Part shown: piece after piece, positions 1 to 64,000 of the stretch
How the letters are laid out: every line of letters starts with the position of its first letter
Numbering within the stretch: position 1 is the stretch's first letter
DNA from: Hanstruepera ponticola
GTDB lineage: Bacteria > Bacteroidota > Bacteroidia > Flavobacteriales > Flavobacteriaceae
NCBI RefSeq assembly: GCF_012931685.1
Contig: NZ_JABANC010000002.1
Coordinates: forward strand, 62,001 to 126,000
DNA length: 64,000 nucleotides
Reading direction: 5' to 3'
Position numbers and translations under genes: made by a program
Notes under the pieces: model-generated
What the model was told of the DNA's origin: nothing
What the model saw: only the letters and a program-made list of their open reading frames with translations
Databases searched by the model: none

Positions 1-321
1 TCAAAATACACTATGGAATCTGACTATATTTCCGCTTTCATAAAACGGTTGCATATTGACATTGTAATTCCCAAAGAACAAGACAAAGAAGTAATCGATA
101 CACTTCGAAAAGCTGTTTACAGAAATCCTCTTACCGATGAACATTTAGATATTTATAATAATTTAATAGCCGACTACACTAAAGATTCACATGCCTTAAT
201 TGCTTGTTCTGAATTATCGATACTAAATAACATTTTTCAAAATAATAAAACAATTGATATGGCTGAACTCCAGATACAAGCAGCTGTTCAAAAACTTTTA
301 ACTTTAAATGCCACAAAATAA
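1..321 (+). CDS. Aspartate/glutamate racemase family protein, C-terminal part (5' end outside window)
   Basis: The reading frame is open to the window edge, and the first Met (base 13) sits in SKYTMESDYI, which resembles the internal 'GTKxTME' segment of Asp/Glu racemases, so this ATG is probably not the start. The remaining residues match the second half of the family: a VIP segment, an IYN-L segment, a second catalytic-cysteine region ALIACSELSIL (family form VILGCTELPLL) and a terminal IDMAELQIQAAVQ helix (family form IDTTEIHAKAAV). The family interconverts L- and D-amino acids with a two-cysteine mechanism; only the second Cys is visible here. The stop lies 2 bases before the next gene, so the two are probably co-transcribed. 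Family assignment is from motif memory; substrate is unknown. Confidence 0.65.
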   Translation, partial: SKYTMESDYISAFIKRLHIDIVIPKEQDKEVIDTLRKAVYRNPLTDEHLDIYNNLIADYTKDSHALIACSELSILNNIFQNNKTIDMAELQIQAAVQKLLTLNATK

Positions 322-323
322 TT

Positions 324-1034
324 ATGGGAACACCAGATTTTTCAAATTTAAAAGCACTTTACGTCAACTGTACTTTAAAGCAATCGCCTAGAAAAAGTCA
401 TACTCAAGGGCTTATTGATGTTTCAAAAGGCATTATGAAAAAAGAAGGCGTAACGGTTGATGATATCCGTTTTATAGACCATAATGTGGCATTTGGGGTA
501 TATCCAGATATGACTAAACAAGGTGTTGATACAGACGAATGGCCAGAACTTTTTAAACGTATTGAAGCTGCTGATATATTGATTATAGGAACGCCTATTT
601 GGCTGGGAGAAAAATCATCTGTTACTCAAAAATTAATTGAACGATTATATGCTATGAGCGGAAAAACCAATGATAAAGGGCAATACTTATTTTACAATAA
701 AGTTGGTGGTTGTATTATTACAGGAAATGAAGATGGTGTAAAACACTGTGCTATGGGTATTTTGTATGCTTTACAACATGTAGGCTACAGCATACCACCA
801 CAAGCCGATTGCGGATGGATTGGTGAAGTAGGTCCTGGACCCAGTTATTTGGATGAAGAAAGTAATGCCAAGGCTAATGAATTCACCAACAGGAATACCA
901 CATTTATGACTTACAACCTACTCCATCTTGCAAATATGATTAAACAACATGGTGGTTATTCGGCTTATGGGAATTCTAGAAAAGAATGGGATAGTGGAAC
1001 ACGTTGGAATTTTGAAAATCCAGAGTATCGATAA
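324..1034 (+). CDS. Flavodoxin-fold NAD(P)H-dependent oxidoreductase
   Basis: A 236-residue cytoplasmic protein with a flavodoxin-like fold. The N-terminal strand KALYVNCTLKQSPRKSHT supplies the FMN phosphate loop, and the central segment ADILIIGTPIWLGEKSS is the typical flavin-contacting TPIW motif of NADPH-dependent FMN reductases; GGCIITGNEDG is the third flavin-contact loop. It has no signal peptide. The ATG lies 2 bases after the upstream racemase-family stop, suggesting one transcript. A reductase that passes electrons from NAD(P)H through FMN is the family role; the true acceptor (quinone, azo or nitro compound, or a redox-sensing role) cannot be told. The C-terminal 60 residues carry Tyr, Trp and Asn-rich sequence without a recognised motif. 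Confidence 0.8.
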   Translation: MGTPDFSNLKALYVNCTLKQSPRKSHTQGLIDVSKGIMKKEGVTVDDIRFIDHNVAFGVYPDMTKQGVDTDEWPELFKRIEAADILIIGTPIWLGEKSSVTQKLIERLYAMSGKTNDKGQYLFYNKVGGCIITGNEDGVKHCAMGILYALQHVGYSIPPQADCGWIGEVGPGPSYLDEESNAKANEFTNRNTTFMTYNLLHLANMIKQHGGYSAYGNSRKEWDSGTRWNFENPEYR

Positions 1035-1040
1035 TTTAAT

Positions 1041-1763
1041 TCAGTTTATGTAGTCATCAATATCTTTTATTAATTTATTTGTTACTTCCAATAAAATTTT
1101 GTTAATATCTTTTATACTACTAGAACTCGCAAGCCTATAATTCAATTGAGCAAAAACTGTTGCTTTCTCTCGCCTATTAAATATTTTAGTTGAAATAATC
1201 TCATTGTTATCATCTACTTCTAAACCTAATCCATTATTAGCAACAAAAAGGCCAAAATTTGAATCCATCATATACAAATTATTATTATTTACAACAGATT
1301 CAACGTAATCTAATCGTTGAAAATATCTAATAACATCATTTTGTAGTTCCTCATTTCTAACCAAATTAATACTACCACCTGAAATCATATTATTAAAAGT
1401 GGCACGATTGGCTTTAAATGTGTGCCTTGCTGCTAGTTCTCTGAATAATCGGTTTAAAACAGCTTTATTTGCCTCATCTGACACATAATGTTTGGCAGAA
1501 TCTACTTGAGCTATCACAGCAAGCTCATAATCTATTTGCTCCTTAATAAGTTCTTTTTGGATTTCTAAATCTGCCTTTAAGTTTTTAAGCGTTACAATTT
1601 CATGCACTCTATTTTGTTTCTCTTTATTCCACGTATTAATCTGTAAGGCTATTAAAATACCTATAACCACAAGTACAATTTCTCCAATGGCATATAATAT
1701 GTAACGTTGTGCCCTATTTTGTTCTAGCAATTTTTTTCTAATTTTTCGTAAAGCTGATACCAT
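1041..1763 (-). CDS. DUF6090 family membrane-anchored protein
   Basis: A 240-residue protein with the DUF6090 layout: a basic N-terminus RKIRKKLLEQNRAQRY, one transmembrane helix at about residues 25-44 (ILYAIGEIVLVVIGILIALQ) followed by INTWNKEKQN, then a long helical region. The family is abundant in Flavobacteriaceae and has no established function. The ATG overlaps the stop of the upstream serine hydrolase by one base (TAATG), so translation of the two is probably coupled and the pair may work together at the inner membrane. The short gap of 6 bases to the convergent reductase gene leaves no room for a terminator. Confidence 0.8.
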   Translation of the reverse strand: MVSALRKIRKKLLEQNRAQRYILYAIGEIVLVVIGILIALQINTWNKEKQNRVHEIVTLKNLKADLEIQKELIKEQIDYELAVIAQVDSAKHYVSDEANKAVLNRLFRELAARHTFKANRATFNNMISGGSINLVRNEELQNDVIRYFQRLDYVESVVNNNNLYMMDSNFGLFVANNGLGLEVDDNNEIISTKIFNRREKATVFAQLNYRLASSSSIKDINKILLEVTNKLIKDIDDYIN

Positions 1764-3328
1764 TAGTCTATGCGTTTTAAATCTAAATCTTGAAAATCGA
1801 AACTAAAATCGATGTTTGGTGAAATACCTTTCATTGTAAACGCTTCGGCTTTACCATTCTCACCTATTTCAAACATAGCAAAAGCATCGGCATTCATGTC
1901 TTGATATTCCCATTTAATGGCAAAGGTTTCATCTTTGTAATGTTTCAAAGGACCATTAAGTAATGGTGACCGATGACATTTAATCCATAATTGGTCACCC
2001 TTCATAAACACTTCTACCTTGCCAAACCAAACGTCTTCATAAACACCAATATATTTTTCTCGCTTTACAGCTTTTTGATCCATATTGGCAACCGTTTCCC
2101 AAACTTTTTGAGTTGCAGCATCATCGCCGCTTTGTCTTGACGCCAAATAAGCCGAATATTTATCAATCCATTGAAAATCATCCATTTCGAGATACATATC
2201 TAAAATAGTTTGTGAAACTGCCGAAAACAAACCGCCACCATCATTACTCGTATTGGTTAAAATAACTATGCCCAAATTCATATCTGGAATAAGCAATGTT
2301 CTAGATAACATTCCTGGTAATCCGCCAGTATGGGAAACTTGCATATTTCCATTAACATCAGTTAGATTCCATCCTAAGCCATAACCTGCAAAATGGGAAT
2401 TATATCTTGGATTTCGATTAACATCCATAACCGTATGAATTTTCCACATTTCGTAGTGATTGCTTATCGTAAATAGCTGACTGTTGAAATTATTACCATA
2501 TTTGCCTTTATTTAAATGTAATAGCATCCACTGCGATAAATCGTTTACATTTGAAAAAATTCCTCCAGCTGCACCATTTATCATTTCTTCAAAGGTTGGG
2601 ATTATACGCATCTCACCGGTTTCGGTTGAGTGAGAAGCAGACAAATTACTAGAATCTTGTATTGATGCTAATGATGCATATGAATTATCCATACCAAGTG
2701 GCTCGAAAATTCGCGTTTCAATAAAAGCTTCCCAGGTCATCCCACTTTTTCTGGCAATGAGTTCACCAGCCACTAAATACAACAAGTTGTCATAGTCCCA
2801 TTTAGTTCTAAACGCAGACTCTTGTTTAAAATGTTGAAAGCTTGACAACAAGTCGTCAATGGTAAAATCAGACCCTTGTGGAAAAAACATGAGATCACCA
2901 ACACCTAAACCCAAACCGCTACGATGCGTTACCAAATCGATTATATTAAAGTTCTCTTCTACATAATCATTATACATAGTAAATTCTGGTATATGCATCT
3001 TAACCTTATCGTCCCAATTTAATTTGCCTTCCTCTACCAGCAAGGCTAAAGCAACCGTTGTAAAGGCTTTACTATTTGAAGCTATAGCAAAATTTGTGTG
3101 TTCGTTTACGGGTTCATTGGTTTTAATAGATTTGACACCATAGCCTTTTTCATGCAATATTTTACCACCCTTTACAACCGCAACAGCACAACCAGCTACA
3201 TTAAATTTAGACATTGCGTAATTGACAATAGAGTCAATTTGTTGTGAAGTTACTTGTGCTTGAAGTTGGCAAAAACAAAACGAAAGAAATAATACAAATG
3301 CAACCGATTGCTTTTTAATGGATTTCAT
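1763..3328 (-). CDS. Serine hydrolase, class C beta-lactamase/penicillin-binding-like, secreted
   Basis: A 521-residue exported protein. A signal peptide (about residues 1-24, ending in LQAQ) precedes a beta-lactamase-like domain with all three active-site elements visible: S84-N-S-K87 (nucleophile and general base), Y179-D-N181 and H333-T-G335. The C-terminal ~120 residues form a separate beta-rich domain like DUF3471. Such proteins act as periplasmic peptidases or esterases on peptidoglycan peptides, D-amino-acid peptides or esters; the sequence alone does not give the substrate. It is the first gene of a two-gene unit with the DUF6090 gene. The ATG with its KK signal sequence is a natural start; 184 bases separate it from the divergent cassette-like gene. 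Confidence 0.85.
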   Translation of the reverse strand: MKSIKKQSVAFVLFLSFCFCQLQAQVTSQQIDSIVNYAMSKFNVAGCAVAVVKGGKILHEKGYGVKSIKTNEPVNEHTNFAIASNSKAFTTVALALLVEEGKLNWDDKVKMHIPEFTMYNDYVEENFNIIDLVTHRSGLGLGVGDLMFFPQGSDFTIDDLLSSFQHFKQESAFRTKWDYDNLLYLVAGELIARKSGMTWEAFIETRIFEPLGMDNSYASLASIQDSSNLSASHSTETGEMRIIPTFEEMINGAAGGIFSNVNDLSQWMLLHLNKGKYGNNFNSQLFTISNHYEMWKIHTVMDVNRNPRYNSHFAGYGLGWNLTDVNGNMQVSHTGGLPGMLSRTLLIPDMNLGIVILTNTSNDGGGLFSAVSQTILDMYLEMDDFQWIDKYSAYLASRQSGDDAATQKVWETVANMDQKAVKREKYIGVYEDVWFGKVEVFMKGDQLWIKCHRSPLLNGPLKHYKDETFAIKWEYQDMNADAFAMFEIGENGKAEAFTMKGISPNIDFSFDFQDLDLKRID

Positions 3329-3453
3329 AGAAAATGGTTAGTTGGTTAATAATAAGTGATTTGAAAGATACCTATTTCCATAAAGAATTCCTATAATTGT
3401 GTAAGTCTAATATGACGTCTTGATATTATCATTAAAAACAACTAACTTCGTTT

Positions 3454-3499
3454 ACAACTGATATAATTAATTAAAACTAACCATATCAGGGCGTTGTGC
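3454..3499. repeat. attC-like imperfect palindrome upstream of HEPN-like gene
   Basis: ACAAC-TGATAT (3454-3464) can pair with ATATCA (3483-3488) and GTTGT (3493-3497), leaving GGGC (3489-3492) unpaired on one side only. A stem with an asymmetric bulge ending in a GTT core is the shape of an integron attC site. The terminal GTTGTGC (3493-3499) recurs at 4102-4108 after the gene. The similarity to attC is structural, and the canonical RYYYAAC/GTTRRRY consensus is only partly met. Confidence 0.4.
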
Positions 3500-3512
3500 A
3501 ACATAAGAGAAA

Positions 3513-4064
3513 ATGAAACCAGTAAACGAAATTTATTCTGAATTTCTTCTTGGGAATGTTAGATTTCACCGAGCAATTGAAAATGACTTATTTAGAGATG
3601 CGTTAATGTTTTTTATGGACAACAAATTCCGTACATCTGCGAGTTTATGTTCCACTCTTTACGAAATGATTTTTACAACCAGATTAGTCCGAGAAACAGC
3701 AAATCCAATCGGATTTATTCCAAGCAAAGAAAATATAAATGAGCAACTAAAAAATTTGATGGAAGAAGAGAATGATATAATTAATACACAAAAACTCTGT
3801 TTTCGTCAAATCACCAAAGAATTAAAAAACAAAAATGTAATTTCAGAAATTGAAAAGCAAGAGTATGACACATTTTATACTGAAATAAGAAATCCTGTAG
3901 CACACGGATTAACATTCCGACTATTTGAAAAACTTCTTGATAGAAAACCAGCACATACTTTTGAAGTGGAAACCAACTATCAACCTGTTTACAAAAAAGC
4001 GTCTGAATTATTAATTGACAAAATATATTATTTAATGGCAATTAAAGAATTAAGAAAAAAATAA
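3513..4064 (+). CDS. HEPN-like protein with Rx4H motif, possible integron-type cassette gene
   Basis: A 183-residue, largely helical cytoplasmic protein. I do not recognise a named family, but the segment TEIRNPVAHG contains R126-x4-H131 in a predicted helix, the signature of HEPN domains (many of which are RNases in toxin-antitoxin, abortive infection and CRISPR accessory systems, while others are only structural). No nucleotidyltransferase antidote or other partner gene is adjacent. The gene stands alone, 13 bases after one palindrome ending in GTTGTGC and 7 bases before another, as in an integron cassette. The ATG at 3513 follows AGAGAAA and gives a compact cassette. Confidence is high that it is a gene, low on its function. 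Confidence 0.7.
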   Translation: MKPVNEIYSEFLLGNVRFHRAIENDLFRDALMFFMDNKFRTSASLCSTLYEMIFTTRLVRETANPIGFIPSKENINEQLKNLMEEENDIINTQKLCFRQITKELKNKNVISEIEKQEYDTFYTEIRNPVAHGLTFRLFEKLLDRKPAHTFEVETNYQPVYKKASELLIDKIYYLMAIKELRKK

Positions 4065-4071
4065 TTACGTT

Positions 4072-4108
4072 GCACAACACAGTATATAAAAAATTGCTTG
4101 TGTTGTGC
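4072..4108. repeat. Perfect 10-base inverted repeat, attC-like, downstream of HEPN-like gene
   Basis: GCACAACACA (4072-4081) is exactly complementary to TGTGTTGTGC (4099-4108) around a 17-base AT-rich spacer. It has no T-tract, so it is not a typical terminator. Its right end GTTGTGC repeats the end of the upstream palindrome, which would make 3494-4102 a unit of 609 bases carrying a single gene. Confidence 0.5.
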
Positions 4109-4213
4109 TTAATCAAAGGTCGTTGCTTGTTTTGTTTCGTCTGATTTTCCTTCGGAAAATACTCGTATACATAACCGCAACTTTCCATAAACATAAACGA
4201 AACTTCAAAATTT
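4109..4213. other. Structured non-coding segment between cassette-like unit and glycosyltransferase gene
   Basis: No convincing gene is present. The segment holds a perfect hairpin ATTTTCC-TTC-GGAAAAT (4144-4160), an outer pair GTTGC (4122-4126) with GCAAC (4177-4181), and further GTTTCG (4134-4139) with CGAAAC (4198-4203). Nested pairs like these suggest a folded repeat element or a remnant of another cassette. The two short overlapping open frames here look incidental. Confidence 0.35.
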
Positions 4214-5446
4214 CTAGGATTTATTCTTCTCCTCAATCCATTTACTCATATACTTGGTACTTTGCAGAGTTTGGTGTTGAAGTATTTGTCCGATAGTATT
4301 GTTTAGTCTATGAGATTGCATGTTGCCCTTAAGATGCTGTAACAATTTAATAAAATTGTTTTTATGAGTTTCCTTTTTAAAACGTGTATTTAAAACCCTA
4401 AAGCCGTTTTGTTGCTTGGTTTTCCATTGGTTTTCATCTGTATACAGTTGTACAGCTTTATTGGCAAAATCTACAGGATTATCTTCCATAAAACCATTAG
4501 ATTCTAAATCCCCAAACATACCTTCAGCAGCGATTGAGCTCATAATACAAGGTGTACCGCTTTTCATAGCATCAATCAATTTCCCTTTTAAACCTGCTCC
4601 AAATTGTAATGGTGCTAAACAAACTCGGGTTTGTTGCATAACTGTATTAACTTCTTCAGTATATCCTTTTATTAAAAACCCTTGTTTGTCATTATGCAAT
4701 TGGTTTATTTTTTGTGTAACATAAGCTCCATAAATATGTAATTCGGCTTGTGGTAATTGCTTTCGGATTAATGGCCAGATGGTTTCTTTTAAATATAAAA
4801 CCGATTGGTAATTTGGAGCGTGTAAAAAATTCCCAATGGTAATAAAATGTTGTCGTAATTCAAAATTAGGTAGTTGCACTATAACCTCATCTTCTAGTCT
4901 ATCTTCCATAAAGGGTAAATAAGTCAACAGTGATTTGTCAACATGCAAATCGGTAATTAGCAAGTTCATTTCAAATTCTGAAATAATCAAGCTTAAATCA
5001 CTTCTGAAGATACTGGCTAGTTCTCTTTTAAAGGTGTCGTTGAGTAAATAGGATCTCTCAAATGGTTTGTTATTTTTAAAAGCTTGCTGTCTGCCTTTTC
5101 GCAGTCCATGTAAATCTTCGGTATCTAAAATTCGAAATGCATCTGGGCAGTTTTCAGCCACGCGCCAACCAAATTGCTCTTCCATCATAAAACGATCAAA
5201 CAAAACCACATCTGGTTTTAAATGTTTTATGAAGTCATCGAAAGAACTCGAATTGACTTCAATGGACTTTTGAGAAATTCCTATAGATTCGAAATCAAAC
5301 GCTTGCTTACGCTTTTCACAGGGACTAGCAAAGGTTATTTGATAATCTAGCGATTGAAACGTTTCTATAAGCTGCATCATGCGGCTTCCAGCTGCAGAAC
5401 TTTTGGGTTCTGGCCAAACAAAGCCAATAATGAGCAGTTTAGACAT
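4214..5446 (-). CDS. Glycosyltransferase, GT-B fold (family 4-like)
   Basis: A 410-residue cytoplasmic protein with two Rossmann-like halves. The N-terminus LLIIGFVWPEPKSSAAGSRM is typical of GT-B enzymes; the C-terminal half carries a HAPNYQSVLYLK segment, a GYTEEVNTVMQQTRVCLAPL segment and GAGLKGKLIDAMKSGTPCI, the place of the E/K-x7-E-like donor-binding motif of GT4 enzymes. The family transfers a sugar from a nucleotide donor to a glycan or lipid, usually for surface polysaccharide; donor and acceptor are unknown. It lies 3 bases behind the haem-binding protein gene on the same strand, so they share a transcript, though no functional link is obvious. The last ~40 residues are polar and variable. 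Confidence 0.8.
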   Translation of the reverse strand: MSKLLIIGFVWPEPKSSAAGSRMMQLIETFQSLDYQITFASPCEKRKQAFDFESIGISQKSIEVNSSSFDDFIKHLKPDVVLFDRFMMEEQFGWRVAENCPDAFRILDTEDLHGLRKGRQQAFKNNKPFERSYLLNDTFKRELASIFRSDLSLIISEFEMNLLITDLHVDKSLLTYLPFMEDRLEDEVIVQLPNFELRQHFITIGNFLHAPNYQSVLYLKETIWPLIRKQLPQAELHIYGAYVTQKINQLHNDKQGFLIKGYTEEVNTVMQQTRVCLAPLQFGAGLKGKLIDAMKSGTPCIMSSIAAEGMFGDLESNGFMEDNPVDFANKAVQLYTDENQWKTKQQNGFRVLNTRFKKETHKNNFIKLLQHLKGNMQSHRLNNTIGQILQHQTLQSTKYMSKWIEEKNKS

Positions 5447-5449
5447 TGA

Positions 5450-5923
5450 TTATTCTGGCTTTGGTTCTAAACCATACTTGACTCTAACGGCTTGAGCCCA
5501 ATTAATAACCGATTGAATTTGAGCATCAGAAAGTTTAGCTTCTCCATGCGTCCACGTATAAGAGTTTAATGGCATTTCCTTATCCTCAACCATTTCAATT
5601 AACTCTTCTAACTTATGGTCTTTCTTTTTGGTAGAATACTCATCCCAAACCGATACATTAAAATGACCTTTTCCATGTTTTACATGATCAGCCAACCAAT
5701 AATTCACAGGTGTTATGTTATTATACCAAGGATATCGCGTTACATCGGAATGACAATCATAGCAACTTTCTTTTAAAATGGCTCTGACGTCTTCAGGTGG
5801 ATTAGTATCTGCTAAAAAAGCATCAATTGATGCTAAATCACCTTCATTTTTATCTGGACCAAAAAATTGTGCTATTATAAATGCTGCTAAAAGTATGAAT
5901 AAGAGTTTCTTAATTATTTTCAT
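5450..5923 (-). CDS. Haem-binding domain protein (haem_bd family), single CxxCH
   Basis: A 157-residue exported protein with an N-terminal membrane segment or signal anchor (residues 6-20) and one covalent haem motif C54-Y-D-C57-H58 in the context KESCYDCHSDVTRYPWY, characteristic of the haem_bd family of Bacteroidota. Met-rich and His segments further on (KEMPLNSYTWTHG) may supply the distal ligand. Location is the periplasm, attached to the inner membrane; an electron-transfer or haem-sensing role is plausible but not established for the family. It starts 38 bases from the divergent HEAT-like gene and is followed after 3 bases by the glycosyltransferase. Confidence 0.85.
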   Translation of the reverse strand: MKIIKKLLFILLAAFIIAQFFGPDKNEGDLASIDAFLADTNPPEDVRAILKESCYDCHSDVTRYPWYNNITPVNYWLADHVKHGKGHFNVSVWDEYSTKKKDHKLEELIEMVEDKEMPLNSYTWTHGEAKLSDAQIQSVINWAQAVRVKYGLEPKPE

Positions 5924-5961
5924 TATGTTTAATTTTAGATTTTTAAAAATAGGAAATATTC

Positions 5962-6525
5962 GTGACTACCAAACAACTTTATGATGAATTAAATTACGTG
6001 AATCATTCCCGAGAAAAACGTTTACACTATGCGAATCTCGTCATTGATAATCCCGATTTAATTCCCAAGCTATTAGACATTCTTTTTATGGTTGATGATA
6101 AGATTTCTTGTCGCGCTGCATGGGTCTTTGAATTTATGTGTGGTGAAAATTTAGAAGCTGCAATTCCTTATCTTGATGATTTTACTAAAAACGTAAGTAA
6201 AGTTCATTTAGATTCTGCTGTTCGTCCTGTTGCAAAAGTATGCGAATATCTGGTTAAAGCCTATTATTCAAAAAACGACAACAACATAAAAACAGCTTTA
6301 TTACCACAACATAAAGAGCGTATCATTGAGGCTTGTTTTGATTATATGATTAACGACGAAAAAATTGCGCCTAAAGCTTATGCTATGAATAGCCTGTATT
6401 TATTAGGTCAAGACTATGACTGGATTCATCCGGAATTGGCTCTAATTTTGGAGCGTGATTATCAAATGCAAAGTTCTGGGTTTAAAGCGCGAGCTAAACA
6501 TATTTTAAAGAAAATTAAAAAGTAA
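5962..6525 (+). CDS. HEAT-like helical repeat protein near purB
   Basis: A 187-residue all-helical cytoplasmic protein whose helices pair in HEAT-like fashion (KLLDILFMVDDKISCRAAWV, then AIPYLDDF and APKAYAMNSLYLLG). It has none of the catalytic motifs of adenylosuccinate lyase, although homologues in this family are, as I recall, sometimes labelled that way because they sit near purB. The start is GTG at 5962; no in-frame ATG gives a full first repeat. It diverges from the haem-binding gene and converges with the DUF1028 gene with a gap of one base. Probable role is protein binding; function unknown. Confidence 0.7.
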   Translation: MTTKQLYDELNYVNHSREKRLHYANLVIDNPDLIPKLLDILFMVDDKISCRAAWVFEFMCGENLEAAIPYLDDFTKNVSKVHLDSAVRPVAKVCEYLVKAYYSKNDNNIKTALLPQHKERIIEACFDYMINDEKIAPKAYAMNSLYLLGQDYDWIHPELALILERDYQMQSSGFKARAKHILKKIKK

Positions 6526-6526
6526 T

Positions 6527-7507
6527 CTACCAACTCAAAATTTCTTGAAGTTCATCATTTGTAACCACCAACAATTTGCTAACTACTAATCGTGATGTTA
6601 ATGTTTTCCAGTCCGCATTTTGTTTAAAAATAGATGTCATTATGGGTTTTGCTTTATCAAACTGTTTGTTGTTTAATAGGTTTATAGCATACCAGTATTG
6701 CATTTCTAAATTATCTGGAAACAATTCTTGAGCTTTCATATAAAGCGATTCAGCTTTTTCTGAATTCCCATGCTCCATAGCCACATCGCCTTTATTCATA
6801 AAATCATAGGCTTTATGAATCTGCATTAAGCGCTCCAATTCTTGAATGGGATTTTCATGATCTTCAACACGTAAATCCATTATCGTATCTTCCCAGGAGT
6901 TACCTGTAGATTCAGCTTTTACAATTAAAATAGCAGCAGATTGTTTACCACGTATGTCTCCACGTTCACTTTCGGCAGCTTTCATAGCAGCTAACATACG
7001 TCCACTTAAGCTTCCTGTTGTACTTTCAAAAGCATCAGCCATAGCATTCCAAACACTGTTATTCAACATCATATTTGCTTGCACCGAAAAATTCTTACCT
7101 TGTCTATGACCAGCTTCAGCTATACACAAACTTCCAGTATGGGTAGCCACATCTCCTTTATGGTTTAAGAAAGCTACTTGCCTATACATTTGCCCAGCAT
7201 CATTATTAAGTAACGCATTAAGTGCTTGTTGCGGACTCAATCCTTGTGCCATTAAAGCCAATCCTTTAGATCCGTAACTAGGATTCACCAATGATTGTGT
7301 AGCGACTACACCAACACCAGCTTCGCCATAAATTACAATGCTACCTACACTAAACCAATGTGATTGTACTGCAACTCCCATGTCGCCAGTTACAGAATCA
7401 CGAGCCACAATGGAATAGGTATGTGTAAATGGTTCAGATTTCTTATAAACTTGAGAAAAACTGAATTCAGAAAGAATAAATAATAATAGAAAAAACGATC
7501 TAGTCAT
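6527..7507 (-). CDS. DUF1028 protein (Ntn-hydrolase-like) with C-terminal TPR, secreted
   Basis: A 326-residue exported protein: signal peptide at residues 1-18 (ending SFS), a DUF1028 domain at about 25-220 with HTYSIVARDSVTGDMGVAVQ, the GVVATQSLVNPSYG loop and the GDIRGKQSAAILIV segment, then tetratricopeptide helices to the end. DUF1028 proteins belong to the Ntn-hydrolase fold; some are fused to peptidoglycan-binding domains, hinting at wall-peptide amidase activity, but no activity is proved. The ATG follows a good A-rich leader. It converges with the HEAT-like gene and diverges from purB with 124 bases between. Confidence 0.8.
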   Translation of the reverse strand: MTRSFFLLLFILSEFSFSQVYKKSEPFTHTYSIVARDSVTGDMGVAVQSHWFSVGSIVIYGEAGVGVVATQSLVNPSYGSKGLALMAQGLSPQQALNALLNNDAGQMYRQVAFLNHKGDVATHTGSLCIAEAGHRQGKNFSVQANMMLNNSVWNAMADAFESTTGSLSGRMLAAMKAAESERGDIRGKQSAAILIVKAESTGNSWEDTIMDLRVEDHENPIQELERLMQIHKAYDFMNKGDVAMEHGNSEKAESLYMKAQELFPDNLEMQYWYAINLLNNKQFDKAKPIMTSIFKQNADWKTLTSRLVVSKLLVVTNDELQEILSW

Positions 7508-7598
7508 GGTTACAAGTTTAGGTATCTAATATACTTAAAAAATAAAATACAGCACTAAATCTTATAGGTACAAACTTCGCTCTTCTATCTAAAAAGAT

Positions 7599-7606
7599 TA
7601 TCTTTG
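7599..7606 (+). promoter_or_regulatory. Promoter -7 element of purB
   Basis: TATCTTTG matches the Flavobacterium -7 consensus TAnnTTTG, 26 bases before the purB ATG. The -33 element is weak (TTCG at the expected distance). Confidence 0.6.
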
Positions 7607-7631
7607 CATCTTTCAAAAACAAAGCAAAAAC

Positions 7632-8975
7632 ATGTCTATATCATCATTAAATGCCATCTCTCCTATTGATGGACGTTATAGAAATAAAGTTGAGAAATTA
7701 GCACCTTATTTTTCGGAAGAAGCCTTAATAAAATATCGTGTTCAAGTTGAAATTGAATACTTCATTGCTTTATGTGAAATTCCACTACCGCAGCTTGCTG
7801 ATTTTAATACAGATTTATTTGATGATTTACGAGCGATTTATAAGAATTTTACAGCTATTGATGCATCAGCAATAAAAGACATTGAAATGGTTACCAACCA
7901 TGATGTAAAAGCAGTTGAGTATTTTATTAAAGAGCAATTTGATAGGCTTGATATTTCTAAATACAAAGAATTTATCCATTTTGGATTAACATCGCAAGAC
8001 ATTAATAACACTGCCATTCCGTTAAGCATTAAAGATGCCATGAATGATGTGTACATTTCTGATTATACCGAAGTATTAAATAAGTTAGAATCGCTATCAA
8101 AAGATTGGTCAAACGTACCTATGTTAGCTAGAACGCATGGTCAGCCAGCTTCTCCTACGCGTTTAGGCAAAGAAATTGAGGTATTCGTAGTCCGCTTAAA
8201 AGAACAGTTTAACTTATTAAACGATATTCCAAGTGCGGCCAAATTTGGTGGTGCAACGGGAAATTTCAATGCGCATAAAGTTGCTTATCCAGATATTGAC
8301 TGGAAAGCTTTTGGTGCTAATTTTGTTCAAGGAAAACTAGGCTTATACCACTCATTCCCTACGACACAGATTGAGCATTATGATCATATGGCTGCTTTAT
8401 TTGATTGCTTGAAGCGCATAAACACTATTCTAATAGATTTAGATAGAGACATCTGGACCTATGTATCTATGGATTATTTCAAGCAAAAAATTAAAGCTGG
8501 TGAAGTTGGAAGTTCTGCTATGCCACATAAAGTGAATCCCATAGATTTTGAAAACAGCGAAGGTAATTTAGGAATTGCTAATGCTATTTTTGAACATCTT
8601 TCAGCCAAATTACCAGTTTCACGTTTACAGCGTGATTTAACTGATAGTACCGTTTTACGTAATGTTGGTGTGCCTTTTGGACACACCTTAATTGGTTTTA
8701 AATCAACATTAAAAGGTTTAAATAAGTTATTATTAAACGAAACAAAATTTGCTGAAGATTTAGAGAATAATTGGGCCGTTGTAGCTGAAGCTATTCAAAC
8801 CATTTTAAGGCGCGAAGGCTATCCTAATCCTTATGAAGCCTTGAAAGGGTTGACGAGAACTAATGAGAAAATCAATCAAAAGTCCATTTCAAATTTTATT
8901 GATACATTAGAGATCTCAAATCAAATTAAAACCGAATTAAAAGCTATTACGCCTAGTAATTATACAGGTATATAA
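7632..8975 (+). CDS. purB: Adenylosuccinate lyase
   Basis: A 447-residue cytoplasmic enzyme of the fumarase/aspartase superfamily. It releases fumarate from SAICAR in de novo purine synthesis and from adenylosuccinate in AMP synthesis. The superfamily signature GSSAMPHKVNPIDFEN lies at residues 293-308, the catalytic His in RTHGQPASP (167-175), and the substrate loop HFGLTSQDINNTA near 116-128. The N-terminus LNAISPIDGRY is typical of the longer PurB form also found in E. coli. A -7 promoter element is 26 bases upstream. It is followed after 24 bases by a gene of unknown function; purL lies far away in the same window, so the purine pathway is not clustered. Confidence 0.95.
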   Translation: MSISSLNAISPIDGRYRNKVEKLAPYFSEEALIKYRVQVEIEYFIALCEIPLPQLADFNTDLFDDLRAIYKNFTAIDASAIKDIEMVTNHDVKAVEYFIKEQFDRLDISKYKEFIHFGLTSQDINNTAIPLSIKDAMNDVYISDYTEVLNKLESLSKDWSNVPMLARTHGQPASPTRLGKEIEVFVVRLKEQFNLLNDIPSAAKFGGATGNFNAHKVAYPDIDWKAFGANFVQGKLGLYHSFPTTQIEHYDHMAALFDCLKRINTILIDLDRDIWTYVSMDYFKQKIKAGEVGSSAMPHKVNPIDFENSEGNLGIANAIFEHLSAKLPVSRLQRDLTDSTVLRNVGVPFGHTLIGFKSTLKGLNKLLLNETKFAEDLENNWAVVAEAIQTILRREGYPNPYEALKGLTRTNEKINQKSISNFIDTLEISNQIKTELKAITPSNYTGI

Positions 8976-8999
8976 CGCTTTTGTTCCTTGAATTAATCA

Positions 9000-9488
9000 G
9001 TGAAAGACAAGTCCATCATAAAAAAAACTTCAGAATCTATAACTGATAGTACCGATCAAATAATTTATCAGTTAAAAAATGGACTTACTAAAATTAGTGA
9101 TTTAGGAATAAATACAAAAAATAAGTTTGCTAGTTACGTTAAGGAGATTTTTGATGTTTTACCTTTGATTGAAGAAGCTGGTTTTAGAACTAATAGACTT
9201 ATTGTTGGAATTTCAATTCCACCATCAGTTGAAATACACGTAAGCAGATTCAAAGAGCTTAATAAAGACCAAATTGATGAGTTGTACGAAAAATACAATG
9301 ACAGAAAAACGTTTAAATTAATCTTGAAATCATTACTAATGTCAAACGATTTCCAAGCTAAAATATCTTCCGATAAATTAGTTTTTAGTGAAACTTGTAT
9401 TGAAATTTCTATCCCACCTAAAGTAAGTATTAAATATCTAAATAAAGATATTGCTAACTTAAATAAAATTGAAGTTGAATTTGATTAA
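9000..9488 (+). CDS. Hypothetical protein with two ISIPP repeats
   Basis: A 162-residue protein I cannot assign. It begins with GTG at 9000; the frame upstream is closed by a TAA six bases earlier, and there is no ATG that would keep most of the protein. After a polar, Ser/Thr-rich N-terminal helix there are two similar units: VGISIPPSVEIHV (about residues 70-82) and IEISIPPKVSIKYL (about 133-146), each preceded by charged helices, suggesting an internal duplication. No signal peptide or membrane span is seen. It lies 24 bases after purB and 23 bases before a small membrane protein gene, so all three may be co-transcribed up to the terminator at 9706. Confidence 0.6.
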   Translation: MKDKSIIKKTSESITDSTDQIIYQLKNGLTKISDLGINTKNKFASYVKEIFDVLPLIEEAGFRTNRLIVGISIPPSVEIHVSRFKELNKDQIDELYEKYNDRKTFKLILKSLLMSNDFQAKISSDKLVFSETCIEISIPPKVSIKYLNKDIANLNKIEVEFD

Positions 9489-9511
9489 TAATCAATTTAC
9501 AATATTATCAT

Positions 9512-9685
9512 ATGTTGTCTGACAAACAATCCATTATACTTTGTACAGTAATAACTGTTCTTTTTGTTTTATCCGGAATTTTTGGGATTTTAGAAAACTT
9601 TGCAATTATTGGATTGCTGATTGTGGGCTTATTGGTGGTGATAGTTAACATCGTCATGGTTTTAACGAAAGGGAATGAAGATTAA
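9512..9685 (+). CDS. Small membrane protein, 57 residues
   Basis: An ATG at 9512 opens a frame of 57 codons ending with TAA at 9683-9685. The product has a short charged start (MLSDKQS), two closely spaced hydrophobic stretches (about residues 8-27 and 30-51) and a charged tail KGNED, the shape of a two-helix membrane hairpin. It fills the gap between the unknown gene and the terminator, on the same strand. Coding status rests on position, hydrophobic pattern and the flanking terminator; I know no family. Confidence 0.5.
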   Translation: MLSDKQSIILCTVITVLFVLSGIFGILENFAIIGLLIVGLLVVIVNIVMVLTKGNED

Positions 9686-9705
9686 CAATCATCTACCATT
9701 ATAAA

Positions 9706-9748
9706 AAAAACGACTGCACTTTGATAACTTCAATGGTCAGTCGTTTTT
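9706..9748. terminator. Bidirectional terminator
   Basis: AAAAACGACTG (9706-9716) pairs with CAGTCGTTTTT (9738-9748); A-tract before and T-tract after serve both the purB-side operon and the opposing DUF4252 operon. Confidence 0.8.
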
Positions 9749-9769
9749 ATCATTAACATTTTAAACTAT

Positions 9770-10312
9770 TTATTTAAAAAAATCGGTAATTCCGTTTAAT
9801 TGAGATTCGTCAAAATCAGCATTTTGAAGGGCATTTGCTAAAGTTGCCATATTTTCAGGACGCATATCATCGCCTAAAACTCGGATAATACCAAAACCCA
9901 TATCAGGTGAATTGGCAAATATTATAACTTCATCAGCCGAATCATCATCACCAATATATTTAACATCAAACTTCATGGCTTTATCGCTAAATTCCATTAA
10001 GTCAATATATTTTTCATCCTTTAGAATCGCTTTTATTTTTGAAAGTTCTGCATTATAAACATCAGCATTATTTTCATTTTTTTTGTAACCTAAAAAGTTT
10101 AAACGCTTTAAAGATTTATAAGCTTCTTTTTGATCATCAGATAGTGACGCTTCGTCTAATGTAACTACAGACGTTGGAATATCAGCTGAAATAAAATCAG
10201 GTGATTCCTGATTATCTACAAAATATGTTTGCAATGATGGCCCATTGTTGCAGCTTACTAGCATACTTAATGCTAGTAAACCGAACAATATTGTTTTGAT
10301 TGATGTTTTCAT
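9770..10312 (-). CDS. DUF4252 lipoprotein
   Basis: A 180-residue lipoprotein: signal peptide LLALSMLVSC with the lipid-attached Cys near residue 21, followed by CNNGPSLQTYFVDN. The DUF4252 domain fills the rest, with the typical pattern of a beta strand pair around KFDVKYIGDDDSADEVIIFA. It is the last of three DUF4252 genes in the sigma-factor operon, 8 bases after the previous one, and ends at the bidirectional terminator. Function is unknown; the context suggests an envelope target of the upstream ECF sigma factor. It is more divergent than the other two copies. Confidence 0.8.
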   Translation of the reverse strand: MKTSIKTILFGLLALSMLVSCNNGPSLQTYFVDNQESPDFISADIPTSVVTLDEASLSDDQKEAYKSLKRLNFLGYKKNENNADVYNAELSKIKAILKDEKYIDLMEFSDKAMKFDVKYIGDDDSADEVIIFANSPDMGFGIIRVLGDDMRPENMATLANALQNADFDESQLNGITDFFK

Positions 10313-10320
10313 ATTTGTTT

Positions 10321-10917
10321 TTACTTTTTCTTATTCTCTAAATGCTCACCACCTTGGATGTTCATTTTTTGAGTCAATTTTGAAATTTGGTTCAAATCAA
10401 TGTCACCTGTCAAGGAGACAACGACTGTTTCAAACTCACGTTTTTTACCGTTCATTTCAATGTTTGCATCTTTAGTAATGGCACTTAAACCATCAACGAA
10501 CATTAGAAATTCACTTACATGATCTGAATCACGACCTTCTTTTACATAAAAAGTCATATTCACACCATCATCTTTCACAACCATTAATTCTTCCAAAGAA
10601 CTCTTACGAGAATTCACCCAATTTGTCACATCAGTAGAAATGGCTTTGTTATCAGTAGTAATTACTTTAAAACTAGTAATGCTATTAACCATTTTTACAT
10701 ATTCTTGTGTTTCAGGATCGTCAGTATTAATGTCCATTTTTGCTAACATTTGGAACATTTTTGGCTTGATTGACACGTACGTTACATCTGGATTTTCTGC
10801 ATATTTAGCAAAAATATCTTGTGCCATAGACGTTAATGGTAATAACATAATTGCCATTAATAAAATTACTGTGTACTTTTTCATTGTTTTTGTTTTATTA
10901 TTTATTGAAGTTTTCAT
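10321..10917 (-). CDS. DUF4252 domain protein, secreted
   Basis: A 198-residue exported protein with signal peptide KKYTVILLMAIMLLPLTSMA ending in AQ, then a DUF4252 domain. It is a close paralogue of the next gene upstream (shared DIFAKY, VTYV-IKPKMFQ-LAKMD, VNSITS, EELM/I, FYVKEGR/FYIKEGR and VVVS-TG-IDL blocks). I keep the ATG at 10917 because the paralogue starts with the same MKT-x-NN segment and has no shorter ATG; an internal ATG at 10884 is possible. It ends after TQKMNIQGGEHLENKKK, without a sorting domain. Likely exported to the periplasm or surface; role unknown. Confidence 0.8.
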   Translation of the reverse strand: MKTSINNKTKTMKKYTVILLMAIMLLPLTSMAQDIFAKYAENPDVTYVSIKPKMFQMLAKMDINTDDPETQEYVKMVNSITSFKVITTDNKAISTDVTNWVNSRKSSLEELMVVKDDGVNMTFYVKEGRDSDHVSEFLMFVDGLSAITKDANIEMNGKKREFETVVVSLTGDIDLNQISKLTQKMNIQGGEHLENKKK

Positions 10918-10965
10918 TGTTTTTTTATTTAAAATCTTGAAGTATTTTCTAAAATATTATTTAAA

Positions 10966-11814
10966 TTATTGTTTCACAAAGCGTTTTACAACACGAGAAT
11001 CATCGTATATAAACTGAATTAAATAAACACCCGCTTGTAAATCAGAAATATCTAAAGTTTTGTTTTGTGCATTTATAACTTGAGTTTTCACTTGCTTTCC
11101 TTGAGCGTTTAAAACTGTAATATTAACATTATTCTTTAATTCAGATGGTAAATCTATGGTTACCTTATCTTGTGATGGATTAGGATAAACTTTTAAATCC
11201 TTAAAAACCATACTGTCTTGAGATAATATTTTAGCTGAAGATTGTTTTGATTGGATTTGATCTCCAATTAAATCAAAATTTATTTGCTTTAAATCAATAT
11301 TTCCAGTTACGGAAACTACAACCGTTTCAATATTGAGCGCTTTTCCATTTTTATCAGTTTTAGAATCATTCATCTGATTACTTATACCATTAATAAAAAT
11401 TAAAAGTTCTTCAACATGGTCTTGCTCTCTACCTTCTTTGATATAGAACTTAACAACTGTTCCTTCATCTCTTATTTCAATTAATTCTTCTAAATTTTTA
11501 GATTTTGAATCTACCCAAGTAGCGATATCATTTGAAATAGACGCTTCTCCTGTGACTAGAGCTTTTAAACTGGTAATGCTATTTACTGTCTCTAAATAAT
11601 CTTGCATATCTGGATCATCAATTTTAACATCCATTTTTGCCAATATTTGAAACATTTTAGGCTTAATATCCACGTAAGTGACGTCTATATTACCATCATA
11701 TTTGGCAAATATATCTTGAGCCATAGATGTTAATGGCAACAATAGAATTACCATTAATAAGGTTACCGTATACTTCTTGAAAGTATTTATTTTTAAGTTA
11801 TTTATAGTTTTCAT
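10966..11814 (-). CDS. DUF4252 domain protein with T9SS C-terminal sorting domain
   Basis: A 282-residue secreted protein: signal peptide to about residue 33, DUF4252 domain (about 34-190) paralogous to the gene downstream, then a type IX secretion sorting domain starting at LKVYPNPSQDKVTIDLP and ending with LQAGVYLIQFIYDDSRVVKRFVKQ. The sorting domain directs export across the outer membrane and usually attachment to the cell surface. Compared with its paralogue it has gained (or the other has lost) the sorting domain, so the pair may put the same domain in two compartments. It is the third gene of the ECF sigma operon, 11 bases after the putative anti-sigma gene. Confidence 0.85.
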   Translation of the reverse strand: MKTINNLKINTFKKYTVTLLMVILLLPLTSMAQDIFAKYDGNIDVTYVDIKPKMFQILAKMDVKIDDPDMQDYLETVNSITSLKALVTGEASISNDIATWVDSKSKNLEELIEIRDEGTVVKFYIKEGREQDHVEELLIFINGISNQMNDSKTDKNGKALNIETVVVSVTGNIDLKQINFDLIGDQIQSKQSSAKILSQDSMVFKDLKVYPNPSQDKVTIDLPSELKNNVNITVLNAQGKQVKTQVINAQNKTLDISDLQAGVYLIQFIYDDSRVVKRFVKQ

Positions 11815-11825
11815 TTTTTTAGTTT

Positions 11826-12299
11826 TTATTTAAAAATTTTACTAGTTGTATTATGCATTTCATCAAGGTATCCAACTTTGGATACACCTGTGTCCATGCC
11901 ATTTAAATAATTTATTTTACCAGCTCCTTTATTAAAATTAGAGGAAATTAGCTCCAAAGCTTTTGTAACTTCGTTATAAGCTACTTCAGGATCATCATAG
12001 GTTCCTAAATCATCTTGTACAACAAATGGATTGGAAAAATAAACACTGATTAAAAGAACGGCTACAGCTGCGACAGAAATCCACTTATAATTAAATGTCT
12101 TTTTAGTTTTTAATGGAATGTTTTTGGTGAACTGTTCTTTCTCATTTACCAAAAAATACGTAAACATTGGCTTGTACATTTCTAAATGTGGCGCTACAGT
12201 TTCTTGAGAAAAATAGCTTTTTAACTGTTGCTCTTCTTTTAGGCTTGTTTCGCCGTTCTCGTACTTTTCTAGTAACTTTTCTATATTATTTAATACCAT
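11826..12299 (-). CDS. Putative membrane anti-sigma factor
   Basis: A 157-residue protein with a cytoplasmic helical N-terminus ([20 protein letters not shown], a common start of Bacteroidota anti-sigma-like proteins), one transmembrane helix at about residues 72-88 ([16 protein letters not shown]) and a periplasmic tail of ~65 residues. It overlaps the upstream ECF sigma gene by 14 bases, which strongly suggests a regulator-target pair. No zinc-finger HxxxCxxC motif is present, so it is not the ZAS type. Assignment as an anti-sigma factor is inference from topology and overlap. Confidence 0.65.
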
Positions 12300-12795
12300 A
12301 ACTATGTGTATTAGTTAATTTTTTTCTTATTGTTTTTCTCGCTCTTGACAAAGCCACTCTCACTGCTGTATTGTTCATGTCTAACATTTTGGCTATTTCG
12401 TCATAATCATATTGCTCTATATCTCGGAGTTGAATGACCATTTTTTGCTGTTCTGGTAAATCCTCCATAATCCTGCCTACCCAATCCAAACTATCATTTA
12501 ACTCTACTTGCTTTTGTACAGAGACACTGTGATCTTGATAATTACTGTGTACTATTTTTAAATTTTGAGCTTGTTTGGATTTCAACTTATCTAAACACAA
12601 ATTCTTGGTCATGGTCATTGAAAATGCTTCCACATTTTTGTACTCTTCAATCTTTGCTTTATTGTTCCACAACTTCAATAAAATTTCTTGAGTGGCATCT
12701 TCAGCCTCCTCCCTAGATACCAGTAATCGCTTGGCTAAACGAAATACCTTATCTTTAAAAGGCATGACAATATTTAAAAACTCACTCTGTGTCAT
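12286..12795 (-). CDS. ECF RNA polymerase sigma-70 factor
   Basis: A 169-residue ECF sigma factor with region 2 ([20 protein letters not shown] followed by [10 protein letters not shown], core binding and -10 recognition) and region 4 ([20 protein letters not shown] then [20 protein letters not shown], helix-turn-helix). It heads an operon with a putative membrane anti-sigma factor and three DUF4252 proteins, so it probably responds to an envelope signal and drives this operon itself. The ATG at 12795 gives the usual length for the class. The opposite-strand S41 peptidase gene begins 134 bases away. Confidence 0.9.
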
Positions 12796-12884
12796 AAGTT
12801 GTGGTTGGTTAAAATTACCCTTTTGGGGTTATTTACTATTACGACGAACTACTATCAATTTTGTTACAAAAAATTTTTATTCTT

Positions 12885-12927
12885 CAATAAAGTAACTACT
12901 TTTAAAGTGAAAAAGAACACTTTATTG
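12885..12927 (+). promoter_or_regulatory. Inverted repeat in the leader of the S41 peptidase gene
   Basis: CAATAAAGT (12885-12893) is the exact complement of ACTTTATTG (12919-12927), ending 2 bases before the ATG; a second pair AAAGTG (12904-12909)/CACTTT (12918-12923) competes with it. It could be an operator or an RNA hairpin that limits translation. Confidence 0.35.
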
Positions 12928-12929
12928 CT

Positions 12930-14351
12930 ATGAAAATACTCAAACACCTACTACTCTTCTTTATTATTTCGTCTGTATTCATCAGTTGTTTCGAAGATTT
13001 AGATGATAATCCAGCATCAATTAAAGATTTAAATGATTTTGTTTATCGAGGCATGAATACATATTATTTGTATAAAGATGATGTTCCTGATTTAGCCAAC
13101 AATCGCTTTTCAGATAGTGAGTATGATGCTTTTTTAAATAGTTATAATTCTCCCGAAGCATTGTTCAACCATTTAATATATCAACCTGAAACTGTTGATA
13201 GATTTAGTTGGATTACTAGCAATTATATTGAACTAGAAGCTTTTTTAAATGGTACTACACAAAACAACGGTATGGATTTTGGGCTTGTAAGACGACAGAC
13301 ATCCAGTTCAGATATTTTTGGTTATGTTGGCTATGTTTTGCCAAATACAAGTGCTTCCAATCAAGGGTTACAACGCGGTGATATATTTTATGCTGTTAAC
13401 GGCACACCATTGAATGACAATAATTACCTCTCCCTGTTAAGCAATAACACTTATACTATTAATTTAGCCATATATGATGATAATGGCACACCAGATCCAG
13501 ATGATGATACGATAACTCCCAATGGACAAAGTGTGACGCTAACAAAATCACCCTATACCGAAAATCCTATATTTGAAAGAAATGTTTTCCAAGTTGCTGG
13601 TCGCAATGTTGGTTATTTAGTCTATAATGGATTTACTAGAGATTTTGATGCACAATTAAATGATACATTTGGCTACTTTTCGAATAACAATATTCAAGAT
13701 TTAGTTTTGGATTTACGCTATAATCCAGGTGGATCAGTTAATACAGCCATTTTATTATCAAGTATGATAGCTGGAAGAAACGGTGAAGTTTTTAGTACTG
13801 AACAATGGAACAATGATATTCAATCACAGTTATCAGTGGAATCAACAGTTAATAGATTTACCAATAATGATGAAGGTACACCGTTGAATATTTTAAACCT
13901 TAATCGTGTTTATGTTTTAACTACTAAACGCTCTGCTTCTGCTAGTGAATTAGTGATTAATTGTTTAAGGCCCTATATAAATGTAGTTCAAATTGGAACA
14001 TCAACCACTGGAAAATATCAAGCTTCCATTACGCTTTACGATTCTCCTGATTTCAGAAGGCAAGGCGCCAACCCTTCTCATCTTTATGCTATGCAACCAC
14101 TAGTTTTAAAATCTTTAAATGCTGCTGGAGTTACTGATTATTTTGAAGGTTTAGATCCTGATATTTTAGTTTCAGAAAACTATGCTAATATGGGTGTTCT
14201 TGGTGATGAAAATGAGCTACTGCTATCTGTTGCATTACAACATATTGAGGATAACAGCCGTTTATCAGGACAAACGTTTGAACCTTTTGAAATTGTTGGT
14301 AGTAAAAGTTCTTTTACGCCATTGCAAGACAACATGTATATTGAAAAATAA
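12930..14351 (+). CDS. S41 family (C-terminal processing) peptidase, lipoprotein
   Basis: A 473-residue lipoprotein: signal peptide LLLFFIISSVFISC with lipid-attached Cys at about residue 20, an N-terminal helical domain (about 25-110), a PDZ domain (GYVGYVLPNTSASNQGLQRG, about 132-165) and the S41 catalytic domain. In that domain LVLDLRYNPGG is the typical strand, KRSASASELV contains the nucleophile Ser, and TTGKYQAS the general-base Lys. It is anchored in the envelope and probably cuts misfolded or secreted proteins near the C-terminus. The stop is followed immediately by a bidirectional terminator. It is transcribed alone, away from the ECF operon. Confidence 0.9.
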   Translation: MKILKHLLLFFIISSVFISCFEDLDDNPASIKDLNDFVYRGMNTYYLYKDDVPDLANNRFSDSEYDAFLNSYNSPEALFNHLIYQPETVDRFSWITSNYIELEAFLNGTTQNNGMDFGLVRRQTSSSDIFGYVGYVLPNTSASNQGLQRGDIFYAVNGTPLNDNNYLSLLSNNTYTINLAIYDDNGTPDPDDDTITPNGQSVTLTKSPYTENPIFERNVFQVAGRNVGYLVYNGFTRDFDAQLNDTFGYFSNNNIQDLVLDLRYNPGGSVNTAILLSSMIAGRNGEVFSTEQWNNDIQSQLSVESTVNRFTNNDEGTPLNILNLNRVYVLTTKRSASASELVINCLRPYINVVQIGTSTTGKYQASITLYDSPDFRRQGANPSHLYAMQPLVLKSLNAAGVTDYFEGLDPDILVSENYANMGVLGDENELLLSVALQHIEDNSRLSGQTFEPFEIVGSKSSFTPLQDNMYIEK

Positions 14352-14354
14352 AAA

Positions 14355-14390
14355 AATCTGGTCAGTTGAGGTTCTCAAAATGACCAGATT
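14355..14390. terminator. Bidirectional terminator
   Basis: AATCTGGTCA (14355-14364) pairs with TGACCAGATT (14381-14390), with an inner stem TTGAG/CTCAA (14366-14378). It lies between the converging S41 and TonB-receptor genes. Confidence 0.75.
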
Positions 14391-14396
14391 ATTAAA

Positions 14397-16325
14397 TTAT
14401 AAACTTAAATTAAATCCAATATTTACGTTTCTTCCCCTTGTAGAATAACCATATAATTCCTGGTAATCTTCATTAAAAATATTGGTTATGTTCGTAAAAA
14501 GCTTCAACTTGTTGTTTAAAATGGTGTGACTCAAATAAAAATCAAAAAGGTTATACGATTCTAATACAACTGTGTCATTCATAAAAGTCGTATTATTAAA
14601 AATCATATCATTCCTATCATCATTGTATTGGTAAGACAAACTTAAAACTGTATTACTAAATAACTGGTAATCTAGTTTAGCGTTAACCTTAAATTCAGGA
14701 ATTCTCAAATTCAAATCCTCTTCAACTTTAGTGTAAGTTAAGTTTGCATTCAGGTTCAGTTTAGATAAAACTTTATAATTGGCTATAAACTCCAGTCCAC
14801 TGGCTGTGAATTCATCTGCTACATTATTATACTGAAAAACAAAACTTCCTAAATCAACGAAATCAATAAAATTGGTTTCTCTTCTATTAAAATATACTAC
14901 ACTTACTGTTGCTTTTTCTTTAAATTGAAATTCTAAACCACCTTCTATAGTTGCGCTCTCCTCTGGCTCTAACTCTGAATTACCATAAGTTGGCTCAAAC
15001 AATTGATATAATGAAGGTGTAATATATGCTGTACTGTAACTTGCCAAAGCTTTTAAATAACCAAAATTAAAATCTTCTCTATACGAAGGGTTAAAGCTAT
15101 AAACCAAATGACTACCATACTCACTATGGTTATTCAAACGCGCTCCAGCATTTATATTTAGTCCAAAATCTGATACATAAACCATATTTAAATACGGGTC
15201 AACAATGGTAAAGGTCGCCTCTTGCGGTTTAATGCTTTGTTCCAGATTGGATGATCCAAAAGGAATTGTAAAACTTTCCATCTCATTTTGCTGTGCATTC
15301 ACACCTAAAACAGCATAAAATTTGTTGTTAAAATTGTATCTATTGAACAAATCGCCAATAAAACTATTTGAATAAAATTCAGCTGGGAAACTAGATTCAA
15401 TACTGCGTTCTACATCATTATAAGCAGCATTTAAAGTAAGACTTCCATTCTTGTATTTATATTCAGAATTAACACCTAAACGGTATTGATTGGTGGTTGA
15501 AATATCATCGGTATCAATTCCTGAAAAACCATCATCAAAATCTGCTTTAAACTTATCAAAACTAGCATAGGTATTTATTTTAAATGCTTCACTAAACTGA
15601 TAACCCATCTTTAAATTACCATTTATGGCATTGTAAGGATCACTTTCCTGACCACTTGAAATAGCCGATAAGCCATCAGTATATTGATTACCAAAGCTTG
15701 CTAAATAATTAAAATCATTCAAAGTACCATTTATAGAAACTGAATTTCTAAAATCTGCGACCGAATAGTTATTGTCATTTTGTGATTGGTTAGTGCCTAT
15801 TACGCTTCTTAAATTTGCTGAAATAGCTTCTTTTGAAGCTTTTTTCAATGTAATATTTATAACAGCAGTAGCAGCACCAGAACCATATAGCGTACTTGAT
15901 GCTCCTTTTAAAATCTCAATACTTTCTACCTGGTCAGCATTAAGTAAGCGTAAATCATAGTCATTAGCTATTTGCGATGGATCCGTCAAAGCGATGCCAT
16001 CAATAAGAATTAAAACTTGACGATTACGTCCTCCTCGTACATAATAGTTTAAGTTTTGACCTGCATTACTTTTTACGCCATTGATTTCAATACCAACGGT
16101 ATTATTAATAATTTCGGCTATTGACTTTCCTTGTAATTGCAATAACTCTTCTTGTGAAATAGTAGTGATAACCTTACCTGAATTTTCACGTTTTAGGTTG
16201 AATTTAGAATCAGTAATTACCACTTCATCTAATTGCTCTACTTGAGTAGAGTCTGTTTTTTGTTGGGCATACCCAAATAATGATGTAACACAAAGCACAC
16301 CAAAAAACCATGTTTTTTTGTTCAT
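14397..16325 (-). CDS. btuB: TonB-dependent outer-membrane receptor for cobalamin (BtuB-like)
   Basis: A 642-residue outer-membrane receptor: signal peptide to about residue 20 (LFGYAQQ), a TonB-box-like VEQLDEVVITDSKFN, a plug domain (GKVITTISQEELLQLQGKSI, the RQVLILIDGIALTD region and SIEILKGASSTLYGSGA) and a 22-strand-type barrel ending in NVNIGFNLSL with a terminal hydrophobic residue. The short ~640-residue length without an N-terminal carboxypeptidase-like domain matches BtuB rather than SusC-type receptors. A cobalamin riboswitch lies upstream on the same strand and BtuFCD-type genes diverge, so vitamin B12 or related corrinoids are the likely substrate. Symbol given by function and context. 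Confidence 0.85.
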   Translation of the reverse strand: MNKKTWFFGVLCVTSLFGYAQQKTDSTQVEQLDEVVITDSKFNLKRENSGKVITTISQEELLQLQGKSIAEIINNTVGIEINGVKSNAGQNLNYYVRGGRNRQVLILIDGIALTDPSQIANDYDLRLLNADQVESIEILKGASSTLYGSGAATAVINITLKKASKEAISANLRSVIGTNQSQNDNNYSVADFRNSVSINGTLNDFNYLASFGNQYTDGLSAISSGQESDPYNAINGNLKMGYQFSEAFKINTYASFDKFKADFDDGFSGIDTDDISTTNQYRLGVNSEYKYKNGSLTLNAAYNDVERSIESSFPAEFYSNSFIGDLFNRYNFNNKFYAVLGVNAQQNEMESFTIPFGSSNLEQSIKPQEATFTIVDPYLNMVYVSDFGLNINAGARLNNHSEYGSHLVYSFNPSYREDFNFGYLKALASYSTAYITPSLYQLFEPTYGNSELEPEESATIEGGLEFQFKEKATVSVVYFNRRETNFIDFVDLGSFVFQYNNVADEFTASGLEFIANYKVLSKLNLNANLTYTKVEEDLNLRIPEFKVNAKLDYQLFSNTVLSLSYQYNDDRNDMIFNNTTFMNDTVVLESYNLFDFYLSHTILNNKLKLFTNITNIFNEDYQELYGYSTRGRNVNIGFNLSL

Positions 16326-16403
16326 TTTAAATTAATTGCTCGAGAATCGCATGGACTATCATACGTAAACTTTTATCCCGAAAGTTTGACTTATTTGTTT
16401 GAA

Positions 16404-16578
16404 TTTGGCAGGTCTCCTGACTTGCGTCTTTATGTTGGTCTTCCCAGAAATTTCCAGTGACTTCAGAAGTATAACATAAAGCGTTGTAGCTTACAGTTGC
16501 GGGAACAGTTCTGGACTAGACAATTACATGTCGCACCAGATTCCCTTTTAATTGACTTTGCCCAATTGCAAAGCCAAA
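16404..16578 (-). promoter_or_regulatory. Cobalamin (B12) riboswitch
   Basis: Read on the minus strand, the conserved blocks appear in order: GGGAATCTGGTGCGACA (near 16545), CTGTTCCCGCAACTGTAAGC (near 16508-16489), CTGGAAATTTCTGGGAAG and the B12 box GCAAGTCAGGAGACCTGCC (16425-16407). The closing P1 stem pairs TTTGGC (from 16578-16573) with GCCAAA (16409-16404). It ends 79 bases before the receptor ATG, so adenosylcobalamin should repress receptor expression, probably by hiding the start region through a loop-loop kissing fold. Confidence 0.93.
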
Positions 16579-16640
16579 CCAAAATTCGCTGCGAAATTAA
16601 ACATTTTGTTTAATGTTTCATCAATAACATGAAATAATAT

Positions 16641-16648
16641 TACTTTTG
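16641..16648 (+). promoter_or_regulatory. Promoter -7 element of the B12 ABC transporter operon
   Basis: TACTTTTG matches TAnnTTTG and lies 18 bases before the TTG start at 16667. It rules out the earlier in-frame TTG at 16646, which is part of this element. Confidence 0.5.
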
Positions 16649-16666
16649 GAACATAATCTATTTGTT

Positions 16667-17809
16667 TTGAAAAAATTATTCTTATTAATTGTATTTATCA
16701 GCTTCATCTCTTGTGAAAATAAGCCTAAACAACCTGAAAATATAAAGCAAGATGTTGTAAACTCACATTTTGAATATGCCAAAGGCTTTCATATTACAAC
16801 TAATGAGAACTTCAAAATTTTAACCATAAAAAACCCTTGGCCCAAAGCCGATAAAGCTTACAAATATGCATTGGTGCATCGCAATGTATTGCCTACCATT
16901 ACTTTAAATAAAGATGAGTTTGACGGGATTATTACTATTCCTATTGAACGTATTGTTGTTACCTCAACAACCCATATTCCAGCCCTAGAATTATTAAATG
17001 TTGAAAACACTTTAATTGGTTTTCCGGGCACAGATTATATTTCATCAGAAAAAACTAGAGTGCTTATAAAAAATGATATGATTAGAGAACTAGGTAAAAA
17101 TGAAGGACTCAACACAGAGGTATTGTTGGATTTGAAACCAGATGTAGTCGTCGGATTTGGCGTAGATGGTAATAATAAGTCACTCGAAACCATTAAAAAA
17201 TCAAATATTCCTGTAGTCTATAATGGTGATTGGGTTGAAAAATCACCTTTAGCAAAAGCTGAATGGATTAAATTCTTTGGCGCTTTGTATAATAAAGAAA
17301 AAGAAGCCGATTCAGTTTTCAAAACTATTGAAAATAATTACAAAGAAGCTAAATTACTAGCGGCACATGTTGAAGAGCAACCAACCGTATTATGTGGAGC
17401 GATGCATAAAGATATATGGTACTTGCCGAGCAATACAAGTCCTGAAGCACAATTGTTAAAAGATGCTAATGTCAATTATTTATGGCAAGACAGTGATGGA
17501 AATGGCAGTTTAGCATTGAGTTTTGAAAGTGTTTACAACAAAGCTAAAGATGCAGATATTTGGTTGAGCCCTTCCTATTATGGAACCTATGAAAGTCTTG
17601 AAAAAGCGAGTGACCATTATACAAAATTTGATGCGTTTAAAAACAAATCTATTTTTACCTTTAGTAATACTACTGGAACTTCAGGTGGTGTGACGTATTA
17701 TGAATTAGGAATAGCTAGACCCGACTTGGTACTGAAGGATTTAATAAAAATTTGTCATCCTGATTTGCTTCCAAATTATAACACGCAGTTCTTTAAACCG
17801 TTGATGTAA
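16667..17809 (+). CDS. btuF: Cobalamin ABC transporter substrate-binding lipoprotein (BtuF-like)
   Basis: A 380-residue lipoprotein of the helical-backbone metal/cobalamin receptor class (Peripla_BP_2). I place the start at TTG 16667, giving a compact lipoprotein signal MKKLFLLIVFISFISC; a TTG 21 bases upstream overlaps the promoter. Family segments seen are IERIVVTSTTHIPALELL at the start of the first lobe, LDLKPDVVVGFG in the hinge-side strand and the C-terminal lobe with DIWLSPSYYG. It would capture the corrinoid after passage through the receptor and hand it to the permease. The stop TAA abuts the GTG of the permease gene. No riboswitch is visible on this strand. Confidence 0.8.
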   Translation: MKKLFLLIVFISFISCENKPKQPENIKQDVVNSHFEYAKGFHITTNENFKILTIKNPWPKADKAYKYALVHRNVLPTITLNKDEFDGIITIPIERIVVTSTTHIPALELLNVENTLIGFPGTDYISSEKTRVLIKNDMIRELGKNEGLNTEVLLDLKPDVVVGFGVDGNNKSLETIKKSNIPVVYNGDWVEKSPLAKAEWIKFFGALYNKEKEADSVFKTIENNYKEAKLLAAHVEEQPTVLCGAMHKDIWYLPSNTSPEAQLLKDANVNYLWQDSDGNGSLALSFESVYNKAKDADIWLSPSYYGTYESLEKASDHYTKFDAFKNKSIFTFSNTTGTSGGVTYYELGIARPDLVLKDLIKICHPDLLPNYNTQFFKPLM

Positions 17810-18826
17810 GTGTCAGATATTAAAACATATAGACTATCATTTATAGTATTAATTGCTTTATTAATCGTATGCTTTTTCACTAATATCAGTCTAGGTTCTG
17901 TTTCTATTTCATTTGGTGAGATAGTAAATAGCTTATTCGGATTTTCAGATAATTATATTGTTCAAAATTACAGATTACCAAAAGCCATAACAGCTATATT
18001 GGTGGGTTCTGGTCTTGGTGTGTCAGGCTTGTTAATGCAAACTCTTTTTAGAAATCCTCTTGCTGGTCCTTTTGTATTAGGAATAAGTTCTGGAGCAAGT
18101 CTTGGTGTGGCCATTGTCATTTTAGGTGCTGGTTTTTTTGGTGGTGCTTTTACAGCGCTATTAGTTTCAAAATGGAGTATTGTCATTGCTGCTAGTTTGG
18201 GTAGTTTTCTCGTTTTATTAGCCGTTTTAGTGGTATCTACAAAAGTTAGAGACACAATGGCAATATTAATAATTGGTCTTATGTTTGGTAGTATTACCGC
18301 AGCCGTAGTGAGTGTACTCTCCTACTTTAGCTCTGCTGAACAATTACAACAATACATTTTCTGGGGATTTGGAAGTCTTGGAAATCTCTCATGGAATGAA
18401 TTATTAATATTTAGTATTATTTACGGTTTTGGATTGTTATTAAGTATTATATCAATAAAAGCTTTGAACACTTTACTGTTAGGTGAAAATTATGCAAAAA
18501 GTTTAGGCCTTAATATTAAACAAAACCGATTGATAATTATAGTAGCGACCAGTTTATTGGCTGGAACTATTACCGCATTTGCAGGGCCCATTGCTTTTAT
18601 AGGTTTAGCAATTCCGCATATTGTTCGCCAAATATTTACTACATCAAATCATAAAATATTATTGCCTGCCATATTATTATTAGGTGCAATTGTTATGCTG
18701 GTATGTGATAGTATTGCTCAATTACCAACAAGTGACTATACATTACCTATAAACGCCATAACCTCCTTGTTTGGTGCGCCTGTGGTGATTTGGTTATTGA
18801 TTAGAAAACGTAAAATGATGTTTTAA
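17810..18826 (+). CDS. btuC: Cobalamin ABC transporter permease (BtuC/FecCD family)
   Basis: A 338-residue inner-membrane permease with about ten hydrophobic helices. Family marks are NYRLPKAITAILVGSGLGVS with GLLMQTLFRNPLAGPFVLGI (the conserved R-P-R and Q-x-x-x-x-N-P-L-A-P/G region) and, near the end, GPIAFIGLAIPHIVR, the cytoplasmic coupling loop that meets the ATPase. The start is GTG directly after the TAA of the binding-protein gene, and the stop overlaps the next ATG (TAATG), so translation is coupled along the operon. BtuC and siderophore FecCD permeases cannot be told apart by sequence alone; B12 is inferred from the locus. Confidence 0.85.
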   Translation: MSDIKTYRLSFIVLIALLIVCFFTNISLGSVSISFGEIVNSLFGFSDNYIVQNYRLPKAITAILVGSGLGVSGLLMQTLFRNPLAGPFVLGISSGASLGVAIVILGAGFFGGAFTALLVSKWSIVIAASLGSFLVLLAVLVVSTKVRDTMAILIIGLMFGSITAAVVSVLSYFSSAEQLQQYIFWGFGSLGNLSWNELLIFSIIYGFGLLLSIISIKALNTLLLGENYAKSLGLNIKQNRLIIIVATSLLAGTITAFAGPIAFIGLAIPHIVRQIFTTSNHKILLPAILLLGAIVMLVCDSIAQLPTSDYTLPINAITSLFGAPVVIWLLIRKRKMMF

Positions 18827-19620
18827 TGACCAATCAAAATCAACATATTATTTTAAAGACTAATAATCTCGCAATTGGCTACAAGTCTAAAAAGTCACAT
18901 ACAGTTATCGCATCTGGTATAAATATTAATTTATTTGCTGGTGAATTAGTTGGTTTGGTTGGAGCCAACGGTATCGGAAAATCTACTTTACTACGAACCT
19001 TAACACAGGTTCAAGACCCGCTGGATGGTACTATTTTATTAAACGATAAAAAACTTACTGAAATTCAACCATTGGAATTGGCTAAAAACTTAAGTTTAGT
19101 ATTGACTGAACAGATTGTCTCCAAAAACCTTACTGTATTTGAGTTAGTTGCGCTGGGCAGACAACCTTACACCAATTGGATTGGCAAACTATCAAAGCAA
19201 GATATTGAAGTTGTTGAAAGGTCTTTAAAACAAACAAGCATTATAGAATTAAAGCATAGAAAATGTTTTGAATTAAGTGATGGACAACTGCAAAAAGTAA
19301 TGATTACACGCGCTTTAGCACAAGATACAGATGTCATAATATTAGATGAACCTACTACCCATCTAGACATGTATCACAAAGCATATATTTTAAAATTACT
19401 TCAAAAACTGGTTAAAGAAACTGGTAAGACCATTTTATTTTCTTCACACGAAATTGATTTAGCCATTCAACTATGTGATAAAATGATTGTGATGACGAAA
19501 AATAATGTTATTTCTGAAATGCCTTGTAATTTAATTCAAAAAGGGACATTCAATGAATTGTTCCCAAAAGATCTTATTACTTTCGATGAAAAAACTGGAA
19601 GTTTTAAGATTAAAAAATAA
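18826..19620 (+). CDS. btuD: Cobalamin ABC transporter ATP-binding protein (BtuD-like)
   Basis: A 264-residue ATPase with Walker A GANGIGKST (about residues 46-54), Q-loop region LVLTEQIV, ABC signature LSDGQLQKV (a variant of LSGGQ), Walker B VIILDEPTTHLD and the switch His in FSSHEID. It powers the permease encoded immediately upstream, with which it overlaps by one base. The family (FepC/BtuD) serves cobalamin and iron-siderophore uptake; the neighbouring riboswitch-controlled receptor points to cobalamin. No terminator with a clear T-tract follows; 119 bases separate it from the next gene. Confidence 0.88.
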   Translation: MTNQNQHIILKTNNLAIGYKSKKSHTVIASGININLFAGELVGLVGANGIGKSTLLRTLTQVQDPLDGTILLNDKKLTEIQPLELAKNLSLVLTEQIVSKNLTVFELVALGRQPYTNWIGKLSKQDIEVVERSLKQTSIIELKHRKCFELSDGQLQKVMITRALAQDTDVIILDEPTTHLDMYHKAYILKLLQKLVKETGKTILFSSHEIDLAIQLCDKMIVMTKNNVISEMPCNLIQKGTFNELFPKDLITFDEKTGSFKIKK

Positions 19621-19739
19621 CTCATAGCTCAATCGTTTTATTTAAAATAAACTATATTTACAATATTCTCTTTCAAGCCTTTGAACTACTCCCTGAATTA
19701 ATCTTTTAGCATCAAATATTAACCATTAATTCAGTAGTC

Positions 19740-21467
19740 ATGAAATTTAAACAACTGGCAGTAGCACTATCATTAATTGCTATCATAGGAATTCTATTAA
19801 TTTTCACCAATGAAGAAAAGGAGTTTGACGATTCACAAAAGGTTGGCATGAATTTTATTAAATGTACACCTGCAAAATTTCTTTTGACAGATGTAGATAC
19901 CACAAAGCAAATTTCTCCATTATTTGAAAATCTAGGAAACCACTCATATAAGGTTAGTACAGATAATGAATTAGCGCAACGCTTCTTTAATCAAGGGTTG
20001 CGATTGACCTACGCCTTTAATCATGCTGAAGCGCATAGGTCCTTTATGGAAGCTGCAAGATTAGATTCTAAATTAGCCATGGCTTATTGGGGACAAGCCT
20101 ATACTTTAGGTCCGAATATAAATGACCCTTTACCAGATGATGAACGCAAAAAGAAATATAATGAAGCTATAGCTCATGCTTCAAAACTTGCTCCAATGGC
20201 TTCAAAAAAAGAGCAAGCTTTAATTGAAGCACTTACACACAGATATTCTACAGATTTAGAAAAAGATGTGGCTGAATTAAATCTTACGTACATGCAAGCC
20301 ATGGAAAAAGTAGCTACAGATTATTCACAAGATGCAGATGTTCTGACACTTTATGCTGCATCAGTAATGAATACAGTTCCCTGGAATTATTGGGATAAAG
20401 AAGGGAACCCTTCTCCTAATATTACAGAAGCTAAAAACGCACTTGAAAAAGCTATGATATTAAGTCCGGACAATCCAGGAGCACATCATTACTACATTCA
20501 TATGGTAGAACTGCCTAAACCAGATTTGGCAGTCCCTAGTGCCGAAAAATTAGGCTCCTTAGTGCCTGCAGCTGGCCATATAGTTCATATGCCATCACAT
20601 ATATTCATTCGTGTTGGTCGTTATAAAGATGCTGTATTGGCTAACCAGAAAGCCATTCTAGCTGATGAAGATTATATTTCGCAATGCTATGCACAAGGTA
20701 TGTATCCTTTGGGCTACTATCCTCACAATATTCACTTTCTTTGGTCAGCATCAAGTTTATTAGGTAATAGTGAAATGGCAATTGATGCCGCTAAAAAAAC
20801 AGCAGAGAAAGTTCCTATTGGCGAGATGGAGGAGTTACATTTTTTACAAAATTTTGCTGCGACTCCTTTATTAGCTTATACCAGATTTGGAAAATGGAAT
20901 GATATTTTAACTTATCCCAAGCCAAACGATAGTATTAAACACCTCAAACTAATTTGGCATTATACAAGAGGTATTGCTTTCACCAGGAAAAGCAACAGTA
21001 AGGAAGCCAAAGAAGAACTCGACGCAATCAAACAATTCATAAATGACCCTCAAATGGAATCTATATTTGCTTCCGGATTTGACAACGGAACCACCATAGC
21101 AAAATTGGCTTATGAAGTCGTAGCAGGTGAAATTGCTTCTCTTGAAGGCAACTTCAATTTAGCTATTAAACACATGCAAAAAGCCGTTGATATGGAAGAC
21201 AATCTTATTTATAACGAACCATCGGCTTGGCATATTCCACCTAGACAAAATTTAGGAGCCATACTCTTAAAAGCTGAAAGATATGCCGAAGCAGAAAGTA
21301 TCTATTTAGAAGATTTAAAAGTCTTACGACAGAACGGATGGTCTCTTATGGGTTTATATGAAAGTTTGGTTGCTCAAAATAAGATGGATGAGGCCACAGC
21401 TATTATGCAAGAATTCAACAAAGCATGGGAAGATGCTGATATAGATATAAAAACATCTATTCTTTAA
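19740..21467 (+). CDS. Tetratricopeptide repeat protein, exported or membrane-anchored
   Basis: A 575-residue protein with an N-terminal hydrophobic segment (residues 5-22, a signal anchor or uncleaved signal) and TPR-like helix pairs from about residue 70 to the end, for example FNQGLRLTYAFNHAEAHRSF and the terminal units with AERYAEAESIYLEDL. The central part contains a His-rich conserved block GAHHYYIHMVE and GHIVHMPSHIFIRVGRY that recurs in this large TPR family and might bind a metal; function is not known. It stands alone between the B12 operon and rmuC. Confidence 0.75.
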   Translation: MKFKQLAVALSLIAIIGILLIFTNEEKEFDDSQKVGMNFIKCTPAKFLLTDVDTTKQISPLFENLGNHSYKVSTDNELAQRFFNQGLRLTYAFNHAEAHRSFMEAARLDSKLAMAYWGQAYTLGPNINDPLPDDERKKKYNEAIAHASKLAPMASKKEQALIEALTHRYSTDLEKDVAELNLTYMQAMEKVATDYSQDADVLTLYAASVMNTVPWNYWDKEGNPSPNITEAKNALEKAMILSPDNPGAHHYYIHMVELPKPDLAVPSAEKLGSLVPAAGHIVHMPSHIFIRVGRYKDAVLANQKAILADEDYISQCYAQGMYPLGYYPHNIHFLWSASSLLGNSEMAIDAAKKTAEKVPIGEMEELHFLQNFAATPLLAYTRFGKWNDILTYPKPNDSIKHLKLIWHYTRGIAFTRKSNSKEAKEELDAIKQFINDPQMESIFASGFDNGTTIAKLAYEVVAGEIASLEGNFNLAIKHMQKAVDMEDNLIYNEPSAWHIPPRQNLGAILLKAERYAEAESIYLEDLKVLRQNGWSLMGLYESLVAQNKMDEATAIMQEFNKAWEDADIDIKTSIL

Positions 21468-21520
21468 AAATAGTGAATATTTAAGCTGTTACATTTCTTT
21501 TTATCCTCATGGTAAAAATT

Positions 21521-21528
21521 TATCTTTG
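21521..21528 (+). promoter_or_regulatory. Promoter -7 element of rmuC
   Basis: TATCTTTG matches TAnnTTTG exactly and lies 17 bases before the rmuC ATG, implying a very short leader. Confidence 0.55.
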
Positions 21529-21545
21529 GATAAACTTCTTATTAA

Positions 21546-22871
21546 ATGAACGACAACATCATTCTTATTCTTGCCATCTTAATTTCAGGTGGGATTGGAG
21601 CTTACATTGGTATGACCATTACCAAATTAAAAAGCAAAAGTGATAAAAGCACATTAGAAGAGCGTCAAAATCAATTATCACAAACCATTAATGATTTAAA
21701 AGAAAATTTAAGTAAAGTTGAAGCCAATCGTGAAACAATTCGAAATGAAAAAGAGTTCTTGAATTCTGAATTGGCACGTCGTAATACCGAATTTGAAAAC
21801 TTGCAGAAACAAAATGCAAAACGTGACGAAGAACTTGTTAAACAACAAGAGCAACTTCGAAAAGATTTTGAGCTCATGGCAAGTAAGATTTTGGATGAAA
21901 AGAGCGAGAAATTTACCCTTCAGAATAAAGAAAATATCAAACAAATACTCAATCCGCTACAAGAAAAAATAAAAACATTTGAAGATAAAGTTGAGAAATC
22001 TCAAAAAGAAAGTATCAGCATGCATTCAGCTTTAAAAGAGCAGCTATTAGGTTTAAAAGACTTAAATCAACAAATGACAAAAGAAGCCAATAACCTGACT
22101 AAAGCACTAAAAGGAGACAGTAAAATGCAAGGTAATTGGGGTGAACTGGTTTTAGAGCGTGTTTTAGAAAAATCTGGTTTAGAAAAAGACCGAGAATATT
22201 TTGTACAGCAAAACTTTAATCGTGATGATGGTTCTCGCGTGATGCCAGATGTGGTATTACACCTACCAGATAATAAGCGTATGATTATAGATAGTAAAGT
22301 TTCTTTAACAGACTATGAGCGTTATGCCAATGCTGACGATGATGACAAAGCACTATTTCTAAAAGCACACGTCAACTCCATAAACAAACATGTCAATCAG
22401 CTTTCAGAAAAAAAATATGAGGATTTATATGATATTGAATCTCCTGATTTTGTACTAATGTTTATTCCAATAGAGCCTGCCTTTGCAGTAGCTTTGAATC
22501 AAGATAACACATTATACAACAAAGCATTTGAAAAAAATATAGTAATTGTTACACCTTCTACCCTTTTAGCAACACTTCGAACGGTAGATACAATGTGGAG
22601 CAATGAAAAACAACAACGTAATGCCCTTGAAATTGCAAAACAGGCAGGTGCATTATATGATAAATTTGAAGGTCTTGTTTCTGATTTAACAGGTGTGGGA
22701 AAGAAAATTGATGCTGCAAAATCAGATTATTCTTCGGCTATGAATAAATTAGTCGAGGGTAAAGGCAATCTCATTGGGCGTGTTGAAAAGTTGAAAAAAA
22801 TGGGTGCCAAAGCAAAAAAATCATTACCGCAGCCTATTTTGAAACGCGCAGAAAATAGTGAAGAAGAATAA
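21546..22871 (+). CDS. rmuC: DNA recombination protein RmuC
   Basis: A 441-residue protein with an N-terminal membrane helix (residues 4-24), a long coiled coil (about 30-190, rich in Glu, Lys and Gln heptads) and the RmuC domain with the conserved start MQGNWGELVLERVLEKSGLE and the nuclease-like strands VMPDVVLHLPDNKRMIIDSK and DYERYANA. RmuC limits recombination at inverted repeats; its PD-(D/E)xK-like core suggests a DNA-cutting role. It appears to lead an operon with a small membrane protein (12 bases after) and a thioesterase. Confidence 0.9.
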   Translation: MNDNIILILAILISGGIGAYIGMTITKLKSKSDKSTLEERQNQLSQTINDLKENLSKVEANRETIRNEKEFLNSELARRNTEFENLQKQNAKRDEELVKQQEQLRKDFELMASKILDEKSEKFTLQNKENIKQILNPLQEKIKTFEDKVEKSQKESISMHSALKEQLLGLKDLNQQMTKEANNLTKALKGDSKMQGNWGELVLERVLEKSGLEKDREYFVQQNFNRDDGSRVMPDVVLHLPDNKRMIIDSKVSLTDYERYANADDDDKALFLKAHVNSINKHVNQLSEKKYEDLYDIESPDFVLMFIPIEPAFAVALNQDNTLYNKAFEKNIVIVTPSTLLATLRTVDTMWSNEKQQRNALEIAKQAGALYDKFEGLVSDLTGVGKKIDAAKSDYSSAMNKLVEGKGNLIGRVEKLKKMGAKAKKSLPQPILKRAENSEEE

Positions 22872-22883
22872 TAACTTAATATT

Positions 22884-23255
22884 ATGAAAAAGTTTTTTTT
22901 AAAAGTATTGGGCGGCATAATTGTTTTATTTATAGCCTATGTTGCATTTCTATATTTTGCCTCCTACAGCGAAGGTATTCGGGCTGGCAGACTGGTTAAA
23001 TTCAGTCATAAAGGTGTTATTATAAAAACTTGGGAAGGTGAGATAAGCCAAGGTGTTTCTGATGCTCAAATTTTTGTTTTTTCAGTTGAAGATAAAGAGA
23101 AACAAGTGATAAGTGATTTACAACAGTTTCAAGGCAAGTTTGTGAAACTTCATTATTTTGAGCGTTTCGGTAAGCTCTTTTGGTTAGGTGATACTAAATA
23201 TTTTGTCACAAAAGTTGAAGAAGATAATACTATCAACCAATACTTAAATGATTAA
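22884..23255 (+). CDS. Conserved small membrane-anchored protein
   Basis: A 123-residue protein with one N-terminal transmembrane helix (residues 8-28, VLGGIIVLFIAYVAFLYF) and an outward-facing beta-rich domain containing EGIRAGRLVKFSHKGVIIKT and HYFERFGKLFWLGDTKY. Homologues occur widely in Flavobacteriaceae and are, as I recall, sometimes mislabelled 6-phosphogluconate dehydrogenase; nothing here supports that enzyme because there is no NADP-binding fold. It sits between rmuC and the thioesterase gene, whose ATG overlaps its stop by 8 bases. Function unknown. Confidence 0.75.
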   Translation: MKKFFLKVLGGIIVLFIAYVAFLYFASYSEGIRAGRLVKFSHKGVIIKTWEGEISQGVSDAQIFVFSVEDKEKQVISDLQQFQGKFVKLHYFERFGKLFWLGDTKYFVTKVEEDNTINQYLND

Positions 23256-23805
23256 TAACTACAAAAAAGTAGATGCGTCTCGTATCTCAATTTCTGAATT
23301 GATGCAGCCTTCACATTCCAATTTCGATGGTAAAATACATGGTGGCTACATTCTAAATTTAATGGATCAAATAGCTTTTGCATGTGCTTCAAAACATTCT
23401 GAAACCTATTGTGTTACAGCTTCTGTTGATACTGTTGACTTTTTAAACCCTATTGAGATTGGTGAATTAGTTACCATGAAAGCTTCGGTTAATTATGTAG
23501 GAAAAACTTCAATGGTTGTTGGTATTCGCGTTGAAGCTGAAAACATTCGTACAGGACACATAAAACATTGCAATTCTTCATATTTCACGATGGTAGCCAA
23601 AGATGATCTAGGAAAATCTATTTCTGTTCCTGGATTGATTTTAAATGATAAATCAGAAGTGAAGCGTTTTCTTAAAGCCATAAAACGTAAAGAAACTAAA
23701 GTGCATCGAGAACATGAGTTCAACAGCGCTTCTTTTTCTTTGGAAAATTATATTGAAGAATTAGAAGGCTATAGAATTAAAATTGACTTACCTGAAAATA
23801 GATAA
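23248..23805 (+). CDS. Acyl-CoA thioesterase, hotdog fold (YciA-like)
   Basis: A 185-residue cytoplasmic hotdog-fold enzyme. The core motif FDGKIHGGYILNLMDQIAFA includes the conserved helix of the YciA/BFIT group, followed by the strand VTASVDTVDFLNPIEIGELV and the region VNYVGKTSMVVGIRVEAEN. Such enzymes cleave acyl-CoA to free CoA and fatty acid. The C-terminal ~45 residues form a charged helical extension. It starts inside the preceding gene (8-base overlap), indicating translational coupling. The preferred chain length cannot be read from the sequence. Confidence 0.85.
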   Translation: MINNYKKVDASRISISELMQPSHSNFDGKIHGGYILNLMDQIAFACASKHSETYCVTASVDTVDFLNPIEIGELVTMKASVNYVGKTSMVVGIRVEAENIRTGHIKHCNSSYFTMVAKDDLGKSISVPGLILNDKSEVKRFLKAIKRKETKVHREHEFNSASFSLENYIEELEGYRIKIDLPENR

Positions 23806-23824
23806 ATTATTATTCTGTAAATAA

Positions 23825-23892
23825 GGAATATTTGTAAATATTCCATAATTAAAGCATATATTTGTTTATTCCGTTAAAAAGGCATATATTTG
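23825..23892 (+). promoter_or_regulatory. Tandem promoter/operator region of the SatD-like gene
   Basis: A 20-base palindrome GGAATATTTGTAAATATTCC (23825-23844) is followed by two identical GCATATATTTG copies (23854-23864 and 23882-23892), each containing the -7 consensus TATATTTG. TTTG at 23861-23864 lies 20 bases before the second TATATTTG and TTTG at 23831-23834 lies 22 bases before the first, so two nested promoters are possible, with the palindrome covering the outer -33. Confidence 0.5.
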
Positions 23893-23964
23893 ATTATCGC
23901 ATTATTAAATGATATTTGTATTTATCATTTTTTTAATGGTATTTTAAATTTATCTCAATATAAT

Positions 23965-24579
23965 ATGATAAGTGTAATTACAGGAGATATCATCAACTCC
24001 ACCAAATATGACGACCCTAACATATGGTTGATACCGTTAAAACGAGCACTACAAACCATATCATCCAAATCAACATCTTGGGAGGTTTTTAGAGGTGATA
24101 GTTTTCAAATTGAAGTTACTAATGTTTATAAATCCTTAATAAGTGCTATTTACATAAAAGCTTCTGTAAAAATGATAAAAGGATTGGATGTTAGAATAGC
24201 AATAGGTATTGGTACAAAAACATATAGTGGTGATACTATTACAGAATCAAATGGTAGCGCATTCCAAAACTCTGGAAGTGTTCTAGAAAATTTAAAGCAC
24301 ACAAAAACCAATTTAAAAATTAAAGGAACTGTAAGCATTGATGACGAACTAAATCTATATTTAAAACTTATTGGCATTCTTATGGATCACTGGTCAGTAA
24401 ATTCGGCAGAAATTGTTAAATTACATTTAGAGAACGAAAACAAAATTCAAAAAGAAATAGCTAAACTTATTGGAATCAGTCAAGATGCGGTAAGTAAACG
24501 TATGAAACGCGCATATCTTGATGAAATATTAGAAGTCAACGCCATGTTTAAATCCAAAATAGCTCAATCTATAATATAA
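23965..24579 (+). CDS. SatD-like regulator with C-terminal helix-turn-helix
   Basis: A 204-residue cytoplasmic protein. The start is ATG 23965, giving MISVITGDIINSTKY; an in-frame TTG 75 bases upstream lies within a promoter element. The N-terminal ~130 residues resemble SatD-family/nucleotidyl-cyclase-like domains (ITGDIINS, then FRGDSFQIEV, then VRIAIGIGTKT), and the C-terminus carries a helix-turn-helix KIQKEIAKLIGISQDAVSKR. It is followed after one base by a DUF3307 membrane protein, a pairing often seen in Bacteroidota. I infer that it controls the membrane gene or binds a nucleotide ligand; neither is proved. Confidence 0.7.
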   Translation: MISVITGDIINSTKYDDPNIWLIPLKRALQTISSKSTSWEVFRGDSFQIEVTNVYKSLISAIYIKASVKMIKGLDVRIAIGIGTKTYSGDTITESNGSAFQNSGSVLENLKHTKTNLKIKGTVSIDDELNLYLKLIGILMDHWSVNSAEIVKLHLENENKIQKEIAKLIGISQDAVSKRMKRAYLDEILEVNAMFKSKIAQSII

Positions 24580-24580
24580 A

Positions 24581-25285
24581 ATGACTTTACTCATCAAACT
24601 CATATTAGCACATCTAATTGGTGATTTTCTACTTCAACCAAAAAAATGGGTCAAGGAAAAAGAAAAGAAAAAATTAAAATCACTTAAGCTTTACTTTCAT
24701 GTTGCTATTCATTTCCTATTATTATTTTTAATTGTTTGGGATTTATCATATTGGCCATTACTGGTTACTATTGGCTTATCACACTTTGTTATTGATGCAA
24801 CAAAACTCGTTTTTCAAAATAAAAAAACAAGAAGACGTTGGTTTTTTATAGATCAATTATTGCACATAGTAAGCATTTTTATAGCTTATTATATATTCAC
24901 AAATGCTCACTTTTCTGTAGCAACTATTGACAAGGAAAATATATTGTTACTTACAACTTGTCTACTGTTTTTAACACAACCTGTTTCAATAATCATGAAA
25001 GCCATTTTTGGCAAATGGAACATTGAAAAACTTACAAAGGGCAACGAATCATTGGAAGATGCTGGCAAGTATATAGGAATTTTAGAAAGGCTATTAGTTT
25101 TTATATTTATTATAACCAATCATTGGGAAGCTGTGGGATTTTTAATTACTGCAAAGTCGGTTTTTAGATTTGGAGATTTAAAAGAAAGTAAGCACAGAAA
25201 GCTCACAGAATACATACTAATAGGAACACTTATTAGCTTTGGAATTGCCATTGTAACTGGTATATTGTTTACAATCTTGACATAA
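24581..25285 (+). CDS. DUF3307 membrane protein
   Basis: A 234-residue protein with about six hydrophobic segments. The N-terminus KLILAHLIGDFLLQPKKWVK is the hallmark of DUF3307, with conserved His and Asp in the first helix, and IGLSHFVIDATK and RRRWFFIDQLLHI carry further conserved Asp/His pairs that look like a metal site within the membrane. It is translated directly after the SatD-like gene. The family has no established activity; charged residues inside helices suggest transport or intramembrane hydrolysis. Confidence 0.8.
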   Translation: MTLLIKLILAHLIGDFLLQPKKWVKEKEKKKLKSLKLYFHVAIHFLLLFLIVWDLSYWPLLVTIGLSHFVIDATKLVFQNKKTRRRWFFIDQLLHIVSIFIAYYIFTNAHFSVATIDKENILLLTTCLLFLTQPVSIIMKAIFGKWNIEKLTKGNESLEDAGKYIGILERLLVFIFIITNHWEAVGFLITAKSVFRFGDLKESKHRKLTEYILIGTLISFGIAIVTGILFTILT

Positions 25286-25290
25286 AAAAA

Positions 25291-25308
25291 CCATCAGAAA
25301 ACTGATGG
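25291..25308 (-). terminator. Terminator of the T9SS protein gene
   Basis: CCATCAG (25291-25297) and CTGATGG (25302-25308) form a 7-base stem; on the minus strand it is followed by seven T residues. Confidence 0.7.
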
Positions 25309-25330
25309 CTAATAATATATGATTCTTTTA

Positions 25331-26191
25331 TTATTGTTTTACAAAACGTTTAGTTGTAGTACCATTATCTGAAGATACTCTCACCAAATAAACTCCTTTT
25401 TGCCATTGTGAGGTATTAATAGAAAATTTAGAGTTATTTAATGTGTTGCTGTAAACTTTAGCACCTAAAATATTATAAATAGTTACTTGAGCATTTTTTT
25501 CTAAATTCGAGATATTTAAGTTTAAATTTCTAGAACTAGGATTTGGATAAATGCTAAAACTATTCTCCACTTTTAAATCTTGTCTGCTCAAAGTAGTCGA
25601 AGCCGTGATATTATCAACTCGAAGCGTTGCAGCAATCACTTCGCCTCGCCAATTATCAATATTTTCATCGGCAACACTAATTATTCGCATAGTGAAAGCA
25701 TTTGACAATACTTCAGAAACAGTGTTGGCTCCTTGAACAATTGTAAAATCACTCAAGCCTAACGGCAATGAAACACTATTCCATCCTGAACTAGCAGCGA
25801 CTACAACAGGAACAGTAGATATCATACGTGTTCCACCTGGACCTTGAAAAGCTAACCTTAAATGCAAGTCATTAGTTGTTACTTCTGCATCAAACTGTAT
25901 TTCAACTATACCTTCAGAAATAAAATCTCCAGACCATTGATTATTAGCATTAAAAATAGCCATTCTACTACCTATACTGCCAGCACCAGTTGAAGTATAT
26001 TCTAAAAAATTATCGTCAACTCCATCAGGACCTCCTGAAGCTACATTAACTGGTGAACTTGAACCAGTAGCTCCAATAATCCAGTTTTGCACTGTTCCGT
26101 CTTCAAAATCATCAACCTGACCAGCAGACACTTGTGAAAACACAACAACAGAAGTTAACATAAGTATTAAAAAAAGTAGTTTTTTCCTCAT
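25331..26191 (-). CDS. T9SS-secreted protein with carbohydrate-binding-like beta domain
   Basis: A 286-residue secreted protein. I chose ATG 26191, which gives a clean signal peptide MRKKLLFLILMLTSVVVFSQ; the ATG 39 bases upstream only adds a polar stretch. The mature part (about residues 20-205) begins VDDFEDGTVQNWIIG and looks like a beta-sandwich of the kind seen in carbohydrate-binding modules, ending ATLRVDNITAS. The C-terminus SIYPNPSSRNLNLNISNL to GVYLVRVSSDNGTTTKRFVK is a type IX sorting domain. No catalytic motif is visible. It lies 69 bases upstream of carB on the same strand but is followed by its own terminator. Confidence 0.8.
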   Translation of the reverse strand: MRKKLLFLILMLTSVVVFSQVSAGQVDDFEDGTVQNWIIGATGSSSPVNVASGGPDGVDDNFLEYTSTGAGSIGSRMAIFNANNQWSGDFISEGIVEIQFDAEVTTNDLHLRLAFQGPGGTRMISTVPVVVAASSGWNSVSLPLGLSDFTIVQGANTVSEVLSNAFTMRIISVADENIDNWRGEVIAATLRVDNITASTTLSRQDLKVENSFSIYPNPSSRNLNLNISNLEKNAQVTIYNILGAKVYSNTLNNSKFSINTSQWQKGVYLVRVSSDNGTTTKRFVKQ

Positions 26192-26260
26192 AGCACAATA
26201 TTTTCTACTAAAATAATACTTTTTGCGCAACTAAAATTAAATAACTGCTAATTGAACAAT

Positions 26261-29113
26261 TTATTTGCTTAAATACATTTTACGTCTAGAGTAAAGATTA
26301 TAAAACTCATCGTCTTTTAAGCTATCTATAAACAAGATACTTTCACCAGTACTCTTCATCTCTGGCCCTAATTGTTTATTGACATTTGGAAATTTGTTGA
26401 AAGAGAATACTGGTTGCTTTATGGCAAATCCATCTAATTTTGGGTTAAACTCAAAATCAGTTACTTTTTTCTCTCCTAACATCACTTTTGTAGCATAATT
26501 CACATAAGGCTCGCCGTAAGCTTTTGCAATAAATGGAACTGTTCTAGATGCTCTTGGGTTGGCTTCAATAATATAAACCTTATCATCTTTTATGGCAAAT
26601 TGGATATTAATCAACCCAACTGTGTTAAGTGCTAAAGCAATCTTTTTTGTATGATCTTTAATTTGTTGCATTACAAATTCACCCAAATTAAAAGGTGGTA
26701 ACGTAGCATTACTGTCACCAGAGTGAATTCCACATGGCTCAATATGCTCCATTATCCCTATGATGTAAACATTTTCGCCATCACATATTGCATCAGCTTC
26801 AGCCTCAATAGCACCATCTAAATAATGGTCTAACAGCAATTTATTATCAGGCATACCGCGTAATAAATCAACAACATGCTCTTCCAAATCTTTTTTGTTG
26901 ATAACAATCTTCATCCCTTGGCCTCCAAGTACGTAAGATGGTCTTACCAAAATTGGAAAGTTTAATTTATCTGCAACCGCTAATGCTTCATCCGCTGATG
27001 TGGCTACATCAAATTCAGGGTAAGGAATATCATTCTCTTTTAAAAGTTTAGAAAAACTTCCTCTGTCTTCGGCTAAATCTAAAGATTGGTAAGTTGTTCC
27101 TAAAATCTTAATACCATATCTATCTAGCTTTTCAGCCAGTTTCAAAGCAGTCTGACCACCTAACTGAACAATTACACCTTCTGGTTTTTCGTGTTGAATA
27201 ATATCGTAAATATGCTCCCAGAATACAGGTTCAAAGTATAGTTTATCTGCAATATCAAAATCGGTTGAAACTGTTTCTGGATTACAATTAATCATAATAG
27301 TTTCATAACCACATTCAGAAGCTGCCAAAACACCGTGAACACAGCAATAATCAAATTCGATACCCTGACCAATACGATTTGGTCCAGAACCTAAAACAAC
27401 TATTTTCTTTTTTTCACTTACTTCACTTTCATTAGCCGGTTTTACATGTCCGTTCTTATCTTGAACTTCATTTTCAAAAGTAGAGTAATAATAAGGTGTT
27501 TCAGCTTTAAATTCTGCAGCACAGGTATCAACTAATTTATAAACGCGCTTAACATTAAATTCTTCACGCTTTTTATATACTTGGCTTTCTAAACATTTAA
27601 GCATGTGAGCAATTTGTCTATCTCCATAGCCTTTTTGTTTAGCTTCTAAAAGTAAGTCTCGCTCAATAGTATCTATTGTGAATTTTGATATTTCTCTTTC
27701 CAAATGGAAAAGTTCTTCATATTGCTTTAAGAACCACATATCAATTTTTGTGATTTCGTGAATACGACTTAAAGGTATTCCCATTTGAATAGCATCATAA
27801 ATCACAAAAACACGATCCCAACTAGCGTTAGTAAGTTTATCAATTATCTGATCGTAATTCTTATAACCTTTACCATCAGCACCTAATCCGTTGCGTTTAA
27901 TTTCGAGTGATTGCGTAGCTTTGTGCAGGGCTTCTTGAAACGAACGACCAATTGCCATGACCTCACCTACTGCTTTCATTTGCAGACCTAGAGTCCTATC
28001 TGAGCCTTCAAACTTATCAAAATTCCAACGTGGTATTTTTACAACTACATAATCAATGGTTGGTTCAAACAATGCCGAAGTAGAACCCGTGATTTGATTC
28101 GTTAATTCATCTAAAGAATAACCAATCGCCAATTTCGTTGCTACTTTCGCAATTGGATAACCCGTGGCTTTACTTGCTAAAGCTGAAGAACGTGATACAC
28201 GTGGATTAATTTCAATAGCAATTATTTCTTCTTTTTCATCTGGACTTACTGCGAATTGCACATTACATCCTCCTTCAAAATCACCAATACTACGCATCAT
28301 ATGTATTGCCATATCGCGCATGCGCTGGAATGTTTTGTCAGATAAGGTCATAGCTGGTGCGATAGTAATAGAATCTCCTGTATGAATTCCCATTGGATCC
28401 ATATTCTCTATCGTACAGATAATTACAACGTTATCATTTTTATCACGAAGTAATTCCAATTCGTACTCCTTCCAACCCATCATGGCCTTATCAATCATCA
28501 CTTCATGAATAGGTGAAATTTCCAAACCACGTGTCAATAACTCATCAAAATCTTCCTCTTTGTAAACTATTGATGCTCCTGCTCCACCCAAAGTATAAGA
28601 TGCTCTAATTACTAATGGAAAACCAAATTCTTGAGCTATTTCTTTTCCTTTTAGGTACGACGTTGCTGTTGCTTGCGGTGCCATTGGAACTCCAATTTTC
28701 AACATCAACTCTCTAAACTGTTCACGATCTTCGGTAATATTAATGGCATCAATATCAACACCAATGAGTTTAACGTTAAAATCTTTCCATATCCCTTTTT
28801 CATCAGCTTCTATAGCTAAATTTAAAGCAGTTTGTCCTCCCATTGTAGGTAAAACAGCATCTATTTGCGGATGATCTTTTAGAACTTTAATAATTGATTT
28901 GGTAGTCAAAGGTAAAAGGTACACATGATCTGCCATGGAAGGGTCAGTCATGATTGTAGCTGGATTAGAGTTAATTAGGATAGTTTCAATCCCATCTTCT
29001 CGCAATGATCTTAAAGATTGTGTTCCAGAATAATCAAATTCGCATGCTTGACCTATGATGATTGGTCCAGAACCTATAATTAAAACCGATTTTATGTTTT
29101 TGTTTTTTGGCAT
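26261..29113 (-). CDS. carB: Carbamoyl-phosphate synthase large subunit, lacking the allosteric domain
   Basis: A 950-residue enzyme that makes carbamoyl phosphate from bicarbonate, ammonia (from CarA) and two ATP for pyrimidines and arginine. Both halves are present: LIIGSGPIIIGQACEFDYSG with the first ATP-grasp (about residues 120-330), and VVLGSGPNRIGQGIEFDYCC with the second (about 665-860), followed by EANPRASRTVPF. The protein ends just after KSTGESILFIDSL, where E. coli CarB continues with ~135 residues of the MGS domain that binds UMP and ornithine. The next gene begins 69 bases away, so this is not a frameshift. ATG 29113 is chosen because a TTG at 29134 lies in the promoter. carA is not in the window. 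Confidence 0.95.
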   Translation of the reverse strand: MPKNKNIKSVLIIGSGPIIIGQACEFDYSGTQSLRSLREDGIETILINSNPATIMTDPSMADHVYLLPLTTKSIIKVLKDHPQIDAVLPTMGGQTALNLAIEADEKGIWKDFNVKLIGVDIDAINITEDREQFRELMLKIGVPMAPQATATSYLKGKEIAQEFGFPLVIRASYTLGGAGASIVYKEEDFDELLTRGLEISPIHEVMIDKAMMGWKEYELELLRDKNDNVVIICTIENMDPMGIHTGDSITIAPAMTLSDKTFQRMRDMAIHMMRSIGDFEGGCNVQFAVSPDEKEEIIAIEINPRVSRSSALASKATGYPIAKVATKLAIGYSLDELTNQITGSTSALFEPTIDYVVVKIPRWNFDKFEGSDRTLGLQMKAVGEVMAIGRSFQEALHKATQSLEIKRNGLGADGKGYKNYDQIIDKLTNASWDRVFVIYDAIQMGIPLSRIHEITKIDMWFLKQYEELFHLEREISKFTIDTIERDLLLEAKQKGYGDRQIAHMLKCLESQVYKKREEFNVKRVYKLVDTCAAEFKAETPYYYSTFENEVQDKNGHVKPANESEVSEKKKIVVLGSGPNRIGQGIEFDYCCVHGVLAASECGYETIMINCNPETVSTDFDIADKLYFEPVFWEHIYDIIQHEKPEGVIVQLGGQTALKLAEKLDRYGIKILGTTYQSLDLAEDRGSFSKLLKENDIPYPEFDVATSADEALAVADKLNFPILVRPSYVLGGQGMKIVINKKDLEEHVVDLLRGMPDNKLLLDHYLDGAIEAEADAICDGENVYIIGIMEHIEPCGIHSGDSNATLPPFNLGEFVMQQIKDHTKKIALALNTVGLINIQFAIKDDKVYIIEANPRASRTVPFIAKAYGEPYVNYATKVMLGEKKVTDFEFNPKLDGFAIKQPVFSFNKFPNVNKQLGPEMKSTGESILFIDSLKDDEFYNLYSRRKMYLSK

Positions 29114-29131
29114 GTTGAAAATTTTGTTTTG

Positions 29132-29139
29132 CAAAAATA
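29132..29139 (-). promoter_or_regulatory. Promoter -7 element of carB
   Basis: On the minus strand TATTTTTG matches TAnnTTTG, 18 bases before the carB ATG. No clear -33 element is seen at 19 bases. Confidence 0.5.
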
Positions 29140-29159
29140 GTTATCAATAGGGTACAAAA

Positions 29160-29187
29160 AAAGGTGTTACGCCTAAGTAACACCTTT
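29160..29187 (-). terminator. Terminator of rpmH
   Basis: AAAGGTGTTAC (29160-29170) pairs with GTAACACCTTT (29177-29187); on the minus strand a run of T follows. It separates rpmH from carB. Confidence 0.85.
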
Positions 29188-29210
29188 AAAATATTAACAA
29201 TTGTTAATCA

Positions 29211-29372
29211 TTATTTCTTATGTCTTGGTTCAGAAGATACAGATAATTTCTTTCTTCCTTTTGCTCTTCTACGTGCAAGGACTTTTCTACCATTAACAGT
29301 AGCCATTCTTTCTCTAAAGCCATGCTTGTTTTTTCTTTTACGCTTTGATGGCTGAAATGTTCTTTTGCTCAT
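29211..29372 (-). CDS. rpmH: 50S ribosomal protein L34
   Basis: A 53-residue, highly basic protein starting [19 protein letters not shown] and containing the L34 signature [20 protein letters not shown]; the tail [13 protein letters not shown] is a small extension common in Bacteroidota. L34 sits in the large ribosomal subunit at the 23S rRNA core. The gene has its own strong promoter and terminator. In many bacteria rpmH lies beside dnaA and rnpA near the origin; here the neighbours are carB and a TPR protein gene, so no origin is implied. Confidence 0.96.
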
Positions 29373-29444
29373 TATTTATATCTTTAAAATCTTCTTATTT
29401 ATTTTTAGAACTGGGATTTCAAAACATACTCCCAAAACTGCGTG

Positions 29445-29475
29445 CAAATATACAAACCCTTTTTTATTTGACAAA
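29445..29475 (-). promoter_or_regulatory. Promoter of rpmH
   Basis: On the minus strand TTTG (29475-29472), a 19-base spacer and TATATTTG (29452-29445) match the Bacteroidota housekeeping promoter fully. The leader to the ATG is about 65 bases. Confidence 0.8.
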
Positions 29476-29589
29476 CCTTATTTTAAAAATATTTTTTCAA
29501 TAAAATTTTAGTTTCTTTGCAGTCTAATAGAAGTGAAATTGAACACTTGTTGAAAACACAACAAGCTTTTTATAAAACATCATTAAAAT

Positions 29590-30168
29590 ATGTATAATAA
29601 AATTATCAAATTAATTATTGCTTTCGGGATTATTGCTTTTGCAATTTATCAGTTTATTGAAGGAAATATTGGTAATGGTATCATGTATATTCTACTTTCT
29701 GGAATATTTATCTTTTTATATTTTAAAAATGAATTCATTTTATTAGCCTTTTTAAGGTTGCGAAAGCAAGATTTTGAAGGTGCAAAAAAATGGTTGAACA
29801 AAATTAAGAATCCGAGTGCTGCATTAGTAAAAAAACAACAAGGTTATTACAATTATTTACATGGCATCATGGTGTCACAAGATAATATGAATGAGGCCGA
29901 AAAATATTTTAAGAATGCCATTTCATTGGGTTTATCTATGGATCATGACCTAGCCATGGCAAAACTTAATTTGGCTGGTATTGCATTTTCAAAAAGAAGA
30001 AAGCAAGAAGCTCAATTATTATTGAAGGAAGCAGAAAAATTAGACAAGAGAAATATTTTGGCAGATCAAATAAAAATGTTCAAACAACAAATGAAAAAAG
30101 CTGCCATCCCTAAACAACACTATGGTCAACCAACTTCGTCAAGACAAAATAGACGTAGCAGAAGGTAA
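29590..30168 (+). CDS. Small membrane-anchored TPR protein
   Basis: A 192-residue protein with two N-terminal transmembrane helices (about residues 5-22 and 30-52, with a short INGN-type turn) and cytoplasmic or periplasmic TPR helix pairs from ~55 to 165, for example DNMNEAEKYFKNAISLG and KRRKQEAQLLLKEAEKLDKR. The tail is basic (SSRQNRRSRR). No enzyme motif is present; TPR proteins scaffold other proteins. It converges with the cardiolipin synthase gene 2 bases away. Confidence 0.75.
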   Translation: MYNKIIKLIIAFGIIAFAIYQFIEGNIGNGIMYILLSGIFIFLYFKNEFILLAFLRLRKQDFEGAKKWLNKIKNPSAALVKKQQGYYNYLHGIMVSQDNMNEAEKYFKNAISLGLSMDHDLAMAKLNLAGIAFSKRRKQEAQLLLKEAEKLDKRNILADQIKMFKQQMKKAAIPKQHYGQPTSSRQNRRSRR

Positions 30169-30170
30169 TA

Positions 30171-31625
30171 TTATAATAAGGGAGACCACAGCCTAGCATA
30201 GGATTCTTTAAGTTTGTTTGAAATTGGTCTTTCTTGCCAACGCTTTAAATCTAGTTCTTCAGATTCTTTTAAATCATCTAGAAAATGTTGTTTTAATTCA
30301 ACGCTGGTTTTCTTGTCATAGATTATTGCATTAATTTCAAAATTAATATTAAAGCTCCTATGGTCCATATTGGTTGTTCCTACTGTTGACAGTATATCGT
30401 CTACAACCATAGTTTTTGCGTGAATAAATCCATTACAATATCTATATACCTTTACTCCTGCTTCTAACAATGGTTCTATGTAGGAGTTGGTAGCATGTTT
30501 AGCTGTCCATGAATCAGACATTTTGGGTATTATTAACCGAACATCAATATTACTTTTAGCTGCAACTTGTAAAGCCGTGATTATCTCATCGTTTGGAATA
30601 AAATAAGGCGTTGTAACATATACATAGTCCTCTGCTCTATTAATAGAAACAAACATAGCTTCCATAATGTTAGGCCAATTGGTATCTGGACCGCTAGCAG
30701 ATATTTGTACAGCTGTTTCATGCTTGGTTTTTACCTCCGGAAATAATTCTTCGGTAATCTTTAAATCAGAATTGGATACAAAATTCCACGTCATTAAAAA
30801 ATTTACTTGAAGTGGTTTAACCGCTTCTCCTACTATTCTTACGTGCGTGTCTCTCCAAAATGATTCTCCATTTTTATAATTAACATAATTATCAGATACA
30901 TTTATACCTCCAACGTAACCAATTTTGCCATCAATTATTGCAATTTTTCGATGATTTCTATAATTCAATTTTCCTGTAAATCCACGAAATAATACTGGCA
31001 TAAATGCATTGCATTCAACACCAGATTCTTTCATTTTCCGTTTAGCTTTATTTGATATCTTGCTACCTACGTCATCGACACTTACTTTTACTGAAACTCC
31101 GTTTCGAGCTCTTTCGCAAATAATATCAATTAATTGTGTGCCAATATTATCATCTTTGAGGATATAATATTCAAGGTGAATATGGTGTTTTGCCTTTTTT
31201 AAATCTTCAAATAACAATTTAAATTTTGTTTTACCATTTTTCAATAATGCCACCTCATTGTAACGTGTTAAAGGTGTATGTTCTGAATTGTACAGAAGAT
31301 GTACTAATTTCATTTTTTCGTCCAACAAATCATCAAATTCTTCGAGCTCTTTAGAATTTAGAGTAAAATCTTCACTGATTTTTTTCACTATACTCTTGTT
31401 CAAAACGTTTTTTCGATTAAATATTTTACTCTTACGATACTCCTGACCGAAAAAATAATAAACCAATAATCCAACAAAAGGAAACATCACCAAAACCAGA
31501 ATATAGGTAATGGTTTTAGTAGGATTAATGTTTTTAAAAAGAATAATGGCAATAGCAAAAATTACCAGTATGTAATTTAAGCCTAATAGTAAAGACCAGA
31601 TATGCTCCTTTATATATTCAATCAT
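30171..31625 (-). CDS. cls: Cardiolipin synthase
   Basis: A 484-residue inner-membrane enzyme with two N-terminal transmembrane helices (about residues 10-30 and 38-60, with the PFVGLLVYYFFGQEYRK motif) and two phospholipase D half-sites: NHRKIAIIDGKIGYVGGIN and IHAKTMVVDDILSTVGTTNM, each with the HxKx4D pattern. It joins two phosphatidylglycerol molecules (ClsA type) to cardiolipin and glycerol. The start overlaps the stop of the upstream lytic transglycosylase gene by one base, so the two envelope enzymes are co-translated. Confidence 0.92.
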   Translation of the reverse strand: MIEYIKEHIWSLLLGLNYILVIFAIAIILFKNINPTKTITYILVLVMFPFVGLLVYYFFGQEYRKSKIFNRKNVLNKSIVKKISEDFTLNSKELEEFDDLLDEKMKLVHLLYNSEHTPLTRYNEVALLKNGKTKFKLLFEDLKKAKHHIHLEYYILKDDNIGTQLIDIICERARNGVSVKVSVDDVGSKISNKAKRKMKESGVECNAFMPVLFRGFTGKLNYRNHRKIAIIDGKIGYVGGINVSDNYVNYKNGESFWRDTHVRIVGEAVKPLQVNFLMTWNFVSNSDLKITEELFPEVKTKHETAVQISASGPDTNWPNIMEAMFVSINRAEDYVYVTTPYFIPNDEIITALQVAAKSNIDVRLIIPKMSDSWTAKHATNSYIEPLLEAGVKVYRYCNGFIHAKTMVVDDILSTVGTTNMDHRSFNINFEINAIIYDKKTSVELKQHFLDDLKESEELDLKRWQERPISNKLKESYARLWSPLL

Positions 31626-32554
31626 TAAGGGTTTGTTGAATAATAGCCAGGCTTAGGTATTTCAATAAAGTATTGCTTTCTTGATTTATTGTTTAAATGA
31701 GGCTCTCGCAACCAAGGATTGTGAATTTTGAGAATTTTATAATTGATACTGAACTTTTCGGCAAAAGCTGTAAAATCAGTTACTGCTGTATCAACCTCAA
31801 CTTTGAATGTTGGAACATCTTTATACAAATCCTTTGTTCTAAAGTTAAATCCGTATTTATCAGGGTGGGACAATATTTCTTTTAATGCCACGATACGGAA
31901 CATGTAACGCCCTGTTTCTTCGCCTAATAATAAATCATAATAATCTGATACATTTTGCTCTTGTAAGCGTCTTGAAATTCCAGACATACCAGCATTATAA
32001 GCTGCTGCTGCCAAGGTCCAAGAACCCAATTTTTCCTTTGATTCTTTCAAATATTTACAAGCAACTTCAGTTGCCATTTCTAAATGGTAACGTTCATCAA
32101 CATTATCATTTACTTCTAGCCCAAATTCTCTTCCAGTTGCTGGCATTATTTGCCAAACTCCTCTTGCTCCAGCTGGTGACACCACATTAACCAAACCACT
32201 CTCGATTACTGCTAAGTATTTAAAATCATCTGGAATACCATTTTTTTTCAAAATAGGCTCAATTATAGGAAAATATTTATGTGCTCTTTTAAACATAAGT
32301 AACCCATTGGATTGCCAATACGTATTAACTAAAAGCTCACGATCCATACGCTCCAAAATATCTGGGTTTTTAAGTGGTAACGGCTCTCCTGCAAAATCTA
32401 AATTATCAGGAACTTGTAGCGCGTAAACGTTATAATCGTTAATAAGTTTTCGTTCAAAATTTTCATCACTTGGAGCATCCTGAAGTGCAAAAATGAAAAT
32501 CATGCCGAGTGCAAATAATCCTATAATTGATAGTATGTTTTTAAGAGTTTTCAT
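31625..32554 (-). CDS. Lytic transglycosylase (SLT domain, MltD-like)
   Basis: A 309-residue exported enzyme: N-terminal membrane/signal segment (residues 8-24), a helical SLT domain with the catalytic Glu at E118 in LAVIESGLVN, followed by the family motifs SPAGARGVWQIMPATGREFG and AAAAYNAGMSGISR. It cleaves the MurNAc-GlcNAc bond to form anhydro-muropeptides. The C-terminal ~60 residues lack complete LysM repeats but end in a LysM-like IHNPWLREPHL segment. It is coupled to cls downstream. Confidence 0.88.
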   Translation of the reverse strand: MKTLKNILSIIGLFALGMIFIFALQDAPSDENFERKLINDYNVYALQVPDNLDFAGEPLPLKNPDILERMDRELLVNTYWQSNGLLMFKRAHKYFPIIEPILKKNGIPDDFKYLAVIESGLVNVVSPAGARGVWQIMPATGREFGLEVNDNVDERYHLEMATEVACKYLKESKEKLGSWTLAAAAYNAGMSGISRRLQEQNVSDYYDLLLGEETGRYMFRIVALKEILSHPDKYGFNFRTKDLYKDVPTFKVEVDTAVTDFTAFAEKFSINYKILKIHNPWLREPHLNNKSRKQYFIEIPKPGYYSTNP

Positions 32555-32596
32555 TGCGAGGAATTTTTCATTAAAGTTATAAAAAAAAACGACATG

Positions 32597-33271
32597 TTAA
32601 TCTAGTCGTCCATTTAAAATTAGTTTAGGCAAATTTTCATTAAACCACTTAAATTTATTGATAATCATAATATGTGTACCACCTTTTATTTTTATACAAT
32701 TAGTAATATGATGACACGGAAACACCATATCTTGATCACCATGAATATGAATAGCTTCTGGAATTGGTTTGTCTTGATTCCAACAAACCATATTTTTTAA
32801 AGCCCAATCTAAATAACGTTTATCGTTGACTGATAAGTACTTTTTATATAGCTCAATTCGTTTTTTTACATTAGATCCAAAGGCATATTTTGCAAACATA
32901 TCTATGTGACTTACCAAACTTGTTGGAGCTATAGCGTAAGCCTTTGTTTTACGAGCTATTCTCATGCGTTTTGGAAGTTCGTGCTTTGAACTAACGCTAG
33001 ATATGATTATCAAGCGCTTTAACTTTAAATGCTTGCTCATTTCCTGAACCAAAACACCTCCAAAAGACACACCAACTAATACCAAGTTCTCATGTTTAAT
33101 TTTTTGGGTCATCCTTATGGCATAAGCCTCTAAAGTTTCATCACGTTCTGGAATTAACCATTCTAAATAATGTATTTTAAACTGGTTTTCAGGCAGTTGT
33201 ATGTTTTCAAATATTTTTGGACTCGCAGCCATTCCTGGCATGAAATAAACATGTATTATATCTTGATTCAT
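32597..33271 (-). CDS. Alpha/beta-hydrolase fold protein
   Basis: A 224-residue cytoplasmic protein. The nucleophile elbow LVLVGVSFGGVLVQEM places Ser at S69 in GxSxG, HIHGDQDMVFP holds the likely acid, and GGTHIMI the catalytic His. The cap is small and basic (KRMRIARKTKAYA). The family includes esterases, thioesterases and amidases; nothing narrows the substrate. It is alone on the minus strand, 42 bases upstream of the transglycosylase gene, and diverges from the GNAT-like gene. Confidence 0.8.
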   Translation of the reverse strand: MNQDIIHVYFMPGMAASPKIFENIQLPENQFKIHYLEWLIPERDETLEAYAIRMTQKIKHENLVLVGVSFGGVLVQEMSKHLKLKRLIIISSVSSKHELPKRMRIARKTKAYAIAPTSLVSHIDMFAKYAFGSNVKKRIELYKKYLSVNDKRYLDWALKNMVCWNQDKPIPEAIHIHGDQDMVFPCHHITNCIKIKGGTHIMIINKFKWFNENLPKLILNGRLD

Positions 33272-33316
33272 AAGGTATTATGCAAATATTATCTTTAAAA
33301 TGACAATAATTTTTCG

Positions 33317-33324
33317 TAAATTTG
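33317..33324 (+). promoter_or_regulatory. Promoter -7 element of the GNAT-like gene
   Basis: TAAATTTG matches TAnnTTTG, 63 bases before the ATG; no clear -33. Confidence 0.5.
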
Positions 33325-33386
33325 CGTTACAAAACTATATAAAATAGTCCTACTCCTTATAGTTCCAATTAATAAAAAAGATTATT

Positions 33387-33683
33387 ATGATAGAAGCACA
33401 TGAACTCGTTGACAATGATTTTTTGCGTCAGTTTGAATTAAAAATTGATAATGAACTTGCGAAAATTGAATACTCCCTTCAAGAGCGTAAAATTTTCTTA
33501 ACTAAATTAATTATTCCTGAAACTATTTTTACGGAAGAATTTCAAAACGAATTTATTAGAACCGTATTTGAACATATTGAAGAACGCAATTTAAGCGTTG
33601 TTCCTACGAGTCCTGAAATAGCAAAATTTATTAGACGAAATAGACAATACAAAAGTATGCTCCCAGTAGGAGTTAGGATATAA
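33387..33683 (+). CDS. Small GNAT-like (COG2388-type) protein without the usual acetyl-CoA loop
   Basis: A 98-residue protein that follows the YjdJ/COG2388 acetyltransferase pattern: FELKIDNELAKIEYSLQERK for the first strands, IFLTKLIIPETIF, a helix, then LSVVPTSPEIAKFIRRNRQY, where the family has LVPLCPFVAAYIKRHPEW. The loop between strand and helix, normally R/QGxGxG/A for acetyl-CoA, reads TEEFQNEFIR here, so the cofactor site looks lost. It may be a binding protein rather than an enzyme. Single-gene transcript with its own promoter and a strong terminator. Confidence 0.65.
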   Translation: MIEAHELVDNDFLRQFELKIDNELAKIEYSLQERKIFLTKLIIPETIFTEEFQNEFIRTVFEHIEERNLSVVPTSPEIAKFIRRNRQYKSMLPVGVRI

Positions 33684-33689
33684 AAAAAA

Positions 33690-33708
33690 GCCGAAATTAA
33701 ATTTCGGC
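33690..33708. terminator. Bidirectional terminator
   Basis: GCCGAAAT (33690-33697) and ATTTCGGC (33701-33708) with a 3-base loop, flanked by eight A on the left and a T-tract on the right, serving both converging genes. Confidence 0.9.
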
Positions 33709-33735
33709 TTTTTTTTATTTATATTTCGTTTAATT

Positions 33736-34266
33736 CTATTGCTTTTCAAAAACATAGGTCAAATCTTGAACTACAGTTATCTCAAAAGTATCAATGTCTT
33801 TCGCAACAAAACCATCTTCAATGGTCATAAACAAAGTGTTTCCTTCCAATAGAAAAGTAGCTTCAACATCATTGTAATTTATAATTCCAGAATTATTACT
33901 TAACATATAACTTAATGGAATATCAACACGTTCATTATTAAATGAACTAGCTACCATATAAACTAAAGTACCATTTTCATCCCGAGTATTGTAAGTAACA
34001 GTATCAGAAAAGTAAATTATACCACTGTTATTATTATTAATAATGATTTCTGTATCGTAAGGTGAGTTAGTTCCTATATAAACAACATCGGTTAAGTTGC
34101 CATCATTGTGAAAATCAATAGGTGTTTCAATTGTTTTCATTGATAACCTCCAAACACCTTTAAAATTATTTGATCTATCAGATAAGTTGTCATCATTATC
34201 AGTGGAACAAGCGGTAAAGGAAAGGATCAAAAATATTGCACCAATAATAGATAAGGCTTTAGACAT
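33736..34266 (-). CDS. Hypothetical lipoprotein, lipocalin-like
   Basis: A 176-residue lipoprotein. The ATG at 34266 gives MSKALSIIGAIFLILSFTAC with the lipid Cys at residue 20; the longer frame only adds a hydrophilic stretch before the signal peptide. The mature part starts with an Asn/Asp-rich linker (STDNDDNLSDRSNN), then FKGVWRLS and alternating strands with a recurring ITVVQDLTYVFEKQ end, the pattern of the lipocalin-like lipoproteins common in Flavobacteriaceae. No ligand can be named. It lies between two terminator regions. Confidence 0.7.
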   Translation of the reverse strand: MSKALSIIGAIFLILSFTACSTDNDDNLSDRSNNFKGVWRLSMKTIETPIDFHNDGNLTDVVYIGTNSPYDTEIIINNNNSGIIYFSDTVTYNTRDENGTLVYMVASSFNNERVDIPLSYMLSNNSGIINYNDVEATFLLEGNTLFMTIEDGFVAKDIDTFEITVVQDLTYVFEKQ

Positions 34267-34370
34267 AAGTAGTTGATTTTGAGATGAAAATAATTTGTTT
34301 TCGAAAGACAAATGGAAAATAGAGGACAAAAAACATTAAAACTCGTTGAACTACTTGAAAAAACGAAGAA

Positions 34371-35705
34371 TCAAGCAGAAATCACCGATTCTTGAAAATT
34401 GAATCTTACAATCCCATCTTCACCAATAGTAGTGAGTTCTACTTTTAGAATAGTATTAACCAATTCTGGATTCCAAGGCGTTTTAACTTTTACGTAGTTT
34501 TCTGTAAATCCATGAATATAGCCTTCTTTATTTTCACTTTCAAAAAGCACTTCTCTTATGGTACCAATCTGGCTTTCGTAAAAAGCACGACGTTTTTTTA
34601 CTGATAAACCACGTAACATTTTACTTCTTTTAGAACGCACGTTTTTGGGGACTATTTGCTCCATTTGTGAAGCTTCGGTATTATCTCTTTCAGAATACGT
34701 AAAAACATGCAAATAGGAAATATCCAAATCATTTAAAAAATTATAGGTCTCAAGGAAATGCTCATCCGTCTCACCAGGAAATCCTACAATCACATCAACT
34801 CCAACGCAAGCATCTGGCATAACTTCCTTTATTTTATCAACCCTATCAACATATAACTCACGTAAATAACGACGCTTCATACGCTTTAATATAGCGTTAC
34901 TACCACTTTGAAGTGGTACATGAAAGTGCGGTACAAAACTATCAGATTCCGCAACTAAATTAATGGTATCATTTTTCAATAAATTAGGCTCTATCGAAGA
35001 AATTCGCAATCGTTCAATACCTTCAACTTGATCTAATTCTTTCACCAAATCCAAGAAAGTGTGATCATGGCGTTTGTTACCAAATTCCCCTTTACCATAA
35101 TCACCTATATTCACTCCTGTTAAAACAATCTCTTTAATATCTTTTGCAGCTATCTCTTTAGCATTAGCAACAACATTTTCTACCGAATCACTTCTAGAGA
35201 TTCCTCTAGCTAACGGAATGGTGCAGTAGGTACATTTATAATCACAGCCATCCTGAACCTTTAAAAAAGCCCTTGTTCTGTCTCCAAACGAATAACTACC
35301 AACATAAAAATCGGCTTCTTGAATTTCACATGAATGAACTTCGCCATAATCATTTTTTGATAAATCGTTCAAATAATCGGTAATCTTAAATTTTTCAGTA
35401 GCACCTAAAACCAAATCGACACCTTCGACATTAGCTAATTCTCGAGGTTTAAGTTGCGCATAACATCCAACAGCAGTTATAAATGCTTCGGGATTATTTT
35501 TTTGAGCTTGCTTTACTATGGTCTTGAAACGTTTATCGGCATTTTCAGTGACAGAACAAGTGTTGATAACATAAATATCGGCATATTCAGAAAAATCTAC
35601 GCGCTCAAAACCTTCGTTCTTAAAAGTTCTTGCTATGGTTGATGTTTCTGAAAAATTCAATTTACATCCTAACGTGTAAAAACCGACTTTTTTTCTTGCT
35701 GTCAT
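34371..35705 (-). CDS. mtaB: tRNA t6A37 methylthiotransferase MtaB
   Basis: A 444-residue radical-SAM enzyme that adds a methylthio group to t6A37 in tRNAs. It has the N-terminal UPF0004 domain with KVGFYTLGCKLNFSE, NTCSVTENADKR and VGCYAQ (three cysteines for one 4Fe-4S cluster), the radical-SAM cluster CDYKCTYCTIPLARG, the SGSNAILKRMKRRY segment and a C-terminal TRAM domain. The start ATG 35705 follows a -7 promoter element by a short leader; the upstream part of the frame is non-coding. CKLN rather than CQMN separates MtaB from MiaB/RimO. Confidence 0.92.
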   Translation of the reverse strand: MTARKKVGFYTLGCKLNFSETSTIARTFKNEGFERVDFSEYADIYVINTCSVTENADKRFKTIVKQAQKNNPEAFITAVGCYAQLKPRELANVEGVDLVLGATEKFKITDYLNDLSKNDYGEVHSCEIQEADFYVGSYSFGDRTRAFLKVQDGCDYKCTYCTIPLARGISRSDSVENVVANAKEIAAKDIKEIVLTGVNIGDYGKGEFGNKRHDHTFLDLVKELDQVEGIERLRISSIEPNLLKNDTINLVAESDSFVPHFHVPLQSGSNAILKRMKRRYLRELYVDRVDKIKEVMPDACVGVDVIVGFPGETDEHFLETYNFLNDLDISYLHVFTYSERDNTEASQMEQIVPKNVRSKRSKMLRGLSVKKRRAFYESQIGTIREVLFESENKEGYIHGFTENYVKVKTPWNPELVNTILKVELTTIGEDGIVRFNFQESVISA

Positions 35706-35726
35706 TCTTGTACTTTTACCAAGTTG

Positions 35727-35734
35727 CAAATTTA
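35727..35734 (-). promoter_or_regulatory. Promoter -7 element of mtaB
   Basis: On the minus strand TAAATTTG, 21 bases before the ATG. The divergent binding-protein gene starts 15 bases to the right, so the two promoters must overlap. Confidence 0.5.
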
Positions 35735-35749
35735 CAACTATTAAACAAA

Positions 35750-37381
35750 ATGATAAAACGCCACCTGTCATTATTGAGACTTCCCATAAAATGGATATGG
35801 ATAATGTGTTTCACCATCATAATTATTTCTTGCAACAATGAGAATAAGGAGCTTGATAGTTCATTAGTTTTTAGATATAATGAGCATAAAAATATTGGCT
35901 CATTAGATCCAGCATTTTCAAAAGACCTTGCAGATATATGGGCAACTAATCAGCTTTTTAATGGTTTGGTGGAAATGGATAATAAATTGAATGTGCAACC
36001 AGCTATTGCAAAAAGCTGGACTATTTCAGATGATGCACTTACTTATACATTTACGCTTCGCGATGATGTAACATATCATAAACATAGATTATTTGGTAGT
36101 GATTCCACACGAATCGTAACTTCAAATGATTTCTTTTATAGTTTCAATAGACTCAAAGATGAGAAACTAGCATCACCAGGAAGCTGGGTATTGAATAAAG
36201 TTAAAACGTTCTACCCTGTAAACGATTCTATTTTTGAAATTAAGCTAAAGCAACCTTTCCCAGCATTTTTAGGCTTATTGACTATGAAATATTGTTCCGT
36301 TGTTCCAAAAGAAATTGTTGAAAATTATGGTAATGATTTTAGATCAAATCCTATTGGAACAGGTCCCTTTCAATTTAAACGCTGGGAAGAAAATTTAAAA
36401 TTGGTTTTTAGGAAAAATCCTGATTACTTTGAAGTTGATAAAAACGGAAAGCAACTTCCTTATCTAGAAGCTATTGCGATAACTTTTTTACCCGACAAAC
36501 AAAGTGAATTTTTACAATTTGCCCAAGGCAATATTGATTACGTATCAGGATTGGATGCTTCCTATAAGGATGAAATATTAACAGCAGATGGTAAATTACG
36601 AGATTTGTATGCTTCTGATGTCAACATGATTCGTGGTCCCTATCTAAATACTGAGTACTTAGCCTTTTATATGGAATCTGATGCTCCTGAAATACAGTCA
36701 GAATTAATCCGACAGGCCGTTAATTACGGTTTCGATAGAAATAAAATGATGATTTATTTACGAAATGGTATTGGTATTCCTGCCAATGGCGGTTTTATCC
36801 CTAAAGGATTGCCTGGTTACAGTAATAAAATTGGCTTCACCTATCAACCTGAAAAATCAAAACAACTTGTTCAACAATACATAAAAGAAACAAGAAATAA
36901 CAATCCAGAAATTAGCATAACAACTACCAGCAATTATTTAAGCTTTTGCGAATACATACAACGTGAACTTCAAAAAACAGGGCTTATTGTAAACGTAGAT
37001 GTTGTTCCTGCTTCCAGTTTGAAAGATGCTAAAGCAAATGGAAAACTAGACATGTTTAGAGCCAGTTGGGTAGCCGACTACCCTGATGCTGAAAATTACC
37101 TATCACTCTATTACAGTAAAAACTTTGCGCCAAATGGACCTAATTACACACATTTTAGCAGTGAACAGTTTGACACTTGGTATGAACAAGCCTTTATTGA
37201 AACAGAGTCAAAAAAAAGAGAGCATTTATACTCCAGAATGGATTCATTAATTATGAGTCATACGCCAATAGTGCCTATGTTTTATGACGAAGTTGTTCGC
37301 TTTACAAGAAAAAATGTAAAAGGGCTAGGAATTAACCCAATTAATCTTTTAGAATTAAAACACGTAAAAAAAGCTCATTAA
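35750..37381 (+). CDS. Peptide/nickel ABC transporter substrate-binding lipoprotein
   Basis: A 543-residue SBP_bac_5 (OppA/DppA family) lipoprotein. ATG 35750 gives a signal peptide WIWIMCFTIIIISC; the frame upstream overlaps mtaB and is not used. Family blocks are GSLDPAFSKDLADIWATNQL, the WTISDDALTYTFTLRDDVTY segment, NPIGTGPFQFKRWEENLKL and RQAVNYGFDRNKM. It would bind oligopeptides in the periplasm, but no permease or ATPase genes are adjacent, so its partner transporter is elsewhere. The last codons form one arm of the terminator hairpin. Confidence 0.85.
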   Translation: MIKRHLSLLRLPIKWIWIMCFTIIIISCNNENKELDSSLVFRYNEHKNIGSLDPAFSKDLADIWATNQLFNGLVEMDNKLNVQPAIAKSWTISDDALTYTFTLRDDVTYHKHRLFGSDSTRIVTSNDFFYSFNRLKDEKLASPGSWVLNKVKTFYPVNDSIFEIKLKQPFPAFLGLLTMKYCSVVPKEIVENYGNDFRSNPIGTGPFQFKRWEENLKLVFRKNPDYFEVDKNGKQLPYLEAIAITFLPDKQSEFLQFAQGNIDYVSGLDASYKDEILTADGKLRDLYASDVNMIRGPYLNTEYLAFYMESDAPEIQSELIRQAVNYGFDRNKMMIYLRNGIGIPANGGFIPKGLPGYSNKIGFTYQPEKSKQLVQQYIKETRNNNPEISITTTSNYLSFCEYIQRELQKTGLIVNVDVVPASSLKDAKANGKLDMFRASWVADYPDAENYLSLYYSKNFAPNGPNYTHFSSEQFDTWYEQAFIETESKKREHLYSRMDSLIMSHTPIVPMFYDEVVRFTRKNVKGLGINPINLLELKHVKKAH

Positions 37382-37393
37382 ATGAGCTTTTTT
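37373..37393 (+). terminator. Terminator overlapping the stop codon
   Basis: GCTCAT (37373-37378) pairs with ATGAGC (37382-37387) and a T-tract follows; the TAA stop (37379-37381) is the loop. Confidence 0.8.
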
Positions 37394-37492
37394 ATTTTGA
37401 TAATTACAATACAAATAGGATTAAAATCACACTACTATAAAACAAGACTAAAAACAATTCTAATCTAAAATTATATAATAAATCAAGCATTT

Positions 37493-39199
37493 TTATTGTT
37501 TAATAATTTTATGAATTATTTTTTGATCATTATCCAATGAATTAATTTCAATGATGTATATGCCAGAAACCAAACCTGAAACGTCAATTTTAATTTGATT
37601 ACTAACATATTTACCTTTCATAATGAGCTTTCCTTCTAATGATACAATTTCATAATTAAATTCTGGTATTCCATCAACCACAATATACTGTGGTGTTGGG
37701 TTTGGGAATATTTTAATTCTGTCAGTTGTAAAGTCAGATACAGAAAGTGTGTTTTCTGAAATTCTCTGAACAAAAAAGTCATATCCACCATTGGATGTCT
37801 CATAAACATTAGGTGCTTCAGGATCAAAATCAGCAGTACCGTTGTAACGCCCTACTTGATAAATTTTATTATTTATGAATTTCATAGCATAAGGCGTATC
37901 ATTATTAGCTCCACCAAAGCGTTTTCCCCAAACAAAATCGCCCATTTCGTTTAATTTAACCATAAAAGCATCAGCAGCTCCTATTGTTCCTGCATTAGTT
38001 GTATTTGGCCCTGGATCTAAATCAATTTGAATTGAATATTGTCCAGAAACATAGGCGTTGTTCGAAGGATCAACAGCAACAGCAAAACCATTATTAACAC
38101 TACCCAATGGTTTAAATTCTTTTGCCCAAACAAAATCTCCATTATTGTTAAGCTTTAACAAAAAAGGAACATTAGTAGCTCCATTACCACTTAAGTTAGA
38201 TATTCCAGATCCAGGGTCGAAATCTACATTTGTTCCTTGAAAATCACCAACAGCTAAAATATTGTTATTGTAATCTAATTTTATATCTCTAACACGATCA
38301 TTTCGGTTATCATTACTTATTACTTTTACAAAAACGAAATTACCATTCTGATTTAATTTAGAAATGAATATGTTTCTTAAATCGGTAGATGATTCATTTG
38401 CAACACCTGCATTTGGATCAAAATCTACAGTCCCTGCATAATATCCACCTATAAAAACATTATTATTTAGATCTACCCCTATACTTGTACCAGCACTATC
38501 TCTTGTAGTACTATTACCAATAAATTGTTTTGCCCAAATAAGCGACCCACTTGACCAAGAAATCTTCATGACAAATATATCAGATTCGGTACTGCCAGAT
38601 GTGAAGTTCAATACTCCTGCAGAAGGGTCAAAATCTACGGTGTTTACAAATTTACCTGTTACTATATAATCATTGTTATAATCAACTACAATGTCATTGA
38701 TAAAATCGTTTCCACTACCTCCAAAAGTTCTATGAAATTGATAGTTACCAGAATCAGACATCTTAAGCAAGTACGAATCATTTGCTCCATTGGAAGTTGT
38801 AGTTGCATTTCCTGCCGATGGGTCAAAATCTACTGTATCGTTAAAATTACCTACAACAACAATACTTCCAGAATCTTCTACTTTTATTGCAGTAGCGTTA
38901 TCTGCTCCAGTGCCTCCAAATGTTCTAACCCAAATAAAGGCACCTGAATTATCTAATTTTAAAATGAATACATCTGCGTTTCCATTAGAAGTTTGATTAA
39001 CAGTTCCACTTCCAGGGTCAAAGTCAACAGTATCTCTAAATTGACCAACGATATAAATGTTCCCAAAGGTATCAACTGCTAAATCTCTCGCAATCTCATC
39101 TTGAAGTCCTCCAAGACTGTTAACCCAGTCTAAACTCTGAGAAGAACTGATGTTAGCATAAAATAAGGTAATCAAAATAAATAAGTAAGTTTTTTTCAT
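37493..39199 (-). CDS. T9SS-secreted SBBP-type beta-propeller repeat protein
   Basis: A 568-residue secreted protein. ATG 39199 gives the signal peptide MKKTYLFILITLFYANISSS. The body contains seven repeats built around VDFDPGSG-like motifs (DFDP or DLDP followed by a T/S-rich turn and FxxKL), each with an Ile/Val-rich strand V-xx-G-x-F; this is the SBBP beta-propeller pattern. A C-terminal type IX sorting domain starts at IKIFPNPTPQYIVVDG and ends DQKIIHKIIKQ. The repeated DxDPxxG motif could bind calcium. Single gene; likely a surface adhesin or scaffold. Confidence 0.85.
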   Translation of the reverse strand: MKKTYLFILITLFYANISSSQSLDWVNSLGGLQDEIARDLAVDTFGNIYIVGQFRDTVDFDPGSGTVNQTSNGNADVFILKLDNSGAFIWVRTFGGTGADNATAIKVEDSGSIVVVGNFNDTVDFDPSAGNATTTSNGANDSYLLKMSDSGNYQFHRTFGGSGNDFINDIVVDYNNDYIVTGKFVNTVDFDPSAGVLNFTSGSTESDIFVMKISWSSGSLIWAKQFIGNSTTRDSAGTSIGVDLNNNVFIGGYYAGTVDFDPNAGVANESSTDLRNIFISKLNQNGNFVFVKVISNDNRNDRVRDIKLDYNNNILAVGDFQGTNVDFDPGSGISNLSGNGATNVPFLLKLNNNGDFVWAKEFKPLGSVNNGFAVAVDPSNNAYVSGQYSIQIDLDPGPNTTNAGTIGAADAFMVKLNEMGDFVWGKRFGGANNDTPYAMKFINNKIYQVGRYNGTADFDPEAPNVYETSNGGYDFFVQRISENTLSVSDFTTDRIKIFPNPTPQYIVVDGIPEFNYEIVSLEGKLIMKGKYVSNQIKIDVSGLVSGIYIIEINSLDNDQKIIHKIIKQ

Positions 39200-39366
39200 G
39201 GTTAAGTTTTTTAAAGTTATTACCACGAATTTACAGAGACACAACTGTAAAGTTTAAACGATATTAATGGATGTCTGGTTTCATTTAATAAGTGTTAGAA
39301 TCTAATTAATAGATTAAAAATAATTCCGATAAATAAATGGTATTTTTAGTAATAATTTTTTAACAA

Positions 39367-41367
39367 ATGAAAATAGTACTAACACTCTTTTTTACACTAA
39401 ATGTTCTCATAGCATTTTCACAAGAAAATGAAAGTGACCTTTTAAAAAAACATAATTTATTCTTTACCAATACAAAGGAAACATTAAACAACATTAAGTC
39501 TAATGATAGCATTTTAAATTATTTGAGTGCATTAGAAAAACAAACTAATAATGATTATCTTATTAATAGATTAAAAATCATAAAAGCGGGTTATTATAAG
39601 TCAATAAATTTGACAAAAACATTTGCTTTATTAGATGAAGTAAATCCATTTTTAGATGAGCATCCTAACTTTAGGCATTTAAAAATTCATTACAACATTA
39701 TTAAAGGAAAAGCGCTATATGAATCTGGTAAGTTTAAAGAATCTATAGAAATTTATTTAGAAAACAAAAATGAGTTAAAAAACTTAAAAATGCCTGAAGA
39801 TTTATGGCGCTTTGAGATAGAAACTAAAACTGGTATTATAAGTAATTATGTTGTACTCAATAAAGATAAAGAAGCTATTGATTTGCTCAAAGAGCTTGAG
39901 AAAACGGTTTCACTTGAAAAAGAAATTGATGAATATGTTTATGTACTAAACCTATTAGGTTATTTACATGTAAAATCTAAAAATTACAATGAAGGTATTG
40001 TTTACTATAATGAAATCATTAATATTCTCAAAGACAACACTGATTATAAAGAAACATATTTAGGAGCTTGCAATAACCTGGCCTATATATATCAACTTAC
40101 AAACAACAATGAAAAAGCTTTAGAAATATTAGAAAAGGCTTTAGACCTTACTATTCGTTTAAAGATGACCAATAGAGAGTTGTTATTGAGTAATAATTTG
40201 GGCTTTTTGTACATTAAAGAAAACCAATTATCTCGTGCGGAAGAATTAGGATTAAAAGTCCTATCAAAAAGCACAGAGAAATTTGAAGAAAAAAAGGCTG
40301 ATGCTCAAAGATTACTGGCTAATGTATACTATCATCAAGGAAAATATGAAGAAGCCTTAACAAACTGCAATAATGCAGCCGTATACTTTAAAAAACTTAA
40401 TGATTTAAAACGCTTAAAAGGTGTATTAAGCATAAAAAACAAAATATTGATAAAAACCAATCAATTTGAAGAAGCTACCAAAGTAAATTCAGAAATGATA
40501 AGTATTATGGATAGCATCAGTATTACTTCAGATATGCAAAACTTACAAAAAACACTAGTAGCCTTTGAAACTGAAAAAAAAGACAATGAAATAACCATCT
40601 TAAAACAACAAGAAGAAATAAACAATTTTAAAATACATCAACAAAAAGAACAAATAAAATATCTTGGACTGGCACTTATTACAATACTTATCTTTTCTAG
40701 TATTATCTTGTTGTACCAGAAAAAAATAAACACTATTAAAAATCTTTCGTTACGATCAAAACTAACACGATCCCAATTTAATCCGCATTATATTAACAAT
40801 GCGTTCACCTCTCTTCAAGCAGAGTTAATAGAACGTGATTTTGATGAAAGCTTAATTGATTATACTTCTAATATTTCACGTTTTTCAAGGTCATTACTTG
40901 AGAGTACCTTTAAGGACGAATGGACACTGTTTGAAGAAAAACAAATGATGGAAAATTATTTAAAAACACAGCAATATAGACTTCAAAACAGCTTTTATTA
41001 CAGCATAGAAACCAATATAAAAGTCGAAGAATTACATAAGTTAAAAATACCTAGCGCTATTACACAAAGTGTGTTGGAAAACGCTATTGAACATGGCGGT
41101 TTTAATAACATAGATACTAATGGATTTATCACTATTTTAATTAATAGAACTAATGATATAATCAACATTTCGATTAAAAATAATATCTTGGGTCAGCTAG
41201 TTTCTATTAATAAAAAATTAGACCATGACACTTCCCGTGGCTTGGATATAACTAAACAACGCATCGCCTTACACAGTAAAATTTATAAAAAAATAGCTGA
41301 CTTTAAGTTTTATAAAACAGATAATGAAGCAATTGTTGAATTTAAATTACCATTAGTAGCAGCATGA
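39367..41367 (+). CDS. TPR-containing sensor histidine kinase, LytS type
   Basis: A 666-residue membrane kinase: signal peptide (residues 1-18, ending AFS), periplasmic TPR repeats (about 60-400), a coiled coil, one transmembrane helix (YLGLALITILIFSSIILLY, about 437-455) and a His_kinase domain. The phospho-acceptor is H474 in RSQFNPHYINNAF, a variant of the NPHFIFN box, and the ATPase has SVLENAIEHGG (N box). The gene overlaps the response regulator by 4 bases, so the two form a LytS/LytTR-type pair. The signal sensed by the TPR domain is unknown. Confidence 0.9.
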   Translation: MKIVLTLFFTLNVLIAFSQENESDLLKKHNLFFTNTKETLNNIKSNDSILNYLSALEKQTNNDYLINRLKIIKAGYYKSINLTKTFALLDEVNPFLDEHPNFRHLKIHYNIIKGKALYESGKFKESIEIYLENKNELKNLKMPEDLWRFEIETKTGIISNYVVLNKDKEAIDLLKELEKTVSLEKEIDEYVYVLNLLGYLHVKSKNYNEGIVYYNEIINILKDNTDYKETYLGACNNLAYIYQLTNNNEKALEILEKALDLTIRLKMTNRELLLSNNLGFLYIKENQLSRAEELGLKVLSKSTEKFEEKKADAQRLLANVYYHQGKYEEALTNCNNAAVYFKKLNDLKRLKGVLSIKNKILIKTNQFEEATKVNSEMISIMDSISITSDMQNLQKTLVAFETEKKDNEITILKQQEEINNFKIHQQKEQIKYLGLALITILIFSSIILLYQKKINTIKNLSLRSKLTRSQFNPHYINNAFTSLQAELIERDFDESLIDYTSNISRFSRSLLESTFKDEWTLFEEKQMMENYLKTQQYRLQNSFYYSIETNIKVEELHKLKIPSAITQSVLENAIEHGGFNNIDTNGFITILINRTNDIINISIKNNILGQLVSINKKLDHDTSRGLDITKQRIALHSKIYKKIADFKFYKTDNEAIVEFKLPLVAA

Positions 41368-42104
41368 ATGCATTAGTTTTAGATGATGATAAGCGTATTT
41401 GTAATCTAATAAAATCATTATTAGAAAAATATTTCATAAAATCCATCAAGCAAATTGACATCGCTACAAGCGTTAAAGATGCCATTAAAGCAATTAATGA
41501 AACTAATTATCAATTGTTTTTATTTGATATACATTTAGGCAAAGAATCAAGTTTTGATGTACTAAATGTAATAGAAAATAATATTGCAAAAGTTATTTTT
41601 ATAACTGGTCACGAAAAATACGCCATCAATGCTATAAAAGCTAATGCTGTTGATTACATATTAAAACCTATTCAAATACAAGAGTTTAAAAATTCAATTG
41701 AGAAAGCACTTTCAAAAATAAAAAATGAACAAAAGGAGAACAATGTTAGCTATTTCACCAGCAAACAAGAAAATTCGTTAATGCTAAAGGCTCTTGAATC
41801 CATTAGATTAGTAAAACTAAATGATATTGTATATCTAGAAGCTTCTGGTGCGTATACAGATGTTTATCTAGAAAACAACGAACGTGTTACTGTTACTAAA
41901 CACTTAAAAGAATTTGAAAACAAGTTAGAAAAAACTGGATTTTTTAGAGTTCATAACTCATTTATCATAAATGCTCTAAAAATGAAAGGCATTTCAAAAA
42001 GAGACGGTTTGACAGTTGAAATGAATAACAATAAATCAATTACTATATCAAGTAGAAGAAAAGATGATTTTATTAGTTTTATTGAAACACATCTAGAGAT
42101 TTAA
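41364..42104 (+). CDS. LytTR-family response regulator
   Basis: A 246-residue regulator: receiver domain (1-120) with the acidic pair DDD at 7-9, phospho-acceptor D55 in LFLFDIHLGK, T in FITGHE and K in YILKPI; then a LytTR DNA-binding domain (about 140-240) with IVYLEASGAYTDVYLENN and FFRVHNSFIINALKMK. Such proteins bind pairs of direct repeats in promoters. It is translated with the kinase (ATGA overlap) and its stop overlaps that of the convergent GlmU-like gene. Confidence 0.92.
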   Translation: MNALVLDDDKRICNLIKSLLEKYFIKSIKQIDIATSVKDAIKAINETNYQLFLFDIHLGKESSFDVLNVIENNIAKVIFITGHEKYAINAIKANAVDYILKPIQIQEFKNSIEKALSKIKNEQKENNVSYFTSKQENSLMLKALESIRLVKLNDIVYLEASGAYTDVYLENNERVTVTKHLKEFENKLEKTGFFRVHNSFIINALKMKGISKRDGLTVEMNNNKSITISSRRKDDFISFIETHLEI

Positions 42105-43276
42105 TCCCGTCTATACTTTTGAGTTTCCTCAAAAACGTGTTCTAAAATGGCTGCGTCTTGCTCTGTAAATTCAATATTTCTTCGAGACATGACTACTTTA
42201 GCAACTTCAAACGCTTTTTTAGTTAGATAATTCGAAAAACCACTACTTCCACCCCAAGAAAAACTAGGCACAAAATTGCGCGGAAAACCACTTCCAAAAA
42301 TATTGGCACTTACACCAACAACTGTTCCTGTATTAAACATGGTGTTAATACCACATTTACTGTGATCTCCCATCATAAGCCCACAAAATTGCAAGCCAGT
42401 TCTAGCAAAATTTTCGGTTTCATAATTCCACAGGCGAACTTCAGCATAGTTGTTTTTTAAGTTAGAATTATTAGTATCCGCTCCTAAATTGCACCATTCA
42501 CCCAATACTGAATTTCCTAAAAAACCATCATGACCTTTATTGGAATAACCAAACAACACCGAGTTATTAATCTCACCGCCTACTTTACTGTAAGGTCCAA
42601 CAGTTGTTGGTCCATAAATCTTGGCAGCCATTTTTACGGTAGCACCTTCACAAAGTGCAAAAGGGCCTCTTATCATGCTCCCCTCCATAATCTCTGTATC
42701 CTTACCTATATAAATGGGTCCATTTTCAGCATTAAGTGAGCAAAGAGGTAACTTGGCTCCTTCCTCAATAAAAATATCTTTTCTATTGAAAGCAACTGTT
42801 GTTTCAGGAATAGGTTGTGACTGTCTTCCTTTGGTAAGCAGTTCAAAATCATCCTCTATAGCTAAACCATTTTTACTAAATATATCCCAAGTATTTTCTA
42901 TTTTTAAAACGTCATCAAGATATTCAATAGCTTCAAACGATTCCAAATCTATATTTTCCTGATTTTCTTTAGTGAAAAAAGCTACAACATCCTCATCTTT
43001 AAAAACAGCTTGATTTTCCTCCAAGCCTTTTATAATCTCTACTAATTCTTTATTGGGTAAGAAAGAAGCATTAATCATAATATTATGCTCCATTTCAACC
43101 ATGGGATATTTATCAGCAAGATAGTCTTCTGTTATGGTTGTTGTGGTATATTCTAGATAGTTTTCCCATTTCTCTCGTATAGTTAAAATACCAACTCGAA
43201 TATCTGCTACTGGTCGTGTAAAGGTAAATGGTAGAAGATTGTTTCTAAATGGACCGTCAAAAAGAATATAGTTCAT
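42101..43276 (-). CDS. GlmU-like sugar nucleotidyltransferase family protein
   Basis: A 391-residue protein conserved in Flavobacteriaceae. The N-terminal half (NYILFDGPFRNNLLPFTFTR then PVADIRVGILTIRE) is a divergent nucleotidyltransferase-like domain that lacks the LAAGxGTRM motif, and the C-terminal half is a left-handed beta-helix of hexapeptide repeats (GPIYIGKDTEIMEGSMIRGP and SVLFGYSNKGHDGFLGNSVL). It may transfer an acyl or nucleotidyl group to a sugar; the missing nucleotide loop makes nucleotidyl transfer doubtful. Upstream rpmE2 is separated by a terminator. Confidence 0.75.
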   Translation of the reverse strand: MNYILFDGPFRNNLLPFTFTRPVADIRVGILTIREKWENYLEYTTTTITEDYLADKYPMVEMEHNIMINASFLPNKELVEIIKGLEENQAVFKDEDVVAFFTKENQENIDLESFEAIEYLDDVLKIENTWDIFSKNGLAIEDDFELLTKGRQSQPIPETTVAFNRKDIFIEEGAKLPLCSLNAENGPIYIGKDTEIMEGSMIRGPFALCEGATVKMAAKIYGPTTVGPYSKVGGEINNSVLFGYSNKGHDGFLGNSVLGEWCNLGADTNNSNLKNNYAEVRLWNYETENFARTGLQFCGLMMGDHSKCGINTMFNTGTVVGVSANIFGSGFPRNFVPSFSWGGSSGFSNYLTKKAFEVAKVVMSRRNIEFTEQDAAILEHVFEETQKYRRD

Positions 43277-43300
43277 AAGGTTGCTTTTGGTAAAAATAAA

Positions 43301-43329
43301 AAAAGCCTTTCAACAATTGAAAGGCTTTT
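43301..43329 (-). terminator. Terminator of rpmE2
   Basis: AAAAGCCTTTCAA (43301-43313) pairs with TTGAAAGGCTTTT (43317-43329); on the minus strand it is followed by T-rich sequence. Confidence 0.85.
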
Positions 43330-43351
43330 ATAATTATATTTTACTACTAAA

Positions 43352-43603
43352 TTATTTTTTAAATTTAGCGTATTTAGTTTTAAATTTATCAATACGTCCA
43401 GCAGTATCTACTAATTTAGATTTACCAGTGTAATAAGGGTGAGACGTTCTTGAAATTTCCATTTTAACTAATGGATACTCAACACCATCAACTTCAATTG
43501 TCTCGTTGGTATTTGCAGTAGATTTTGTTAAAAACACGTCATCATTTGACATATCTTTAAACGCCACTACTCTATAATTTTCTGGATGTATATCTTTTTT
43601 CAT
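43352..43603 (-). CDS. rpmE2: 50S ribosomal protein L31 type B
   Basis: An 83-residue ribosomal protein starting [20 protein letters not shown] and ending [11 protein letters not shown], with the [20 protein letters not shown] signature. It lacks the CxxC zinc pairs of type A L31, so it is the zinc-independent form. ATG 43603 is chosen over a TTG/ATG frame extension 21 bases upstream because MKKDIHP is the family start. It has a promoter with both elements and its own terminator. Confidence 0.95.
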
Positions 43604-43640
43604 CGCTTTTCGATTTAATATCATTACTTTTTTCGAGGTG

Positions 43641-43670
43641 CAAATTTAAGCAAATTTAATAAATCTACAA
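43641..43670 (-). promoter_or_regulatory. Promoter of rpmE2
   Basis: On the minus strand TTG (43670-43668), 19 bases, then TAAATTTG (43648-43641). A second TAAATTTG lies 10 bases further upstream (43658-43651) and could be an alternative -7. Confidence 0.7.
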
Positions 43671-43716
43671 TATTTTTTTCATTTTTTATTCTTTCAATTA
43701 ATGTGTAACGTTTTGG

Positions 43717-43724
43717 TATATTTG
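43717..43724 (+). promoter_or_regulatory. Promoter -7 element of the DUF4199 gene
   Basis: TATATTTG matches TAnnTTTG, 36 bases before the ATG at 43761. Confidence 0.5.
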
Positions 43725-43760
43725 TTTACTAACTAATTAAATTAACTAAACTTTCAAACT

Positions 43761-44282
43761 ATGGAAAATCAAAAACCTTCTCCAGGTAAATTCGGAGTAA
43801 ATTACGGATTAATTCTTGGAGCAATTATGATCTTAATTTCTGTAATCATGTATGCTACAGGAATGCTACTTGAAGGCACACAATGGCCTCAATATTTATA
43901 TTACATTATTTTTCCAGTAATTATTTTTTATGCCATTGGTCAATTCAAAAAAACAAATGCCAACAGCCTTTCTTTCAGTGAAGCATTAAAAACAGGGATG
44001 GTAATTGCTGTGATTAGTGCCTTGGTTTATGCTGTATATGGTTTAATATTTAATTACATTATTGATCCTGAATTTATGGATGAAATGATGAAGTTGGCTG
44101 AAGAAAAAATAGCAGAAGACCCAAATATGTCAGTTGAAATAAAAGAGAAAAGTTTGGAAATGGCCAAAACATTCTCAAATCCTTTACTCGGATCGGCTAT
44201 GTGGCTTGCTTTAAGTGCCTTTTTTGGACTTATTTGGTCGGCAATTGCAGGTTTAGTGATGAAAACTAGCTCCCAAGATTAA
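43761..44282 (+). CDS. DUF4199 membrane protein
   Basis: A 173-residue protein with four hydrophobic helices (about residues 14-34, 44-60, 75-97 and 144-167) and an acidic stretch between helices three and four (MMKLAEEKIAEDPNMS). The N-terminus KFGVNYGLILGAIMILI and the segment SLSFSEALKTGMVIAVISAL are typical of DUF4199. Function unknown. It lies 41 bases before a GT2 glycosyltransferase gene, an arrangement often seen in this group, so a role with lipid-linked sugar transfer is possible. Confidence 0.85.
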   Translation: MENQKPSPGKFGVNYGLILGAIMILISVIMYATGMLLEGTQWPQYLYYIIFPVIIFYAIGQFKKTNANSLSFSEALKTGMVIAVISALVYAVYGLIFNYIIDPEFMDEMMKLAEEKIAEDPNMSVEIKEKSLEMAKTFSNPLLGSAMWLALSAFFGLIWSAIAGLVMKTSSQD

Positions 44283-44323
44283 TATTTTCATATTTTTGAA
44301 AACATAATCTTCAAAAATCGTCA

Positions 44324-45286
44324 ATGAATATATCAGTAGTCATACCACTACTTAACGAAAAGGACTCACTAAAAGAATTACATGATTGGATTGCAAATGT
44401 TATGCAATCCAATCATTTTTCATATGAAATCATTTTTATTGACGATGGTAGTACTGATGCCTCATGGGAAACTATAACAAAACTTTCAGAAATTAATCCT
44501 CATGTAAAAGGTATTCGGTTTTTAGCAAATTTTGGAAAATCTCAAGCTTTACATGCAGGATTTGATAAAGCAATTGGTGATGTTATCATTACCATGGATG
44601 CAGATCTTCAGGACAACCCAGAAGAAATCCCTGAATTATATGAAATGATTATTAGTGATAATTATGATATGGTTTCGGGTTGGAAAAAAAAGCGTTATGA
44701 TTCTGTTTTAACAAAGAACTTACCTTCAAAACTATTTAATTGGGCAGCACGAAAAACTTCTGGGGTCAAATTAAACGATTTTAATTGCGGACTAAAAGCC
44801 TATAGACTTAATGTTGTAAAAAACATCGATGTTAATGGCGAAATGCACAGATATATTCCAGTATTAGCCAAAAATGCTGGTTTCTCTAAAATTGGTGAAA
44901 AGGTTGTAAAACACCAAGCACGAAAATACGGTGAAACCAAATTTGGAATAGATCGATTTATACATGGGTTTTTGGATTTAATCACTATTTGGTTTTTGTC
45001 TCGTTTTGGTAAAAGACCTATGCACCTATTTGGCGCATTAGGTGTTTTAATGTTTGCAATAGGATTTATGTTTGCTCTATATTTAGGTATTGATAAGTTG
45101 TTTTTCCACAAAACTGGAAGGCTCATTACTGAAAGACCACAATTTTACCTTTCATTGGCCACAATGATTATAGGTACCCAATTTTTTGTAGCTGGATTTC
45201 TTGGTGAAATTATGCTACGTACAAAACAAGACAAAAAACGCTATTTGGTTAAAGAGGTTATTAATTTAGATACTACAGCTAATTAA
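44324..45286 (+). CDS. Family 2 glycosyltransferase, GtrB/DPM1-like
   Basis: A 320-residue enzyme with an N-terminal GT-A domain (SVVIPLLNEKDSLKELHDW, IFIDDGSTDASWE and TMDADLQDNPEEIPELYEM for nucleotide and metal binding) and two C-terminal transmembrane helices (about 235-260 and 272-300). GtrB-like enzymes move glucose or a related sugar from UDP-sugar to undecaprenyl phosphate on the cytoplasmic side. The sugar is not evident. It forms a same-strand group with DUF4199, a phosphohexomutase and an MsbA-like exporter. Confidence 0.88.
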   Translation: MNISVVIPLLNEKDSLKELHDWIANVMQSNHFSYEIIFIDDGSTDASWETITKLSEINPHVKGIRFLANFGKSQALHAGFDKAIGDVIITMDADLQDNPEEIPELYEMIISDNYDMVSGWKKKRYDSVLTKNLPSKLFNWAARKTSGVKLNDFNCGLKAYRLNVVKNIDVNGEMHRYIPVLAKNAGFSKIGEKVVKHQARKYGETKFGIDRFIHGFLDLITIWFLSRFGKRPMHLFGALGVLMFAIGFMFALYLGIDKLFFHKTGRLITERPQFYLSLATMIIGTQFFVAGFLGEIMLRTKQDKKRYLVKEVINLDTTAN

Positions 45287-45321
45287 TTCCTTCTTGACAC
45301 ATGTCATTTTTTTGAATTGCG

Positions 45322-45329
45322 TATTTTTG
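45322..45329 (+). promoter_or_regulatory. Promoter -7 element of the phosphohexomutase gene
   Basis: TATTTTTG matches TAnnTTTG, 21 bases before ATG 45350, and lies downstream of the TTG at 45317, which therefore cannot be the start. Confidence 0.55.
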
Positions 45330-45349
45330 CGTTCTATTTTAGTTACATC

Positions 45350-47080
45350 ATGATATATATTGAACCTGAACTATTAAATCGAGTAAATACTTGGCTGACA
45401 CCCGATTTTGATAAAAAGACTCAAGACTACATAAAGAATTTAATTGCCACAAACCCAAAAGAACTCAAGGAATCCTTTTACAAGGATTTAGAGTTTGGAA
45501 CAGGAGGTATGCGCGGCGTGATGGGCATTGGCACCAATCGTATTAACAAGTACACGCTTGGAAGAAATACACAAGGCTTAAGTAATTATTTGAAAAGGTC
45601 ATTCCCTAATGAAACAATCAAAGTAGCGATTGCTTTTGATTGTAGACACAACAGTCAAACATTGGCACAATTAGTAGCTGATGTTTTTTCAGCTAATAAC
45701 ATTGAAGTTTTTTTATTCGAAGATTTACGTCCAACTCCCGAGTTGTCATTTGCCTTAAAACATTTAAATTGTCATTGTGGTATAGTATTGACCGCTTCAC
45801 ACAATCCGCCTGAATACAATGGCTACAAAGTCTATTGGCAAGATGGCGGTCAGCTAGTACCACCTCAAGATGGTGAAATTATAGCAGAGATAAACAACTT
45901 AAAGTATTCTGAAATTAAGTTTGAATCCAACCCTAATTTAGTTACAAAAATAGGCGCAGAAGTTGATAAAACTTTTATTAAAGCATCTATTAAAAATGGT
46001 AGTTTTTATACTAGTCAAAGTGCCAAAGATAATTTGACCATTGTTTTCACCTCATTACATGGTACATCTATCACTATTATCCCAGAAACATTTAAACAAG
46101 CTGGTTATAAAAACGTACATATTGTAGAAGAACAAGCTATACCGAATGGCGATTTCCCTACTGTCAAATCACCAAACCCTGAAGAACCAGCAGCTCTTAA
46201 AATGGCTTTGGAATTAGCCGAAAACGTAAATGCTGATATCGTAATTGGAACTGATCCAGACAGTGATCGTGTTGGTATAGCAGTCAGAAATGATAAAGGC
46301 AACATGCAATTATTGAATGGCAATCAGACCATGGTGGTTATGACTGCTTTTTTACTGAAACAATGGCAGAAAACTGACAAAATAAATGGAAAAGAGTTCA
46401 TTGGCTCAACTATTGTAAGCACACCGATGATGAAGGAACTTGCCAATGCATATAATGTGGAATGCAAGATTGGACTGACTGGTTTCAAATGGATTGCCAA
46501 AATGATAAAAGATTTTCCAGAATTGAATTTTATTGGTGGCGGCGAAGAGAGTTTTGGTTTTATGGTTGGTGATTTTGTACGCGATAAGGATGCCGTAACA
46601 GCATCTCTTCTAGCCTGCGAAATTGCTGCTCAAGCAAAAGCAGAAAACAGTTCATTTTTTAACGAATTAATTACTTTATATATAGAGCATGGGTTTTACA
46701 AAGAACGTTTGATATCCATGACTAAAAAAGGTATTGAAGGTGCTGCGGAAATCAAGCAAATGATGATAGATGCTAGGAAATCTCCTTTTTCGGAAATTAA
46801 TGGCTCGAAAGTAATAAAGATTGAAGATTATCAGTCCTCCGAAGCTCTGAACCCAATAACTGGGGAAACATCCATAATTGATATACCAAAATCAAATGTT
46901 TTGATTTATTATACAGAAGATGGCAGTCAAATTGCATTGAGACCAAGTGGTACAGAGCCAAAAATTAAATTTTATATCAGTGTTAATGACAAATTGAAAA
47001 CTAAAGAAGATTTCAATAAAACTGAAGCGTTTCTGGAGCAAAAAATAGACGCTATAGTAAAAGATATGCAGCTAAACTAA
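45350..47080 (+). CDS. Phosphoglucomutase/phosphomannomutase
   Basis: A 576-residue alpha-D-phosphohexomutase. ATG 45350 starts [16 protein letters not shown]. The active-site Ser loop is [19 protein letters not shown], the Mg2+ loop [10 protein letters not shown], the sugar-binding loop GGGEESFGF and the phosphate-binding end [15 protein letters not shown]. It converts hexose 1- and 6-phosphates and so feeds nucleotide sugars for the nearby glycosyltransferases. The long form (about 570 residues) is the PGM2-like group, which may act on glucose or ribose phosphates. The next gene starts one base after the stop. Confidence 0.92.
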
Positions 47081-47081
47081 A

Positions 47082-48914
47082 ATGAAAAAAATAATACATC
47101 AATTATTACCTTTTATTAAGAAATTTAAAGGCCATGTGTTTTTAAATATCTTTTTTAATTTGCTTTATGCTCTTTTTAGTTCATTAGCTTTTGTGTCATT
47201 AATTCCAATGTTAGATGTTTTGTTTGGAAAAACTACCATTGTTAAGAATGAACCTGTATGGACTGGAAAAATTGGTGATGTAAAAGATTATGCTTTAGAA
47301 TTGCTTGATTACAAAGTTAGTGGCTTTTTAGAGTCAGGAAACGCTCAAATGGCTTTGGTTATAGTCATTGCAATTGTCATTTCAACTTTTTTATTGAAAA
47401 ATTTGTTTGGATATTTTGCTATGCAACACATCATGTATTTAAAAAATGGTGTACTGACTGATTTAAGAAAAGAGATGTATGAAAAAATTATCCAACTGCC
47501 ATTAAGCTTTTATTCTAAAAGGCAGAAAGGAGATGTAATGGCAAGAATATTAGGAGACATTAACGAAATGCAAAATTCCTTTTTTATTATCCTTGAACTT
47601 ATAGTCAGAGAACCATTAACCATTATATTCTCATTAGCTCTTATGTTTGCTATTAGTTGGGAATTGTCTCTTTTTGTGTTGTGTTTTATTCCATTAGCAG
47701 GATTCATGATTTCAAGAATTGGAAAAAGCTTAAAAAGCAATTCATTAAAAGCACAACAAGAATCTGGGAAGTTGATTTCTATTGTTGAAGAATCCTTAAC
47801 AGGCTTAAAGATTGTTAAAAGTTATAATGCTGAGCCAATTTTTAAAAATAAATTTAAAAAATCAGCAGATAGTATTTTAAGACTTTCAAATAAAATTGGC
47901 TTAAAAAATAACCTTGCGGGTCCCGTGAGCGAAGTTTTAGGAATAGCTACTATAGCTGTTTTATTATGGTATGGTGGAAAATTAGTTTTAGTTGACAAAG
48001 TAATTGAAGGTACTACATTTATTGCCTTTATGGGATTAGCCTATGCCATTTTAACTCCGGCAAAAGCTATTAGCAAAGCCTCATATAAAGTAAAAAATGG
48101 TATGGCTGCCGCTGATCGTGTTTTTGAAATTTTACATGAAGAAAATCAATTACCTGATATACCAAATGCGAAAGAGATAAATACTTTTAATGATAAAATA
48201 AAAGTCGATAACATTTCTTTTAAATATGAGGAAGATCTCGTACTCAAAAATTTTAGTTTAGAAGTTCCGAAAGGTAAAACAGTTGCGTTAGTTGGACAAT
48301 CTGGTAGTGGAAAAAGCACTATTGCCAATCTTGTCACTAGATTTTATGATGTAAATGAAGGAGGTATTTCAATTGATGGTACTAATATTAAATATGTGAC
48401 AAAAGAATCTTTAAGAAGTTTAATGGGATTAGTTACCCAAGATTCTATTTTATTTAATGATACGATAAGAAACAATATTTTAATTGGAAAGCCTGACGCA
48501 ACCGATGATGAAATTATTGATGCCTTAAAAATAGCCAATGCTTGGGAATTTGTGAAAAACCTAAAAGGTCAATTAGATTTCAATATAGGTGATTCTGGAA
48601 CTAATATTTCTGGAGGGCAAAAACAACGCTTAAGTATTGCACGCGCTGTAATAAAAAACCCACCTATTATGATATTAGACGAAGCTACTTCAGCATTAGA
48701 CACTGAAAGTGAGCGTTTAGTTCAAATAGCATTGGAAAACATGATGAAAAACCGTACATCTATTGTTATTGCTCATAGATTATCAACCATTCAAAATGCT
48801 GATGAAATTGTTGTTATGAGAAAAGGTGAAATTGTAGAGCAAGGAACTCATACAGAATTATTGGCAAAAAATGGTACCTATAAAAAGCTGGTGGATATGC
48901 AAAGTTTCGATTAA
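47082..48914 (+). CDS. ABC exporter, MsbA-like (fused membrane and ATPase domains)
   Basis: A 610-residue half-transporter: a six-helix type IV exporter domain (about residues 15-340) with the coupling region LPLSFYSKRQKGDVMARILG, then an ATPase with Walker A GQSGSGKST, signature ISGGQKQRLSIARA, Walker B MILDEATSALD and the H-loop IVIAHRLST. The closest functional class is lipid A or lipid-linked sugar flipping (MsbA). It is co-transcribed with the phosphohexomutase and ends at a strong terminator. Substrate is inferred only. Confidence 0.85.
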   Translation: MKKIIHQLLPFIKKFKGHVFLNIFFNLLYALFSSLAFVSLIPMLDVLFGKTTIVKNEPVWTGKIGDVKDYALELLDYKVSGFLESGNAQMALVIVIAIVISTFLLKNLFGYFAMQHIMYLKNGVLTDLRKEMYEKIIQLPLSFYSKRQKGDVMARILGDINEMQNSFFIILELIVREPLTIIFSLALMFAISWELSLFVLCFIPLAGFMISRIGKSLKSNSLKAQQESGKLISIVEESLTGLKIVKSYNAEPIFKNKFKKSADSILRLSNKIGLKNNLAGPVSEVLGIATIAVLLWYGGKLVLVDKVIEGTTFIAFMGLAYAILTPAKAISKASYKVKNGMAAADRVFEILHEENQLPDIPNAKEINTFNDKIKVDNISFKYEEDLVLKNFSLEVPKGKTVALVGQSGSGKSTIANLVTRFYDVNEGGISIDGTNIKYVTKESLRSLMGLVTQDSILFNDTIRNNILIGKPDATDDEIIDALKIANAWEFVKNLKGQLDFNIGDSGTNISGGQKQRLSIARAVIKNPPIMILDEATSALDTESERLVQIALENMMKNRTSIVIAHRLSTIQNADEIVVMRKGEIVEQGTHTELLAKNGTYKKLVDMQSFD

Positions 48915-48940
48915 GAATAACCAATACTATATAAAAACTA

Positions 48941-48970
48941 AAAAGGGCTGAATTTTCATTCAGCCCTTTT
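48941..48970 (+). terminator. Terminator after MsbA-like gene
   Basis: AAAAGGGCTGAAT (48941-48953) and ATTCAGCCCTTTT (48958-48970), loop TTTC, followed by more T. Confidence 0.9.
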
Positions 48971-49190
48971 TTTAGCTATTGTTAGACTTGGGGACGACTA
49001 ACAAACATAAGTAGGTTTGTTGGTGTAAACATAAAACAAATTAGTTTACAAAACAAGAAAAATATGCATTTTATCGATATTATTTGCATTTAATCGTGTT
49101 TATAAATTATAACATATTGCTTTACAGCTACTTAAAGCTTATAGAATAAGACAAGAAAAAATTTAGTGAAGTCTGTAACTAATGCAGGTA
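48971..49190. other. Non-coding gap with two short inverted repeats
   Basis: No gene is seen between the terminator and the C1q-like gene. It contains TTGTTAG (48979-48985)/CTAACAA (48998-49004) and TGTAAAC (49024-49030)/GTTTACA (49044-49050). Neither has a T-tract; no other signal is visible. Confidence 0.4.
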
Positions 49191-50258
49191 TTATCTTATT
49201 CTTTGAATTTCGAAAAAGGTTTTACCTGTGAAACTATCTATTACAACGCCATTTGCTCCATTTGAACCATCATTGGTTTGGAAATTTTGAACAAATATCT
49301 CAACATAATCATTTGCATTAAGACTAACTATACAGTTAATAGACCTAACAACGTCGCCCGTAGCATAGTGATTAAATGATGACTCTTGGTATAAAACGTT
49401 GTTTACCCAAACTCCAATACTATAAAACTCATTGTTGTTTTGGTAAGCGGTGTGATATCCTGCATTAATTTTATAATAACCATCACTACTAGCAACAAAG
49501 CGATTATCGGTACTGTTAAATTCACTATTGGTATCGAACAATGTAGTATCAAAAGTAATTTTTTGCCATCCTGAAGTATTGAGTATTTGATTTGCTGATA
49601 AATTAACCCTTACTAATGAAAAATTATTAGAGTCTGTATCTACCCAACTGACATTTCCAGAGCCATCAGTTTGCATAATTTGACCATTTGTACCTCGGCT
49701 TGCGGGTAAAACATAAACATTGGTACCAGTCTGCCCTATTGCGAATTTACCTCCTAAAAAATATCCTGAATAAATATCTTGGTTAGCAACAGTACCATTA
49801 ACTGTACTGTAAACACCAAATATATTTGCAGTATTATTTGCATTGGTTAAATCAGCATAAAACCCATAGCTGTTACTATTAACTCCAGTAGATTGACCAA
49901 CATAGCTATAAACACCAAATATATCTGTAGTAGTTGCCCCTGAATTTGGCTTAAAAACCTCACTATAAACGCCGTATCTTGTTGCAGTTCCTAAACCTGA
50001 AACGTTATTGAAAATTCCATATTTAGCAGCCGTGAGTGATGGACTACTAGAATTCGTTAGGTGTAATGAAAATGTGTTTTGTTGAGCGGTTGAAGTACTA
50101 TTTAAATCTACCTGAATACCTTTTCTTTCTGAAGTTGTCGTAGCTTGCGTTACTACATCCAACTGTGCTCCGGGAGTAACAGTGCCAATCCCAACTTGAG
50201 AAAAGCTTGGGATAACTAAAATTAATGAAATAAAACTGAAAAATATTCTTTTGGCCAT
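49191..50258 (-). CDS. Secreted protein with C-terminal C1q-like jelly-roll domain
   Basis: A 355-residue exported protein. ATG 50258 gives the signal peptide MAKRIFFSFISLILVIPSFS followed by QVGIGTVTPGAQLDVV, the usual start of Bacteroidota 'tail-fibre-like' surface proteins. The middle holds repeated glycine-tyrosine units (YGIFNNV, YGVYSEV, FGVYSYV, YGFYADL, FGVYSTV). The C-terminal ~140 residues (FDTNSEFNSTDNRFVASSDG then YYKINAGYHTAY and SIGVWVNNVLYQESSF) follow the C1q/TNF-like jelly-roll pattern. No T9SS domain is present. It may be a trimeric surface adhesin. Confidence 0.7.
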   Translation of the reverse strand: MAKRIFFSFISLILVIPSFSQVGIGTVTPGAQLDVVTQATTTSERKGIQVDLNSTSTAQQNTFSLHLTNSSSPSLTAAKYGIFNNVSGLGTATRYGVYSEVFKPNSGATTTDIFGVYSYVGQSTGVNSNSYGFYADLTNANNTANIFGVYSTVNGTVANQDIYSGYFLGGKFAIGQTGTNVYVLPASRGTNGQIMQTDGSGNVSWVDTDSNNFSLVRVNLSANQILNTSGWQKITFDTTLFDTNSEFNSTDNRFVASSDGYYKINAGYHTAYQNNNEFYSIGVWVNNVLYQESSFNHYATGDVVRSINCIVSLNANDYVEIFVQNFQTNDGSNGANGVVIDSFTGKTFFEIQRIR

Positions 50259-50366
50259 AAAATCAGTACCATACATTTTTGAGTCATGATTACATCTAAA
50301 ATAGTCTATTTTTACGGTGAAATGCAAAAAATATCTTTCAAACGACAATAATTTCAGACTAAAAAC

Positions 50367-50384
50367 AACTACATCGTTGTAGTT
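50367..50384. promoter_or_regulatory. Short hairpin in the divergent region before the second ECF sigma operon
   Basis: AACTACA (50367-50373) pairs with TGTAGTT (50378-50384) across TCGT, followed by ATTTTA. It could be a weak terminator or an operator for either divergent gene. Confidence 0.35.
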
Positions 50385-50506
50385 ATTTTATCATTTTATC
50401 TCATTATCTAATCATTAATTAAAACGCAAGAATCCATTATTTTCATTACTTTACTTGACAGATTAAACTATTTCTAGTTTTAGAAGTCTAAAAACAAAAT
50501 GTTTTT

Positions 50507-51046
50507 GTGGAAGAAGTCAAACTAATTAACGATTTAAAGTCTAAAGACAAACGAGATTTTGCTTTTAATGAATTGGTATCGCTCTATAAAGAACGTTTGT
50601 ATTGGCAAATTAGAAATATCGTAAAATCACATGATGATGCTGATGATGTATTACAAAATACTTTTATCAAAATTTTCAAAAATATAGACTTATTTAAAGG
50701 TGATAGTAAACTCTATTCATGGATGTATCGTATAGCTACAAATGAAGCCATTACTTTTATAAACAAACGCGCCAAACAAATGCAAATAAGTAATGAGGAA
50801 TTACAAAGTTTAGCAATTGATAATTTAAAATCCGACGTTTACTTTGAAGGTGATGCTATTCAATTGAAACTACAACAAGCCATAGCAACCTTACCCCAAA
50901 AACAACAATTAGTTTTCAATATGAAATACTTTCAAGATATTAAATACAAAGATATGTCTGAAATACTTGAAACAAGTGAAGGAGCACTCAAGGCTTCCTA
51001 CCATTTAGCCATAAAAAAAATTGAAGCCTACTTATTAAACCAATAG
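50507..51046 (+). CDS. ECF RNA polymerase sigma-70 factor
   Basis: A 179-residue ECF sigma factor starting at GTG 50507 (no in-frame ATG upstream). Region 2 includes DDADDVLQNTFIKIFKNIDL and SWMYRIATNEAITFINKRAK; region 4 includes LPQKQQLVFNMKYFQDIKYK and EILETSEGALKASYHLAIKK. It is followed by a membrane protein with anti-sigma-like topology and a small periplasmic protein, a regulatory operon unlike the first one in this window because it has no DUF4252 genes. Confidence 0.9.
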   Translation: MEEVKLINDLKSKDKRDFAFNELVSLYKERLYWQIRNIVKSHDDADDVLQNTFIKIFKNIDLFKGDSKLYSWMYRIATNEAITFINKRAKQMQISNEELQSLAIDNLKSDVYFEGDAIQLKLQQAIATLPQKQQLVFNMKYFQDIKYKDMSEILETSEGALKASYHLAIKKIEAYLLNQ

Positions 51047-51071
51047 CTTTTTTATTAGTCTAAACAATACA

Positions 51072-51563
51072 ATGAAAAAAATAGGTAAACATAATATATC
51101 AACAGGAGGTTTTAAAACGCCGAAGGATTACTTTGAAACTCTTGAAAACAATTTAATATCAGAATTGAATTTGAGAAATCAGGTTAGTGAATCTGGTTTA
51201 AATATTCCTGATGGCTATCTTGAAGGATTCAAAGTTGAAATACCTAAATCAGAATCTAATACAAAGGTCATTAACTTATTTAATAAAAAGTCATGGCTTT
51301 ATGTTGCTAGTGTAGCAGCTGTAATCATTTTTATTTTTACAATTCCTAAAATAGGTAGTAATGCTATTACCTTTGCCTCATTAGACAATGACAGTATTGA
51401 AAATTATCTCCTAACTAATGATTTAGAATCAGTGGAATTAAGTAACTTAATAACCAATACAACCGCTTTTGAAAATATAATTTTGGAAGAAACACTCAAT
51501 GACATACATCTTGAGGATTATTTATATGAGAATATTGATGTAGAAGATTTTAATATAGAATAA
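51072..51563 (+). CDS. Putative anti-sigma factor-like membrane protein
   Basis: A 163-residue protein with a cytoplasmic N-terminus (GGFKTPKDYFETLENNLIS and GLNIPDGYLEGFKVEIPK, two similar P-x-x-Y-F/L units), one transmembrane helix (about residues 75-92, WLYVASVAAVIIFIFTI) and an acidic periplasmic tail (NDIHLEDYLYENIDVEDFNI). The order sigma factor, one-span protein, periplasmic protein suggests a membrane regulator of the sigma factor. No known domain. Confidence 0.6.
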   Translation: MKKIGKHNISTGGFKTPKDYFETLENNLISELNLRNQVSESGLNIPDGYLEGFKVEIPKSESNTKVINLFNKKSWLYVASVAAVIIFIFTIPKIGSNAITFASLDNDSIENYLLTNDLESVELSNLITNTTAFENIILEETLNDIHLEDYLYENIDVEDFNIE

Positions 51564-51572
51564 ATAATAGCA

Positions 51573-52022
51573 ATGACAATGAAACATAACCTAATAGCAA
51601 TTATCATTTTATTTATGAGTACCACAATAATGGCGCAAGATAGAATGGATAGAAACGAAAAAATAAAAACACTAAAAGTTGCCTATATTACAGAAAAGCT
51701 TGATTTATCAAAGACTGAAGCTGAAAAATTTTGGCCCATTTATAACGATTTTGAAGAGAACATGCATGAATTACGAAAAGCAGCTTATGAAGATCGAAAA
51801 CTCATTGACTATGACAATCTGACTGAAGAACAAGCCACTGACTTGATTAAGAAATTCAAAGAATCTAATATTCAAAAAAACAATCTGTATAGCAAATACT
51901 TATCTGATCTTCAGAAAGTATTATCATCAAAAAAAATAGTTTTACTTAAAAAAGCCGAAGACGATTTTAAACGTAAAATGTTTGAAGAGTTTAAAAAACG
52001 TCGTCATGAAAAAAAAAGATAG
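51573..52022 (+). CDS. Small periplasmic helical protein of an ECF sigma operon (Spy-like)
   Basis: A 149-residue exported protein: signal peptide to about residue 21 (FMSTTIMAQ), then a highly charged helical part with KLDLSKTEAEKFWPIYNDFE and NLTEEQATDLIKKF, which resemble the LTxxQ motifs of Spy/CpxP-like proteins. Homologues are commonly called 'sensor of ECF-type sigma factor' in Flavobacteriaceae. Two ATGs lie 6 bases apart at the start; the first is listed. It is the third gene of the operon and ends at a terminator. Confidence 0.75.
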   Translation: MTMKHNLIAIIILFMSTTIMAQDRMDRNEKIKTLKVAYITEKLDLSKTEAEKFWPIYNDFEENMHELRKAAYEDRKLIDYDNLTEEQATDLIKKFKESNIQKNNLYSKYLSDLQKVLSSKKIVLLKKAEDDFKRKMFEEFKKRRHEKKR

Positions 52023-52032
52023 ACCTTAAATT

Positions 52033-52054
52033 AAAAGAGCCAAATGGCTCTTTT
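52033..52054. terminator. Terminator of the second ECF sigma operon
   Basis: AAAAGAGCC (52033-52041), loop AAAT, GGCTCTTTT (52046-52054) with a long T-tract; it ends just before the converging lipoprotein gene stop. Confidence 0.85.
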
Positions 52055-52056
52055 TT

Positions 52057-53100
52057 TTATGGCTTAAAAGTGAGCTTTGATATTCTCCCTCTTCCGGCAG
52101 CATAAGCGACACTATCATTTAAAAATCGAAGTGTATAGAAACCCTCATCACTTAAATGCATCCAGGTCATTCCGTTATCGTTGGAATAATCAATACCTTT
52201 AAATCCTACAGTTACTAGCTCCTCGCCTGCTCCATTTGGAATATATTGAACACAACTGCGATACCCTGGATTTTGGTTTTTAGCAACTAATTCCCAAGTT
52301 TTACCGCCATCAAATGTTCTTATTTTGTTAGCTGAACTATCCGCAGGTTTTGTATAATCACCGCCAATTGCAAAACCATTGAAGTTATCATAAAAATCGA
52401 TTGAATAAATCCCTTCGGTCTCTTTTTCTTTAATAATAGGCGTATCAAAAACATCCCAAGTCATTCCTTTATCACCTGAAAAATAAACGCTTCCAGTTGT
52501 TGTTGCCACCCAAGTATTATCATCTACAATTTCAATGTTTGTATTGCTAGCTGCAAAGGCGCCTTCACCTTCTATTCCTTTAGGTAAAACCTCGCATGGT
52601 AATTTCTGCCATGTAAATCCACCATCACGCGTAATAATAACACTCAAACACCCATTAAATGCATCACCAATCGCAATGCCTTCTTTCGCATTCCAAAACT
52701 TCATAGAGTCATAAAACACCTTCTCATGTGATTCTTTATAAACCAATTCCATTTCTCCATTATTTCCAGTTTTATAAAGCAAAGCTGGATTACCAACACT
52801 TATCATAAAAAAATCTTCTTGGTTGTTAGCAATAGCTCGAAATTCAATATTCAGAGAGTCTTGTTCAATTTTTGAAATTAACCATGAATCTGAAGCTGAA
52901 TTATACAATCCATAGGTGTTATTATTGGCTGCAAAAGCTAGACTTTTTTGATCTAAAATTTCAATAGCACGAATACTTAATGTTGAATCTTCAAGAATCG
53001 TTTTAAACGTAATTTTAGAAAATTCTCGCTTTTTAATCTTTTCTTCAGTTTGACAAGAAAGACATGAAACAGCAATAATAAACAGTATTAAATTCCTCAT
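52057..53100 (-). CDS. BNR/YCF48-like beta-propeller lipoprotein
   Basis: A 347-residue lipoprotein (signal LILFIIAVSCLSC, lipid Cys at about 16) with repeated Asp-box segments: ITRDGGFTWQKLP, FSGDKGMTWDVFD, RTFDGGKTWELVA and YSNDNGMTWMHLS, which form a sialidase-like/YCF48-like beta-propeller. Homologues are often labelled oxidoreductase or photosystem II assembly factor without evidence. It lies in the envelope and likely binds or processes a ligand. Monocistronic, divergent from the RNA methyltransferase gene. Confidence 0.85.
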   Translation of the reverse strand: MRNLILFIIAVSCLSCQTEEKIKKREFSKITFKTILEDSTLSIRAIEILDQKSLAFAANNNTYGLYNSASDSWLISKIEQDSLNIEFRAIANNQEDFFMISVGNPALLYKTGNNGEMELVYKESHEKVFYDSMKFWNAKEGIAIGDAFNGCLSVIITRDGGFTWQKLPCEVLPKGIEGEGAFAASNTNIEIVDDNTWVATTTGSVYFSGDKGMTWDVFDTPIIKEKETEGIYSIDFYDNFNGFAIGGDYTKPADSSANKIRTFDGGKTWELVAKNQNPGYRSCVQYIPNGAGEELVTVGFKGIDYSNDNGMTWMHLSDEGFYTLRFLNDSVAYAAGRGRISKLTFKP

Positions 53101-53138
53101 TTATAAAATATTTAGGATAAAAATAAGTAATTAAAATG

Positions 53139-53146
53139 TACCTTTG
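53139..53146 (+). promoter_or_regulatory. Promoter -7 element of the RsmB-like gene
   Basis: TACCTTTG matches TAnnTTTG, 19 bases before the ATG at 53165. Confidence 0.6.
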
Positions 53147-53164
53147 CACGCCTAATAAATTAAA

Positions 53165-54376
53165 ATGCGTTTACACAGAAATTTATGTTTTGCCACTATT
53201 GATGGTTTGATGAAAATCTTCAATGAGGGTGAGTATGCTGACAAGGTTATCCAACAACTTTTAAAACGTGATAAGCGTTGGGGAAGCCGAGATCGTGGAT
53301 TTGTGGCCGAAACAACCTATGATATTGTAAGATGGAAACGCTTATATGCGGAAATAGCTGAAGTCAAAGAACCCTTTGATCGTGATAATCTGTGGCGTAT
53401 GTTCGCTGTTTGGGCTACTCTAAAAGGCATCAAACTACCAGACTGGAAGTATTTTGAAAATACACCTACGCGAAAAATTAAAGGTCGATTTGACGAATTA
53501 TCAAAAATTAGAAGAATAAAAGAATCTATACCAGATTGGATTGATGAATTGGGTGTTAAGGAATTAGGTGAAAGTCAATGGACAAAAGAAATTCAAGCAC
53601 TTAACGAACAAGCCGATGTAATTTTAAGAGTTAATACCCTAAAAACAACTAAAGAAAAGTTACAAGCAGAATTGTTTGATTTAGATATAGAGACTGAATT
53701 CCTTAAAGGATACCCAAATGCTCTAAAACTAAAAGAACGTGCCAATGTGTTTCAGACAGAAGCTTTTAAAGAAGGTTTATTTGAAGTTCAAGACGCATCT
53801 TCGCAATTAGTAGCTGATTTTCTTGATGTACAACCAGGTATGCGTGTTGTTGATACCTGTGCTGGTGCTGGTGGTAAAACCTTGCATCTGGCATCATTAA
53901 TGGAGAATAAGGGACAAATAATCGCATTAGATATTTACGGCAATAAACTTCATGAGTTAAAACGTAGAGCCAAACGAAATGGCGCACATAATATTGAAAC
54001 AAGAGTTATTGATTCAACTAAAGTCATCAAAAAACTGTATGATAAAGCCGATCGTGTATTGATTGATGCACCATGCTCTGGATTAGGTGTGTTACGTCGT
54101 AATCCAGATGCTAAATGGAAGCTTGAAGCATCTTTTTTAGAAAAAATAAAAGCTACCCAAAAAGATATTTTACAGCAATATTCACGCATAGTAAAACCAG
54201 GTGGAAAACTAGTTTATGCTACTTGTTCTGTCTTACCATCAGAAAATCAAGAACAAGTAAAAACATTCTTAAAATCTGATTTAGGAAAAGATTTTAAATT
54301 TGTAGAAGACAAAAAAATATTGGCCCATAAATCTGGATACGATGGATTTTATATGGCCTTAATGGAAAAAAAATAA
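53165..54376 (+). CDS. RsmB/NOP-type RNA m5C methyltransferase
   Basis: A 403-residue SAM-dependent methyltransferase acting on cytosine-5 of rRNA or tRNA. An N-terminal NusB-like helical part (residues 1-150) precedes the catalytic domain: SAM motif I VVDTCAGAGGKTLHLASLM, motif IV DRVLIDAPCSGLGVLRRNPD with the PCS cysteine, and motif VI KPGGKLVYATCSVLPSENQE with the nucleophile TCS cysteine. The exact target base is not assigned. It is followed after one base by the secreted endonuclease gene, probably by chance proximity. Confidence 0.9.
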   Translation: MRLHRNLCFATIDGLMKIFNEGEYADKVIQQLLKRDKRWGSRDRGFVAETTYDIVRWKRLYAEIAEVKEPFDRDNLWRMFAVWATLKGIKLPDWKYFENTPTRKIKGRFDELSKIRRIKESIPDWIDELGVKELGESQWTKEIQALNEQADVILRVNTLKTTKEKLQAELFDLDIETEFLKGYPNALKLKERANVFQTEAFKEGLFEVQDASSQLVADFLDVQPGMRVVDTCAGAGGKTLHLASLMENKGQIIALDIYGNKLHELKRRAKRNGAHNIETRVIDSTKVIKKLYDKADRVLIDAPCSGLGVLRRNPDAKWKLEASFLEKIKATQKDILQQYSRIVKPGGKLVYATCSVLPSENQEQVKTFLKSDLGKDFKFVEDKKILAHKSGYDGFYMALMEKK

Positions 54377-54377
54377 A

Positions 54378-56180
54378 ATGAAACAATTTTACACGTTATT
54401 ATTAGTATTAATACCAACTCTTATCTGTGCCCAAATTCCAGCTGGGTATTATGATACGGCAACAGGAACGGGTTACACGCTTAAAACACAATTACACAAT
54501 ATCATTGATGACCACAATGATCAAGGCTATGATGCCATAGATGCTTTTATAGCTTCATACGATCTTGATAATTATTATGAAACAACTAGTAATACGATTT
54601 TAGATGTTTATTCTGAAAACCCAACTGGTAACGACCCTTATAATTATACACCTGTCACTGGTGAATGTGGTGAGTATGATAGTGAGGGAGATTGCTATAA
54701 CAAAGAACATGTTATCCCACAATCAATATTTGGTTCTAATTCACCTATGAGAGGTGATGCGCATCAATTATTACCTACTGATGGTCGTGTTAATGGTTTT
54801 AGAAGTAATACACCTTTTGGTCGTGTTGATGATAGTCAATTGACAAGCCAAAGTGGTATAAGCAATCCAACGCAAAATGGTTCTAAACTAGGTAATAATT
54901 TAAACACTGGGTATTCAGCAGGCTATACTAACGACGTTTTTGAACCCATTGATGAATTTAAGGGTGATATAGCACGTATCTATTTTTATTTTGTCACACG
55001 CTATGAAGATCAAGTAAGCAATTGGTCTGCTTATGATATGTTTGATGGTAGTAGTGACAAAGCCATAGCCGATCCGTTTTTAAACATTTTAAGAACTTGG
55101 CACGAAATGGACCCGGTTTCACAAAAGGAAATAGATCGAAATAATAACATTTACTACAATCATCAAGCCAATAGAAATCCATTTATAGATCATCCAGAAT
55201 GGGTAGCTCTAGTTTGGGATACAGACCCAGATACTGAAAACCCTTCAGCTCCAACAAATTTAATAGCGTCAAACCCAACGGACAATTCTATTGATTTAGA
55301 CTGGGATGCCGCAACGGATAATATAGGTGTTTCGTCTTATGATATTTACATTGATGATGTTAATACTTACAATACTGCAAATACCAGCTTTACAGTAAAT
55401 TCATTAGTAGCAAATACCACGTATTGTTTTAAAATAAAAGCTAAAGATGCAGCCGGAAATGAGTCTGTTTTTAGTAATGAAGCTTGTGAAACCACAACTA
55501 ACAATGGCACTAGCGGTTCAGCATGTTCAAGCGAAACTTTTGAAAATATGCCTGCCAATTCAAGTTCATACTCTAATAGAAATTGGGCAGGTGATAATGG
55601 TTTTGACTGGAATGCCACCGAAGCACGAACAGATCAAACTATCAATGGTCGGGCTATAACTATTCGTGATGGTGCCTTAATTGCGCCTACCGTTTCAGGA
55701 GGTATTGGAACATTAACCGTTGTTACACAACGCGTGTTTTCTGGAGATACTGGAACATTTGATTTAAATGTAAATGGTAATTTCATCGCTACTATTCCAT
55801 ATGGTGATACTGCACAAACAGTGACCATTTCAGACATTAACATGGAAGGGTCTATAACCGTTTTAATTAATAATAACACAAGCACTTCTAATCGTGTGAT
55901 GTTTGATGATCTTTCGTGGACATGCTATACAAATTTGAGTACAGAAGAATACGTAACAAATTCATTTAACATGTATCCGAACCCAGTTTCTGGCAATTCA
56001 GTAACGGTTAATTATAATGAATCACTTGAATTTGAAATATACAATATACTAGGTAAGGTTGTTTCAAAAGGAAAAACTGAAAATGGAAATATTTATTTAA
56101 ACAATATTAATGGAGGCATTTACTTAATTAAATTAAAAACTCGTGATAAAATCATCACCAAAAAATTAATAAAACGATAA
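54378..56180 (+). CDS. T9SS-secreted endonuclease I with fibronectin type III domain
   Basis: A 600-residue secreted nuclease: signal peptide (residues 1-19, ending ICAQ), endonuclease I domain (about 25-280) with the catalytic region CYNKEHVIPQSIF and MRGDAHQLLPTDGRVNGFRS, a fibronectin type III domain (SAPTNLIASNPTDNSIDLDW to YCFKIKAKDAAGNESVF, about 290-375), a further beta-rich domain and a type IX sorting domain (SFNMYPNPVSGNSVTVNYN to IITKKLIKR). It likely degrades extracellular DNA for nutrients or biofilm DNA at the cell surface. Confidence 0.9.
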   Translation: MKQFYTLLLVLIPTLICAQIPAGYYDTATGTGYTLKTQLHNIIDDHNDQGYDAIDAFIASYDLDNYYETTSNTILDVYSENPTGNDPYNYTPVTGECGEYDSEGDCYNKEHVIPQSIFGSNSPMRGDAHQLLPTDGRVNGFRSNTPFGRVDDSQLTSQSGISNPTQNGSKLGNNLNTGYSAGYTNDVFEPIDEFKGDIARIYFYFVTRYEDQVSNWSAYDMFDGSSDKAIADPFLNILRTWHEMDPVSQKEIDRNNNIYYNHQANRNPFIDHPEWVALVWDTDPDTENPSAPTNLIASNPTDNSIDLDWDAATDNIGVSSYDIYIDDVNTYNTANTSFTVNSLVANTTYCFKIKAKDAAGNESVFSNEACETTTNNGTSGSACSSETFENMPANSSSYSNRNWAGDNGFDWNATEARTDQTINGRAITIRDGALIAPTVSGGIGTLTVVTQRVFSGDTGTFDLNVNGNFIATIPYGDTAQTVTISDINMEGSITVLINNNTSTSNRVMFDDLSWTCYTNLSTEEYVTNSFNMYPNPVSGNSVTVNYNESLEFEIYNILGKVVSKGKTENGNIYLNNINGGIYLIKLKTRDKIITKKLIKR

Positions 56181-56184
56181 AAAT

Positions 56185-56208
56185 AAAGCGGCTTTTTTAA
56201 GTCGCTTT
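56185..56208 (+). terminator. Terminator of the endonuclease gene
   Basis: AAAGCGGCTT (56185-56194) and AAGTCGCTTT (56199-56208) with one G-U pair, loop TTTT and a long T-tract. Confidence 0.85.
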
Positions 56209-56283
56209 TTTTTTGGTTAATAAACACGTGAATAACTCTAATTTTTCAAATCAAGTAATAGGATAAAATACATCAAAAAAAAG

Positions 56284-56291
56284 TAAATTTG
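56284..56291 (+). promoter_or_regulatory. Promoter -7 element of purL
   Basis: TAAATTTG matches TAnnTTTG, 33 bases before the purL ATG. Confidence 0.6.
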
Positions 56292-56323
56292 CATCTTTAA
56301 AACAACACACAAACTAAAACATA

Positions 56324-59300
56324 ATGATTCACTTCTTCGGAAACCAAAACAGTAAAGTATTTGCTGTTCAAGCAACAAAAGAATTATCAACTGAAAATAT
56401 CTCAAAATTAGTATGGTTATTTGGTAATCAGCCAAAAATAGAACAAGCATCAATCGATGCTTTTTTTGTTGGCCCTAGAGCTGCCATGATTACACCTTGG
56501 AGTACTAATGCGGTTGAGATAACCCAAAATATGGGCGTTGAAGGCATAATCAGAATTGAAGAATTTGAATCTTGCCATAAAGACTTTAAAGATTTCGACC
56601 CAATGATTTCAGAAAAGTTCAATGGGCTGAATCAAGAGTCCTTTACTATAAATATTAAGCCAGAACCTATTATTAATATCGAAGATATTTCGGCTTATAA
56701 TCAGCAAGAAGGTTTAGCCTTAAGCGATGAAGAAATAGAATATTTAGAAGGTGTTGCTAAAAAAATAGGAAGACTATTAACAGATTCTGAAGTCTTTGGC
56801 TTTTCACAAGTTAATAGTGAGCATTGCCGTCATAAAATATTTAATGGAACCTTTGTAATTGATGGCGAAGAAAAGCCGGTTTCATTATTTAAGATGATTC
56901 GTGAAACGTCTAATAAAAATCCAAACGATATTGTTTCGGCATATAAAGACAATGTAGCATTTATAAAAGGCCCAAAAGTTGAACAGTTTGCGCCAAAACG
57001 TGCTGATATTCCAGATTATTATCAAACTCAAGATTTCGAATCCGTAATTTCACTAAAAGCGGAAACACATAATTTCCCAACAACAGTAGAGCCTTTTAAT
57101 GGTGCTGCAACGGGATCTGGTGGAGAAATAAGAGACCGATTAGCTGGTGGAAAAGGTTCTATTCCGTTAGCAGGAACAGCTGTGTATATGACATCGTATT
57201 CGCGACTAGAAGACAACAGACCTTGGGAACAAGCTATGGCTGAACGACCTTGGCTATATCAAACACCAATGGATATCTTAATAAAAGCGAGTAATGGTGC
57301 GTCAGATTTTGGAAACAAATTCGGTCAACCTTTAATTTGCGGTTCAGTTCTAACTTTCGAACATAATGAATCTAACGATGTCACCCTGAGCACAGTCGAA
57401 GGGTCTCAACCTCGCAAATTAGGCTATGACAAAGTCATCATGCAAGCTGGTGGAATTGGTTATGGTAAAGCCAGTCAAGCTTTAAAAGACACGCCTAAAG
57501 TTGGTGACAAAGTAGTCATTCTTGGTGGCGAAAATTATCGTATTGGAATGGGTGGTGCTGCAGTATCATCTGCCGATACTGGTGAATTTGCTTCTGGAAT
57601 TGAATTAAATGCTGTGCAACGTTCTAATCCAGAAATGCAAAAACGTGCAGCTAATGCTGTTCGTGGTATGGTTGAAAGTGAAGAAAACCATATTGTATCC
57701 ATTCATGATCATGGTGCTGGTGGTCACTTAAATTGTTTAAGTGAATTGGTTGAAGAAACGGGTGGAAAAATAGATTTAGATAAATTACCAGTTGGCGACC
57801 CTACCCTATCTGCTAAAGAAATAATAGGTAACGAATCTCAAGAACGAATGGGATTAGTTATTGCTCAAAAACATATTGAAACCCTTCAAAAAATTGCAGA
57901 GCGTGAACGCTCGCCAATATATACTGTAGGTGATGTTACTGGAAATCATCGATTTACTTTTGAATCTAAAACAACTGGCAAAAAGCCTATGGATTTAGGT
58001 ATGGATGATATGTTTGGTAGTTCTCCTAAAACCTTCATGCATGATAAAACTGTACAAAGAAATTATTCAGATACAGCTTACGATAAAACCAAATTCTACG
58101 ATTATTTAGATCAATTGTTACAATTGGAAGCTGTAGCCTGTAAAGATTGGTTAACTAATAAAGTAGACCGTTGCGTTGGTGGAAAAGTCGCGAAACAACA
58201 ATGTGCAGGACCCTTACAATTACCATTAAACAATGTTGCCGTAATGGCTTTAGATTTTAAGGGTAAAGAAGGTATTGCCACTAGTATTGGTCATGCACCA
58301 ATATCAGGATTAATTGATCCTAAAGCGGGTAGCCGAAATGCCATTACTGAAGCATTAACCAATATTATTTGGGCACCCTTAAAAGATGGTCTAAAAAGTG
58401 TTTCGCTTTCTGCAAATTGGATGTGGCCTTGTAAAAACGAAGGTGAAGACGCACGTTTATATGAAGCTGTGAAAGCAGTTTCTGAATATGCTATAGATTT
58501 AGGCATCAATGTGCCTACCGGAAAGGATTCACTTTCCATGAAACAAAAGTATCCTAACGAGGATGTCATTGCTCCCGGAACTGTTATAATTTCTGCGGCT
58601 GCAAATTGTAATAATATTATGAATGTTGTTGAACCTGTATTTCAAAGAAATGCTGGCGACATCTACTATATCAACCTTTCTCAAGACGAATTTAAACTCG
58701 GTGGTAGTTCATTCGCCCAAATATTAAATAAAATAGGCAATGAAACACCAAGTGTTCAAAAAGCTGATTATGTAAAAACAGTTTTTAACACCATTCAGAA
58801 ATTAATAGCTGATGAACAAATTGTTGCAGGACATGATGTGGCTTCTGGTGGTTTAATAACAACTTTGCTTGAAATGTGCTTTGCTGATAATAATTTAGGT
58901 GCCGAATTAGATTTGTCTGCTTTAGCAGAAAACGATTCTTTTAAAGTATTATTTGCCGAAAATTCTGGAATTGTTTTTCAGGCTCAAAGTAATTCAATAG
59001 AAACAGAATTAAGAGATGCTGGAATTGAGTTTTTCAATATTGGAAAAGTAACTGAAAGTGATGTGTTAAGTATTATTAATGATACAGATGTTTTCACCAT
59101 GACCGTGTCACGCTTACGTGATATGTGGTACAAAACCTCTTACCTACTTGACCAAAAGCAAACTGCTAATAATTTAGCAAAACATAGATTTAACAACTAT
59201 AAAACTCAACCACTTCAATATACATTCCCAAAACATTTTACAGGAAAACTTCCTGAACTAGATAATAGTAAATCAAGGCCTAAAGCTGCCATCCTTCGCG

Positions 59301-60022
59301 AAAAAGGATCAAACTCCGAACGTGAAATGGCAAACGCCATGTATTTAGCAGGCTTTGATGTTAAGGATGTGCATATGACAGATTTAATTTCTGGTCGTGA
59401 AACTTTGGAGGACATTCAGTTTTTAGGAGCCGTTGGTGGTTTCTCAAATTCTGATGTTTTGGGCTCTGCAAAAGGTTGGGCAGGTGCCATTAAATACAAT
59501 GAACAAGCTAATAAAGTCATTAAAAATTTCTTTGAAAGAGAAGATACATTATCAGTCGGTATTTGTAATGGTTGCCAACTTTGGATGGAATTAGACCTTA
59601 TTAATCCAGAACACGACCTACATGGAAAAATGACCTATAACGAATCTCAAAAACATGAAAGTTCATTTACTTCTGTAAAAATTCAAGAGAATAATTCAGT
59701 CATGTTATCGTCATTAGCAGGAAGCACTTTAGGCGTTTGGATTTCACATGGTGAAGGAAAATTCAGTTTACCAAAAACCGAAAACCAGTATAACATTGTA
59801 GCTAATTATAGTTATAGTGATTATCCACATAATCCAAATGGATCCGATTATAATACGGCTATGATGAGTGATAAATCGGGGCGCCATTTGGTCACGATGC
59901 CACATATTGAGCGTTCAACATTTCAGTGGAACTGGGCTCATTATGCAAAAGACAGAAAAGACGAAGTATCTCCTTGGCTTGAAGCTTTCGTGAATGCTAG
60001 AAAATGGATTGAAAATAGGTAA
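56324..60022 (+). CDS. purL: Phosphoribosylformylglycinamidine synthase (single-chain)
   Basis: A 1232-residue large-type PurL that turns FGAR, glutamine and ATP into FGAM in purine synthesis. It has the N-terminal PurS-like part, the linker, two AIRS-like halves (SQVNSEHCRHKIFNG, KAETHNFPTTVEPFNGAATG and GGENYRIGMGGAAVSS; DVASGGLITTLLEMCFADN) and a C-terminal class I glutaminase with the nucleophile in VGICNGCQLWMEL and catalytic His/Glu in WISHGEGKF. About residues 353-363 are encoded by a repeat-like GC-rich insert (see separate entry) in a surface-loop position before RKLGYDKVIMQAGG. Ends at a strong terminator. Confidence 0.95.
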   Translation: MIHFFGNQNSKVFAVQATKELSTENISKLVWLFGNQPKIEQASIDAFFVGPRAAMITPWSTNAVEITQNMGVEGIIRIEEFESCHKDFKDFDPMISEKFNGLNQESFTINIKPEPIINIEDISAYNQQEGLALSDEEIEYLEGVAKKIGRLLTDSEVFGFSQVNSEHCRHKIFNGTFVIDGEEKPVSLFKMIRETSNKNPNDIVSAYKDNVAFIKGPKVEQFAPKRADIPDYYQTQDFESVISLKAETHNFPTTVEPFNGAATGSGGEIRDRLAGGKGSIPLAGTAVYMTSYSRLEDNRPWEQAMAERPWLYQTPMDILIKASNGASDFGNKFGQPLICGSVLTFEHNESNDVTLSTVEGSQPRKLGYDKVIMQAGGIGYGKASQALKDTPKVGDKVVILGGENYRIGMGGAAVSSADTGEFASGIELNAVQRSNPEMQKRAANAVRGMVESEENHIVSIHDHGAGGHLNCLSELVEETGGKIDLDKLPVGDPTLSAKEIIGNESQERMGLVIAQKHIETLQKIAERERSPIYTVGDVTGNHRFTFESKTTGKKPMDLGMDDMFGSSPKTFMHDKTVQRNYSDTAYDKTKFYDYLDQLLQLEAVACKDWLTNKVDRCVGGKVAKQQCAGPLQLPLNNVAVMALDFKGKEGIATSIGHAPISGLIDPKAGSRNAITEALTNIIWAPLKDGLKSVSLSANWMWPCKNEGEDARLYEAVKAVSEYAIDLGINVPTGKDSLSMKQKYPNEDVIAPGTVIISAAANCNNIMNVVEPVFQRNAGDIYYINLSQDEFKLGGSSFAQILNKIGNETPSVQKADYVKTVFNTIQKLIADEQIVAGHDVASGGLITTLLEMCFADNNLGAELDLSALAENDSFKVLFAENSGIVFQAQSNSIETELRDAGIEFFNIGKVTESDVLSIINDTDVFTMTVSRLRDMWYKTSYLLDQKQTANNLAKHRFNNYKTQPLQYTFPKHFTGKLPELDNSKSRPKAAILREKGSNSEREMANAMYLAGFDVKDVHMTDLISGRETLEDIQFLGAVGGFSNSDVLGSAKGWAGAIKYNEQANKVIKNFFEREDTLSVGICNGCQLWMELDLINPEHDLHGKMTYNESQKHESSFTSVKIQENNSVMLSSLAGSTLGVWISHGEGKFSLPKTENQYNIVANYSYSDYPHNPNGSDYNTAMMSDKSGRHLVTMPHIERSTFQWNWAHYAKDRKDEVSPWLEAFVNARKWIENR
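57379..57410. repeat. Short palindromic interspersed-type repeat inside purL
   Basis: The segment holds ACCCTGAGCACAGTCGAAGG plus the following GT; its ends ACCCT and AGGGT are inverted. It closely resembles the ACCCTGAGCGCAGTCGAAGG repeat that I recall as common between genes in Flavobacteriaceae. It is read in frame as V-T-L-S-T-V-E-G-S-Q-P, with codons (CTG, GTC, ACC, AGC, GGG) that are rare in the surrounding AT-rich gene. Confidence 0.6.
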
Positions 60023-60024
60023 TT

Positions 60025-60056
60025 AAAAAAGGAGCTATAAAAAAAGCTCCTTTTTT
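60025..60056 (+). terminator. Terminator of purL
   Basis: AAAAAAGGAGCT (60025-60036) pairs with AGCTCCTTTTTT (60045-60056). Confidence 0.9.
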
Positions 60057-60058
60057 AT

Positions 60059-60298
60059 GTCGCGATGACAGGGTTTATAGAACCCTGATAAAACCTCATT
60101 GAAAATAAAGCTTCAATTCTTTTAAGAAAGCAAGCTTTCTGCACGAACCAAAGCTTTTATTAAGTCGGGATGACAGGATTTAGAGAATCCCTTTACATCG
60201 CTTATGTTGCAAAATAAAGCAGTGCTTTATTTTTAATCTAAAGCATAAAGTTCTTTTAAGAAAGCAAGCTTTCTACAAGAACTCTCCGCTTTATCTTG
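60059..60298. repeat. Tandem partial copies of the tRNA-Pro 3' end with a palindromic spacer
   Basis: GTCGSGATGACAGG-type copies of the tRNA 3' end (S is C or G) occur at 60059-60073 (one mismatch) and 60164-60181, ahead of the real tRNA end at 60298. A 24-base block containing TTAAGAAAGCAAGCTTTCT is identical at 60117-60140 and 60251-60274. Both pairs are 134 bases apart, so a unit of that length was duplicated, and the first copy is a shorter, older version (105 bases). No gene is seen in this stretch. Confidence 0.75.
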
Positions 60299-60373
60299 TC
60301 GGGATGACAGGATTTGAACCTGCGACCACACGGCCCCCAGCCGTGTACGCTAACCGGACTGCGCCACATCCCG
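60299..60373 (-). tRNA. tRNA-Pro (anticodon GGG)
   Basis: On the minus strand the 75 bases fold completely: acceptor CGGGATG/CATCCCG with discriminator A, D stem GCGC/GCGT, anticodon stem CACGG/CCGTG around loop CTGGGGG with anticodon GGG, variable loop TGGTC, and T arm GCAGG-TTCAAAT-CCTGT. CCA is not encoded. It reads CCC and probably CCU codons. Confidence 0.95.
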
Positions 60374-60555
60374 AAATTAAATTTCAGTAGACAAAAATAA
60401 AATTTTAAATGAAAAATCCATTTAATTTATAAGTCACGATAAAAATTATTAAAATAATTTTTAGGTCCCAAAATAATAAAACCTAAAGATGTTATAAAGA
60501 TTTGAAATATCTTCAGTAATTTTATATTTTGCCCAAGCAATTTTCCCTATCCAAT

Positions 60556-62322
60556 ATGACAAAAATTACGAGACTTTTTGATTTTCCTTACCACCAGTTA
60601 GAATCCTATAATTTAAATAAAGCTTTTTCTACAAAATATGATGGTGAATGGGTTTCCATTTCAACACAGGAATATATTAATCAAGCAAATGCTATAAGTC
60701 GAGGTTTGTTGCGTTTAGGTGTAAATCCTAACGATAAGATTGCTGTTATCTCGACTAATAACCGAACAGAGTGGAATGTGATGGATATTGGTATCCTTCA
60801 AATAGGAGCTCAAAATGTACCAATCTATCCAACTATTTGCAAAGAAGATTACGAGTATATTTTGAATCATTCTGAAGCCACTTATTGTTTTGTTTCAGAT
60901 AAAGAGATAATAAATAAACTCAATGCCATTAAAAGTAATACAAAACTAAAAGGCGTTTATACTTTTGACGATGTAGCAGATGAAGCCAACTGGAAAGACA
61001 TTTTAGATTTGGGTAAAGACGCATCAAATCAAGATGTGGTTGAGGATAGAAAAAAACAAGTGAAACCAGATGATTTAGCCACATTAATTTATACATCTGG
61101 CACAACAGGAACACCCAAAGGTGTTATGTTATCACATAATAATTTAGTTTCTAATGTGTTGGACAGTGAAAAACGGGTTCCTTTTGATTATGGTAAATCA
61201 AAGTCTTTGAGTTTTCTTCCCGTCTGTCATGTTTTTGAACGTATGATTTTATATCTCTATCAATTTTGTGGTGTAGAAATCTACTTTGCCGAATCTATAG
61301 AAGCCATGAGCGATAACCTAAAAGAAGTTAAGCCCAATGTCATGACAGCTGTTCCTAGGTTATATGAAAAAGTATACGATAAAATTGTCGCTAAAGGCAG
61401 TGATTTATCAGGTATTAAAAAAGCGCTTTTCTTTTGGGCTATTAATATTGGTTTAAAATACGAACCCTATGGTGTTAATGGTTGGTGGTATGAAAAGCAA
61501 TTAAAAATAGCACGCAAACTCATTTTTAGTAAATGGCAAGAAGGTCTCGGTGGTAATTTAGAGCTTATGGTGTCTGGGTCTGCAGCACTACAACCACGAC
61601 TAACACGTGTATTTGCTGCTGCTGGCATGCCCATTATGGAAGGTTACGGACTTACAGAAACCTCACCTGTAATATCAGTTAACGATCAAAGAGATGGTGG
61701 TTTTAAAATTGGAACTGTTGGTCGTGTTATTGATAATGTTGAAGTGAAAATTGCAGAAGACGGTGAGATTTTGGTAAAAGGACCCAACGTTATGCAAGGC
61801 TATTATAAGGATCCAGAAAAAACAGCAGAAGTCATGTCTGGCGATTATTTCCATACAGGCGATATAGGCGAAATTGATACGGATGGCTTTTTAAAAATAA
61901 CCGATCGTAAAAAAGAAATATTTAAAACTTCGGGTGGTAAGTATGTTGCACCTGCACTACTTGAAAATCAATTCAAGCAATCGCGATTTATTGAACAAAT
62001 AATGGTGATTGGCGAAGGTGAAAAAATGCCAGCAGCATTAATTCAGATTAACTACGAATTTGCCGAAGAATGGGCTAAACGCCATAACATTCCTTTCTCA
62101 CATGACTCTATTAGAGACAATCAAGAATTAAAAGACCGCATTCAGGAAGAAATTGATTCTGCCAATAAAAAATTTGGTAAATGGGAACAAATTAAAAAGT
62201 TTGAAATCACACCCGATGTTTGGACCATTGAAGATGGTCACCTCACTCCCACAATGAAAATGAGACGTAAGATAATTAAAGAAAAATATCTTAATCTCAT
62301 TGAGAAAATTTACCGGTCATAA
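60556..62322 (+). CDS. Long-chain fatty acid--CoA ligase
   Basis: A 588-residue AMP-forming ligase that activates fatty acids to acyl-CoA. ATG 60556 starts MTKITRLFDFPYHQ; the TTG 27 bases upstream lies in a promoter-like TATATTTTG. Motifs are the P-loop TLIYTSGTTGTPKGVMLSH, the A5 motif EGYGLTETSPVISV, the A7/A8 region GDYFHTGDIGEIDTDGFLK followed by ITDRKKE, and a C-terminal end with LTPTMKMRRKII carrying the catalytic Lys region. It likely feeds beta-oxidation together with the MarR-controlled dehydrogenase gene 1 kb downstream, or membrane lipid synthesis. Confidence 0.93.
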   Translation: MTKITRLFDFPYHQLESYNLNKAFSTKYDGEWVSISTQEYINQANAISRGLLRLGVNPNDKIAVISTNNRTEWNVMDIGILQIGAQNVPIYPTICKEDYEYILNHSEATYCFVSDKEIINKLNAIKSNTKLKGVYTFDDVADEANWKDILDLGKDASNQDVVEDRKKQVKPDDLATLIYTSGTTGTPKGVMLSHNNLVSNVLDSEKRVPFDYGKSKSLSFLPVCHVFERMILYLYQFCGVEIYFAESIEAMSDNLKEVKPNVMTAVPRLYEKVYDKIVAKGSDLSGIKKALFFWAINIGLKYEPYGVNGWWYEKQLKIARKLIFSKWQEGLGGNLELMVSGSAALQPRLTRVFAAAGMPIMEGYGLTETSPVISVNDQRDGGFKIGTVGRVIDNVEVKIAEDGEILVKGPNVMQGYYKDPEKTAEVMSGDYFHTGDIGEIDTDGFLKITDRKKEIFKTSGGKYVAPALLENQFKQSRFIEQIMVIGEGEKMPAALIQINYEFAEEWAKRHNIPFSHDSIRDNQELKDRIQEEIDSANKKFGKWEQIKKFEITPDVWTIEDGHLTPTMKMRRKIIKEKYLNLIEKIYRS

Positions 62323-62423
62323 ATTAACCCTTAGTATTTCAGTTAATAACTATCCTGCTCTTTATAAGTATGTTAGCTACTAATATTCTATTTTTAGAAC
62401 ACTAACTAATACTTTTTAATATT

Positions 62424-62816
62424 ATGAATACAAAAACTTTTATTGTAGGTGGTTTAGTAGGTGGTATTGTTGACTGGCTTTTAGGCTGGTTATTTTACGG
62501 AATTATTTTTTCAGATAAATTCCCACAACCAGACGAAACAACTAATGCCATGTTATTTATTACATGTGGATGCTTTGCTTTTGGTTTCTTTATGTCGTTT
62601 ATTTATAACAAATGGGCAGAAATAGCGACGTTAAGTGCAGGATTAAAGGCTGGAGCAATTATTGGTTTATTTATGGGATTGATTGAAGGGTTCTTCAGTC
62701 TGGCAGATCAATCAACACCAAATTATGAATTGTTTGGAATTGTATTATTCATTTCGATTGTTATGGCAGGTATAGTCGGTGCAGCCATAGGGATTGTAAA
62801 TGGTAAAATGAATTAA
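62424..62816 (+). CDS. Small four-helix membrane protein (DUF1761-like)
   Basis: A 130-residue protein with four hydrophobic helices (about residues 5-28, 42-62, 72-92 and 103-125) and several small-residue helix faces (GGLVGGIVDWLLGWLFYGII, GLKAGAIIGLFMGLIEG). It resembles DUF1761-type membrane proteins; function unknown. It is transcribed alone between the ligase gene and the MarR gene and ends at a terminator. Confidence 0.7.
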   Translation: MNTKTFIVGGLVGGIVDWLLGWLFYGIIFSDKFPQPDETTNAMLFITCGCFAFGFFMSFIYNKWAEIATLSAGLKAGAIIGLFMGLIEGFFSLADQSTPNYELFGIVLFISIVMAGIVGAAIGIVNGKMN

Positions 62817-62838
62817 AACACTTTTTTATCGTTTTATT

Positions 62839-62860
62839 AGCGCTTCAATTATGAAGCGCT
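62839..62860 (+). terminator. Terminator of the small membrane protein gene
   Basis: AGCGCTTCA (62839-62847), loop ATTA, TGAAGCGCT (62852-62860), followed by eight T. Confidence 0.9.
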
Positions 62861-62892
62861 TTTTTTTGTTTAAAGCTTAGTATTTTTTTGTA

Positions 62893-62916
62893 ATTTATTA
62901 TGCATGCATAATAAAT
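62893..62916. promoter_or_regulatory. Perfect 24-base palindrome, probable MarR operator
   Basis: The 24 bases are self-complementary with centre TTATGCATGCATAA. It ends 6 bases before the -7 element of the marR promoter and covers the place of the -33 element, the position expected for self-repression. Confidence 0.7.
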
Positions 62917-62922
62917 ATTTCT

Positions 62923-62930
62923 TATATTTG
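62923..62930 (+). promoter_or_regulatory. Promoter -7 element of the MarR/beta-oxidation operon
   Basis: TATATTTG matches TAnnTTTG, 20 bases before the MarR ATG; no TTG at the -33 position, which lies in the palindrome. Confidence 0.6.
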
Positions 62931-62949
62931 GTTTTCTAAAAATCAACCT

Positions 62950-63405
62950 ATGAAGGATAAAACCATCGATTACGTCTTCAGAACCACTTGGTTAGCCATT
63001 AATAAAATGTATAACGAAGAAGCTGCGCAATTCGAAACAACTATGGCAACAGGTTTTGCATTATTAAGTATAGACCCAGAAAACGGTACACCTTCAACCT
63101 CTTTAGGTCCAAAAATGGGCATGGAAGCCACCAGTCTCTCGAGAACATTAAAGTCTATGGAAGAAAAAGGCCTAATTGAGCGTAAACCAAACCCAGAAGA
63201 TGGTCGTGGCGTTATTATTCACTTAACCGAATTTGGTCGTGAGAAAAGAGCTTACTCCAGAGAGAAAGTATTAACCTTTAATGAAGCCATTCGAAAGAAT
63301 GTTTCTCAAGACAAACTAGACAACTTTTATGAAGTTGCAGAATTGATTAATAATATGATTTCTAATAAAAAAATATATAACCAAAAAGAACATATACTTA
63401 AATAA
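62950..63405 (+). CDS. MarR-family transcriptional regulator
   Basis: A 151-residue winged-helix regulator: dimer helices at both ends, recognition helix and wing in ATSLSRTLKSMEEKGLIERK followed by PNPEDGRGVIIHLTEFG. It is separated by one base from a 3-hydroxyacyl-CoA dehydrogenase gene and has a perfect palindrome at its promoter, so it most likely represses its own operon and is released by an acyl-CoA or fatty acid, as in FadR-like control of beta-oxidation. The ligand is inference. Confidence 0.9.
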   Translation: MKDKTIDYVFRTTWLAINKMYNEEAAQFETTMATGFALLSIDPENGTPSTSLGPKMGMEATSLSRTLKSMEEKGLIERKPNPEDGRGVIIHLTEFGREKRAYSREKVLTFNEAIRKNVSQDKLDNFYEVAELINNMISNKKIYNQKEHILK

Positions 63406-63406
63406 C

Positions 63407-64000
63407 ATGAGCAAACGTAGAATTAAAAAAGTAGCTGTTATTGGTTCCGGAATTATGGGTAGCGGTATTGCATGTCATTTTGCCAATATTGGTCTGGACG
63501 TGTTACTGCTTGATATTGTTCCAAGAGAACTTAACGATGTTGAAAAAGCTAAAGGCTTAACGTTAGATGATAAGTTAGTCCGCAACCGTATTGTAAACAA
63601 TTCACTGCAAGCGGCTTTAAAATCAAAACCCTCTCCTATTTATCATCAAAAATTCGCTAGCAGAATTACTACTGGTAATTTAGAAGATGATATATCAAAA
63701 ATCAAAGATGTTGATTGGATTATTGAAGTTGTTGTTGAACGGTTAGATATTAAAAAACAAGTTTTTGAAAATATTGAAAAACATAGAACTCCGGGAACAC
63801 TTATAACATCTAATACTTCTGGTATTCCAATTCAGTTTATGAGCGAAGGTCGAAGCGATGATTTTCAAAAGCATTTCTGCGGAACGCACTTCTTTAATCC
63901 GGCGCGTTACTTGAAATTATTTGAAATTATTCCAGGTCCTAAAACGTCACAGGACGTTCTCGATTTCTTAAACGAATATGGTGAAAAATTTCTTGGCAAA
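63407..64000 (+). CDS. 3-hydroxyacyl-CoA dehydrogenase, N-terminal part (3' end outside window)
   Basis: The visible 198 codons encode the NAD-binding domain of a 3-hydroxyacyl-CoA dehydrogenase: KKVAVIGSGIMGSGIACHFA with the GxGxxG loop, LLLDIVPREL, WIIEVVVERLDIKKQVFENI and ITSNTSGIPI followed by GTHFFNPARYLKLFEIIPG, where the His of HFFNP is catalytic. The domain comes first with no enoyl-CoA hydratase before it, unlike FadB; a hydratase could follow beyond the window. It oxidises 3-hydroxyacyl-CoA in beta-oxidation under the MarR regulator directly upstream. Confidence 0.92.
   Translation, partial: MSKRRIKKVAVIGSGIMGSGIACHFANIGLDVLLLDIVPRELNDVEKAKGLTLDDKLVRNRIVNNSLQAALKSKPSPIYHQKFASRITTGNLEDDISKIKDVDWIIEVVVERLDIKKQVFENIEKHRTPGTLITSNTSGIPIQFMSEGRSDDFQKHFCGTHFFNPARYLKLFEIIPGPKTSQDVLDFLNEYGEKFLGK

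Follow-up and report, generated by a model that had tools for sequence, protein, structure and literature searches.

The window analysed here is a stretch of 64,000 nucleotides from the genome of Hanstruepera ponticola (genome code G000), and the locus of interest within it consists of a lone gene for a protein of 183 amino acids that lies between two palindromes. Both palindromes, which a first-pass annotation of this DNA had proposed, are present in the sequence. The left one, ACAACTGATAT...ATATCA-GGGC-GTTGT, folds with a z-score of -0.93 on the top strand and -1.75 on the bottom strand when it is taken alone, and many shuffled sequences fold equally well; the right one, at 4072-4108 (GCACAACACA...TGTGTTGTGC), is a perfect palindrome and moderately remarkable (z -2.75 on the top strand, with 4 of 200 shuffles as good, and -2.71 on the bottom strand). 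The heptamer GTTGTGC occurs in both, at 3493-3499 and 4102-4108, as had also been reported. The two copies had been taken as the boundaries of a 609-base unit (3494-4102), but the right-hand copy is internal to an element of about 130 bp that runs on to G4199, and the extent of the unit must therefore be corrected. The palindromes and the shared heptamer thus stand, the right boundary does not, and the informative pairing lies elsewhere: the start tag GTTGTGCAAC (3493-3502) is the exact reverse complement, over 10 bases, of the end tag GTTGCACAAC, which is located just 3' of the stop codon of the gene. After these ten complementary bases the next base, an A, is unpaired. The features of the locus are collected in Table 1, in which the right half of the landing site has been judged against ten filled sites that are intact and against three empty sites; here and below, a slash within a sequence marks the cut.

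Table 1. Features of the proposed cassette and its landing site, in positions of the window
Feature	Position	Strand	Content or basis
Promoter-like segment of landing site (putative)	3420..3450	+	TTGA 3420-3423, TAACTTCG 3443-3450; reads into cassette
Left half of landing site, attI-like acceptor	3447..3493	+	TTCGTTTAC 3447-3455; TGATAT 3459-3464 and ATATCA 3483-3488; spacer GGGC; cut between G3493 and T3494
Proposed mobile unit (gene cassette), 706 bp	3494..4199	+	Tag complementarity; comparison with arrays and with the empty and filled pair
Cassette gene, 183 aa	3513..4064	+	Open reading frame; no recognised family
attC-like element	4069..4199	+	GTTGCACAAC 4069-4078, arm GTATAT, variable apical part, second arm, ...AAACG4199
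Right half of landing site, shortened	4200..4210	+	AAACTTCAAAA; intact sites have TAAACGAAACTT... or a near variant

The cargo protein of the window cassette gives two Pfam matches at E 0.17, both below the cut-off, and a single weak match in PADLOC (PDC-S05, E 0.044), and a tblastn search of the genome contigs returned no relative. At E<=0.01 it is matched in 3 of 99 genomes including its own, the other two at only 16-19 bits, and no homologues were found beyond these matches. Its single-sequence fold prediction is worthless (pLDDT 37). The protein contains the sequence RNPVAH, an R-x4-H motif which we take to be of the HEPN RNase type; to call it a toxin or a defence protein would be a guess.

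The element at the right of the gene is a repeat. When the DNA of 4062-4215 was used as a query, 59 of 99 genomes gave a match with E<=0.1, often a weak one, and the best match reached E<=1e-5 in 22 of the 99, the genome of the window included. The copies in the fetched stretches lie mostly in one orientation and are often 0.5-2 kb apart. The largest array, on the single contig of genome G044, is downstream of a recombinase gene and comprises at least 79 copies, since it may extend past the fetched stretch; all 79 have the same orientation, over 69 kb (3,130,158-3,199,154) and with a median spacing of 723 bases. Within arrays, the GTT of the next cassette directly follows the attC-like element.

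An alignment of 60 of the 258 unique elements, from which two of odd length (L199:5560 and L051:2051) were dropped, yields a hairpin of 12 pairs, and in 9 of these 12 both sides have changed with the pair kept. One covarying pair of columns, for example, holds AU 26 times, GC 20 times and CG 12 times, and the copy in the window is the only one with A opposite A. Before any shift is applied, 223 of 227 elements have the GTT where the model puts it, and 220 of 227 the AAC. The covariance model built on this hairpin has matches at E<=1e-6 in 90 of 296 Bacteroidota genomes and 58 of 140 genera, although its E-values are rough, at most 10 candidates were scored per genome and the scan was run without a shuffled-genome control, so that single weak matches may be due to chance. 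A short variant of the site exists in Rufibacter, where 11 attC-like sites of about 60 bp each form an array (L240, 9070-14784) behind a recombinase of the same kind; when 32 Bacteroidota loci that lack an attC match, out of the 80 loci retrieved by recombinase motifs (see below), were each compared with themselves, a second array type appeared in Rufibacter only, and repeats were also seen in L236, L249 and L265. Inspection by eye also indicates that the end tag and spacer (AACACC) of one attC subtype have an alternative partner in the apical GGTGTTnnGC, with which they can form a small hairpin; this hairpin is the palindrome at 4072-4108 described above.

The complementarity of the two tags of the window cassette was evaluated more broadly in 172 cassettes from 16 genomes, each defined by consecutive full-length elements on one strand and 200-4000 bp apart, after removal of duplicates and with truncated elements left out. 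The six bases that follow GTT are the reverse complement of the six that precede the AAC of the same cassette in 131 of these 172 cassettes, fully matching tags being missing in the other 41, and the mean number of matches is 5.24 out of 6; 1000 shuffles give a mean of 2.18 and no value above 2.51. The modelled cut and AAC were shifted, by no more than 2 bases, wherever this was needed to meet GTT and AAC (4 and 7 of 227 elements, respectively, misfit when unmoved); the observation that 171 of 172 cassettes start with GTT is therefore partly by construction, but the six tag bases are unaffected. Position 11 is an A at 171 of 172 starts, pairs with the end in none and faces a C in 151. With GTT and AAC required, the tags also match fully in 13 of 17 cassettes of loci fetched later, and they match in 7 of the 10 cassettes of the Rufibacter array. 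In an inserted integron cassette the start faces the end of its neighbour, a point of established integron biology that is carried over to the present arrays; the pairing between a cassette's own start and own end is what would be needed by a cassette that passes through a circle. Matching tags of this kind offer a simple means of finding further systems.

In 155 of the 172 cassettes the largest open reading frame shares the strand of the attC, in 11 it is on the opposite strand and 6 contain no open reading frame; the start codon lies a median of 25 nt past the cut. A family scan that covered 87 of 156 cassette open reading frames (loci L111, L069, L070, L122, L123 (G044), L113, L121 (G002), L061, L062 (G018)) found 42 Pfam families at E<=0.001 among the 87 proteins. 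Among the best 25 of the 42 families, single cassettes match a C5-methylase, an EcoO109I-type endonuclease, HerA, ParE, Barstar and a WapI-like immunity family, so that restriction-modification, HerA and toxin-antitoxin-type cargos are represented in single cassettes of the scanned arrays.

The window cassette itself is outside any array, in a landing site of about 70 bp that combines a promoter-like segment with a hairpin, in the order TTGA-N-TAACTTCG, TTCGTTTAC, TGATAT...ATATCA, a 4-base spacer and G/TT. The inner stem of this site corresponds to the left palindrome, and the outer arm TTCGTTTAC pairs with GTAAACGAA beyond the cassette, in intact as well as empty copies; because the arrangement recurs, it is far beyond chance. 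The promoter-like segment was compared with TTTG / TAnnTTTG, which we take to be the promoter consensus of Bacteroidota, and similar segments are seen by eye upstream of other dispersed cassettes in the same genome. The flanks of the gene, whose uniqueness would have spoken against the first-pass annotation, are not unique: the genome contains 12 clear copies of the landing site, scattered, with 12 different start tags and a different cassette in each, the start being ATT rather than GTT at two of the copies. One further site, C9:220979, is doubtful. The 400 bases after the cut in the 12 copies share no DNA similarity beyond one 31-base match, and the exact nine-base end tag is found downstream in 7 of 11 tested sites and is missing in 4. 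The pattern GTTGTGC-N-GCACAAC was not found in this genome. Beyond the cassette, ten filled sites that are intact, from three species, read CG/TAAACGAA, CG/TTAAACGAA or CG/TTAACGAA; at several further filled sites no right end could be located. The genus also has three empty sites (G002:C4, G001:C1 and G002:C6). The exact pattern of the left half of the site is present in only 3 of 100 genomes of the family (one genome per genus), and the acceptor type is therefore either narrow or fast-diverging.

Three orthologous loci were compared. At the window locus the acceptor is common to the genome of the window and to G004 and G002, and these three species carry three different cargos, so that the gene is not fixed at this locus; in two further species (G001 and G003) the acceptor is missing. 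At a second locus (locus B), whose neighbours are presumably a methylmalonyl-CoA mutase-like gene and a reductase-like gene, the acceptor and the right junction are common to G000 and G003 and the cargos differ; this acceptor is missing in G001, G002 and G004. The third locus is empty in G002:C4, which reads ATCAGAACG/TAAACGAAACTA and has an additional stretch of about 0.7 kb upstream of the acceptor, and filled in G000:C6, which reads ATCAGAACG/TTACCC...cassette...AAACCG/TAAACGAAACTA. The insert in this orthologous pair starts and ends at the G/T cut, there is no target duplication and the arms stay in place. Over 471 bases the cassette at the third locus shares 90.7% identity with the cassette that stands second at the C14 locus of G000, which places one cassette at two positions in the genome.

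These observations bear directly on the possibility that the arms TTCGTTTAC and GTAAACGAA are the terminal inverted repeats of a non-autonomous transposon or MITE, the element and its gene having been moved by a transposase. Dispersed units are indeed flanked by the arms as inverted repeats, and some orthologous loci have an acceptor site where others have none, so that the acceptor itself may have moved. The orthologous empty and filled pair, however, keeps its arms and differs only by the cassette between the cuts; neither a target-site duplication nor movement together with the terminal repeats was seen in this one pair. Different genes, moreover, lie between like arms, and the direct succession of attC-like element and GTT in arrays does not fit such an element either, which makes transposition of this kind very unlikely.

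Two variations on the acceptor may be recorded here. Some acceptors contain an extra segment in the hairpin loop, for example TGTATTGAGC(T/C)TGTCGAAATATTAAAAC, which is a further dispersed repeat (L034 at about 890-925, L035 at about 865-900, L041 at about 1555-1585). At locus B, G004 and G002 have other attI-like stretches, GCTATAAGTTG and TATATAACAAGTT (L188 and L189, at about 340-400 on the reverse strand), hinting at a possible second acceptor type.

The copy in the window has features of decay. Its right junction reads CATAAACG/AAACTTC, in which one expected TAAACG is missing, so that the right-hand G/TT core is gone; the loss of this repeat appears to have occurred by slippage. One stem pair is broken as well. 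The copy looks decayed, and the cassette is probably stranded.

The first-pass annotation had described a unit without an integrase. No integrase is found near the cassette, but recombinase genes often adjoin the arrays of relatives, some of which belong to the same genus (L113 and L121 in G002, L126 in G001, L127 in G004, and L230 in G003, where an element follows the gene). The array-linked recombinase has Pfam matches to Phage_integrase and a SAM-like domain, and most of these proteins have about 100 extra N-terminal residues, the first 100 or so residues giving no match. Among NCBIfam models NF040815 fits best; it represents a XerA family of archaea, and its title also mentions integron integrase. 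The best matches of relatives to TIGR02249, the model of IntI, extend up to position 180 or so and resume from about 240, with the middle unmatched; the whole-protein scores of two array-linked recombinases are 204 and 193 bits, below the cut-off of 265, and with match pieces scored apart the cut-off is reached in none of 99 genomes. The spacing from GLR to HxLRH is 89-90 residues in all 27 array-linked recombinases in which it is measurable (of 28 loci, L109 giving no value), versus 131 in IntI1, the one sequence on which this comparison rests, a plasmid search having given at least 5000 records that were all at least 99% identical. The IntI-specific insertion near patch III is thus missing in 27 of the 27 proteins. 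The solved IntI structure 2a3v aligns in two pieces, with 66 of its chain residues facing 23. A model of the G044 recombinase (pLDDT 81, pTM 0.56) ranks XerA 5hxy first (Z 25.2, rmsd 14.3, 268 aligned) and IntI 2a3v second (Z 21.9, rmsd 3.6, 262 aligned), in both cases over residues 103-374; the Cre, lambda and Tn1549 integrases fall below these two and decide nothing.

The association between recombinase and element was also approached from the side of the recombinase. Among 29 recombinase loci chosen irrespective of attC, from the top of the TIGR02249 match list, an element lies within about 1.5 kb in 9, and in 16 when longer flanks are included, which were obtained for 12 loci and with a choice partly guided by known element matches; one of the 16, L229, has a weak and far element. 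No element was found at the other 13 loci, 11 of which have about 1.2 kb or less downstream, and the 11 kb searched at each of L225 and L226 contained no match. Recombinase motifs were also used to retrieve 80 further loci from named genomes, many of which are not Bacteroidota, and 8 of these loci carry the modelled element, among them Winogradskyella ursingii, Seonamhaeicola aphaedonensis, Algibacter onchidii and Zunongwangia mangrovi; a ninth is Rufibacter, with its own short site type. An attI-like stretch follows the recombinase stop codon, consisting of a palindrome such as GATAAACnC..GnGTTTATC, about 5 nt and then the first GTT. Of eight loci judged by eye, the palindrome is clear in four (L111, L119, L117, L121), weaker in three (L112, L113, L118) and on the upstream side in one (L114). 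From its position, the palindrome with its G/TT is plausibly an attI. A plasmid of Persicobacter (CP012862.1, 200882-201994, hit H1) carries a relative that is 42% identical and covers 98% of the array recombinase, and such a plasmid might carry a system of this kind between cells.

The genome of the window contains only two Xer-like recombinases at E<=1e-10, with open frames of 298 and 296 aa, and no integrase was found in it. These two proteins are 27-39% identical to the array-linked ones, in alignments that begin at residue 106 or later. A match at C7:491160 with internal stops, considered as a dead integrase, proved to be an ordinary open frame of 296 aa.

That only these two are present might suggest that the housekeeping XerC and XerD move the cassettes, the recombinases adjacent to the arrays being mere passengers, and elements that exploit Xer recombination are known. 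This is very unlikely, because in several genera the gene for a dedicated recombinase immediately precedes the array, and a palindromic attI-like stretch separates its stop codon from the first cassette. A G/TT cut with N6 tags, moreover, does not look like dif. The landing sites are many and dispersed, the dif-type target being expected near the replication terminus.

The solitary position of the window cassette and the missing integrase are also what would be expected had a standard IntI placed a canonical integron cassette off-target in the genome, without any special landing site; attG insertion of cassettes by IntI1 is described in the available text of PMC12901181, citing Loot 2024. The target, however, is not arbitrary, since it has 12 clear promoter-hairpin copies in the genome and empty copies in the genus, and the array-linked recombinases differ from IntI both in the missing insertion and in their whole-protein scores. 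Off-target insertion by IntI is accordingly very unlikely. The capture system in this genome instead looks left over, no array-type recombinase having been found there, and recruitment of the cassette by a recombinase that has since been lost would be the simplest account, because array-linked recombinases are still present in the genus.

It is therefore concluded, at a probability of about 0.88, that 3494-4199 represents one gene cassette belonging to a Bacteroidota system of integron-like gene capture whose recombinase is not IntI. The case for a cassette with an attC-like site is strong. What can be read from the sequence are the boundaries, the pairing of a cassette's own tags, the covariation, the one-way arrays by the recombinase, the differing cargo and the precise empty and filled pair; three of the observations are footprints of movement, namely the empty and filled pair, the differing cargo in one site and the presence of one cassette at two places in a genome. 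The earlier suggestions of an integron-cassette-like unit cut at G/TT and of a divergent attC type specific to Bacteroidota are both upheld by the arrays, the tags, the covariation and the empty and filled pair. With somewhat less assurance, it is likely that the system as a whole combines an Xer-like recombinase lacking the IntI insertion, long cassette-specific tags with a fixed unpaired A and, in some genera, dispersed promoter-bearing sites that each hold one exchangeable cassette.

The mechanism proposed for this system, in which we infer the activity of the recombinase, single-strand folding, the circle and expression, would proceed as follows. A dedicated tyrosine recombinase, encoded beside the arrays in relatives, would excise the cassette in circular form. 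In the circle the start GTT-N6 would meet the cassette's own end N6-AAC, and the two could make up one long hairpin arm. The circle would then be inserted at G/T into the attI beside the recombinase gene, into the attC of another cassette or into one of the scattered attI-like landing sites. Each landing site seems to bring a promoter, so that a captured cassette could be expressed at once.

The system resembles the sedentary chromosomal integrons (the superintegrons of the V. cholerae type, with IntI) in its one-way cassette arrays, each cassette ending in a hairpin-forming attC, in an attI by the recombinase gene, here recognized by position, in the G/TT cut and in cargo that is mostly of no known family. 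Classical integron cassettes likewise have complementary start and end tags within one cassette. Among canonical features, arrays of one orientation (79 of 79 copies in G044, and the strand of the open reading frames in 155 of 172 cassettes) and the attI-like position are found; of the canonical attC features, the covarying hairpin is present but the R boxes mostly do not fit. The system differs from IntI integrons in its recombinase, which has no IntI insertion and mostly carries the N-terminal extension, and in its R box, which is GTT followed by six largely free bases, only 13 of 172 starts fitting the GTTRRRY of the canonical boxes RYYYAAC / GTTRRRY. It differs further in the strand of the recombinase gene, which, among 20 loci with an element, is that of the cassettes at 18 and divergent at 2, and in the occurrence of cassettes in dispersed promoter-bearing acceptors as well. 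These acceptors are the most unusual trait of the system. Because the IntI insertion was looked for and is missing, the system is regarded as an integron-like variant and not as an IntI integron. Xer-type recombinases (XerA, XerD) share the catalytic and core-binding domains, XerA being first by fold, but the present recombinases are distinguished from them by linkage to arrays, by the extra N-terminal part and by the palindromic attI-like stretch.

The literature contains several partial precedents. The attG insertions described in the available text of PMC12901181 are also lone cassettes away from an integrase, but the target in the present case is a defined, repeated promoter-hairpin site that is seen both empty and filled; in the terms of IntegronFinder, as given in the portion of PMC9024848 at hand, cassettes without an adjacent integrase resemble CALIN elements. 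The same portion of that report describes, for Bacteroidetes, earlier only In0 and then, with IntegronFinder 2.0, one complete integron, in Salinibacter ruber M1, as compared with 90 of 296 Bacteroidota genomes that match the model of the present work, although the two data sets differ. In the excerpts available, Bacteroidota are named among the integron-bearing phyla (PMC8618304, PMC9668308) and are not among the taxon-specific attC models of PMC8352920. The IntI insertion is described in the accessible part of PMC8138268 as essential for function, yet not fully conserved in its subgroup, and arrays with the hallmarks of integrons here adjoin recombinases that lack this insertion. A search of the open-access literature, with preprints outside its scope, found no title describing this system, although other papers may do so. 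If the system is confirmed, hairpin-cassette recombination arose or persists without the IntI insertion, and a large pool of Bacteroidota cassettes may have gone largely uncounted. Dispersed acceptors would let a genome express many captured cassettes simultaneously, beyond those that are served by one promoter.

Rfam contains no family that matches the cassette of the window at gathering scores, and nothing matching was found in one 19-kb array stretch at E<=0.1. Elsewhere in the window, at 16390-16598 on the minus strand, a cobalamin riboswitch is recognized at 103 bits.
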